Assembly: GCA_025923035.1 (NCBI GenBank) | Contig: JAICGQ010000004.1 | Location: 1-38,680, forward strand | Origin: Pyrinomonadaceae bacterium | GTDB taxonomy: Bacteria; Acidobacteriota; Blastocatellia; Pyrinomonadales; Pyrinomonadaceae | DNA: 38,680 bases | Direction: 5' to 3' | In this document: piece after piece, positions 1-38,680 of the stretch | Numbering within the stretch: the first letter of the stretch is position 1 | Layout: each line of letters begins with the position of its first letter | Translations under genes and position numbers: made by a program | Notes under the pieces: model-generated | The model's input: the letters and a program-made list of their open reading frames with translations, nothing else | What the model was told of the DNA's origin: nothing | Database searches by the model: none

Positions 1-393
1 CCTGAACACCGCGTCTCTTACCTGCGCTGCCAACTCTTCGTCGAGCAACCTTCGCAGCGGCGTATGCCGTGGCGGAGCCTCCGGCTCTTCGGTCATCTCG
101 TCGAGCCCGGTCTCGCGTCCCGTACTTCTGAAATGCTTCAAGGCCAGGTTCCTGGCGATCGCATAAAGGTACGTTCTCAGCGCGGCACGTTCCGGATGAA
201 AGCCTTCAGGCCTGCGAATCAAGCTAAGAAAGCAGTCGTGCGTGACGTCTTCCGCAATTTCAATGGAACCGAGGAGCCGATAGGCAAAGCGAAAAATCGG
301 TTCCCGGTAACGATCGTACAACTCTAAGAAAGCCGCCTGGTCGCCCTTCCCTGCCTTCTGCAGCAAGAGCTCGTCTGTGGTTCTCTCGGGCAA
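1..393 (-). CDS. ECF-type RNA polymerase sigma-70 factor, partial (C-terminus beyond window edge)
   Basis: Not in the ORF track because it runs off the edge. Reverse complement translates to (TTG)LPERTTDELLLQKAGKGDQAAFLELYDRYREPIFRFAYRLLGSIEIAEDVTHDCFLSLIRRPEGFHPERAALRTYLYAIARNLALKHFR..., a typical sigma70 region 2. TGA lies immediately upstream of the TTG. Confidence 0.88.
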   Translation of the reverse strand, partial: MPERTTDELLLQKAGKGDQAAFLELYDRYREPIFRFAYRLLGSIEIAEDVTHDCFLSLIRRPEGFHPERAALRTYLYAIARNLALKHFRSTGRETGLDEMTEEPEAPPRHTPLRRLLDEELAAQVRDAVFR

Positions 394-601
394 TCAAGCA
401 CTCGATCCTGCAGGAATTGCTTCCTACTGTAGTTACCAAAACCCTGATAAAAGTTACGGTCTGGTCGGGAAAAAATGCGCGCGCAAGAAATATTAATCCC
501 GCAAAGGCGGCAAGTACATAAGTCTTTTAGGAATTTGCCGGTTCCCCAGACCGCCGCTACTGCTTTGCCAACCAGGGCTTAGGATGCACTTAAAAGCGAA
601 A

Positions 602-630
602 CGGTTGACGCGTCGACTCGCGGTTGACGC
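602..630 (+). repeat. Direct repeat CGGTTGACGC x2 (602-611, 621-630), 19-bp pitch
   Basis: Read directly: cggttgacgcgtcgactcgcggttgacgc. The second copy contains the candidate -35 element. Confidence 0.7.
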
Positions 631-652
631 CTAAACTCACGGCATCTAAGAT
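624..652 (+). promoter_or_regulatory. Candidate sigma70-like promoter TTGACG-N17-TAAGAT upstream of the M16-like gene
   Basis: -35 TTGACG (624-629), 17-bp spacer, -10 TAAGAT (647-652), 60 bp before the ATG at 712. Confidence 0.5.
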
Positions 653-711
653 GTTTTGCTCCCTGTCGGCTCTGTAACTATTGAGTGGAAGACCCCGTTT
701 TTAACCTCAAC

Positions 712-2130
712 ATGTCGATAGCATCCACAATTCCGATTTCTGCCCGTTTATTTGCGAAGGCGGCGGCTTTGCTGCTGACGCTCCTGCTGCTGACGCCACC
801 AGCCCTAGCCCAGTCGCCGAATGAGCCGCAACGCGAGCAATTGCTCAACGGCCTTCGCCTGCTGCTCTGGGAAAGGCCCGGAAGCTCCGAAGTTTTGCTG
901 AAACTCCGGCTAAATAGCGGCGCCGCGTTCGATCTTGCCGGCAAGTCAGGTCAGATGGCGCTGCTCGGCGATCTGTTGTTTCCCGATCCGAACACGGTCG
1001 AGTTTTTCACCGATGAGATGGCCGGAAAACTCGAAGTCGTCGTCAACTACGATTCGACGACGATCACGATGATCGGAAAGACGGCCGAGTTCGCGTCGAT
1101 GGTGGAGGTGCTGCGCAATGCTTTGCTGGCCACGCAGTTGACCCCGGAAGTCATTACTCGTATACGCGACGCCAGAATCAAGACGCTTAAGGACGCCGCG
1201 ATTGCTCCGTCGTTAATTGCCGACCGCGCGATCGCCGCGCGACTATTCGGTGATTTCCCTTACGGACGTTCGATAAATGGCACGCCTGAAGATCTTGCTC
1301 GCGTCGATCGCTCGGATCTGATGCTCGCGCGCGAACGCTTTCTCAACTCAAATAACGCAACCTTGGCGATCGTCGGCGGCATCACGCGCGCACGCGCATT
1401 GCGAACATTGCGTCAATTGCTCGGGCCATGGCGCAAAAGTGAGAGCGTTGTGCCCACTACGTTCCGACAACCAAAAGCACCGGATGCGCGAACATTAATC
1501 GTGAACGTGCCTGGGCCAGCCGCCGAGGTTCGCGTGGCCGTACGCGGAGTTTCACGAACTGATCCCGACTACTTCGCCGCGAAGGTCCTGGCGAAACTGG
1601 CGGAGCAACGCTGGCAGGGATTGACACCGGAACTCGTGAAGCAGCCAGTGTTTGCGAGGAGCGATAGCCACGCATTGCCCGGTGCTTTCGTGATGGGCGC
1701 CTCAGTTAATTCGCAAGCAGCGGCGGACTCGCTCGCCAACGCGCGAAAAGTGATGGATTCGCTAATCGCGACGCCCGCCACGACCGCCGAGCTGGACCGC
1801 GCGAAAACCGAGGCCATCGGCGACATCTCCGGTCCACTCTCAAAACCGGACGCGATGCCCGATCCGTGGCTCGATCTCGACACGTATTATCTGTCAGCTT
1901 TACAGGATCAGATGGCGCTGCTGCGTAGCGTCACCGCGCAGGACATACAGCGCATCGCTACGCGGCTTTTCAAAGACGCAAGCGTGGCGTCGATCGTCTT
2001 AGGCGAAACATCGCCTTTAAAAGCCGCACTTGAGGGACGATTTCAGTACGAGGTTCTTGGTGAGATGGCGACTCCAACTCCTTCTCCGAAACCACCGGCG
2101 ACACCTGGCAAAAAAGACAGTCCCAGGTAA
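712..2130 (+). CDS. M16 (insulinase/pitrilysin) family protein, probably non-catalytic subunit
   Basis: ORF 685-2130. Signal-like N-terminus from the ATG at 712. M16-like architecture (RLNSGAAFD..., LARVDRSDLMLARERFLNSNNATLAIVGGI), but no HxxEH. Confidence 0.75.
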   Translation: MSIASTIPISARLFAKAAALLLTLLLLTPPALAQSPNEPQREQLLNGLRLLLWERPGSSEVLLKLRLNSGAAFDLAGKSGQMALLGDLLFPDPNTVEFFTDEMAGKLEVVVNYDSTTITMIGKTAEFASMVEVLRNALLATQLTPEVITRIRDARIKTLKDAAIAPSLIADRAIAARLFGDFPYGRSINGTPEDLARVDRSDLMLARERFLNSNNATLAIVGGITRARALRTLRQLLGPWRKSESVVPTTFRQPKAPDARTLIVNVPGPAAEVRVAVRGVSRTDPDYFAAKVLAKLAEQRWQGLTPELVKQPVFARSDSHALPGAFVMGASVNSQAAADSLANARKVMDSLIATPATTAELDRAKTEAIGDISGPLSKPDAMPDPWLDLDTYYLSALQDQMALLRSVTAQDIQRIATRLFKDASVASIVLGETSPLKAALEGRFQYEVLGEMATPTPSPKPPATPGKKDSPR

Positions 2131-2137
2131 TCACAAA

Positions 2138-2162
2138 TTGTTTGCAAGCGTCTTGCAACCAA
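2138..2162 (+). other. Hairpin TTGtTTGCAAG-CGT-CTTGCAAcCAA between M16-like gene and menG
   Basis: Perfect 7-bp stem (2142-2148/2152-2158) with 3-nt loop, extendable past one mismatch. No following T-tract. Confidence 0.55.
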
Positions 2163-2186
2163 ACCTCCATCAGTTTTGGCTTAACT

Positions 2187-2906
2187 GTGCCTGAGAACGA
2201 AAGTGCCGCAAACGAGCATGCGGGCCGCGTTCGCGAGATGTTTGCCAGGATCGCGACTCGGTACGATCTTTTAAACCACATACTCTCCGCGAACATCGAT
2301 AAACGATGGCGGCGAATCGTGGCGACAAAATTGCGTGAGAAGCTTTCGGCGAAAGAGCCGCGCGTACTTGACGTCGCCTGTGGTACCGGGGATCTGTCAC
2401 TCACGTTGTTTGAAATTACAGGAGCACGAGTTGTTGGCACTGACTTTTGCCGGCCGATGTTGGCAATCGCTGCCGGTAAGACTTCGCGTCAAGTGCCACT
2501 GATTGAGGGCGACGCTTTGCGGCTTCCCTTTCGGAGTGGCTCGTTCGACGCTGTGACGATCGCTTTTGGTTTGCGAAATCTGTCGAGCGTCGAGAACGGT
2601 CTTGCGGAACTATGCAGGGTTTTGAAACCGGGCGGCTGGGTGGCAGTGCTCGAGTTTTCCAGACCTTCTAACGCAATCGTTCGGGCCTTTTATGGCCTGT
2701 ACTTTCGAAATGTGTTGCCGGTGCTGGGTGGCGTCGTTAGTGGTTCGTTGAGCGCCTACGTTTATCTACCGGCGTCGGTGCAGAAATTTCCGGACCAGGA
2801 ACAGCTCGTGCTCCTGATGAAACAGGCAGGTTTCGATCAGGTTCAATATCAGAACCTGACAGGCGGGATCGCTGCCCTTCACATGGGCAGGCGATCGCAG
2901 GCATAG
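2187..2906 (+). CDS. menG: Demethylmenaquinone/ubiquinone methyltransferase (UbiE/MenG)
   Basis: VREMFARIATRYDLLNHILSANIDKRWRR, VLDVACGTGDLSL, VTIAFGLRNL. The track start (TTG 2142) lies in a hairpin, so GTG 2187 is preferred. Confidence 0.92.
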   Translation: MPENESAANEHAGRVREMFARIATRYDLLNHILSANIDKRWRRIVATKLREKLSAKEPRVLDVACGTGDLSLTLFEITGARVVGTDFCRPMLAIAAGKTSRQVPLIEGDALRLPFRSGSFDAVTIAFGLRNLSSVENGLAELCRVLKPGGWVAVLEFSRPSNAIVRAFYGLYFRNVLPVLGGVVSGSLSAYVYLPASVQKFPDQEQLVLLMKQAGFDQVQYQNLTGGIAALHMGRRSQA

Positions 2907-2918
2907 GTTTTCAAGGAT

Positions 2919-2945
2919 TGGTTGCAGCGCTTTAGTTTGCAACCA
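2919..2945 (+). other. Hairpin TGGTTGCA-N11-TGCAACCA just downstream of menG
   Basis: 8-bp perfect inverted repeat 13 nt after the menG stop. No T-tract, so not a clear intrinsic terminator. Confidence 0.5.
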
Positions 2946-3063
2946 GATACGTAGTCACGGGGTAAGGTTTCGGTAAGCGCGCGGTTGTCGGGGCTGTGCG
3001 AGTATTGAACCCACCCCGGGCTACGTTTTTATTTTTGGGTTCACTTTATTTTTGGCATCCGTG

Positions 3064-3091
3064 TTATCAGCGGTTTCAGTTCTGGTAGAAT
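3064..3091 (+). promoter_or_regulatory. Candidate promoter TTATCA-N16-TAGAAT before the ABC permease pair
   Basis: Hexamer matches 4/6 and 5/6. The predicted TSS falls only a few nt before the TTG at 3101. Confidence 0.35.
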
Positions 3092-3100
3092 CCCCGCGGA

Positions 3101-4105
3101 TTGAAAACCAAGCTCCGGCATAGCATCCTCGGCGGCCTTCGTCGCGTACTCATTCTCTTACTGGTTGTCTGGACCGTCGTCTCGCTGGTGACGCTGCTCA
3201 TCGAGCTGGTCCCGGGCGATCCAGCCGTCGCGATTCTTGGCGAGCAAGCAACGCCTGAACAGTTCGCACAGTTTCGCGAAAAGCACGGACTCGATCGTCC
3301 TCCCTTCTTCTTCTCCTTCCCCCGCGACACAAACGGCGAAAGACATTTTGTCTGGCATGGCGCCGACAATCGTTACACCGATTACTGGGCAGCGCTGTTG
3401 CGCGGCGACATGGGACGATCGTTCCGCAACGACCGCTCAGTTAAAGACCTAATCTTCGAACGCTACCCGGCGACGATCGAGCTCGCGATCTTCGCGATGC
3501 TCATCGCGATTTTGATCGCAATCCCGCTCGGCGTTATCGCCGGCACGAATCGTGGGACCTTGATCGATAACGCCGCGTCCGTGATCGCCTTGCTCGGCAT
3601 CAGTCTGCCGAGTTTCGTAATCGGTCCGATGCTGGTCTACGTTTTCGCTGTCAAACTTCGCTGGCTCGCTCCGTCAGGCCGTTTCGAATGGAGCGACATC
3701 ATTCTTCCTGCTTTCACACTCGGCGCGGCATTGTCGGCAATCCTGACGCGCATGGTTCGATCTTCAGTAATTGAAGAGTTGGGAGAAGATTACGTGCGCA
3801 CCGCGCGGGCGAAAGGCCTCAACGAGCGCACGGTCGTTTACAAACACGTGCTGAAGAACGGTCTGATTCCCGTCGTTACGATCCTTGGCTTGCAACTCGG
3901 CGTACTGCTGGCGGGCGCGATCATCACCGAGAAAATCTTTGGCTGGCCGGGTTTGGGTCTGCTCCTGGTCGAGGACGGAATCGGCAAGCGCGATTACCGC
4001 GTCGTCCAGGGATGCGTGCTGGTAATCAGCATGACTTACATCATCGCGAACCTGCTGACTGACATGGTCTACCGTTGGCTCGATCCGCGTATCCGCGTCA
4101 GTTAA
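3101..4105 (+). CDS. ABC transporter permease, DppB/OppB-like
   Basis: 334 aa: LVPGDPAVAILGEQATPEQFAQFREKHGLDRP, LLRGDMGRSF, EDYVRTARAKGLNERTVVYKHVLKNGLIPVVTILG (EAA loop). Confidence 0.93.
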   Translation: MKTKLRHSILGGLRRVLILLLVVWTVVSLVTLLIELVPGDPAVAILGEQATPEQFAQFREKHGLDRPPFFFSFPRDTNGERHFVWHGADNRYTDYWAALLRGDMGRSFRNDRSVKDLIFERYPATIELAIFAMLIAILIAIPLGVIAGTNRGTLIDNAASVIALLGISLPSFVIGPMLVYVFAVKLRWLAPSGRFEWSDIILPAFTLGAALSAILTRMVRSSVIEELGEDYVRTARAKGLNERTVVYKHVLKNGLIPVVTILGLQLGVLLAGAIITEKIFGWPGLGLLLVEDGIGKRDYRVVQGCVLVISMTYIIANLLTDMVYRWLDPRIRVS

Positions 4106-4111
4106 ATAAGA

Positions 4112-4927
4112 ATGAATCGACTGACAATCATCGGATTGGTAATCGTCGCGGTGCTCGTCATCGTCGCGGTATTTGCGCATTGGATCGCGCCGCACGACAT
4201 CAGCACCACCAATCTCGCCATGCGTTATCTGCCGCCTTCTTCGGAACACTGGTTCGGGACCGACTCAACCGGGCGCGACATTTTTTCACGCGTGGTTTTC
4301 GGCGCACGCATTTCGTTGCAGGTCGGGCTCGTGGTCGTTGCTGTTTCGGCACTGATTGGCACGTTGATGGGCGCGATTTCGGGCTACTACGGCGGGTGGG
4401 TCGATCGTTTTGTGTCCGGTTACTTGTTTAATGTGTTTCTTGCGTTTCCCGGACTGTTGCTGGCGATCGCGATGGTTGCATTTCTCGGTGCCGGCCTGAA
4501 CAAACTGATTCTCGCGTTGTGCATCATCGGCTGGGTGGGTTACGCCCGACTCATCCGCGGGCAGGTTTTGAAAGTTCGTGAATACGACTTCGTCCAGGCC
4601 GCTCGAGCGCTCGGCGCGAGCGACGCACGCATCCTGTTCATTCACATACTCCCCAACGCGATTCAACCGTTGATCGTGCAGGCAAGCCTGGGAATGGCCG
4701 GTGCAGTCCTCTCCGAAGCGGCATTATCGTTCCTTGGCCTGGGCGTCCCACCACCAGCGCCGTCCTGGGGCGTAATGATCGAAGAGGCCCGCGATCTTTC
4801 AACCTTACAAGCCGCCCCGCACGCACTCATCTTCCCCGGCATTGCCATCGCCTTAACCGTCCTCGCCTTCAACTTCATCGGCGACGGCCTTCGCGAATAT
4901 CTCGACCCCCGCCAACGAACGAGGTGA
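4112..4927 (+). CDS. ABC transporter permease, DppC/OppC-like
   Basis: 271 aa: HWFGTDSTGRDIFSRVVFGARISLQVGL, EYDFVQAARALGASDARILFIHILPNAIQPLIVQ, LSFLGLGVPPPAPSWGVMI. Confidence 0.93.
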   Translation: MNRLTIIGLVIVAVLVIVAVFAHWIAPHDISTTNLAMRYLPPSSEHWFGTDSTGRDIFSRVVFGARISLQVGLVVVAVSALIGTLMGAISGYYGGWVDRFVSGYLFNVFLAFPGLLLAIAMVAFLGAGLNKLILALCIIGWVGYARLIRGQVLKVREYDFVQAARALGASDARILFIHILPNAIQPLIVQASLGMAGAVLSEAALSFLGLGVPPPAPSWGVMIEEARDLSTLQAAPHALIFPGIAIALTVLAFNFIGDGLREYLDPRQRTR

Positions 4928-4987
4928 ACGATCCATGCACGTGTTTGACACGCCTGAACCTCAAGGCTAACATCCACAGCGATTTAA

Positions 4988-5920
4988 ATGATGCGCGCAG
5001 CTGAAAGCGTTCTCGATCTCATCGGGCAAACTCCTCTGCTTCATATCTCTCGTTTCGCGCCACCACCACTCGCCGGAGTTTACGCAAAAATTGAATGGCT
5101 GAATCCCGGCGGATCCATTAAGGATCGCGCCGCACTGGGAATGATTCTCGACGCCGAAGACAAAGGATTACTCCGACCCGGCGCAACGATTATCGAACCA
5201 ACTGCCGGCAATACCGGAATCGGCCTCGCCCTCGTGGGAGTCGCACGCGGTTACCGTGTTATCCTCTGCGTCCCGCGTGGTTTCGCTGAAGAGAAGATGA
5301 AGCTGATTCAGGCGTTGGGCGGCGAAATTGAGTACGTGTCAAACGAAGCGGGTATGCAGGGCGCGATCGACCGTTGTCGCGAACTGTCAGATTCGATCAA
5401 AGGCAGCTTCGTGCCGCAGCAGTTTGAGAATGCCGCGAACCCGTGTTTTCATGAACGAAGCACTGGACGCGAAATCATCGATCAGATGAACGGCCGGATC
5501 GACGCTGTCGTGATCGGCGCGGGAACATCCGGAACGTTCGTCGGCGTTTCGCGCGCGGTGCGCAGGATAAATAAGGACGTTTTATGCGTCCTCGTTGAAC
5601 CGGAAGGATCGATTTACGGCGGCAAACCACCGGGTCCGAAGAAAGTCGAAGGCATCGGGCAGCGGGATTTTATTCCGAAGATCTACGACGCTTCGCTCGC
5701 TGACGAGATCATGATGGTGTCGGACGTGGACGTTTGCGATGCCCTTAAGAAGATCGCCCGGCTCGAAGGACTTCTCGGCGGGTGGTCCACCGGCGCAGCA
5801 GCCGCGGCGTCTTACAAGATCGCCGAGCGACTCGGAACCGGGAAGAACATCGTCACTGTCTTCCCCGACGGCGCGGAACGTTATCGCAGCCAGGGTATTT
5901 TCGATGAACTTTGCACTTAG
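4988..5920 (+). CDS. PLP-dependent cysteine synthase / cystathionine beta-synthase-like protein
   Basis: LIGQTPLLHI, NPGGSIKDRAALGMI, EPTAGNTGIGLALVG, IGAGTSGTFVG, LGGWSTGAAA. Confidence 0.9.
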   Translation: MMRAAESVLDLIGQTPLLHISRFAPPPLAGVYAKIEWLNPGGSIKDRAALGMILDAEDKGLLRPGATIIEPTAGNTGIGLALVGVARGYRVILCVPRGFAEEKMKLIQALGGEIEYVSNEAGMQGAIDRCRELSDSIKGSFVPQQFENAANPCFHERSTGREIIDQMNGRIDAVVIGAGTSGTFVGVSRAVRRINKDVLCVLVEPEGSIYGGKPPGPKKVEGIGQRDFIPKIYDASLADEIMMVSDVDVCDALKKIARLEGLLGGWSTGAAAAASYKIAERLGTGKNIVTVFPDGAERYRSQGIFDELCT

Positions 5921-5993
5921 TGCTTTGTACTTTGTTCGCTGACGCAACAGCTACACAAAAAGCAAACAAAGAACAAAGCACAAAGAACTAAAG
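5907..5993 (+). repeat. Heptad hairpin element, copy 1 (NNCTTTG units, inverted arms)
   Basis: Left arm AACTTTG CACTTAG TGCTTTG TACTTTG TTCGCTG (5907-5941). Right arm AACAAAG AACAAAG CACAAAG AACTAAAG (5965-5993). Contains the stop codon of the upstream CDS. Confidence 0.8.
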
Positions 5994-6002
5994 ACCAATA
6001 CT

Positions 6003-7142
6003 ATGGGATTCGCAACCACAGCAATTCATACCGGATCCGAACCCGACGAAGCCACCGGCGCAGTCACGGTTCCGATCTATCAGACGTCAACCTACGCCCA
6101 GGACGCACTCGGAAAACATAAAGGCTACGAGTACGCGCGCACACAAAACCCGACGCGCTCGGCGCTCGAACGCAACGTCGCCGCACTCGAAGGCGCACGC
6201 TTCGGGTTCGCCTTCGCCTCCGGCATGGCCGCGATCGACGCCACGTTGCGGCTCGTGAAAGCCGGTGAACACGTTGTCGTCTCCGACAATACTTACGGCG
6301 GCACCGCGCGTCTCTTCAATCGCATCCTGACGAACTACGGCCTCGAGTTCGATTACGTCGACACATCCGATTCACTCAACGTCGAAGCAGCGATCAAACC
6401 CAACACGAAAATGGTGTTCATCGAAACACCGACGAATCCGGTGATGATCGTCACCGATCTGAAAGAAGTGAGCGAGATCGCACACCGTGCCGGGGCACGC
6501 GTCGTTTGCGACAACACGTTCATGTCGCCATATCTGCAGCGTCCACTCGAATTCGGCGTCGATATCGTGGTCCATTCAACCACGAAATATCTGAACGGCC
6601 ACTCGGATGGCGTCGGCGGCATCGTCGTCCTGAACGACGAAGAAGACGCGAACTGGATCGGCTTCGTTCAGAACAGCGCCGGCGCGATTCTTTCGCCGTT
6701 CGATTCGTGGCTCGTGATGCGCGGCACCAAAACGCTGGCATTGCGCATGGAACAGCATGACAAGTCGGGCCGCGCAGTTGCGGCGTTTCTCGAAGAGCAT
6801 CCGAAAGTGCAAAAGGTTTACTATCCCGGTTCGGCGTCGCACCCGCAGCATGCGCTCGCGAGCCGGCAACAACACGGATTCGGCGGGATGGTCGCGTTCG
6901 ACGTGGGTTCGCTAGCCAACGCCCGCACCGTGCTGGAGTCTGTTAAGCTCTGCACGCTTGCGGAAAGTCTGGGCGGCGTGGAGACGCTGATTTCGCATCC
7001 CGCGACGATGACGCACGCCTCGGTCGACGAAGCGAAACGGCATCGGATCGGCATTACCGACGGACTGGTGCGAATCTCAGTCGGGATTGAAGATACAGAC
7101 GATATAATCGCCGACCTCGATCAGGCGCTGGAGAAAATCTAG
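6003..7142 (+). CDS. Cystathionine gamma-synthase / gamma-lyase family PLP enzyme
   Basis: GFATTAIHTGSEPDEATGAVTVPIYQTSTY, YEYARTQNPTR, HSTTKYLNGHSDGVGG (PLP Lys), LGGVETLISHPATMTHA. Confidence 0.94.
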   Translation: MGFATTAIHTGSEPDEATGAVTVPIYQTSTYAQDALGKHKGYEYARTQNPTRSALERNVAALEGARFGFAFASGMAAIDATLRLVKAGEHVVVSDNTYGGTARLFNRILTNYGLEFDYVDTSDSLNVEAAIKPNTKMVFIETPTNPVMIVTDLKEVSEIAHRAGARVVCDNTFMSPYLQRPLEFGVDIVVHSTTKYLNGHSDGVGGIVVLNDEEDANWIGFVQNSAGAILSPFDSWLVMRGTKTLALRMEQHDKSGRAVAAFLEEHPKVQKVYYPGSASHPQHALASRQQHGFGGMVAFDVGSLANARTVLESVKLCTLAESLGGVETLISHPATMTHASVDEAKRHRIGITDGLVRISVGIEDTDDIIADLDQALEKI

Positions 7143-7213
7143 CGAGTCTTTGGTGTTTTGTGCCCGATCTTCGCGCGTTTAGATTAGAAGGAGGCGCGAA
7201 CAGAGTACAAAGC
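7143..7213 (+). repeat. Heptad hairpin element, decayed copy 2
   Basis: Reverse complement of 7196-7213 is GCTTTGTACTCTGTTCGC, one mismatch from GCTTTGTACTTTGTTCGC of copy 1. Inner stem TTCGCGC (7170-7176)/GCGCGAA (7194-7200). Left arm GTCTTTG-GTGTTTT degenerate. Confidence 0.6.
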
Positions 7214-7316
7214 CCAGCTACTGAGGCGGTTTTTTACTGGAGTGACAGCAAAACAACAGAGAGGTTACAATTACGCCGTTCTCAACCTTTAGCAGACTCC
7301 CTGATACGCTCTCCTT

Positions 7317-8243
7317 ATGATCGTAGAGTTATACGCCAAAACAGACGTCGGCCGGGTGCGACGCGGTAACGAAGACAACTTCCTGGTCCTCGATCTATCG
7401 ACAGAACAAACATGGACCGGCACCGACGGCGCCAATCCTCCCGATAAACTCACGCGGTTCGATCTTGGCGACAGAGGACTCGTGCTCGTCGTATCAGACG
7501 GCATGGGCGGCGCGCTCGCAGGGGATGTGGCCAGCCGCATGGCAGTCGACTCGGTCAAGGAGATGCTGATCGGCAGCGAGGGCAACGTCTCATGCGATCC
7601 GGAATTGGACCTCGTAGAGTGTTTGAAGAACGCGACGATCTACGCGAACCTCGCAATTCATCACCGCAGTCAGGAAGACTCGCGTTGCGCCGGTATGGGC
7701 GCGACGTTCACGGGCGCCGCGATCAGGGGCGATAGCCTGGATCTCGTTCAGGTCGGCGACAGTCGTGGTTACATCATCCGCAAGGACCACATCCGACTCG
7801 CCACAAAAGACCAGTCGCTGGTCCAACAACTCGTCGACGTGGGCCAGATCAGCGAGTCGGAAGCGGAAACGCACATGTTCCGCAACGTCATTCTGCAAGC
7901 GCTGGGCGCGCAAAGCGACGTCGCGCCGGTGACGGGAAAGATTCGTCTGCGACAGGGCGACGTGGTCCTGCTCTGCAGCGATGGACTTTCCGGGAAACTG
8001 CGATCAGATGATATTCAGAAGATCGTCGTGAACAGCCAGGGCGACTTATCGAAGGCGTGCGACTTGCTGGTCGAAGAAGCCAACAACCGCGGTGGTGAAG
8101 ACAACATCACGGTCGTACTGGCGCGCTTCGACGGCGACGATCTCGAAGCCCCCGCCACCGATCGCATCACCATCGAACTTCCCCCACTCGAAGAAGACAA
8201 AACCCTCGACGACAACTACGAGGCCGACACCGAACCTCACTAG
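7317..8243 (+). CDS. PP2C-family serine/threonine protein phosphatase
   Basis: AKTDVGRVRRGNEDNF, VVSDGMGGALAGDVAS, GMGATFTGAAI, QVGDSRGYIIR, LLCSDGLSGKL, GGEDNITVVLARF. Confidence 0.95.
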   Translation: MIVELYAKTDVGRVRRGNEDNFLVLDLSTEQTWTGTDGANPPDKLTRFDLGDRGLVLVVSDGMGGALAGDVASRMAVDSVKEMLIGSEGNVSCDPELDLVECLKNATIYANLAIHHRSQEDSRCAGMGATFTGAAIRGDSLDLVQVGDSRGYIIRKDHIRLATKDQSLVQQLVDVGQISESEAETHMFRNVILQALGAQSDVAPVTGKIRLRQGDVVLLCSDGLSGKLRSDDIQKIVVNSQGDLSKACDLLVEEANNRGGEDNITVVLARFDGDDLEAPATDRITIELPPLEEDKTLDDNYEADTEPH

Positions 8244-8447
8244 CATTTTCCTTCGCGCGTTTTTCTTTCGTCACTTCGAACCCGCCCAATCGTCCCGCCG
8301 CCCACGTGCAATGACGTCGTCTATTGCCGCAAGTGTCCATTCGGAGTGGTTTAGGTGACGGTGGGACATGAGGTCGAGATTATCTCAGCTTTGGGAGCGG
8401 CAAATTGGATAATGGCTTGCCGCACAAACACGGCTTATCCGACCTTT

Positions 8448-8948
8448 TCAGTCTTCGCTCTCGGGTAGGGCTTTGGGGCGCCAGTCTGGTTCTCCGCCCA
8501 CTCTTTTGACATAGATTGAGGCGCCTTCGACGCTGTCGACGCAGACGCGTTCGCCGGCTTCGAGGGGTGGTTCACCGGCAGCGGGGTAGGCGGTCCAGGT
8601 CGAGCCAAAGACCTTTACTGCGCCCTCGTGAAGAGCGCCTTTGCTCGAGGAGACGACGGTCCCGATTTTTCCCGGAAGCGCGTCGACGCCGCTGCGCAGC
8701 GATTGCCCCGTCTTCTCGCGTGAGAAGTAGTTGATGAAGATCGTGCGTGAGGCGGCGGTCAGCCCGACCGAGACAACGGCGAAGATCATGAACTGAATCA
8801 ACAGGTTGTCAATGCCGACCAGGCCGGCGAATGCCGCGGCGAGCGCGCCGATGCCGAACCACAGCAGCACGAAACCAGACGTGAAGATCTCCGCCACGAT
8901 CAGTATCGCGGCCAGTACACTCCACAAAACCCAGAACCATTCGCTCAT
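8448..8948 (-). CDS. NfeD-like membrane protein
   Basis: N-terminal hydrophobic segments (ILIVAEIFTSGFVLLWFGIGALAAA) followed by OB-fold-like C-terminus with GKIGTVVSS...VFGSTWTAYP. Confidence 0.85.
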   Translation of the reverse strand: MSEWFWVLWSVLAAILIVAEIFTSGFVLLWFGIGALAAAFAGLVGIDNLLIQFMIFAVVSVGLTAASRTIFINYFSREKTGQSLRSGVDALPGKIGTVVSSSKGALHEGAVKVFGSTWTAYPAAGEPPLEAGERVCVDSVEGASIYVKRVGGEPDWRPKALPESED

Positions 8949-8979
8949 CGTTGTCTCAGCAGCACTGATTCAGAATCAA

Positions 8980-9900
8980 CTAACCTTTGAAAATGTTCTT
9001 CATCACGAACCAAATGTTCGCCGGGCGCTCCGCCAAGCGCCGCATGAAGTAAGGATACCAGTGTTTTCCATATGGAACATAGACGCGCATGTTGTAACCG
9101 TCGCGTGCTAACTGCCGTTGCAGATCGCGCCTGATGCCGTAAAGCATTTGAAACTCAAACTTCTCTTTTCCAATCCCCTCGCGCGTCGCAAAGTCAATCG
9201 TCGCATCGATCATCTTCGGATCGTGCGTGGCGATGCCGTGATAGACACCACTCGACAACAAAAGCTGCATCACCTTGACGTAGTTATCGTCGACGTCTTT
9301 CTTGTCAGGAAACGCAACTTCCGGCGGCTCGCTGTACGCGCCTTTGCAAATCCGAATACGCGCCGGCAATTTCAACAACTCCTGAGCGTCCGCGTACGTC
9401 CGTCGCAAGTATGACTGCAAAACGATCCCGACGTCATTCAAATCAAACTCCGAACGCAGACGTTTGAAGATATCGATCGTCGCCTGCGTCACGTTCGACC
9501 CCTCCATATCGACGCGCACGAAGTTGCCACGCTGCTGCGCGTCGACGACCACACGCCGCGCATTCTGGTACGCGAGTTCCTGGTCCAAGCCGAGCCCAAA
9601 CTGCGTCAGCTTGATCGAAACGTTGGATCGAATGCGTGTCGCTTCGATCTGCTGCAAGATCCGCAAATACTCTTCCACTTCCTTGTTCGCTTCATCCGCG
9701 TTATCCACCGACTCGTTCAAATGATCGAACGAAGCAGTGCAATTCTCGGCGTTGATCTCGCGAATGTAAGGAATGACCTCGTCGATCGTTTCACCGGCGA
9801 CGAAGCGAGTGGTTAGTTTTTTAAAAAAACTGAATCGAGTGGCAAAATCCTTGAGGCCCTCTTGCCCCGACAGCCAAATCAGCGCGCTTCTCGTTACCAT
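8980..9900 (-). CDS. Proline dehydrogenase (monofunctional)
   Basis: 306 aa: FVAGETIDEV, FDHLNESV, SNVSIKLTQFGLGLDQ, GNFVRVDMEGS, LQSYLRRT, RICKGAYSEPP, ATHDPKMI, FQMLYGIRRDLQ, YVPYGKHWYPYFMRRLAERPAN. Confidence 0.94.
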   Translation of the reverse strand: MVTRSALIWLSGQEGLKDFATRFSFFKKLTTRFVAGETIDEVIPYIREINAENCTASFDHLNESVDNADEANKEVEEYLRILQQIEATRIRSNVSIKLTQFGLGLDQELAYQNARRVVVDAQQRGNFVRVDMEGSNVTQATIDIFKRLRSEFDLNDVGIVLQSYLRRTYADAQELLKLPARIRICKGAYSEPPEVAFPDKKDVDDNYVKVMQLLLSSGVYHGIATHDPKMIDATIDFATREGIGKEKFEFQMLYGIRRDLQRQLARDGYNMRVYVPYGKHWYPYFMRRLAERPANIWFVMKNIFKG

Positions 9901-10048
9901 CTAATCCGCGGTCCTAAACTTTCTCCCAAGTTAGTTGAGCGTTCCAAGAAAAACACGGATCTCCGTCGTTGTGCTATTCTTGGCGGGTTTTTCTCCAGCC
10001 CGAGGAGGAATAATTGCACACCACCAGCAGAACAAGGAACGGCGCTCA

Positions 10049-10381
10049 ATGCGACTGAAGCTGGTAATAATCGCTTCATTGCTCGCCGCCGTGGTTGGCG
10101 CCGGCGCCAGTATCGCGCTGGTTTTAGGTGTTCTCGCAGTAAAGTCGTTGTCGAGCCCGGGGCTGTTGGCAACTTCGACGCTGCTTCTTCCGATCGCCGC
10201 AATCGTCTTCGCCTCAATCTTTGTCTACCGCCATACCGCCAGACGACGAAAGCTTCAGGCGTTTCTCACTGCACTGCTGGCGACGTTGCTCACCCTCTCG
10301 ATCTTCATGCTGACTTCAGTTCTGACTTCTCGCAGTCGCCTGGTAGAACCACTTCGACCTGGTCCACACGTCGCTTCTTAA
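10049..10381 (+). CDS. Small hypothetical membrane protein (about 110 aa, multi-TM)
   Basis: In-frame ATG 10049 preceded by AAGGAA; MRLKLVIIASLLAAVVGAGASIALVLG... with several hydrophobic segments. Confidence 0.6.
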   Translation: MRLKLVIIASLLAAVVGAGASIALVLGVLAVKSLSSPGLLATSTLLLPIAAIVFASIFVYRHTARRRKLQAFLTALLATLLTLSIFMLTSVLTSRSRLVEPLRPGPHVAS

Positions 10382-10956
10382 CTCTCGACTCTCTTCAATC
10401 CAATCTCAGTTTGAACTGGACGCAAGGCATCGATCACGAAGCGAATGTGTTCGTCGAGATTGACTCCCAACTCTTCAACACCTTGCTTGATGTCGTCGCG
10501 ATTTACGGATCGCGCAAAAGCTTTGTCTTTCAGTTTCTTCTTGACTGACGAGACTTCCATATCGTCGAGACTACGCGACGGCCTCACCAGCGCGCACGCT
10601 ACCAGAAAACCGCAGAGTTCGTCGGTGGCGAAAAGCGCGCGGGCCATGTCGGTGTCGCGCGGGACTCCGGTGTAAGTTGCGTGGCCCATGATCGCGCGAA
10701 TGATGCGTTCGGAATAACCGCGGCCGCAGAGAATGTTCGCGCCCGTAAACGGATGCTGGTCCGCGCTGGGAAACATCTCGTAGTCGAAGTCGTGCAGCAA
10801 TCCGACTTGTCCCCACTCATCCTCATCGGCGGGGCCGTCGTTGTAGCGTTTCGCGCAGGCGCGCATGGCGGTTTCCACGGCTAGGGCGTGCTTACGCAGG
10901 CTATCGCCCTTCGTGTACTCACACAACAACTCCCAGGCAGCGGCTCGATCAGGCAT
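10378..10956 (-). CDS. HD-domain (HDIG-like) putative phosphohydrolase
   Basis: LRKHALAVETAMRA, WGQVGLLHDFDYEMFP, HPFTGANIL, IMGHA. Confidence 0.85.
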   Translation of the reverse strand: MPDRAAAWELLCEYTKGDSLRKHALAVETAMRACAKRYNDGPADEDEWGQVGLLHDFDYEMFPSADQHPFTGANILCGRGYSERIIRAIMGHATYTGVPRDTDMARALFATDELCGFLVACALVRPSRSLDDMEVSSVKKKLKDKAFARSVNRDDIKQGVEELGVNLDEHIRFVIDALRPVQTEIGLKRVES

Positions 10957-10974
10957 TCGTATTGTGACTAAGAC

Positions 10975-12303
10975 TTACTTGGTTCCGGTCGCAAGATAAC
11001 CGGGGCGCGCGCGAATCATAACATCCTTGCGCGTGCTTGCCACCTTGATCCGGCGGTAGCGATCGTCGTGTTTCTTGTCGAGTGGGTAGTAGCCGAGCAT
11101 GTATTGAGTGCGAAGTTCGGCGGCGATTTGCGCGAACGCATCCGGCAATGAGGCGAGTGTGTCGGCGCGCAGGAGGCGTCCGCCTGATTTATCGGCGATC
11201 GCTTTGAGATAGTCGTCTGCCTTTCCGTAAGCCATGTCCAGCATGCGATTGATCTCGTCGTCAGGTCGCGTGGTTCGTCTGCTGGTCGTCGAAGACGGAT
11301 CGGGCTGACCCGGGATGCGTCGACGATCCGGTAGCCTGTTTTCAGCAGTCCCGCGATCATCCGGCGGCATGCTGCCGGGAATCTGTTCACGGTCGCCTGG
11401 CTGCGGATAACGCCGATCCCGGTCGTTCGGATCCGTACGCTCGCGGCCGACCTCGCGCCGTCGCCGCAAGATATCTTCGGGCAACGGCAAACCGAATGGA
11501 CCTGTGCGTTGCGTTCCGGTGGTTGGAATCGGTTCTCCACCGGGAAACGTCGGCGCGGTGGTGCCACTCGGCGGACGCTGGATCACTTCGCGTGTGGGCA
11601 GTGTCGGCGTCATCTGTCCAGCTTGTTCACGTGCGAGGGCTTCGGTGGTGGCGCGAGTCTCGTACCGAATGGGATAAACGATCACGCCTTCTTCGTCGAG
11701 ATTGCGAAGCGTTCCGTCGAACGTGGCGCTATCGCTGTGCCAGTCCATGCCGTCGCTGAAGAGTACGATGGCTTTGCGACCTTGAATTCGGCGGACGTTA
11801 TTCAATGCGATTTCAAACGCGTCGTAAACCTTGGTTCCCGAGCCCGATCGCGTGCTGTTGATGGCGGTCCGGAGTGTTTCCCTGTTGCTCGTGAATTCGT
11901 TCAAGTCGCGTACTTCATCGTCAAACGAGATGATCTTGACGCGGTCGGCTGGTTGCAACTGTTGGACAAAGGAAAAGGCCGCGTTCTGGATTTGTTTGAG
12001 GTTGTCTTTCGTGCTGGAGCTCGTGTCGAGCAACAGGATTACGTGAAAAGGCTGCGCAACTTTCCCGAAGAACGCGATCTCGTGCCCAACGCCGTCTTCC
12101 ATGAGCTTGAATTCGTCTTTAGTGAGGTCGGTGATGTAAAGGCCGTTGATTGACGTTACGATGACCGGCACCATCACCAGGTTCGTGTCAATCTTGACGG
12201 TGTCCTCCACGTCCTGAGCAGCGGAGATGGCGACGCAGATCCCAATCAGAACCGCGGAAAAAAATGCACGTGAAGCAGAAGAAAGCATTTGGGTCCTCCT
12301 CAC
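10975..12303 (-). CDS. Secreted VWA-domain protein of the acidobacterial VWFA-related type
   Basis: Signal peptide-like N-terminus; VMVPVIVTSINGLYITDLTKDEFKLMEDG; MIDAS motif LLLDTSSST; C-terminal QYMLGYYPLDKKHDDRYRRIKV and RARPGYLA. Confidence 0.9.
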   Translation of the reverse strand: MRRTQMLSSASRAFFSAVLIGICVAISAAQDVEDTVKIDTNLVMVPVIVTSINGLYITDLTKDEFKLMEDGVGHEIAFFGKVAQPFHVILLLDTSSSTKDNLKQIQNAAFSFVQQLQPADRVKIISFDDEVRDLNEFTSNRETLRTAINSTRSGSGTKVYDAFEIALNNVRRIQGRKAIVLFSDGMDWHSDSATFDGTLRNLDEEGVIVYPIRYETRATTEALAREQAGQMTPTLPTREVIQRPPSGTTAPTFPGGEPIPTTGTQRTGPFGLPLPEDILRRRREVGRERTDPNDRDRRYPQPGDREQIPGSMPPDDRGTAENRLPDRRRIPGQPDPSSTTSRRTTRPDDEINRMLDMAYGKADDYLKAIADKSGGRLLRADTLASLPDAFAQIAAELRTQYMLGYYPLDKKHDDRYRRIKVASTRKDVMIRARPGYLATGTK

Positions 12304-12398
12304 GCAAGCCCGGGCAGAATCAGAATCGAAGCGAAAAGCAGGAAAGCCGTGTCGGCGCTAGGATGTTCGGCCAAAGCATAACGTTTCCCCCGGTGGAA

Positions 12399-12442
12399 TT
12401 GCCAATTGCAAATCGGCAATCGGCAATTGGCGATTGGCAATG
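12399..12442 (+). repeat. Heptad element of a second type (NGGCAAT units)
   Basis: ATTGCCA ATTGCAA at CGGCAAT CGGCAAT TGGCGAT TGGCAAT; 7-bp period with self-complementary arms, in the VWA/ccsA divergent intergenic region. Confidence 0.75.
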
Positions 12443-12469
12443 CTAGAATGCGATTCCGGTTTATCCCCA

Positions 12470-13294
12470 ATGAGGTCCTTACTGCTCGCAGTTCTGGCGG
12501 CATATCTGATAGCCGCAATCCACTCCATTCTGGCGTTCGTCAACAAAAGACGCTCGCTCCAGCGGGTCGCGGAGTGGTCGATGGCTGTCGGGTTCGTGCT
12601 GCACACCGCCGTGCTGATCGACGACTGGGCAGTCGACGGACACTATCCGCTATTCGGATTGCGAGAGACGTTGTCGTTTCTGTCGTGGGCGCTGGTCGGC
12701 AGTTACGCCCTCGTGCTCTATCACTATCGGGCGCAGGCAGTCGGCGCACTGGCGATGCCGGTGATTTGCATCCTGACCTCTGCCGCGCTGCTGATCAGTC
12801 CCGACCCGAGCGCCTCCGCCGCTGCCTTTTCGACGACGTGGCTGTTTCCGATCCACACGACGCTGCTGGTCTTCGCTTACGCGGCATTCTTCATAGTTTT
12901 CATGGCCAGCGTGATGTACCTGATCCAGGAACGCGAACTCAAAGTTAAAACGTTCAGCGGCTTCTTTCATCGCCTGCCGGCGCTGCGCACGATGAACGAG
13001 ATCTCGACCCACGCTGCGGCAGTCGGACTGACACTGCTCACGCTCGGACTCGTCGCCGGAGTTTTCTGGAGCTGGTCGTTGCACGGGAAAATGTGGCGTA
13101 ACGATCCGAAAGAGATTTTCGCAGTCCTTACGTGGCTGCTTTACTTCGTCCTCGCGATGTTTCGTTCGACAGCAAACTGGCGCGGACGTCGAGCGGCGTG
13201 GCTTGGCGTACTCGGCTTTGTCCTCGTGCTGTGCACGTTTTTGATCGCTCCGCTGTTGGGGAGTTACCACGTGTTTGGTCTCGCATTGAAGTAA
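12470..13294 (+). CDS. ccsA: Cytochrome c assembly (CcsA/HemX-like) integral membrane protein
   Basis: Multi-TM, GHYPLFGLRETLSFLSWALVGSYAL, GVFWSWSLHGKMWRNDPKEIFAVLTWLLYF; adjacent to hemA. ATG 12470 preferred over the track start inside the repeat. Confidence 0.85.
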   Translation: MRSLLLAVLAAYLIAAIHSILAFVNKRRSLQRVAEWSMAVGFVLHTAVLIDDWAVDGHYPLFGLRETLSFLSWALVGSYALVLYHYRAQAVGALAMPVICILTSAALLISPDPSASAAAFSTTWLFPIHTTLLVFAYAAFFIVFMASVMYLIQERELKVKTFSGFFHRLPALRTMNEISTHAAAVGLTLLTLGLVAGVFWSWSLHGKMWRNDPKEIFAVLTWLLYFVLAMFRSTANWRGRRAAWLGVLGFVLVLCTFLIAPLLGSYHVFGLALK

Positions 13295-13316
13295 GTTCGA
13301 TGAGGTCACTCAACCG

Positions 13317-14588
13317 ATGTCCATAGTCCTGATCGGAGTCAATCACAAAACAGCTCCGGTCGAGATCCGCGAACGGCTCGCGTTTGACGACGCGGCATGC
13401 GCGGCCGGATTGCGCACGCTCGTCGACGGCGAACTGGTGCGCGAAGGACTGATCGTGTCGACCTGTAATCGCGTCGAGATTCTGAGCGCGACGGCCAACG
13501 AGCAGATCGATCTTGGCGCCGGACGTGTCACAGAGTTTCTCGATACGTCGGGCAACTTGCCGCCCGGTTTTCTGAAGGACCATCTCTATCGTCACACTGA
13601 TGAAGAAGCAGTGCGCCATCTGTTTCGCGTCGCCTCGTCATTGGACTCGATGGTCGTGGGTGAACCGCAGGTGCTGGGCCAGGTGCGCCACGCGTATTCG
13701 CTGGCGGTGGAAGCAGGAACAGCGGGCAGAATTCTCAACCGGTTGGTCCATCACACGTTTCGCGTTGCCAAGCGAGTACGAACCGAAACGGGCATCGCCG
13801 CGAGCGCGGTTTCTATCAGTTACATGGCAGTCGAACTCGGTAAAAAGATCTTCGACTCCTTGAAAGGCTGCACGGTGATGCTGATCGGCGCCGGTGAGAT
13901 GGCGGAACTCTCTGCGAAACATCTCGTGAACGCCGGAGCGACGCGCGTGATGATCGCCAATCGCACGGAAGCCGCTGCCCGACAGCTCGCCAATCAGATC
14001 GGCGCCGCTACGAGCGTTCCTTTCGAGCAACTCGACGAACATCTCCACGAGGCCGATCTGGTTATCTGTTCGACCGGCGCGCCTGAATACGTGTTGACCG
14101 AAGCGTACATCCGCAAAGCCATGTCGCGGCGACGTAAACGGCCAACTTGTCTCATCGACATCAGCGTGCCGCGCAATATCGATCCCGCCACCGGCAAAGT
14201 GCCGAATGTCTACCTCTTTGACATCGACGACCTCGAGAACGTGATCTCGTCGAACATTCGCGAGCGCGAGCGTGAAGCGGAGCGTGCCGAACTGATCGTG
14301 CAATCGGAGGTGATGCAGTTTCAGCAGGCGCTCCGACTGATGGACGTAGGACCGAGTATCGGCGCCATGCGTGAAAAGTTTCAGGACGTTGCGCGCGCCG
14401 AACTGGCGAAACAGCGAAAGAAACTCGGACCGCTGACGAAAGAACAGGAAGCGGCAGTGGAGTCGCTATTGATGTCGACCGTCAACAAGATTGCCCATCC
14501 GATCATGGACCAGATGCGACGGTTATACGGGACGAGCGATGCGGACGCCGCACCGGCGCCGAACGATCTGATTGATCTCGAGGAATAG
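13317..14588 (+). CDS. hemA: Glutamyl-tRNA reductase
   Basis: IGVNHKTAPVEIRERLAF, STCNRVEI, VASSLDSMVVGEPQVLGQV, LIGAGEMAELSAKHL, IDISVPRNIDP. Confidence 0.97.
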   Translation: MSIVLIGVNHKTAPVEIRERLAFDDAACAAGLRTLVDGELVREGLIVSTCNRVEILSATANEQIDLGAGRVTEFLDTSGNLPPGFLKDHLYRHTDEEAVRHLFRVASSLDSMVVGEPQVLGQVRHAYSLAVEAGTAGRILNRLVHHTFRVAKRVRTETGIAASAVSISYMAVELGKKIFDSLKGCTVMLIGAGEMAELSAKHLVNAGATRVMIANRTEAAARQLANQIGAATSVPFEQLDEHLHEADLVICSTGAPEYVLTEAYIRKAMSRRRKRPTCLIDISVPRNIDPATGKVPNVYLFDIDDLENVISSNIREREREAERAELIVQSEVMQFQQALRLMDVGPSIGAMREKFQDVARAELAKQRKKLGPLTKEQEAAVESLLMSTVNKIAHPIMDQMRRLYGTSDADAAPAPNDLIDLEE

Positions 14589-14595
14589 TCGTCGT

Positions 14596-15525
14596 ATGTC
14601 TCGCTCGCTTGTCATCGGCTCACGGGGATCCAAACTCGCTTTGTGGCAAGCGGAACAAGCCAAAGCCCGCCTGTTAGCACTGTATCCCGAGATCGACGTC
14701 CGCATCGAAATCATCAAAACAACCGGCGACGTTAAAACCGATCCGTTGTCCGTGATCGGTGGGAAGGGTGTGTTCACGAAAGAGCTGGAGGATGCGCTGC
14801 TCGATCGCCGTATCGATCTCGCGGTCCATTCGTTGAAAGATTTGCCGACCGTGCTGCCTGATGGTTTGACGATTAGCGCGATCTGCAAGCGCGACGATCC
14901 GCGCGATGCGTTGGTAGTTCGCGACGATCTGAAAGGACGGAGCGGCTCGATTCTGAATCTGCCGGAGAATGCAGTCGTCGGCACGTCGAGTCAGCGTCGA
15001 CTGGCGCAATTGAAATCGTTGCGAGCAGACGTTGTAGTTAGAGATGTTCGGGGCAACGTCGATACGCGACTGAGAAAGCTCGACGAAGGGCAATACGATG
15101 CGTTGATACTCGCGTCCGCGGGTTTGCGGCGACTGGAGTTGGACGATCGGATCAACGCGGCGATCTCGCCCGAGGAGATGGTCCCGGCCGTGGGCCAGGG
15201 CGCAATCGCGATCGAGACGCGGGCGGATGATGAGTTCACCGTTGAGACCACCGGCGACCTGGACCACGAGGAGACGCGACTGTGTTGTTTAGCAGAGCGC
15301 GCGTTTCTGCGGAGCCTTGGTGGCGGCTGTCAATTTCCCATTGCCGGTCACGCGATCATAGACAATGAAGAATTGAAGCTGGATGGACTTGTAGCAACGC
15401 CGGACGGCGCGAAGATTCTGCGTGATCAATTCTCAGGTTCGCCGAGAAACGCGGAGGAAATCGGATTGTCTTTAGCGACACATTTGATCGATCGCGGCGC
15501 CAATTCCCTGCTCAATCCGCGTTAA
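14596..15525 (+). CDS. hemC: Hydroxymethylbilane synthase (porphobilinogen deaminase)
   Basis: VIGSRGSKLALWQA, GKGVFTKELEDALLDRRIDLAVHSLKDLPT, GTSSQRRLAQL, RGNVDTRLRKLDEGQYDALILASAGL, GQGAIAIE. Confidence 0.97.
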   Translation: MSRSLVIGSRGSKLALWQAEQAKARLLALYPEIDVRIEIIKTTGDVKTDPLSVIGGKGVFTKELEDALLDRRIDLAVHSLKDLPTVLPDGLTISAICKRDDPRDALVVRDDLKGRSGSILNLPENAVVGTSSQRRLAQLKSLRADVVVRDVRGNVDTRLRKLDEGQYDALILASAGLRRLELDDRINAAISPEEMVPAVGQGAIAIETRADDEFTVETTGDLDHEETRLCCLAERAFLRSLGGGCQFPIAGHAIIDNEELKLDGLVATPDGAKILRDQFSGSPRNAEEIGLSLATHLIDRGANSLLNPR

Positions 15526-15527
15526 AA

Positions 15528-16328
15528 ATGAAACATCCGCTGGCAGGACGAACGATCGTCGTAACTAGAGCTTCGTCACAAGCAGGTGACTTTATCAATA
15601 CGTTGGAGAGTTTTGGCGCTACTGTCATCTCCTGCCCCACGATCGAAATCGCCGAACCGGAAAACTACGAACGTCTTGACGAAGCGATCGATCATCTCTA
15701 CGGCTACGACTGGATCGTCTTCACCAGTGCAAACGGCGTCGAATACTTCCTGCGACGTTTGCAGACTCGCGGCGTCGGCGTCGAAGAACTCGACGAACTA
15801 AAAGTCTGTGCGATCGGTGAAGCGACGGCCGAGAAACTTCGCGATGCCCACGTTCACGTCGATCTGATTCCGTCACAAGCGAAGGCGGAGGGCGTCTTTT
15901 CAGCATTGAGCGATTTCGCGGGAGGCGAAGAACAACTCCACGGCTTGAACATCCTGATCCCCCGTGCAGCGGTCGGTCGTGACTACCTGCCGAAGTCACT
16001 GGAAGAAGCAGGCGCACGCGTCGACGTCGTCACCGCGTACCGCACCGTCGTTCCCGCAGATCTTGATCGTGGCCGGCTAAGCGCGATGCTCACCGGCAGC
16101 GCCGACTGCATCGCCTTCATGAGTTCATCGAGCGTGAAAAACCTCGCCCTGCTTTTCGACACACACGATCTCGGCGAGAAATTGCGCGGACTTATCATTG
16201 CCTCGATCGGCGACGTTACCACCGCTACTGCCGTCGATTACGGCTTGCAAGTCCACATCCAACCACACGAAACAACCGCCACCGCGCTCGCAAACGCCAT
16301 CGCCGAATACTATTCAAGACACAACTGA
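15528..16328 (+). CDS. hemD: Uroporphyrinogen-III synthase
   Basis: LAGRTIVVTRASSQAGDFINTLESFGATVISCPTIEI, YDWIVFTSANGVEYFL, AFMSSSSVKNL; position after hemC. Confidence 0.93.
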   Translation: MKHPLAGRTIVVTRASSQAGDFINTLESFGATVISCPTIEIAEPENYERLDEAIDHLYGYDWIVFTSANGVEYFLRRLQTRGVGVEELDELKVCAIGEATAEKLRDAHVHVDLIPSQAKAEGVFSALSDFAGGEEQLHGLNILIPRAAVGRDYLPKSLEEAGARVDVVTAYRTVVPADLDRGRLSAMLTGSADCIAFMSSSSVKNLALLFDTHDLGEKLRGLIIASIGDVTTATAVDYGLQVHIQPHETTATALANAIAEYYSRHN

Positions 16329-16352
16329 CGAAGATGGGCTAAACTAAACCGG

Positions 16353-17660
16353 ATGTTGACCCCCAGCGTTCTCATCTTCGATCAAGACGCCCACAGTGGA
16401 TCATCTTTGCGAGAACTCCTCGCGACGTGGGGCTACCATCCCATCGTCGCCGGCGACATTCCCGCCGCGCTGAAAGCAGTCGACGAACTTAAACCCGCGC
16501 TGTTTCTCGACGGCGGCTCAGCCGACGACTCAGCGCTGGTCCGGCAGATTCGCGAACAGAACGTCGACCTGTCTGTCGTCCCTTTCGAGAAACCAGTCGA
16601 TCCTTTCAAACTCCGCGTACAGATCGATCGCGCTCTTGAACTCAACCTGGCGAAGCAGGAAAACGAACGACTCCGGCGCGAGCTGCAGGACCGCGGCATC
16701 TTCGGCGAACTGGTCGGCAACTCCGAATCGATTCGCAAGATCTACACGATGATCGAACAGGTCGCGCCCTCGAGTGCTTCCGTTCTAATCACCGGCGAAT
16801 CGGGAACCGGAAAAGAACTCGTCGCGCGTACGATTCACAAGATGAGCCCGCGACGCGATCGTCCATTCGTCGCGATCAACTGTTCTGCGATTCCCGAATC
16901 GTTGATGGAATCGGAACTCTTCGGACACGAAAAAGGTTCATTCACCGGCGCCGCTTCACGCCGTCAGGGCTGTTTCGAACTCGCCGACACCGGCACGCTG
17001 TTGCTCGATGAAATCGGCGAAATGCCCGCACTGCTTCAGGCAAAACTCCTGCGCGTGATCGAAGAACGCGCGGTTAGACGTCTCGGCAGCCGCAAGGAGA
17101 TCGAGGTCGACGTTCGCTTGCTCGCAGCCACGAATCGACATCCGCAACAAGCCGTGACCGAAGGTACACTACGCAGCGACCTGCTCTATCGTCTCAACGT
17201 TTTCAGCATTCACCTGCCGTCGCTCGGCGAAAGAAAGGACGACTTGCCGCTGTTGGCCCAACATCTCGTCAAACAGCTCGCCGAGAAACACGGACGGCCC
17301 GCGCGCTTCCTGAGCCCATCGGCACTTCAGGCGCTGCAGTTTCACGCGTGGCCCGGCAACGTCCGCGAACTGCGAAACGTGATCGAACGCGCGGTGATCA
17401 TCTGTTCCGGCGAACAGATCGAGCGCCACCACTTCGCACCATATCCGATCGAGCAGCGCGAACGTTTGCGCAGTGAAGACACGTTGACGGTGCCGGTCGG
17501 CACGCCGCTGGAAGAAGTCGAACGGCAGATGATCATGCGCACGCTGCAAAAGACCAAGAACAACAAGACGCGCGCCGCTGAACTACTGGGCATCAGCCTG
17601 AAGACGCTGCACAACAAGTTGAATCTCTATCGCGAGCGTGGGTTGATGCATGAAGAATGA
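16353..17660 (+). CDS. Sigma-54-dependent transcriptional regulator (shortened receiver - AAA+ - HTH)
   Basis: [15 protein letters not shown] (Walker A), [13 protein letters not shown] (GAFTGA-type), [11 protein letters not shown] (Walker B), Fis-type [23 protein letters not shown]. Confidence 0.95.
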
Positions 17661-18543
17661 CGTCTCCGTCCTGCTGTTCTTCATCGACGGTCTGGGCATT
17701 GGCACTCGCGGTCCTCACAATCCACTCGACAACCTTGACGAGTCCGCACCGCTGGCAGTTTTTCAAAACGAGGAGCCCGCGAGATTTCTTGACGGCATTG
17801 TGGTTCCCACCGATCCATGCCTCGGCGTGCCGGGTCGACCGCAGAGCGCTTCGGGCCAGGCGACGATCCTCACGGGCGTAAACGCACCAGCGGAGATCGG
17901 CTATCACAAGCAGGGCTTTCCGAACCAGGCGCTGCGCGACGTCATTCTCGCGCATTCGATCTTTCGCCAACTCAGCGAAGCAGGCGTCGCGCCGATCACC
18001 TTCGCCAATGCTTACGGCCGGCCGTTTTTTGTCGAACGCCCGCGCTGGGTCTCAGCCACTACGACGGCGGTCGAAGCAGCCGGGCTGAACTTCAGAACAA
18101 TGGACGACGTCAAGGCCGGCGCCGCCGTCTTCGCGGACTACACGAACCGTTACCTGATTGAAAAAGGTGAAGATCTTCCCGAACAGACTGAGGAAGAAGC
18201 GGCGGTGGTGCTCGCGTCGCTCGTCGCCCAACACCGCTTTACGCTTTACGAGTTCTTCACCACCGACAAAGTCGGACATACACAGGACATGGCAAAGGCG
18301 AGAGTTGTCCTGGCCAGCCTGGCCCGTTTCATTCGCGAATTGCTGAAGCGGCTTGATCTGGAACGCACGGCAGTTATACTCACCAGCGACCACGGCAATA
18401 TCGAAGATCTGACGACGCGCAATCACACGCTGCACCAGGTACCGACGATCGTCTGGGGCGCTCACCGTGAGCGAATCGCAGCCCGGATCCAAACGCTAGC
18501 CGACATCACACCTGCCATTGTCAGCGAACTCTTACACCGATAA
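17650..18543 (+). CDS. Alkaline-phosphatase-superfamily metalloenzyme (phosphoglycerate mutase/phosphopentomutase-like)
   Basis: LLFFIDGLGIGT, PQSASGQATILTG (nucleophile region), FFTTDKVGHTQDM, ILTSDHGNIEDLTTRNHT; overlaps the preceding gene by 11 bp. Confidence 0.8.
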   Translation: MKNDVSVLLFFIDGLGIGTRGPHNPLDNLDESAPLAVFQNEEPARFLDGIVVPTDPCLGVPGRPQSASGQATILTGVNAPAEIGYHKQGFPNQALRDVILAHSIFRQLSEAGVAPITFANAYGRPFFVERPRWVSATTTAVEAAGLNFRTMDDVKAGAAVFADYTNRYLIEKGEDLPEQTEEEAAVVLASLVAQHRFTLYEFFTTDKVGHTQDMAKARVVLASLARFIRELLKRLDLERTAVILTSDHGNIEDLTTRNHTLHQVPTIVWGAHRERIAARIQTLADITPAIVSELLHR

Positions 18544-19876
18544 GAACAATCCACGCGAACTGTTCGGGTGGAAGATGTACGACTGGGCCAACTCGGCCTT
18601 CTACACAACCGTCGTCGGCACGCTCTTCAGTCCTTACATCACGCGACTGGCCCAAGCGGCAGTCGGCGAAAACGGCGTGGTGCTCGATCTTGGACCACTC
18701 GGTAACGTGACGGCGAAATCGCTGCCCACGCTGTGCGTCTCGATCTCCGTCGGCGCGCAGGTGTTTCTGTTGCCGGTGCTCGGCGCGATCGGGGATTACT
18801 CAGATCTCAAGAAACGACTGATGGCGATCTTTTGCTATATCGCCGTCGTCGCCAACTGCCTGATGTTCTTCGTGCAGGACGGGCTTTACCTGCTTGGCGG
18901 CGTGTTGTTCATCATTGCGAACGTCTGTTTCGGCGCGGCGCTGGTTTTCTACAACGCGTTTCTGCCGGACATCACGACCGAGGACCAGGCAGATAAAGTT
19001 TCGAGCCGCGGTTTTGCGTACGGTTATCTCGGCGGCGCGATTCTGCTCGCATTGAACCTGCTGCTCGTGCTGCGTGCCGAGCAGATCGGTATTTCCACCG
19101 AGCTCGCCGTCCGATTGTCGCTTCTGTCGGCAGGCGTGTGGTGGGGCGGGTTTGCGCTGATAACGTTTTTCCTGTTGAGATCGCGACCGTCAAAGAAACA
19201 GTTACCACCGGGAAAAAGCTACATTTCGACGGGTTTTTCCGAGATCGTCGCCACCTTCAAACAGTTGCGAAGGCTGCCGCTCACCGCCCGGTATCTGCTC
19301 GCATATTTGATCTATAACGACGGCATTCAGACGGTTGTGTTTGCGTCGAGTGCGTTTCTCGAACAGGAGTTGTTCCCCGGCGGCAATCCGCAGTTTCTGC
19401 TGGAGATCTTTTTGATGGTCCAGTTTGTGGCGGTTGGTGGGGCGTTGTTGTTCGAGCGGCTGGCTTATCAGATTCGCACGAAGAACGCGATCATCGTGTC
19501 GCTGGTGATCTGGTCGGCGGTCGTGATCTACGCCTACCGCTTCCTCGACACGGTGGCAGAAGCATGGATCATGGCCGGCGTGATCGCGATCGTGCTCGGC
19601 GGATCGCAGGCGCTCTCGAGATCGCTCTACTCGCGAATGATTCCGGAAGGCAAGGAAGCCGCGTTCTTTGGATTGTATGAAGTCTCGGAACGCGGAACGT
19701 CGTGGATGGGACCGCTGCTGTTCAGCGTTGTCATCGCGCGCACGGGCTCCTATCGCCAGGCATTACTATCGTTGATTTTCTTCTTCGTGATTGGATTGTT
19801 GCTGTTGTGGAGAACAGACACGGATAAAGGTATTCACGAAGCAGGACATTTAGCGCCGGAGGAAGTTAAAGCCTGA
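18518..19876 (+). CDS. Atg22/UMF1-type MFS transporter
   Basis: ELFGWKMYDWANSAFYTTVVGTLFSPYI, FYNAFLPDITTEDQADKVSSRGFAYGYLGGAI, EAAFFGLYEVSERGTSWMGPLLF. Confidence 0.92.
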   Translation: MSANSYTDKNNPRELFGWKMYDWANSAFYTTVVGTLFSPYITRLAQAAVGENGVVLDLGPLGNVTAKSLPTLCVSISVGAQVFLLPVLGAIGDYSDLKKRLMAIFCYIAVVANCLMFFVQDGLYLLGGVLFIIANVCFGAALVFYNAFLPDITTEDQADKVSSRGFAYGYLGGAILLALNLLLVLRAEQIGISTELAVRLSLLSAGVWWGGFALITFFLLRSRPSKKQLPPGKSYISTGFSEIVATFKQLRRLPLTARYLLAYLIYNDGIQTVVFASSAFLEQELFPGGNPQFLLEIFLMVQFVAVGGALLFERLAYQIRTKNAIIVSLVIWSAVVIYAYRFLDTVAEAWIMAGVIAIVLGGSQALSRSLYSRMIPEGKEAAFFGLYEVSERGTSWMGPLLFSVVIARTGSYRQALLSLIFFFVIGLLLLWRTDTDKGIHEAGHLAPEEVKA

Positions 19877-20176
19877 TCAGCCGACGAGCTTCTGCTCTCT
19901 CGACTCGACGTTCTTCGTCATGCACTCGCGGGAGCAATAAGTTGCCATACCGGCTTTGAGCTGAAAAACCCGATCCGCCGGCACCCACGTTCCACAACCA
20001 TCACAGCGCACCAGCTTGTTCTTCGACGGCGACCGTTCGCGAGGCGCAGTAGTGACCTGCGTCGACGAATTCAGCGCTGTCACGACTTTGCGGATTAGCT
20101 GCAGGTACGGGCGCAGGCGTACGAAGATAAAAGCAACGACGAGACTAATGATCGTTCCTATGATCAGGTACTTCAA
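19877..20176 (-). CDS. PP0621-like membrane-anchored protein with Cys motif
   Basis: N-terminal TM, then LVRCDGCGTWVPADRVFQLKAGMATYCSREC. Confidence 0.7.
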   Translation of the reverse strand: MKYLIIGTIISLVVAFIFVRLRPYLQLIRKVVTALNSSTQVTTAPRERSPSKNKLVRCDGCGTWVPADRVFQLKAGMATYCSRECMTKNVESREQKLVG

Positions 20177-20215
20177 TCGATACTCGATTCACGCAGTGGG
20201 TTGATTCGCGCGCGC

Positions 20216-20488
20216 TTATTCGTCGCCTCGTCCGCCAGCGACTCCGTATGGGACATCGTTGGCCCTCCGGCGAGGCATGGGATCACTCGATCGCCGGCGA
20301 GGCTGAGAGTCCTTGGTACGCCGGTCGAGACTTCCGGGCGGAAGGCCCCGCCCATGAACTGCCTCTTCCAAAATGCGCGTAATCTCCTGCGAGAGCGTTC
20401 GATGTTCGGCAGCCGCGCGACGACGCAGTGATTCCTTCAGGTGATTGGGAACGTACGCGCCGATGAAAACCCCTTTCCGATTAGCCAT
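20216..20488 (-). CDS. Ribbon-helix-helix (Arc-like) protein with Arg-rich tail
   Basis: FIGAYVPNHLKESLRRRAAAEHRTLSQEITRILEEAVHG, typical RHH; C-terminal RRTKDSQPRRRSSDPMPRRRAND. Confidence 0.65.
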   Translation of the reverse strand: MANRKGVFIGAYVPNHLKESLRRRAAAEHRTLSQEITRILEEAVHGRGLPPGSLDRRTKDSQPRRRSSDPMPRRRANDVPYGVAGGRGDE

Positions 20489-20540
20489 CTATCCATCCGC
20501 CCTCTCTCATCATGTCGGGATTAAACCACCCTGCAATTAC

Positions 20541-20978
20541 GGAACAGGTCTGTAAGCCGAATTCTGTACTTCAACCTCCGTGGAGCTTGAAGTGGCGATC
20601 ATTCATCTAGTCCAACCGTTGCCGGTTAGATCGAGCGACCTACCCGGAGGTCGTAGCGAACCGAAGTTCGCTTCGGGCGGGCAGCCCTGGTTGACGCCTC
20701 CCTATTTGGTCTTGCACCGCGAGGAGTTTGCCTGGCCGCGCATGTCACCATACGCGCCGGTGCGCTCTTACCGCACCATTTCACCCATCACCTCGCAACC
20801 AAATGATCGCAGAGGCTGGTTTGTTTTCTGTTGCACTTGTCGTCGCCCCACGTGTCAAATCTCACGATTCAACAACGTCAGACGCCCCGCCGTTAGCGGG
20901 CTCGCTGCCCTGTAGTGTTCGGACTTTCCTCTCCCGGCTTGCGCCGGCAGCGACCGCCCGACCTGTTCTCATGCAAGG
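20541..20978 (-). ncRNA. rnpB: RNase P RNA (bacterial type A-like)
   Basis: Reverse complement contains GAGGAAAGTCCGAACAC, AGTGCAACAGAAAACAAACC, GGTGCGGTAAGAGCGCACCG, GCAAGACCAAATAGG, CCGGGTAGGTCGCT, CTAGATGAATGAT and ACAGAATTCGGCTTA. P1 pairing GAACAGGTC (5') / GACCTGTTC (3'). Confidence 0.97.
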
Positions 20979-20985
20979 CTGGCAG

Positions 20986-20994
20986 ATTATAGCA
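20986..20994 (-). promoter_or_regulatory. Extended -10 promoter element TGCTATAAT for rnpB
   Basis: Perfect TATAAT with upstream TGN on the minus strand, about 8 nt before the inferred rnpB 5' end. No convincing -35. Confidence 0.6.
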
Positions 20995-21031
20995 ACAAGT
21001 GTTCAACGGGTATAGTCAGCGCGTAAATGCA

Positions 21032-21694
21032 CTAACCAAAGTACTTGAATCCGACGCGCAGGCTGTTAATCCACTGCGGCGGGAAGAAGAGCACGACGTT
21101 GATCGAGACGAGTGCGTGCGACAGTGCAAGCGCGAAGAGGTTTGGTATGCGTTGATAGACCCAGGCCCAGATCGTTCCGCCGAGAAAAGTGAGTCCAAAC
21201 AAAATTGGATTGGGCAGGTGAACCAGGCCGAACAACAATCCAACCAACACGATGCTCATCCAACTTCGACCCCACACGATCTGAAGACGGCGGTTAATGT
21301 ATCCCTGCAAAACGTATTGTTGAAACAAGGCCCACACTGGGACCAGCAAGAATCGCCAACGCAGCGGATCGCGTGGTGACCAGTTTCGCGAAATAAGGAC
21401 CACAATAAGGATCGCAGCGAGCGTAGGGAGAATGAGGAGTTTTGCCGCAGAGGCGAAGTTGTCCCATCGAAAACCGATCGCGCTGAGCGTCTCGCCGTAG
21501 GCACGATGTGAAAAGATCATCAACGTCACGGCGAGCGCGATCGGGATCGCCAGCACGAGTTTGCCCCGGCCCACAAACGCAAGCACCACCCACTCCGCGA
21601 TCAAACACGAGACTACGACGGACACGACCTCCCACAGCGCCAGTGTCCGCGGATTCACTTCGCTAACTGGTCCTTCGCCAACTGCCATCTGCAT
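21032..21694 (-). CDS. CPBP-like (Abi/CAAX protease-like) integral membrane protein with substituted catalytic motif
   Basis: [17 protein letters not shown] (position of EExxxR), [20 protein letters not shown] (FxxxH), [11 protein letters not shown]. Confidence 0.8.
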
Positions 21695-22118
21695 TCACCA
21701 CAAACCTGATCGGATCGCCAACCAACTGCAGTGTGTAACGCGCGGCGTCGCCACTTACGCGCAACGCATACACGCGCGCCTCATGATTCCCTGCTGTTAA
21801 CGCCGGCAACGCAAAGTTGTAACCATGCCATTCGTCTTTGGCCCATCCCGCTTTGGCGACGTCTGGTCGCGAGAGATTTGCCGTTTGCGTACCGCTCAGT
21901 TTTCCGTCAACGAAAAGCTGCACTTCAACTCGTTCCCACGGCGCCGCATCATTGACGGCCCAACCCGCTATCGATCGCGTCTCAACGACAGCTTCACCCC
22001 AACCACGAAACGTCGGCGGAAAGGCACTCAGATACGCGACGACTGCGAGCGCGCCAACCAGGATCGTCTCTGCGACGGATTTGCCGATTAGCAAGTTGAC
22101 GAGTTGCGGTTTGTTCAT
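21663..22118 (-). CDS. Hypothetical membrane-anchored protein
   Basis: N-terminal TM then predicted extracytoplasmic segment; overlaps the CPBP gene by 32 bp. Confidence 0.6.
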
Positions 22119-24193
22119 GCGGAGGCTTCGCTGGGTTTAGGCAGCGTGCGTGGCGGGAACAGGTCCGGCCAGCGGGTTCTGAACTCGTTCCGCACGATCT
22201 CTTCGACCTCGTCAGCCGTCGCCGCGTCGAGACATTTCGACGCGACTTCGCGCGCCTCGTTCGTATCGATCTGCGAAAGAGTTGAGCGGACGCGCGGGAT
22301 CATCGCCGGAGTCATGCTGAGATCGATCGCGCCGAGGCCGAGTAGCAACACAGCGTATGCAGGCGTGGAAGCCATTTCGCCACATACAATTACAGGAATC
22401 TGCGCGGCCGCCGCCGCCTCGATCGTGCGCTTGATCCCGTAGAGCACAGCGGGGTGCAGCGTGCGAAACCAGTCGGAGACTTTGTCGTTACCGCGATCGA
22501 CTGCGAGCGTGTACTGGACGAGGTCGTTCGTACCCAGTTCGAAGAAGTCGACCTCGCTCGCGATCTTCTCGGCTGTCAAAACCGCCGACGGCACTTCGAT
22601 CATCGCGCCGATCTGGACCTTCCGCGCTGCGTTACCCGCAGCGGTCAGACTCTCCAGTTCTTCTGCGATCACCTTCTGCGCCGAGCGCACATCGGCGACG
22701 TCGGCAACCATCGGAATCACCAGACTCAACGTTCCGCCAGCAGCCGCACGAAGTATCGCGCGCACTTGAGTTCGCATCACTTGCTGGTTGCGCAGATAGA
22801 AACGGACCGCGCGTAGACCAAGCGCTGGATTGCGTTCACGTTCCTTGACCTCGCTGCCTACCTCACCGCCAACGTCGAACAGCCGTACGACCGCGCCGTC
22901 GCTTCCTGCTGCGTCGGCCAGCGACTTGTACGCCTGGTACTGCTGCTCTTCCGAATGCATCAAGCCAGGACGCGACAACAGAAACTCGGAACGAAACAAT
23001 CCCACGCCGCACGCGCCAAACTCACGCACGGCCTGAAACTCCGCCGGCAGCTCGACGTTCGCACGCAGCGCGATACTCACGCCATCGCGAGTCGTCACTG
23101 GTCCTGATTCGACGACGCCCGGCACAGTCGTCGCAGCTTCAGGCGCGCCGGTGGTGAACTGATACTCTTCGATCGTCGACACTGACGGATGCAGAATCAC
23201 TTCACTGCGTCGTGCATCGACGATGATCTGATCGCCCGTCCTCGTTCGTTGATAAAAATCTCGCAGACCGACGACGGCAGTTAGACCAAGACCGCGCGCG
23301 ATGATGGCCATGTGAGAGGTCCAACCGCCGGTGTCCGTCGCGATTGCCTTCACGTGATTGAGATCGAGTTCGGCGATGGTCGAGGGCAGCAGATCGCGCG
23401 CAACGATCACTGCGTCTTCGGAAAGGTTCGGATACTTTGGCCCTTCGCCCGTCAGGTTTGCCAGCAGACGCTGGATCACGTCTTCGATGTCTGAGCCTCT
23501 TTCACGCAGGTACTCGTCGTTGATCTGCGTGTAGATCGACAACAACCGATCGCCGACAACTTTCGCCGCCCACTCCGCATTAGAGCGCTCTTTGACGATG
23601 TACTCTTCAACGTCGCGAGTCAGCTTTGCGTCTTCGAGAAACAGCAGATGCGCATCGAAGATGTAGGCGTGTCCACGACCGAGTTCTTTCTCGGCGCGGT
23701 CCTTGATGGCTTCGAGCTGGCGCCGCGAGAGTCTCACGGCCGCACGAAAACGGCGTCGTTCACGTTCGAGATCCGCTTCTGCGATCTGGGCTCGATAAAC
23801 CTCGCGAGTCCCTTCCTGCAATCGCAAAACGCGGCCGATCACGGTGCCGTCAGACACGCCGAGTCCCTGGCAACGGAGCTGCTGCGCGGTGGCGGACGAG
23901 TCGAAGTCGTAGCGCTCCGTTTCGTCAAAATCACGCGAAAAAAGACCGACAACGGCGTCGAGCGCTTCTTCTTCGTCAACTCCGTTTGCGACCACGCGCA
24001 GTTCGGTGCCGCGGCTCGCGGCCAGCGTCAGGATGCTGAGAATCGATTTGGCGTCGGCTTCGAGATCGCCGTCGAGACGATGGAGCGTGAGGCTGCTTTG
24101 AAAACGACCCGCGACGCGCACGAGGTTCGCCGCGGCGCGAGCATGAAGACCGAGTCGGCCCGTAACCTGGAGTCTGCGTTCAGCCACTCTCAA
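22115..24193 (-). CDS. ptsI: HPr-Enzyme I fusion (phosphoenolpyruvate--protein phosphotransferase)
   Basis: N-terminal HPr domain (GLHARAAANLV active His; EADAKSILSILTLAA), then EI with GGWTSHMAIIARGLGLTAVVG active His, FRSEFLL, CGEMAS. Confidence 0.95.
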   Translation of the reverse strand: MRVAERRLQVTGRLGLHARAAANLVRVAGRFQSSLTLHRLDGDLEADAKSILSILTLAASRGTELRVVANGVDEEEALDAVVGLFSRDFDETERYDFDSSATAQQLRCQGLGVSDGTVIGRVLRLQEGTREVYRAQIAEADLERERRRFRAAVRLSRRQLEAIKDRAEKELGRGHAYIFDAHLLFLEDAKLTRDVEEYIVKERSNAEWAAKVVGDRLLSIYTQINDEYLRERGSDIEDVIQRLLANLTGEGPKYPNLSEDAVIVARDLLPSTIAELDLNHVKAIATDTGGWTSHMAIIARGLGLTAVVGLRDFYQRTRTGDQIIVDARRSEVILHPSVSTIEEYQFTTGAPEAATTVPGVVESGPVTTRDGVSIALRANVELPAEFQAVREFGACGVGLFRSEFLLSRPGLMHSEEQQYQAYKSLADAAGSDGAVVRLFDVGGEVGSEVKERERNPALGLRAVRFYLRNQQVMRTQVRAILRAAAGGTLSLVIPMVADVADVRSAQKVIAEELESLTAAGNAARKVQIGAMIEVPSAVLTAEKIASEVDFFELGTNDLVQYTLAVDRGNDKVSDWFRTLHPAVLYGIKRTIEAAAAAQIPVIVCGEMASTPAYAVLLLGLGAIDLSMTPAMIPRVRSTLSQIDTNEAREVASKCLDAATADEVEEIVRNEFRTRWPDLFPPRTLPKPSEASA

Positions 24194-24639
24194 TCGGCTC
24201 CGGCTTTCGTCGGGGGAGCGAGTAATCCGCCGGCGAAGTAAATTCCCTGCCGGCCCTGCTCGCAGATCTTGCGCGCGACCTCGGCGAGTGGTTCTTCTGT
24301 CGAGAACGAAGCGAGTTTGATCACCATCGGCAGGTTCACTCCGGTCACGACTTCCACCGAACCTTCCTCGAGAAACATCGAGGCGATGTTGGTCGGCGTG
24401 CCGCCGAACATGTCGGTCAGCAGCAGCACGCCCGCGCCCTGCGAGACGCGGGTGATGGCCCGTTGCACTTCTTCACGCGCAGCGTCGACGTCGTCGTGCC
24501 AGCCGATCGACACAGCGGCGATGTGCGAAATTGGACCAATGATCATCTCCGCCGCCGCCAGTAACTCACCTGCAAGATGACCGTGGGTGACGATCACTCC
24601 TGCGACGCGCTTCGTTTCAGCCGGTAAAGTACTACTCAT
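24190..24639 (-). CDS. PTS mannose-family EIIA domain protein
   Basis: GVIVTHGHLAGELLAAAEMIIG (active His), VLLLTDMFGGTPTNIASMFLEEGSVEVVTGVNLPMVIKL. Confidence 0.93.
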   Translation of the reverse strand: MSSTLPAETKRVAGVIVTHGHLAGELLAAAEMIIGPISHIAAVSIGWHDDVDAAREEVQRAITRVSQGAGVLLLTDMFGGTPTNIASMFLEEGSVEVVTGVNLPMVIKLASFSTEEPLAEVARKICEQGRQGIYFAGGLLAPPTKAGAD

Positions 24640-24647
24640 CTCTACCC

Positions 24648-25604
24648 CTAAGCACGGGATTTGGATGGACGAGCGCGAACGACCTTGCGCACGTCGCGAT
24701 GCGTGGCGCGCGCGTCGAATCCCTCACGACGCAGTGCACGCGCCAGGGCATTTGCGATCATCACCGAGCGATGCCGCCCGCCGGTGCAACCGATGCCGAC
24801 CGTCACATACGACTTCCCCTCACGCTTGTAGAGCGGCAGCAGGTACGAAAGCAGATCGGTAAAACGTTCCAGCGTTTCCTGCACTTCGTTCTGCGACCGC
24901 AGGTAACGCACGACACGCGGATCGTGGCCCGACAGCGGCCTCAACTCGCGAACGAAGTGAGGGTTTGGCAAATGCCTCACGTCCAACAATAACTCCAGAT
25001 CTCCCGGGTGGCCATACTTGTGCCCGAAACTCCGCACCTCGACGCGCATCGGCGTGCCTTTGCGATCCGGACTGAACCGCGACAGCAGAAAACTGCGCAG
25101 CGTGTGAACGGTATGATCGGAAGTGTCGATGATCTGGTCCGCGTGTGCACGAAGCCGCGCCATCGCCTTACGCTCGGCGCGAATCGCCCTCAGCAATCCT
25201 TGTCCCCGATCGGCAGGATGCGGCCGTCGAGTTTCGCTGAAGCGATACTGCAGGACGTCGTCAGACGCTTCGAAAAAGAGGACCGTGACTTTCAGTCCTG
25301 ACGCGCGTAACGCTTCGAGTTGTTTTTCGAAGTCGGCGAGAAAACCGCGTTCACGAATGTCGATGACCAGCGCCGCGCGACTGATTCCCTTGTCGTCCTC
25401 GTCCCCCGTGACGAGACGGCCGAACGTCGGGAGCATCGTTATCGGCAGATTGTCGACGCAAAAGTATCCGAGATCCTGAAAGGCGTTGGTGGCGGATGAC
25501 ATACCCGACCCGCTCAGGCCCGTAATGATTACGATGTCGGGAACGTTGTTCTTTTCAACAGGCGGGGATTTTGGCGTTTTGCGGGCCATGTCGGTGAGAG
25601 ACAC
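24648..25604 (-). CDS. rapZ: RapZ/YvcJ-family protein (RNase adapter-like) with altered Walker A
   Basis: IITGLSGSGMSSATNAFQDLGYFCVDNLP, FFEASDDVLQYRFSETRRPHP, VRSFGHKYGHPGDLELLLDVRHLPNPH, VTVGIGCTGGRHRSVMIANAL. Likely start is the internal Met near 25589. Confidence 0.95.
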   Translation of the reverse strand: MSLTDMARKTPKSPPVEKNNVPDIVIITGLSGSGMSSATNAFQDLGYFCVDNLPITMLPTFGRLVTGDEDDKGISRAALVIDIRERGFLADFEKQLEALRASGLKVTVLFFEASDDVLQYRFSETRRPHPADRGQGLLRAIRAERKAMARLRAHADQIIDTSDHTVHTLRSFLLSRFSPDRKGTPMRVEVRSFGHKYGHPGDLELLLDVRHLPNPHFVRELRPLSGHDPRVVRYLRSQNEVQETLERFTDLLSYLLPLYKREGKSYVTVGIGCTGGRHRSVMIANALARALRREGFDARATHRDVRKVVRARPSKSRA

Positions 25605-25668
25605 TTATACCACTGGCGTTTTTTATTGTCATTTGCAGCTCATCCTTTAGGAACTCCTGAGGTGAGGA

Positions 25669-26205
25669 TCAGGGTTCTATCAATCCATAGTTGCCGTCCT
25701 TGCGTTTGTAGATCACGCCAAGTCGTTCCGTGTCGGCGTCGCGGAAGACGAGGAACTGGTCTGGCTCGCCAGACAAACGCAGCGCGGCTTCTTCTGCCGT
25801 CATTGGTTTTACCGCGTAGCGTCGCGCGGCGATGATGCGCGCTGGTCGGTCAGCGGCTTCGATCTGTCCGTCGGGTTGCGGGGCAACACTCGCGGTTGAT
25901 TTCGCACCCTGCTTGCGATCGATGATCTTCTTTTTGAGTTTTACTGCCTGCTTCTCAATCTTCGCCATGGCACGTGTCAGCGCCATGTACATGTCGGCGT
26001 TCGTATCTTTGGCGGTCAACGTATGATCGCGCCAGTAAACAATGATCTCGCCAATCTGGCGGTTCTTTTCAACGTCGATGACAACATGAGTGCTTAACGT
26101 AGAATCACCGTTGAAAATGTGGTCCAACTTCTTGAAATGATCTTCAACATGACGCCTGATTGCCGGCGACACATCGACGTGCCGTCCTGTGTATTCAAAT
26201 TTCAT
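25669..26205 (-). CDS. hpf: Long-form ribosome hibernation promoting factor
   Basis: MKFEYTGRHVDVSPAIRRHVEDHFKKLDHIF..., C-terminal RRYAVKPMTAEEAALRLSGEPDQFLVFRDADTERLGVIYKRKDGNYGLIEP. AGGAGG upstream of the ATG at 26205. Confidence 0.95.
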   Translation of the reverse strand: MKFEYTGRHVDVSPAIRRHVEDHFKKLDHIFNGDSTLSTHVVIDVEKNRQIGEIIVYWRDHTLTAKDTNADMYMALTRAMAKIEKQAVKLKKKIIDRKQGAKSTASVAPQPDGQIEAADRPARIIAARRYAVKPMTAEEAALRLSGEPDQFLVFRDADTERLGVIYKRKDGNYGLIEP

Positions 26206-26328
26206 CAGCCACTTCCTCCTGAGCTTAAAGAGACTAATGCGCACTCGCAGCCCACTGTTGACAGTCGAGCCAAGCGCAAAGGATTACTACTACTACTACC
26301 TAAACTTTTCGCGTCGTATAAGAGGGCG

Positions 26329-27906
26329 TTAAACGACGGCGCGACGCTCGCGTGACCCGGGAATCTGCATTTGATCGCGATACTTCGCGACAGTTCTGCG
26401 CGATAACTTGATTCCGTCCTTCGCCAGTATCTTAACTACCTGATCGTCAGTAATCGGATTATGCGAATCCTCTTCTTCGATCAGTTTCTTAATCTGTAAC
26501 TTTATTATCCGCGTCGAAATCTCTTCGCCGTCTTCATTCAACATCCCCTCGGTGAAGAAACGGCGCAACTCGATCACGCCCTGCGGCGTGTGCGCGTACT
26601 TGCGATTCACGACGCGCGATACAGTCGACAAGTGCATCCCGATATCTTCGGCGATGTCTTTCAACATCATCGGCTTGATGTGCTGCACGCCGTGATCGAG
26701 AAAGTCTTTCTGCCGCTGCACGATCGACTCGACGACTTTGTAAATCGTCTGCCGTCGATGTTCGATGTTCCGCAGCAGGTCAACAGCGGAACGCATCTTC
26801 TCGCGAATGAAACTCTTCGTCTCGTTGCTGACGCCCTGGCTCAACATCTGTTGATACTGCGCGCTCACACGCAAGCGCGGGCTGCCGTCGTCAGCAAAAT
26901 AGATCACGTATTCATCGTCGTTCTCGTCGAGCTTCTCGATGTAGATCTCGGGACTGATCAGGATCGGCTCTTCAGACGAATAACGTCGACCGGGATATGG
27001 ATCGAGCGTCCGAATAAACTGTAATTCTTCGACCAGAACTTCGACGTCGACGCCGATCTGTTTCGAAAGGTGCGGCAGCTTGTGCTGTTGCAGATCCGCC
27101 AGATGCTCGCTGATCAGTTTCGACGCCAGCCGGTCAGTTTCGCCGAGCACTTCGAGTTGAACCAGCAGACACTCCTTAACGTCGCGTGCGCCGCAGCCGA
27201 CCGGATCGAGACGCATCACCGCCTGCCGCGCTTTCTCCATCGTCTCTTCGGAGACGTTCTCCATCGCGGCCATCTCTTCGTTCGTGGCGCCGAGACGGCC
27301 GTCGGCATTGAGATTTCCGATCACACAAATAGCCGGGTCGACGAGCTCAGCGTCGATCGTGCTCATGTGCAACTGCCACTCGAGATGTTCGGCTAGTGAC
27401 GGTGGACGCGTCAAAAACTGTTCGAACGTCGGCGCGTCTTCCTTGTATTCGATCTCCTGCGTCTTGTAACCGGGATCGAGATAGTCCTGAAACTCGCGTC
27501 CGAAATCGATCTCTTCGAAAGCATCGCGCGACTCATCGATGCCGCCGTCGCCTTCTTCACCACCTTCTCCGGTATGGACCGCATCACCGATCTCACTTTC
27601 CGGAGCAGGCATCGACGCGACAACATCCGCATCTCCAGATCCGTTTGTCGCGGGACTACCCGCCTCGGGTGCTTCGCCAAACGAAGCATCGGCATCGGAG
27701 CTCGCGAGATGATCGAGCACCTTCTCTGCCAGCTCCTGCACCTCTTCCTGACTCGGCACTTCTTCGAGGACAGGGTTCTCCAGCAACTGTTGCTGAATGA
27801 GGTCGGTCAGTTCCAGTGACGTCATCTGCAACATCTCGATTCGCTGACGCAACTGCGGCGTCAGCACGAGGCGTTGGGAAAGGCTGGTGGTTAGCTTTAA
27901 AGACAT
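26329..27906 (-). CDS. rpoN: RNA polymerase sigma-54 factor
   Basis: [40 protein letters not shown]; acidic region II; RpoN-box-like [21 protein letters not shown]. Confidence 0.97.
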
Positions 27907-28035
27907 TCCTTCAGATCAGATTGCCAAAAAACTCGCTCGATTTTTGGTAATTATTGCGGCCTCGACCGCACGGGGAGGATTATAACCGATCAGCGCCCTA
28001 CTCTGTGCAACTCCCTTTGTTCCGTAGCAGAATCT

Positions 28036-28815
28036 TTACATGCGGAACTTTTCGCCAAGATATAACCGGCGCACTTCCGGGTCGTCGGTCAAGTCTCCTG
28101 GTTGGCCCGACCGAAAAATTCTGCCCTCGGCCATTATATAGGCGCGGTCCGTCACGCCAAGTGTCTCCCGCACATTATGATCGGTAACGAGAATACCAAT
28201 GCCACGATTTCGTAAGTAGAGTATTACATTTTGTATGTCGTCGACGGCTTTAGGATCGATGCCCGCGAAAGGTTCGTCGAGCAGGATGTAATGCGGCTCG
28301 GTTGCGAGCGCGCGCGCGATCTCAGTGCGCCGACGTTCGCCACCGGATAACGCATCGCCGCGCGTGTTGCGGACGTGTGCGATGCCGAACTCTTCGAGCA
28401 ACTCTTCCAATCGTTTCAACTGTTCGCGCCGCCGCAGGCCAACCGTTTCGAGTACGGCGAGAATGTTCTGCGCCGCCGTCATCTTGCGAAAAACCGACGG
28501 CTCCTGCGGCAGATATCCGATTCCCAAACGCGCGCGCAAGTACATCGGCAGTTTGGTCAGGTCCTGATCTCCCAACAAAACACTGCCGGAGTCGGGCCGT
28601 TCCAGACCGACGATCATGTAAAACGTTGTCGTCTTGCCGGCACCGTTTGCGCCCAGCAGTCCGACGACTTCGCCCGGTTCGACTCGCAAACTCACATCGT
28701 CGACGACACGGCGCCGGCCGTAGTGTTTCACAAGATTTCGACTGCGAAGAGCAGCAGTCAAATCCGTGTTACTGATCTCCGGCTCCAGATCTACTTGTGG
28801 TAACAAGGTGGACAC
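28036..28815 (-). CDS. lptB: LPS export ABC transporter ATP-binding protein
   Basis: [96 protein letters not shown]. Confidence 0.96.
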
Positions 28816-28827
28816 AGATTTGAATAA

Positions 28828-31140
28828 TCAGGGCTTTCGAATCTTGTGGCTGGAGCGGACGCGGCCCGGCGAGAGTGGTCCACGCGCATCGTCGGCGGTG
28901 ACTTTACTGTCTCGCAAAGAGACCGTCAAACGAGCACCTTCCGTGTTGCCTTGCTCGACGTCGTCAACACGCGCCGGATTGCCTTTCAGCACCGCGACTT
29001 CGTCGGCAGCAGTGTACTCGACCCAGTCGCCCGTCCCCTTGCGGTTCGGTTGCGTGAGCACGACGTCTCGCTGCGCGACTGTTTTCTGCATCTCGTTTGA
29101 AGCTTTATCGAGATAGACATCGGCGACGCCGCCCGTGAGTCGATCGGTTCCCTGCTTGATGTCGACGTTGCCTTCGTAGTGAATGGTGCGATCCGGATCT
29201 GAGTAAAACATCGAATCCGCAGACGCGAATACGGGCACGACGGTCGTCTGGTTTTCGACACGACGCTTCGAGTTATAGATCGTGGTCTGAACGTGACCCG
29301 ACGCTTCCATTCGTTTGTCGTTCACGTACAAGACCAGCTTGTCGCCGCGCACGTAATTGTCATCCTGCCACGCGCGCGCGTTGCCGAGATAAATAGCCTG
29401 ACCGCTCTCGTGGCGAAACTCGCCGCGTTCGCTGGCGATGTATACCGGGCTTTTCGTCTTCGAAAAAGGCGTCGCGCCGTTGGTCTGTTCCTGGCTGTAG
29501 TAGGTCGTGGTGGTCCTGCCACGTGCGTAGGAGATATTGTTTGCGAGATCGGAATCGAGTTCGACTGCTTTTGTACGGCCGCGCGAATCCCAAACAGTCG
29601 GATCGCCGCCGCGGAGTCTGACGGTTTGGTCGGCAGCGAGATACGAAACGTTCGCAGCGACGCCGTTGCGATCGAGTTCATTGAACTTGCCGTCGCCTTG
29701 CGCGTCGACGCGTTCGATGTCCTGCGCGTCTTTGACGAACACGGCAGACATGTTCTGCGAAGTCAGTGTGCGAGTGCCGCGCTTTGGCGAAGGTTGCAAC
29801 GGCTCCAGCGTGGCTTTCGAACCGCCGCTGGATTTACATTCGCGAGCGAGATTACCGGCGTCGAAGAAGTCGCAATCGAAGCGCGGCGCGTTCAGCGTCT
29901 TGCGCTCAGCGCGCGCGCTGCTCACGACAGGTTCGACAAACAACTCCGCATTGCCTTGCGCTTCCGCTTTTTCCAGATCGCGCCCGGTGCTGCGCCACAG
30001 TAGTTTGACTGCATCGGCGGTGAGTCGCTTGTTTGCGGCGCGCGGATCGTTGGCCTTCGACTTCGGAGCGCTCAGTGTGATCGTCGAGCGCTGACCCGTC
30101 TGCATCTGTTTCAAGACACTGCCTTCGGCGTTTGCCTGGAAAAGGACTTCCATCGAACTCGCGCCGCTGAGTTGCATGTCCGCGTCGGTGTCGAGTGAAC
30201 GCGCGACGACGTTGTTGTTTGCGAGCGCGCGTTGCAGGCGTTGGTCCTTGTCGAGGAAGAAGTCCATGTCGACTGACGAGACTTCCGCCGAACGGCCGGG
30301 TTGCATCGTACGCAGGTACGCATCACCGCGAAGCTCAGCTCTTTCGAGTCGCTTTTCCTGGTTTAGAAAGGCATAGAGGTTCTTGCCGCTCAGGATGTCG
30401 CTTTCCTGTTCGAAAGTGGCGCCGCCGGAGAACGTTAGCTTCAGCGATTCCTGTTCGAACACTGCCTGCGCCGACTTGATCAAAACCGGTCGCGCACGAG
30501 TTGGCGCCTTCGCCGCCGTTGCCGCAGGCACTTGCGGCACGATAGTAATCTCGACGTCCTTTTTCAGATCGAGACGTTTCGCTTTTTGTTCGACGACGGC
30601 GCCGACCGACTTTCCGCTCACGTTTTCACGTTCGAAGGTGACGGCCGCATCGGTATGGGCCACGCCGCTGTTCTGATCGAACGACAGCGCTTCCGTTGCG
30701 ACTTTCAGTTTTTCCTTTGTCTCGATCCGGACGTTTCCGGAAAACGACAGGACATTCGTGTCAGGAATGTAGACCGCATGCGCCGCAGAGATCTGATCCG
30801 GCACATCGCCTTCGGGCGGATAGACCTGCATGCTGACGTTTTCGAGTTCGTGATGACCGTCGGAGAACGTCGTGTCTTTCGACGCTTTTACCAGCAGGTA
30901 CAAGCGATCGTTTTTCGTGACGCGTTGTTCGTAGCCGTACACTTCGCCGGTCTTTTCTTTCGAAAGTTCCGGCTTCTCCGAACGCGCTTTGAATTTTTCG
31001 ACGTTGCGGAGTTTGTAATAAGAGACACCGACGAGCGCGATGCCCGACATGAGCAAGGCAAACGCGACGAGACGCGCGATCATCGGCACCCTGGCCCGTA
31101 GGCCAAGGGCGATTGCTCGTTTTCGCACCAGTTCTTGCAT
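28828..31140 (-). CDS. LptC-like domain fused to OstA/LptA-like repeats (770 aa)
   Basis: N-terminal TM followed by LptC-like segment, then repeated LptA-type beta motifs (TNVLSFSGNVRIETKEKLKVATEALSFD; YASERGEFRHESGQAIYLGNARAWQDDNYVRGDKLVLYVNDKRMEASGHVQTTI; HYEGNVDIKQGTDRLTGGVADVYLD). Confidence 0.85.
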   Translation of the reverse strand: MQELVRKRAIALGLRARVPMIARLVAFALLMSGIALVGVSYYKLRNVEKFKARSEKPELSKEKTGEVYGYEQRVTKNDRLYLLVKASKDTTFSDGHHELENVSMQVYPPEGDVPDQISAAHAVYIPDTNVLSFSGNVRIETKEKLKVATEALSFDQNSGVAHTDAAVTFERENVSGKSVGAVVEQKAKRLDLKKDVEITIVPQVPAATAAKAPTRARPVLIKSAQAVFEQESLKLTFSGGATFEQESDILSGKNLYAFLNQEKRLERAELRGDAYLRTMQPGRSAEVSSVDMDFFLDKDQRLQRALANNNVVARSLDTDADMQLSGASSMEVLFQANAEGSVLKQMQTGQRSTITLSAPKSKANDPRAANKRLTADAVKLLWRSTGRDLEKAEAQGNAELFVEPVVSSARAERKTLNAPRFDCDFFDAGNLARECKSSGGSKATLEPLQPSPKRGTRTLTSQNMSAVFVKDAQDIERVDAQGDGKFNELDRNGVAANVSYLAADQTVRLRGGDPTVWDSRGRTKAVELDSDLANNISYARGRTTTTYYSQEQTNGATPFSKTKSPVYIASERGEFRHESGQAIYLGNARAWQDDNYVRGDKLVLYVNDKRMEASGHVQTTIYNSKRRVENQTTVVPVFASADSMFYSDPDRTIHYEGNVDIKQGTDRLTGGVADVYLDKASNEMQKTVAQRDVVLTQPNRKGTGDWVEYTAADEVAVLKGNPARVDDVEQGNTEGARLTVSLRDSKVTADDARGPLSPGRVRSSHKIRKP

Positions 31141-31146
31141 CTTCGT

Positions 31147-31257
31147 GGTTCTTTGTTCTTTGTTCTTTGTGCTTTGTTCGCCTACCTCACGTACTCACTT
31201 ATGACAATGCAGTTCCGTGGCGAGCAAACAAAGAACAAAGCGCTAAGTACTAAGCTC
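31147..31257 (-). repeat. Heptad hairpin element, copy 3 (recJ / lptC-lptA gap)
   Basis: Plus strand: TTCTTTG x3, TGCTTTG, TTCGCC (31149-31182); opposing arm GGCGAGCAAACAAAG AACAAAG CGCTAAG TACTAAG (31219-31254). Contains the recJ stop codon. Confidence 0.8.
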
Positions 31258-32964
31258 GACTGTCCTACAGTCCACAACGTTCAACTGCATCCGGTATTCA
31301 TTGTTGAAGGCGCTCAGCTCGATCGTGTAAGCGAGTTCGATGCTGCCGTTCAGGTTGGGAGTTTGCCTTCCCGGCTCCGTGCAGTTGAACCAAATAGCTT
31401 CCAGCGGGCGGTTTTGTGGACCCGCCAGCCTCAACCTCAGATGTCGCTCCTTCAATAACACCGGCTCCGACAAACAACGGAGATTCCTCGTCGCAAACAC
31501 CGGCGTCGGATTACCCGCGCCGAAAGGTTCCAATGCCTGAAGCTCTCGCGCCATCGCGAATGTGACACTTTCTGCCGGTAACTCCAGATCGATTACCACG
31601 GAGTGCTCCAGATCATCCGGCGTCAAACAAGACGCAGCGTGCTCGTTCAGTCGCCGTCGAAACTCCGCAATCCGCTCGGGACGAATCGTGATACCCGCCG
31701 CATGCGAGTGCCCGCCAAACTTTTCAAACAGATCCGAACACGCGGTCAGACCGTTCAGCAGGTGATAAGCCTCGATACTGCGTCCCGAACCATGGGCCAC
31801 GTCGCCATCGACCGACAACACGACGCACGGACGATTCAATCGCTCCGCGATCTTCGACGCCGCAATGCCGATCACCCCGCGATGCCAACCGTCGCCCGCA
31901 ACAACCGTGACGAACGAATCGTTCGCGGCGCCTTCCTCGAGCTCCGCAACCGCGAGATCAATGATCTGCTGCTGCACAGTCTTGCGTTCCTCGTTTCGCG
32001 CGTCGAGGTGTTCGGCAAGACGCCGGGCCTCCGCGGAATCGCGCGTATCAAACAGCTCGACTACAGCGCTGGCTGCGTCCATGCGGCCGGCCGCGTTTAT
32101 GCGCGGTCCGAGCCGAAAACCAAGATCGTATGCTGTCATGCCCGTGCCGTCTCCGCAACCAGCCACGTCGATCAACGCGCGCAAACCAGGATTCGCAGCT
32201 TTCGCGAGATCTTTCAGGCCGAGGGCGACGATGGTTCGGTTCTCGCCGGTCAGTTTTGCGACGTCCGCGACGGTGCCAATCGCGACAACCTTCATAAACG
32301 CCGCAACTTGCGCTTCACGGCCACGTTCGCGAAAGAGTGCGTGGACGAGTTTGAACGCGACGCCGACGCCGGCGAGGTTCTTGTCGGGATATTCGCAGCC
32401 TTTCTGGTTCGGATTCAGGACGGCGAACGCGGGAGGGGCGCCGTCGGTTTCGTCGGGCAGATGGTGATCCGTGATGATCACGTCGAGGCCGTTGTCGCGC
32501 GCCCAGTGAAGTGGCGCGTGAGCGCGGATGCCGCAGTCGACGCTTACCACCAGCTTGTACCCGTCGGCGACAGCTTTCTCGAGCGCGGCTTGTTGAATGC
32601 CGTAGCCTTCGGTGAAACGGTGTGGAACGTGAAAGCCGACGCGCGCGCCGAGAAGTTTCAGCGCTCGCAGGAGAATCGCGGTTCCGGTCGTGCCGTCGAC
32701 GTCGTAGTCGCCGTAGATCAGGATCGGTTCGCCGGTGTTAAGTGCATGCTGAAGTCGCTCGACCGCCTCTTTCATGCCGAGCATCAAGTAGGGTTCGTGA
32801 AGTTGATCGTAACCTGGGGTGAGAAAGGTGCGCGCAGAAGACGCGTCGCCGTATCCGCGATTGATTAGCAGTGCAGCCAGGATTGGTGAGACACCCAGTA
32901 CGCGTGCGAGCGAGGCGGCGTCGTCAGCATTATGCCCTCGCACGATCCAGCGTTTGGCTTTCAT
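31243..32964 (-). CDS. recJ: Single-stranded-DNA-specific exonuclease
   Basis: ILIYGDYDVDGTTGTAILLRAL, VSVDCGIRAHAPL, VIITDHHLPDE, NLAGVGVAFKL, GPRINAAGRMDAASAVVEL, GSGRSIEAYHLL, GGHSHAAGITI. Confidence 0.97.
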   Translation of the reverse strand: MKAKRWIVRGHNADDAASLARVLGVSPILAALLINRGYGDASSARTFLTPGYDQLHEPYLMLGMKEAVERLQHALNTGEPILIYGDYDVDGTTGTAILLRALKLLGARVGFHVPHRFTEGYGIQQAALEKAVADGYKLVVSVDCGIRAHAPLHWARDNGLDVIITDHHLPDETDGAPPAFAVLNPNQKGCEYPDKNLAGVGVAFKLVHALFRERGREAQVAAFMKVVAIGTVADVAKLTGENRTIVALGLKDLAKAANPGLRALIDVAGCGDGTGMTAYDLGFRLGPRINAAGRMDAASAVVELFDTRDSAEARRLAEHLDARNEERKTVQQQIIDLAVAELEEGAANDSFVTVVAGDGWHRGVIGIAASKIAERLNRPCVVLSVDGDVAHGSGRSIEAYHLLNGLTACSDLFEKFGGHSHAAGITIRPERIAEFRRRLNEHAASCLTPDDLEHSVVIDLELPAESVTFAMARELQALEPFGAGNPTPVFATRNLRCLSEPVLLKERHLRLRLAGPQNRPLEAIWFNCTEPGRQTPNLNGSIELAYTIELSAFNNEYRMQLNVVDCRTVELST

Positions 32965-32985
32965 TTATTCTTCATCGTTTTCCAG

Positions 32986-33312
32986 CTATTCAGCGAACCA
33001 CCCATTATCATCGAGTAGCTTAACACCGATACGCCGGTTGCCGTCGATGTCGTCGGTCCATGAACCATTCACCTGGGCTTCGAGCTTGCCGCCAAACGGC
33101 GGGATCAGTTTAACCACGGCGCCAACCGCAACGTCGACGTCGATAGCGAGCGTAGCGCCACCGCGACTGATTTTAGTGGCCATGGCCTTGGCCTGAAAAG
33201 GATTTCCGGAAGCGTCGGTGCCTTCAACGTCCAGCGGAAACTCGACCGGAACTCGTGGGCTTCTGGGCCGCTGTGAAGACGCGACATCGCCCTGCGGGTC
33301 TTTCTCATTCAT
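32986..33312 (-). CDS. PilZ-like domain protein
   Basis: RSPRVPVEFPLDVEG...ATKISRGGATLAIDVDVAVGAVVKL...RRIGVKLL. The c-di-GMP motifs look degenerate. Confidence 0.7.
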   Translation of the reverse strand: MNEKDPQGDVASSQRPRSPRVPVEFPLDVEGTDASGNPFQAKAMATKISRGGATLAIDVDVAVGAVVKLIPPFGGKLEAQVNGSWTDDIDGNRRIGVKLLDDNGWFAE

Positions 33313-33369
33313 ACTTTCACGCCCCTTTTATCTGCGGCTTGTGAGGAGGGCCAACGTAGTGTAACACAG

Positions 33370-34050
33370 TCAGAACAACCGTAGTGTGACACCGATATTC
33401 GGCTCGACCGGACGTAGCAGGCTCTCGTCATCGGCTTTCGTATCGTTCACTTCATAACCCACCGGATGGCTGGTCATCAGATCGGACGAAAAGGGCGTGA
33501 GCAGGTCTTTCAAGTCCGCGGATCGTGATTGGTCGCTAAGCCAGAGGTCGAATGATTCGGGGCGGAGGATTACGGGCATGCGAGTGTGGATCTGGGCTAG
33601 TAACTCATTCGCGGTGGTGGTGATGATCGCGCATGAGTTAATCGAACCCTTGCTGTCTCCCCATCTGTCCCAGATGCCGGCAAAAACAAAGGGTTCCCCA
33701 TCTTTCATCTGAAAAAAATAAGGCTGCGAGATCTTGCCGATCCGTTCCCACTCATAAAAACCATCGGCGACGATCAAGCAGCGTCGGCGTTGAAACGACT
33801 CTTTGAAGCTGGGTTTATCTTCAATTGTCTCAACGCGCGCGTTGATGAAACCTTTCGGTTCCTTGCTCCACGACGGAATGAGCCCCCATTGAAGAAACGT
33901 CGCCTCCCGCTGCGCCGCACGTTCAACGACGGTCAGAATGTTCTGACTGGGAGCGATGTTGTAACGCGGAATGATACCGTCAAAAACCGATCGATCGATG
34001 CGATCAAACTTAACTCGCTCCGGTCTCTTCAGGATAAATCGCCCACACAT
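33370..34050 (-). CDS. SRAP (SOS response-associated peptidase, HMCES/YedK) family protein
   Basis: MCGRFILK N-terminus with Cys2; RYNIAPSQ, LQWGLIPSW, INARVETIEDKPSFKESFQRRRCLIVADGFYEW, FAGIWDRW, HTRMPVIL. Confidence 0.96.
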   Translation of the reverse strand: MCGRFILKRPERVKFDRIDRSVFDGIIPRYNIAPSQNILTVVERAAQREATFLQWGLIPSWSKEPKGFINARVETIEDKPSFKESFQRRRCLIVADGFYEWERIGKISQPYFFQMKDGEPFVFAGIWDRWGDSKGSINSCAIITTTANELLAQIHTRMPVILRPESFDLWLSDQSRSADLKDLLTPFSSDLMTSHPVGYEVNDTKADDESLLRPVEPNIGVTLRLF

Positions 34051-34052
34051 TT

Positions 34053-34937
34053 TCAGATACTCGCGGAAATGTATCCCGCCGCTAGTGCCGCGAGGATCAG
34101 GGCGCCGACGATGACGCGGTAGACGATGAAGACGCCCGTTGAGTGCGTGCGCAGAAAGCGCAGCAGAAACCAGATCGAAGCATAGCCGACAGCGCAGGAG
34201 ACGATCGTCGCGACGATCAGCGCGCCCGCACTGCCGGACGGAAGTTTGTGCACCGCTTCGCGCATTTCGAGCAGTCCACTCGCCGCGATCGCCGGAATCG
34301 AGAGTAGGAACGAAAAGCGTGCCGCCGTCTCGCGTGTCAGACCCGCGAACAGGCCGCCCATGATCGTCGACCCGGATCGACTCGAACCAGGAATCAACGA
34401 CAACACCTGCGCGAAGCCGACCGCCAGCGCATCCTTAACGCCGAGATGCGACATGTCGTGGTTTCTCTTCCCCACTGCTTCCGCTATCGCGAGTAACACA
34501 CCGACGACGATCATCATCGTCGCGATCACCCACAAGTTTTTCGTGAATGGTCCTTCGATGAGTTTCTTCAACAGCAACCCGACGGTGCCGACTGGTATCG
34601 AGCCGATGATCACCAGCCACCCGAGCCACGCATCCTGCGAGAGTTTCGATCCGGCAGCGGCAACAGGCCGGCCTTTCAACAGCGCCCAGTGATCGCCGAT
34701 GAAAGCCCGCAGGATGTTCGCGATGTCGCGGGCGAAATAGACGAACACTGCGAGCAACGTTCCCAACTGGATCACCGCGATCGTCGCAGTCGTTTGCTCA
34801 GCCTGCAACGTCTTGTCGGCGCCGCCGTAGAGATTAAGGACGCGGGCTGCAAAAACGAGATGTGCGGTTGAACTAACGGGGATGAACTCTGTCAGGCCTT
34901 GAACAATGCCCAGGACAATAGCTTGAAGAATCGTCAT
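34053..34937 (-). CDS. uppP: Undecaprenyl-diphosphatase
   Basis: IVLGIVQGLTEFIPVSSTAHL, GFAQVLSLIPGSSRSGSTIMGGLFAGLTRETAARFSFLLSIPAI. Confidence 0.97.
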   Translation of the reverse strand: MTILQAIVLGIVQGLTEFIPVSSTAHLVFAARVLNLYGGADKTLQAEQTTATIAVIQLGTLLAVFVYFARDIANILRAFIGDHWALLKGRPVAAAGSKLSQDAWLGWLVIIGSIPVGTVGLLLKKLIEGPFTKNLWVIATMMIVVGVLLAIAEAVGKRNHDMSHLGVKDALAVGFAQVLSLIPGSSRSGSTIMGGLFAGLTRETAARFSFLLSIPAIAASGLLEMREAVHKLPSGSAGALIVATIVSCAVGYASIWFLLRFLRTHSTGVFIVYRVIVGALILAALAAGYISASI

Positions 34938-34982
34938 TTAGGTGTCGGAATATACATGGGTTGCGATCGATCGCTCAAGTCA

Positions 34983-36713
34983 TTAAAAAAACAAGGCGAA
35001 GAAGTAACCCACGATCGACAACACGATCGTGGCGATCGCGAGGGGCACCGGATATCCGATACCAGGTACAGCCGACTGCGATTCTTTCTGCGCTGCCCGC
35101 ATCGAAGTCGTATTCTGGCGCGCACCCGCGATTGCACCCATGAGGAGCGCCGGGTTCAAGTGGAGCGCGTGACGCCCGACCCACCAGGCAATCAGTTCGG
35201 GTAGCAGGCTAATCACCTGAGAGGCAAGCAAGAGTTGCCAGATTGGCCCAGTGGTCGCGACCTGGTAAACCGCGAGGCCGGAGTTGATCGCAAGCGCCGA
35301 GGTGAAGACGTTCAACCCCATCTCTTCCATGAGGCTGCGGGCGCCCTCGGAAATCGGACCGCCAAACGCCGGGTGTCGCGTCTTGAGCCATCCGAAAACG
35401 ATACCGGTCATGAGCACGGCTGCCGCCCCGAAGTTGATCCTGACTCCGAAAATGGGAAAGGGGATCGCACCAATCAGCGCACCTACCAGCAGGCCCAGTG
35501 CGAGCGTCAGCACATCTGAGACATGCGACGAACGAATTACCTGTCCCACACGCTGTCCGAGCTCAGTAATGCGAGAGTCGCTGCCCGTCACCCGGATCAC
35601 ATCGCCCTTCTTCAGTTTTGTGGCAGGTCCCGGCGGCAGTTCAACACCAACGCGGAATACTGCATTCGGATAAAGCCCCGGACCAAGTAATTCCGGCACT
35701 GTTCGCCCTGCTGCCTCGTCGCGGCCGACCACCACATCCACCGTGTCAAGCGGGGTGAGCGCGCGGGCCTCCGAATCAGGCACTTCGGGGCCGAGCACCT
35801 CTCGCACCTTTATCTGCTTCTCGATCGGCGCGCTGATGACGACCTCGTCGGCCGCCGCCAGCGGCGTGGCATCATCGAGATGAAGCCATCCGTTTCCGCG
35901 TCGAATGAGTTCGATGGCGATGCCTGGCGCCGCTTTGCGGATGTCGCCGATCGTCTGGCCCGGCAGGTTGCCCTCGGGAACGCGATACGCCCGCACGGTG
36001 ATTGATGAATCGATTGCGTCAGCCGCTTCGACTGTGCCCGGGAGCGGCGCAGTACGTTCACCCCGCATCGCCGCTTCAAACTCCCGCGCCTCCTTTGGCG
36101 CGTCGATGCCGGTCAGTCTTGGAAGGACCTTCATGAAAAGCACGAACTGCACCTGCGTAGCGGCGTAACACAACGCGAACGACGCCGAGAGCATGCCGGT
36201 AACACTCTCCACGGTCACTCCAGGCGGCGGCTGATAGGCGCCGGACGTGAGCGCTGACGAAGCGGTGCCGAAAGTTGCCGAAGAGTTGTTCGACCCCGCC
36301 AGTAGACCTGCAACCGCTCCCGGCGGCAGATCGAAGAGTCGTCCGAAGGCATAGCTGATCGCCGGCGCCAGCACAGCGACGATGGCGCCAATCGCCACCA
36401 TGTGCCAACCATCACGTTTCAACCCGGCGAAGAACTGCGGACCGATCTTCACCCCCAATGCGAAGATAAAAATATTGAAGAAGATCGTCTTAACGACGTC
36501 CGGAAGGACCAACGCGACACCGGTCGCGGTGTATGAGCCAATGCTAACCAGCAGACCGACGAAGATGATGCACACGACCGAGCCGAGAGAGATGCCGCGA
36601 ATGGCCGGCTTGCCGAGGATCATCCCGGCGGCGAGAACACCGAAAAGCGCGACGAAGGGCTGCGCCTGCAGGAATTCGAAGATGGCGCTCACCCCTTTCT
36701 CGATCGTTGCCAC
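34983..36713 (-). CDS. aspT: Aspartate:alanine exchanger family (AspT/YidE-like) transporter
   Basis: 576 aa; two hydrophobic halves with central TrkA_C-like domains; GLLAGSNNSSATFGTASSAL, GAIAGARQNTTSMRAAQKESQS; next to aspD. Confidence 0.9.
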   Translation of the reverse strand: MATIEKGVSAIFEFLQAQPFVALFGVLAAGMILGKPAIRGISLGSVVCIIFVGLLVSIGSYTATGVALVLPDVVKTIFFNIFIFALGVKIGPQFFAGLKRDGWHMVAIGAIVAVLAPAISYAFGRLFDLPPGAVAGLLAGSNNSSATFGTASSALTSGAYQPPPGVTVESVTGMLSASFALCYAATQVQFVLFMKVLPRLTGIDAPKEAREFEAAMRGERTAPLPGTVEAADAIDSSITVRAYRVPEGNLPGQTIGDIRKAAPGIAIELIRRGNGWLHLDDATPLAAADEVVISAPIEKQIKVREVLGPEVPDSEARALTPLDTVDVVVGRDEAAGRTVPELLGPGLYPNAVFRVGVELPPGPATKLKKGDVIRVTGSDSRITELGQRVGQVIRSSHVSDVLTLALGLLVGALIGAIPFPIFGVRINFGAAAVLMTGIVFGWLKTRHPAFGGPISEGARSLMEEMGLNVFTSALAINSGLAVYQVATTGPIWQLLLASQVISLLPELIAWWVGRHALHLNPALLMGAIAGARQNTTSMRAAQKESQSAVPGIGYPVPLAIATIVLSIVGYFFALFF

Positions 36714-38302
36714 TCGGCAAACGTACGAGTCATCAGATCCTTGAGGTCCTTGCCAATCGCTTCGTACTCATCGGCATCGAGGTTGGCGAGCGAGATCCGC
36801 ACGGACCAGGGTGGTCCATCAAAGCCGCTGCCGTTCAGCAGCACCGTCCCGGATCGCTTCGCCAGCGCGATGACGATATCCAGCGGATCGTGATGTGCGG
36901 CAACAAAGGCGCCGAACTCGTCGCCGAATGCGATCCGCCCCCACACCGCGAGATCGATATCGATGTAGTAACCAACGCGAAGCGGATCCTCCGGCACAGC
37001 GAAACCCAACCCGCGGCCCAGTGCCTGCAAACGATCGCGCACCAGCTCGCGACAGCGCTTCTGGTAAGCATCGTCGCGGTCGAGCAGCGCGAAGAGCGAG
37101 AAAAGCACCATCTGCACCTGCTGCGGAGTCGAGAGGCCGGCAGTATGGTTAAGCGCTACGTCGCGACTATCGGCGACGATACGATCGATGAACTTGATGC
37201 GCTCTGGCGTAGTGCTAAGCGTGCGGTAACGCTCGTGGAGCGCGTCGCGATCCGCCGATGGTAGCGCTGCCAGCGCCTGGTCCAGCACGTTGTGCTGGTG
37301 CAGTGCGATCACACCGAGACGCCAGCCGGTGCAACCGAAGTGTTTCGAGTACGAATAGACGAGGATGGTATTTCGCGGAAGATCGGCTGCCAGCGATCGG
37401 AATCCTTCGGCAAAGGTTCCGTACACATCATCGGTCAGGATAATTAGATCGGGACGCTTAGCTCGAACGAGTTCGACGATGCGCTCCTGTGTCTCGCGAT
37501 GTATGGCATAAGACGACGGGTTGGAAGGATTTACGAGGAAGAACGCCTTCACCTGCGAATCGGCGAGCTTCTCGATCTCGTCGTCTGGATACTGCCACGT
37601 ATGGATCCCGCTCTCCGTCAAGGCGGCTTGGTTGATCTCCACGGTTTTGAATGCGTAGTCACTGAGCTTCGGGAGCTCGATGTACGGAGTGAAGATTGGC
37701 GCACCGAGAGCGATCGTGTCGCCTTGGGCCAGAATGCGGTTTTCGACCAGGCTCTTGAAGACGTAACACATCGCCGCCGTGCCGCCCTCAACGGCGAAAA
37801 TGTCGAACGTGCCGGGCGGCGGCTGATCGTTGCACATGGTCTTCTCGAGATAACGATGAACGACCTTCTCGGCGTGGACCAGCATCCGGTCAGGCTCAGG
37901 GTAGTTGTCTCCGATGATCCCGTCGACCAGCTCATGCGCAAAAGCATCGGCGTCGAACCCGAGTGTCGAAGTTGCGTAGTCGAGACCGCGTTGCAGGAGG
38001 TCGACGCCACCGCCTGACGAACTCGCGAGAAACGCACGCAGCCGGTCAGCGACGCCTGCGCCAGGTGGCATGCCGGCCAGCGTTCCTTCGTCACGCGTGC
38101 GCCGGGATTCCGACAACGCGAACTGGCCCAACAAGAAGAACGCCTCGCGCGGCGTCGTTGCGATCCAGTTGGGATTGCCGCGTCCGGCGTTGAGAAACTT
38201 GTGCGTGGCGGCCTTACTGTGGCTCTGATCCCGAGCGTAGCGGATCAGCTCGTCCTTCAACTGGAACGGACTAAGTTGCTGGAGTTCCGACGTCATAAAC
38301 AA
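36689..38302 (-). CDS. aspD: Bifunctional aspartate transaminase / aspartate 4-decarboxylase
   Basis: 537 aa aminotransferase fold I: FLNAGRGNPNWIATTPREAFFLLGQFAL, NYPEPDRMLVHAEKVVHRYLE, EGGTAAMCYVF, VNPSNPSSYAI, YSYSKHFGCTGWRLGVIAL (PLP Lys). Confidence 0.94.
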   Translation of the reverse strand: MFMTSELQQLSPFQLKDELIRYARDQSHSKAATHKFLNAGRGNPNWIATTPREAFFLLGQFALSESRRTRDEGTLAGMPPGAGVADRLRAFLASSSGGGVDLLQRGLDYATSTLGFDADAFAHELVDGIIGDNYPEPDRMLVHAEKVVHRYLEKTMCNDQPPPGTFDIFAVEGGTAAMCYVFKSLVENRILAQGDTIALGAPIFTPYIELPKLSDYAFKTVEINQAALTESGIHTWQYPDDEIEKLADSQVKAFFLVNPSNPSSYAIHRETQERIVELVRAKRPDLIILTDDVYGTFAEGFRSLAADLPRNTILVYSYSKHFGCTGWRLGVIALHQHNVLDQALAALPSADRDALHERYRTLSTTPERIKFIDRIVADSRDVALNHTAGLSTPQQVQMVLFSLFALLDRDDAYQKRCRELVRDRLQALGRGLGFAVPEDPLRVGYYIDIDLAVWGRIAFGDEFGAFVAAHHDPLDIVIALAKRSGTVLLNGSGFDGPPWSVRISLANLDADEYEAIGKDLKDLMTRTFAEWQRSRKG

Positions 38303-38389
38303 TTCGGACCCGAAAAACCTGCTCTAATAGTTAGGCGTTAAGACTAGATGGTGAAGGTGGGTGCAGACAATACCGCAAAATACGTAAGG

Positions 38390-38680
38390 TCATTCACGAA
38401 AAGAGTTGCGCGCCGCGATCCAGTCGTACATGAAGGTCGGCATCAACATGCCCGCGCGCACGACGGTCGCGAGTTGCCACGGAAACGCGACGCTCCTCTT
38501 CCCCTTTTCGATCGCTGAAACGATCTTCTTGACCGCATCGTCGAGTTCCATCAGGTACGGCATGTGCGCCTCACGCCCGGCAGTCAACGGTGTCTTGATA
38601 AAGCCGGGATGAATGATCGTTACACCGACTCCGGTGCCGCGCAGGTCGATCCTCACGCTCTCGAAGTATGCCGACATCGC
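38390..38680 (-). CDS. Short-chain dehydrogenase/reductase, partial (C-terminal part; runs off window)
   Basis: MSAYFESVRIDLRGTGVGVTIIHPGFIKTPLTAGREAHMPYLMELDDAVKKIVSAIEKGKR, typical SDR C-terminal segment. Confidence 0.85.
   Translation of the reverse strand, partial: AMSAYFESVRIDLRGTGVGVTIIHPGFIKTPLTAGREAHMPYLMELDDAVKKIVSAIEKGKRSVAFPWQLATVVRAGMLMPTFMYDWIAARNSFRE

Follow-up and report, generated by a model that had tools for sequence, protein, structure and literature searches.

The window analysed here, a stretch of 38,680 nucleotides, belongs to one draft Pyrinomonadaceae MAG (Acidobacteriota; 88% complete), referred to below as the host genome (G000). In this window, inverted arrays of seven-base units form a hairpin of the type (NNCTTTG)n, loop, (CAAAGNN)n at 5907-5993, between a cysK-like and a CGS-like gene. 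The relevant features are as follows.

4988-5920, + strand: cysteine synthase / CBS-like (cysK-like) gene
5907-5934, + strand: left arm, four heptads AACTTTG CACTTAG TGCTTTG TACTTTG, the first two coding
5918-5920, + strand: TAG stop of the cysK-like gene, the end of heptad CACTTAG
5935-5966, + strand: loop of 32 nt, beginning with TTCGC, an inner-end motif common to many family-A copies
5967-5993, + strand: right arm, three exact CAAAG units followed, after a register slip, by the 8-nt AACTAAAG
6003-7142, + strand: cystathionine gamma-synthase / gamma-lyase-like (CGS-like) gene, ATG at 6003
7148-7212, no strand assigned: decayed family-A copy just past the TAG of the CGS-like gene, with a match at 7201-7212
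31149-31256, no strand assigned: a further full family-A copy, with a loop of 52 nt between its arms at 31149-31176 and at 31229-31256

The CTTTG/CTTAG units at 5907-5934 are spaced 7 nt apart and face CAAAG units at 5967-5985, and the hairpin overlaps the cysK-like stop. A first-pass annotation of this DNA had read these runs as heptads of a strict 7-bp period. The CTTTG/CTTAG and CAAAG units stand, whereas TTCGCTG (5935-5941), counted there as a further unit, is the TTCGC inner end and no heptad copy, and the period is not strict because the last right-arm unit, AACTAAAG, has 8 nt. The annotation was right that the TAG of the upstream gene is the end of CACTTAG, with the next ATG at 6003, and that the element encodes the last residues of the upstream protein: the final L-C-T of the cysK-like protein is element-derived, and the versions in relatives stop at FDE, FD or near. 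Two further copies in the window had escaped it, the full one at 31149-31256 and the decayed one at about 7148-7212; the former fills a same-strand gap and encodes the last residues and the TAG stop of the gene at 31243-32964 (- strand). In total the window holds 12 CTTTGNNCTTTG-like matches versus 2.1 expected. A divergent gap also holds a short family-B heptad array (AATTGCC..GGCAATTGG) at 12410-12438, which lies 31 nt before the gene at 12470.

The window hairpin is one of about 100 family-A copies in the host genome. The pattern (CTTTGNN)2CTTTG, with at most two mismatches, has 326+294 matches genome-wide versus 10+26 for the control, so that the genome scan proposed in the first-pass annotation does reveal dispersed copies. 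The CTTTG arm came first in every one of the 67 family-A hairpins that we read (loci L181-L218 having been picked for perfect triplets), and in unbiased stretches 17 pairs were CTTTG-first versus none reversed. Within 838 kb, intergenic clusters of period 7 numbered 37, compared with at most 4 at any other period except the multiple 14. Two more heptad families, ATTGCCR and CAGTGGT, share the same build, and 24 sampled hairpin pairs fell into 3 families versus 8.9 clusters expected at random; a genome thus carries few families. At no fewer than 5 of 21 family-C loci (at least 5), the family-C hairpin is nested in a family-A loop. Loops span 2 to 90 nt and, by reading, their interiors have no visible common sequence beyond the TTCGC..GCGAA ends; a conserved loop acting as a functional RNA was rejected on these grounds. 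On reading, the outer ends are often TAG/CTA, and no fixed GTAG, one of the two foot tags (GTAG or CGTC) of REPINs, was seen. One family-A copy (L196:2476-2615) shows a clear 14-bp period, (AGCTTTGTACTTTG)n, which is confined to one of its arms.

Since genes were called with our own codon-usage caller, distances of a few nucleotides carry some error; the median distance from element to stop codon was 3 nt, and that to the start codon was 18 nt, or 13 nt in same-strand gaps. Fourteen of 20 TAG stops end exactly on a heptad boundary, where 1 in 7 would be expected, and the supply of stop codons by the element, first noticed at the cysK-like gene, is therefore recurrent, the copy at 31149-31256 being another case. 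Copy numbers per gap type roughly track intergenic space, with divergent gaps also occupied and convergent gaps, which hold 2 of 63 copies, showing no excess. The bias towards positions inside operons, which the first-pass annotation had proposed to check, is weak once intergenic bases are counted, and operon-specific placement is unclear after this correction. Targeting need not be invoked for the stop-adjacent seating, because purifying selection alone would leave copies beside stops in tight operons.

Comparison of orthologous sites revealed turnover. In three relatives (G003, G005, and G015) whose CGS proteins are 92-93% identical, the gap between cysK and CGS is empty, 4-7 nt long, while in other genera the same place, directly past the stop, holds hairpins of different heptad families. 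Five further orthologous sites behave alike, with gaps of 2, 8, or 15 nt or with other repeats; at one of the five, G015 alone shares the family-A hairpin, without the nested C hairpin. The search for empty sites suggested by the first-pass annotation has thus yielded site polymorphism, with same-genus gaps of 2-15 nt or other heptad families, and the mobility it had inferred is likely. No transposition event and no target duplication was seen. In the same orthologous gaps of relatives we also observed a non-heptad hairpin family (CACAGACT..AGTCTGTG; L115, L261).

The 23S-rRNA intervening-sequence protein family, TIGR02436/PF05635, is referred to here as IVP. On contig C16 of the host genome, a family-A element with CTTTG arms (L155:12201-12658) has a 400-nt loop that encodes a four-helix-bundle TIGR02436 protein (E 4e-26). 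In a set of 56 IVP genes from Pyrinomonadaceae and relatives in the class, chosen as the best-scoring ones rather than at random, 40 lie between inverted heptad arrays, compared with 0/444 and 6/343 control genes (6/787 in total; Fisher 7e-49), and inverted arrays of other periods flank only 0-4 of the 56. The flanking arms have a median length of 4.9 heptads and mirror one another unit by unit (z 5.1), whereas those of gene-less family-A copies do not (z 0.2). Several of the remaining 16 IVP genes (L360, L393, L394, and L395) have, by reading, inverted arms of 9-nt period (AGTCTAGGA, GAGTTGCAG), and arm unit length may therefore depend on the IVP subfamily. Outside this group, of eight IVP genes carried by cyanobacterial plasmids (Nostoc, Calothrix, Aulosira, and Pseudanabaena), seven have inverted heptad arms, versus 2 of 9 other genes at these loci. 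On two of the plasmids (L399, Pseudanabaena galeata; L398, Nostoc edaphicum) an IVP gene flanked by very long heptad arms lies between cas6 and cas4, and another IVP gene is antisense between two ribonucleotide reductase genes.

The heptad sequence tracks the IVP protein. Between genera, heptad sharing climbs with IVP identity: it is 0.016 where identity is below 40% and 0.27 where it exceeds 70% (Mantel 0.255, null sd 0.052). For nearest IVP neighbours across genera it is 0.234, versus 0.036 when permuted (maximum 0.144). Of the gene-less hairpins in the host genome, 58% agree with the arms of the IVP elements found there, compared with 0-4% for the arms of four other genomes; the IVP arms of G018, which are also CTTTG, match 58% as well. 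The data show a class of elements in which heptad arms enclose an IVP gene, alongside hairpins that carry such arms but lack the gene. Other counts speak against a tie between the hairpins and IVP: the host genome has only 3 IVP genes (at 88% completeness) versus about 100 family-A hairpins, G008 has many CTTTG arrays with no PF05635 match, G027 has 13 IVP genes with no heptad hairpins in 120 kb, and over 10 genomes the relation of heptad density to IVP count is only suggestive (rho 0.61, p 0.06). No IVP gene with family-C arms was seen.

The window copy has the inverted heptad arms and no IVP gene between them, and is at most a gene-less derivative because its loop is only 32 nt. We consider it likely to be a copy, lacking the gene, of a selfish element of IVP type whose arms are heptads. 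The full form covers about 430-600 bp, in which an array of about 4-5 heptads is followed by the gene for the four-helix-bundle IVP and then by that array in inverted orientation; the window copy retains the arms and a short loop only, L155:12201-12658 representing the full CTTTG-armed version. The sole PDB match is 2GSC, a Xanthomonas protein that has been described as homopentameric (PMC4990558). The IVP protein may recognise its own heptads, possibly one per pentamer subunit, and multiply or maintain full and gene-less copies in trans. Such reading of heptads would account for the conservation of single units but not of arm pairing, and also for the multiplication of gene-less copies. Joint inheritance of IVP and arms would likewise yield the tracking signal, without binding. 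Copies would survive where they do least harm, in stop-to-start gaps, at times replacing the stop codon: where the ancestral stop is lost, CTTAG or CTTTGA of the element provides a new one. Avd, an accessory protein of phage DGR, is a homologue of this Xanthomonas protein (PMC10053308), from which a copying route linked to RNA or reverse transcription is thinkable. The effect on the cysK-CGS operon is probably neutral or mild, e.g. an extra mRNA processing site.

Alternatively, heptad hairpins may arise independently and IVP genes may be passengers that favour existing hairpin loops, in which case the window copy was never an IVP element. Such entry has precedent in rRNA, where IVSs replace hairpin loops (PMC4990558), as in tetraloops, and family-C hairpins likewise sit in family-A loops; the great excess of gene-less hairpins over IVP genes also fits. 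However, heptad family tracks IVP identity across genera, which is unexpected for entry into unrelated hairpins, and arms are mirrored around IVP genes but not in the gene-less copies of the host genome. We therefore regard this explanation as rather unlikely.

The first-pass annotation favoured a functional intercistronic RNA hairpin affecting mRNA stability, termination, or translational coupling. The predicted fold at 5907-5993 is indeed strong (-32.8 kcal/mol, z -4.5), the hairpin sits between stop and start, and RNase III is known to cut IVS stems in rRNA (PMC4990558); nevertheless, the arms bear no sign of selection for pairing. The variable positions of family-A arms match no better than shuffled partners (0.464 versus 0.493; 0.532 versus 0.553), the arms are not mirrored in unit register, and in transcribed orientation G-U pairs show no excess over A-C (52 versus 54). 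Arms in G034 are mirrored (z 6.2), yet this looks DNA-level because G-U is again not in excess (18 versus 26). Orthologous sites do not conserve the element, and divergent gaps are occupied too; the scarcity of copies in convergent gaps and the lack of a terminator-like site (GC-rich stem plus U run) speak against a terminator. No curated Rfam family gave a match. An RNA function of this kind is improbable.

A second idea in that annotation, expansion by slippage, fares no better. In a variant of it, heptad palindromes would be built in place by local slippage and fold-back copying, with no element or protein involved. Among repeats with units of 5-11 nt, those of 7 nt are the most frequent in many genomes (PMC4679880, citing Mrazek 2007; PMC6344855), the mirrored arms of G034 fit fold-back, and the greater likeness of every second heptad (lag-2, z 4.4) fits some 14-bp duplication. 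On the other hand, neighbouring heptads resemble each other less than shuffled ones do (z -3.3), only 3 families come from 24 loci, orthologous sites lack the whole element, and the IVP gene association would go unaccounted for, so that we hold this origin to be highly improbable. Taken together, the covariation, G-U, and adjacency tests indicate that family A is shaped neither by RNA pairing nor by simple 7-bp slippage. Finally, REPIN-like repeats moved by RAYT, although REP/BIME/REPIN are likewise small, palindromic, dispersed extragenic repeats, often 3' of genes (PMC3733652, PMC3116915), and several families per genome occur here too, are hardly credible, since REP elements are not built on period 7 and require a Y1 transposase, of which the 88%-complete host genome has none (Y1_Tnp, 0) and G015 none either, both with CTTTG hairpins, while other relatives have up to 16.

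Several known systems resemble these elements in part. The 428-nt IVS of Coxiella 23S rRNA carries an S23p/IVP ORF, and such IVSs are stem-loops of similar size with complementary border arms and the same protein family, have been called selfish, and replace hairpin loops (PMC4990558); in contrast, the elements here are intergenic, the window hairpin lying between two protein genes rather than in rRNA, their arms are tandem heptads, and most copies in the host genome are gene-less. Cyanobacterial STRRs and other heptamer repeats (PMC4679880, PMC6344855) share tandem 7-nt units in intergenic DNA and several families per genome, but the present host is no filamentous cyanobacterium, and here the arms are paired and inverted with IVP genes between them, also on cyanobacterial plasmids. 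The first-pass annotation could name no class for the hairpin, although paired inverted heptanucleotide arrays had been described in Geobacter metallireducens as hepta/octanucleotide sites of class 1-3 (PMC2700814); the link to IVP genes had not been anticipated. These sites, too, consist of tandem heptads, paired on opposite strands with variable spacing and in some cases located within operons (proB-proA) (PMC2700814), but have other heptads and were read as IHF/HU or global-regulator sites with no link to IVP.

Each of the three, the IVSs of 23S rRNA, the STRRs, and the Geobacter sites, is thus already known; we found no paper joining them in the literature searched, which is weak evidence, as few subscription papers and bioRxiv preprints were covered. 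More broadly, and only tentatively, the widespread heptanucleotide repeats in the intergenic DNA of bacteria, cyanobacterial STRRs among them, might be the arms of one class of IVP-run mobile elements, in which a pentameric IVP ring would bind about five heptads, one per subunit, the heptad of a lineage would be set by its IVP, and gene-less hairpins would be non-autonomous copies. Joining heptad repeats with IVP genes gives both a testable role within a small selfish element that has non-autonomous copies and a protein that tracks sequence. This would account for the strong differences in orthologous operon gaps among close relatives and for repeats that sometimes provide stop codons and C-terminal residues, and it suggests the kind of element that lies behind the unexplained seven-base repeats of soil bacteria and cyanobacteria.

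Follow-up and report, generated by a model that had tools for sequence, protein, structure and literature searches.

Among long simple repeats, heptamers show the strongest over-representation in many bacteria, and the cause of this excess is an old puzzle. For three decades, the four-helix proteins of the S23p family have been familiar chiefly as passengers carried by rRNA intervening sequences (IVSs), and 23S rRNA IVSs without an ORF exist as well. In Coxiella, the 23S rRNA IVS harbors an S23p ORF, is closed by a 28-bp terminal stem and shows tandem heptamers (GACAGAT) in front of the ORF (PMC4990558). The same source describes the solved structure of the Xanthomonas family member XCC0516 as a homopentamer (PMC4990558, citing Lin et al. 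2006). S23p is furthermore a relative of Avd, a protein of diversity-generating retroelements (PMC10053308). Arrays of short tandem units were also described outside rRNA genes. The GGGAATC heptamers of Xanthomonas are intergenic, mostly comprise four units and form 70-75 inverted pairs per genome, with positions 1-4 and 6 conserved and two variable positions per heptad (Rehm et al. 2015; PMC4692102). Geobacter metallireducens harbors arrays of classes 1-3, in which three to five copies of an octa-, nona- or heptamer follow each other in tandem, paired on opposite strands at variable distance (PMC2700814), and most TAACTGA arrays of the Beggiatoaceae are situated just before start codons and were proposed to be sites of a translational regulator (PMC4679880). 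In the portions of the Coxiella, Xanthomonas, Geobacter and Beggiatoaceae papers that were available, none links arrays outside rRNA to S23p. A search of an open-licence collection of papers yielded no paper that joins S23p with heptamer arrays in general and nothing relevant on the unit sequences treated here.

The element considered here is located in a stretch of 38,680 nucleotides (the window, i.e. the whole stretch of DNA analysed) from a metagenome-assembled Pyrinomonadaceae genome that is 88% complete (G000). It lies on the minus strand between recJ (31243..32964; Pfam domains DHH, DHHA1 and RecJ_OB) and a gene with LptC and LptA/LptD_N domains according to Pfam (28828..31140, minus strand; ATG at 31138-31140). 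The whole element (31143..31255) consists, in coding-strand order, of four heptads, a core and five heptads. The first arm (31228..31255, minus strand) has the reverse complement ACAAAGA ACAAAGC GCTAAGT ACTAAGC, with CTT-N-G-NN as unit on the coding (minus) strand, and the second arm (31143..31177, minus strand) reads ACAAAGC ACAAAGA ACAAAGA ACAAAGA ACCACGA and ends 2 nt before the ATG. The core (31178..31227, minus strand) shows TCGC...GCGA caps, as do 16 other elements whose cores measure 43-51 nt. The preliminary description had given sequence and coordinates of this element correctly; its loop of about 35 nt is obtained if the arms are taken to include the complementary TTTGCTCGCC/GGCGAAC caps, otherwise 50 nt separate the complete heptads. 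The recJ stop codon was rightly placed in the TAG of the outer heptad TACTTAG (31243..31245, minus strand), and the last RecJ codons (approximately VELST) lie in or at the element. As the RecJ proteins of relatives, the closest of which share about 85% RecJ identity with the source genome, can be aligned only up to residue 566-569 of 573, the last few RecJ residues are written by the element. A further element in the window, copy 1 (5908..6000, plus strand; arms 5908-5935 and 5966-6000, core 5936-5965), is flanked by genes for PLP enzymes (Pfam). The stop codon of the upstream one (4988-5920) is, again as described before, the TAG of CACTTAG (5918..5920, plus strand), and the next ATG follows at 6003. 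A Rfam search of the window gave RNase P as the sole match above the gathering score (RNase P RNA of bacterial class A, 20537-20969, minus strand), and the recJ-lptC element matched no family. The element is not a Rho-independent terminator, since a GC-rich stem and a U run are absent; its stem is formed by AT-rich heptads and ends GAACCACGAAGATG. The window also contains a short array of a second heptad family, GGCAATY, at 12404-12442 (AATTGCAAATCGGCAATCGGCAATTGGCGATTGGCAATG).

These two copies belong to a defined dispersed element and are not products of chance, as had been argued from the two loci. The window contains 15 matches to ACAAAGNACAAAG (≤2 mismatches) versus 1.78 expected, a number reached by 0/100 shuffles, and genome-wide 196 exact double heptads were counted versus 3 for the reversed control pattern. 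Among the same-genus genomes, the number of matches lies between 1 and 91. The analysis covered about 818 kb of the source genome and identified 54 strong elements, both window elements among them; since part of these 818 kb was picked for pattern matches, the density of elements in them is not representative. Over all arrays, the profile of the unit is [A82/T12]C[A65/T17/C15]AA[G82]N, with N hardly ever G, which corresponds to the degenerate heptad [A/T]C[A/T/C]AAG[N] with five of the seven positions conserved across copies. Most arms comprise four to five heptads, and the order of the arms, already noted as shared by the two window copies, is constant: the CTTTG arm precedes the ACAAAG arm in all 47 elements with two well-scored arms. 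No identical pairs occur among the listed elements. Loop lengths range from 0 to 66 nt, and the shorter loops look like internal deletions of the form with a 43-51 nt TCGC...GCGA core. A common core sequence was rejected, because the 43-51 nt cores have nothing in common but their TCGC...GCGA caps and a weak similarity (mean identity 31%).

Comparison with relatives of the same genus identifies the elements as insertions. Between recJ and lptC, the genes overlap in G005 and G008, with the recJ stop TAA inside the start region ATGCA(A/G)GAACTAA, and are separated by a short spacer in G015. The same junction is occupied by another palindromic repeat (GTAGGGGCGG...CCGCCCCTAC) in G003 (L057) and by heptads of other units, AACAGYN, AACAGCA and ACTGACA, in G004, G006 and G011, respectively. 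As the two genes overlap, nearly abut or enclose another repeat in these genomes, the element between them is an insertion. Copy 1 is exactly absent from three relatives, where the spacers measure 8, 12 and 12 nt and the alignment ends right at the element. The relatives thus display empty sites and not the same sequence as ancestral intergenic DNA. The idea of the loop as an old intergenic spacer was likewise discarded: at several sites the genes of the relatives overlap or lie 8-20 nt apart, which implies that most of the core arrived with the element. Other junctions show a turnover of arrays. One is empty in G015 (16 nt) and carries a CCAAAGA-type element in G005; at another one, G015 has an AAATCGG-type element instead (L170 vs L274); and one element is common to G000 and G015, with a second array, AACTGAC, in the loop of the G000 copy (L156 vs L266). 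Different heptad arrays at one junction or inside loops indicate that junctions are re-used by different heptad families and that elements nest. ACAAAGN elements with an AACTGAC array in the loop were observed at L156 (1795-1923), L158 (3218-3349) and L167 (3296-3413); these inner arrays look nested, the G015 orthologue of L156 (L266) being devoid of the inner array.

The elements fill the space between a stop codon and the next start codon. On the basis of a home-made gene caller, 40 of the 49 elements between called genes lie between co-directional, eight between divergent and one between convergent genes (background of adjacent gene pairs: 488 co-directional, 97 divergent, 101 convergent). 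Where a gene runs into an element, the stop codon is found at -10 to +15 nt of the element edge in 37/42 cases; copies lying mostly away from stop codons, the outcome that would have spoken against the earlier proposal, were hence not observed. TAG accounts for 21 of these 37 edge stops versus 143/568 (25%) in other genes (Fisher p = 8.7e-5), and 17 of the 21 are in heptad register, so that the terminal heptad often serves as stop codon. The ACTTAG stop unit postulated from the two window copies stands in this general sense, that the element often supplies the stop; the exact ACTTAG is not universal, and a script counted TTAG-form stops within the array at 10/42 gene ends. Purifying selection on genes may suffice to explain the placement at stop/start junctions, or a target preference may contribute.

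One element of the source genome carries a gene. On contig C16 (approximately 12169-12659, corresponding to L052 7169-7659), ACAAAGN arms about 400 bp apart frame an ORF (L052 7196-7609) for a 137-aa protein with a PF05635 (23S_rRNA_IVP) match of E = 3.4e-27, which also matches the solved S23p structure PDB 2gsc (XCC0516). The neighbors encode an ABC transporter ATPase and a putative lipoprotein. In G005 the same junction is occupied by an S23p gene whose arms are of the CCAAAGA type and in G001 by one whose arms are mixed; in G015 and G003 it is empty. The S23p dN/dS at this junction, computed from the copies of G000 and G001, is about 0.11, which indicates that the protein is under constraint. 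The heptad unit ACAAAGN is common to the arms of this element and the recJ-lptC element. The latter has no S23p gene and no ORF in its 50-nt core, and it can therefore be only an ORF-less derivative; the ORF-less elements with 45-nt TCGC...GCGA cores have no core sequence in common with the S23p-bearing element.

Heptads also frame S23p genes at other loci. Among 53 S23p loci, selected as the best-scoring PF05635 loci from the genus and the phylum, 35 display lag-7 arrays on both flanks, compared with 0/318 within-locus control windows, 0/17 RecJ/Y1 loci and 2/196 control genes of G000. Other periods are near zero at S23p loci, except period 8 (7/52). The array test failed at 18/53 loci, and one of the three S23p genes in G000 (on contig C38) has no arrays. 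At the S23p loci the left unit agrees with the reverse complement of the right unit at 6.11 of 7 positions, versus 3.64 after permutation, and the units vary between loci. Similarity of the S23p proteins correlates with similarity of the units (Mantel r = 0.35, 0/2000 permutations), a correlation that is likewise expected if arms and S23p gene are merely inherited together. Period-7 or -8 arrays enclose all 12 plasmid S23p genes examined; 11 of these genes are cyanobacterial (e.g. Nostoc, Anabaena, Calothrix, Trichormus and Pseudanabaena), and the twelfth comes from Gemmatirosa. On a Nostoc edaphicum plasmid, for instance, AGTAGGG/CCCTACT runs surround an S23p gene between two ribonucleotide reductase genes, while the two arrays flanking S23p on the Pseudanabaena plasmid look direct, not inverted. 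Period-8 rather than period-7 framing was seen at the S23p genes of L343 (Gemmatirosa plasmid) and L346 (Picosynechococcus plasmid).

Units and resident S23p genes were also compared across the genus. ACAAAGN is most abundant in G000, whose C16 S23p gene has ACAAAGN arms. G000, G015 and G003 lack CCAAAGACCAAAGAC, which does occur in G005, where the S23p arms are of that type; its only occurrence in G001 lies within about 80 bp of an S23p gene, and one occurrence in G012 does likewise. GGCAATY is found in 15/16 genomes and closely resembles the unit in the arms of the sole S23p gene of G015 (L242). Two incomplete assemblies deviate: G003 has one weak PF05635 match and 93 GGCAAT matches, and G008 has 52 ACAAAG matches and no PF05635 match. 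Many arrays without a PF05635 match, as in G008, count against a strict dependence of the arrays on S23p.

Taken together, the recJ-lptC element probably belongs to a family of S23p-heptad elements as a non-autonomous member without an ORF. Members of this family would be bounded by two facing arrays of about four to five heptads, with the S23p gene between them in the complete form. An S23p oligomer may recognize the arrays, either in DNA or in RNA, and the recognized feature would be the arrays themselves and not the base-pairing of the arms. Conceivably, each S23p subunit contacts one heptad, a conjecture suggested by the homopentameric XCC0516 and the four to five units per arm. As they spread, the elements would end up at stop/start junctions, the places where an insertion is least damaging, and would often provide the stop codon, and the unit would change along with the resident S23p lineage. 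The S23p loci without arrays, the G003 and G008 assemblies and the unshared core sequences count against this reading. To our knowledge, S23p is not a known transposase. A reverse transcriptase acting in trans, as suggested by the relationship to Avd, was considered as mover and rejected, since G000 (88% complete) has no RVT_1 match; RVT_1 is present in 10/16 genomes of the genus.

The alternatives are less probable to different degrees. The arrays might be bound by a nucleoid protein or global regulator of the host that has no relation to S23p, and selection or some other mover might have spread them. Such sites would agree with the conservation of unit positions across copies in the absence of conserved pairing, and Geobacter has the same paired opposite-strand tandem arrays (PMC2700814); neither the framing of S23p genes by arrays nor a separate unit for each S23p is predicted by this explanation, which is considered unlikely.

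Similarly improbable is an RNA hairpin between cistrons, i.e. a processing, stability or attenuation signal with arms that pair in the recJ-lptC transcript. Folding is strong compared with shuffles (z = -3.5 for the recJ-lptC copy and z = -4.7 for copy 1), and the predominance of co-directional neighbors, with only a single convergent case, would suit a transcribed signal. If the stem were the selected feature, as its initial reading as a hairpin implied, facing heptads should covary. However, the variable positions 3 and 7 of facing arms agree at or below chance: agreement is 60/217 = 0.276 at position 7 versus 0.335 with arms randomly re-paired, and 0.484 at position 3 versus 0.500 with random re-pairing between elements. 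The hairpin stem is thus not supported as a selected feature; paired positions match only because both arms repeat one unit, and the stem is most plausibly a side effect of that unit being arrayed face to face in the two arms. The variable length of the loop and the absence of the element from relatives with the same gene order also speak against a hairpin signal.

A REP/REPIN-type element moved by a Y1 transposase (TnpA-REP, RAYT) is very unlikely. Like REPs, the elements are dispersed, palindromic, multicopy, intergenic and non-autonomous, and Y1_Tnp genes occur in many relatives of the genus (up to 15). The Y1 transposase family (PF01797) has 0 matches, however, in the 88% complete G000, which holds the most copies, and none in G015, which also has copies; the listed elements share no GTAG/CGTC tag at their ends, and arms made of tandem heptad arrays differ from the REP form. 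Slippage of the polymerase, suggested in the literature for bacterial heptamer repeats and in keeping with period 7 as a known excess class (cited in PMC4679880 and PMC4692102), can practically be dismissed, as it does not flank a core or gene with arrays of the same unit that face each other and leaves the fixed arm order and the insertion at many loci with one unit unexplained.

In a wider sense, S23p together with framing heptad arrays could tentatively be grouped into a single, widespread class of small elements, mobile or selfish, in which S23p recognizes its own unit, a generalization about as easily doubted as accepted; rRNA IVSs, the cyanobacterial, Xanthomonas and Geobacter arrays and the recJ-lptC element would be its members, and the 7-nt excess would be explained. 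One testable link would thereby join two puzzles, the bacterial heptamer excess and the role of S23p: the S23p homologues framed by 7-letter arrays in distant bacteria offer a testable reason for genomes rich in 7-letter repeats. If S23p binds its own heptads, each natural pair of S23p and unit is a ready-made specificity experiment. Such binding would also account for S23p genes inside cas operons and for the listing of 23S_rRNA_IVP among CRISPR-associated genes in earlier compilations (PMC3936711, PMC10910872), which may reflect insertion and not function. In the cyanobacterial plasmids examined, S23p genes are array-framed inserts between cas or nrd genes; those of L336, L339 and L346 are located between cas6 and cas4 or between cas10 and cmr3.

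Among the described systems, the Beggiatoaceae TAACTGA arrays resemble the present elements as intergenic heptamer arrays, but are reported almost solely as direct repeats (PMC4679880). The Geobacter metallireducens arrays share the paired, opposite-strand tandem arrangement and the dispersed, multicopy occurrence; they differ in their units and were proposed to be IHF/HU sites (PMC2700814). The Xanthomonas GGGAATC arrays are likewise intergenic, mostly comprise four units with two variable positions each, form inverted pairs and occur in a genus that has an S23p protein, XCC0516; their unit is another one, and they were interpreted as G-quadruplex repeats with no link to S23p (PMC4692102). 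From the 23S rRNA IVSs of Coxiella and Leptospira, the present elements are distinguished by their position between protein genes (the recJ-lptC element does not lie in a 23S rRNA helix and is by location no rRNA IVS), by their many ORF-less copies and by the unit ACAAAGN. With these IVSs they share an S23p gene of the same Pfam family, placed between terminal inverted repeats.
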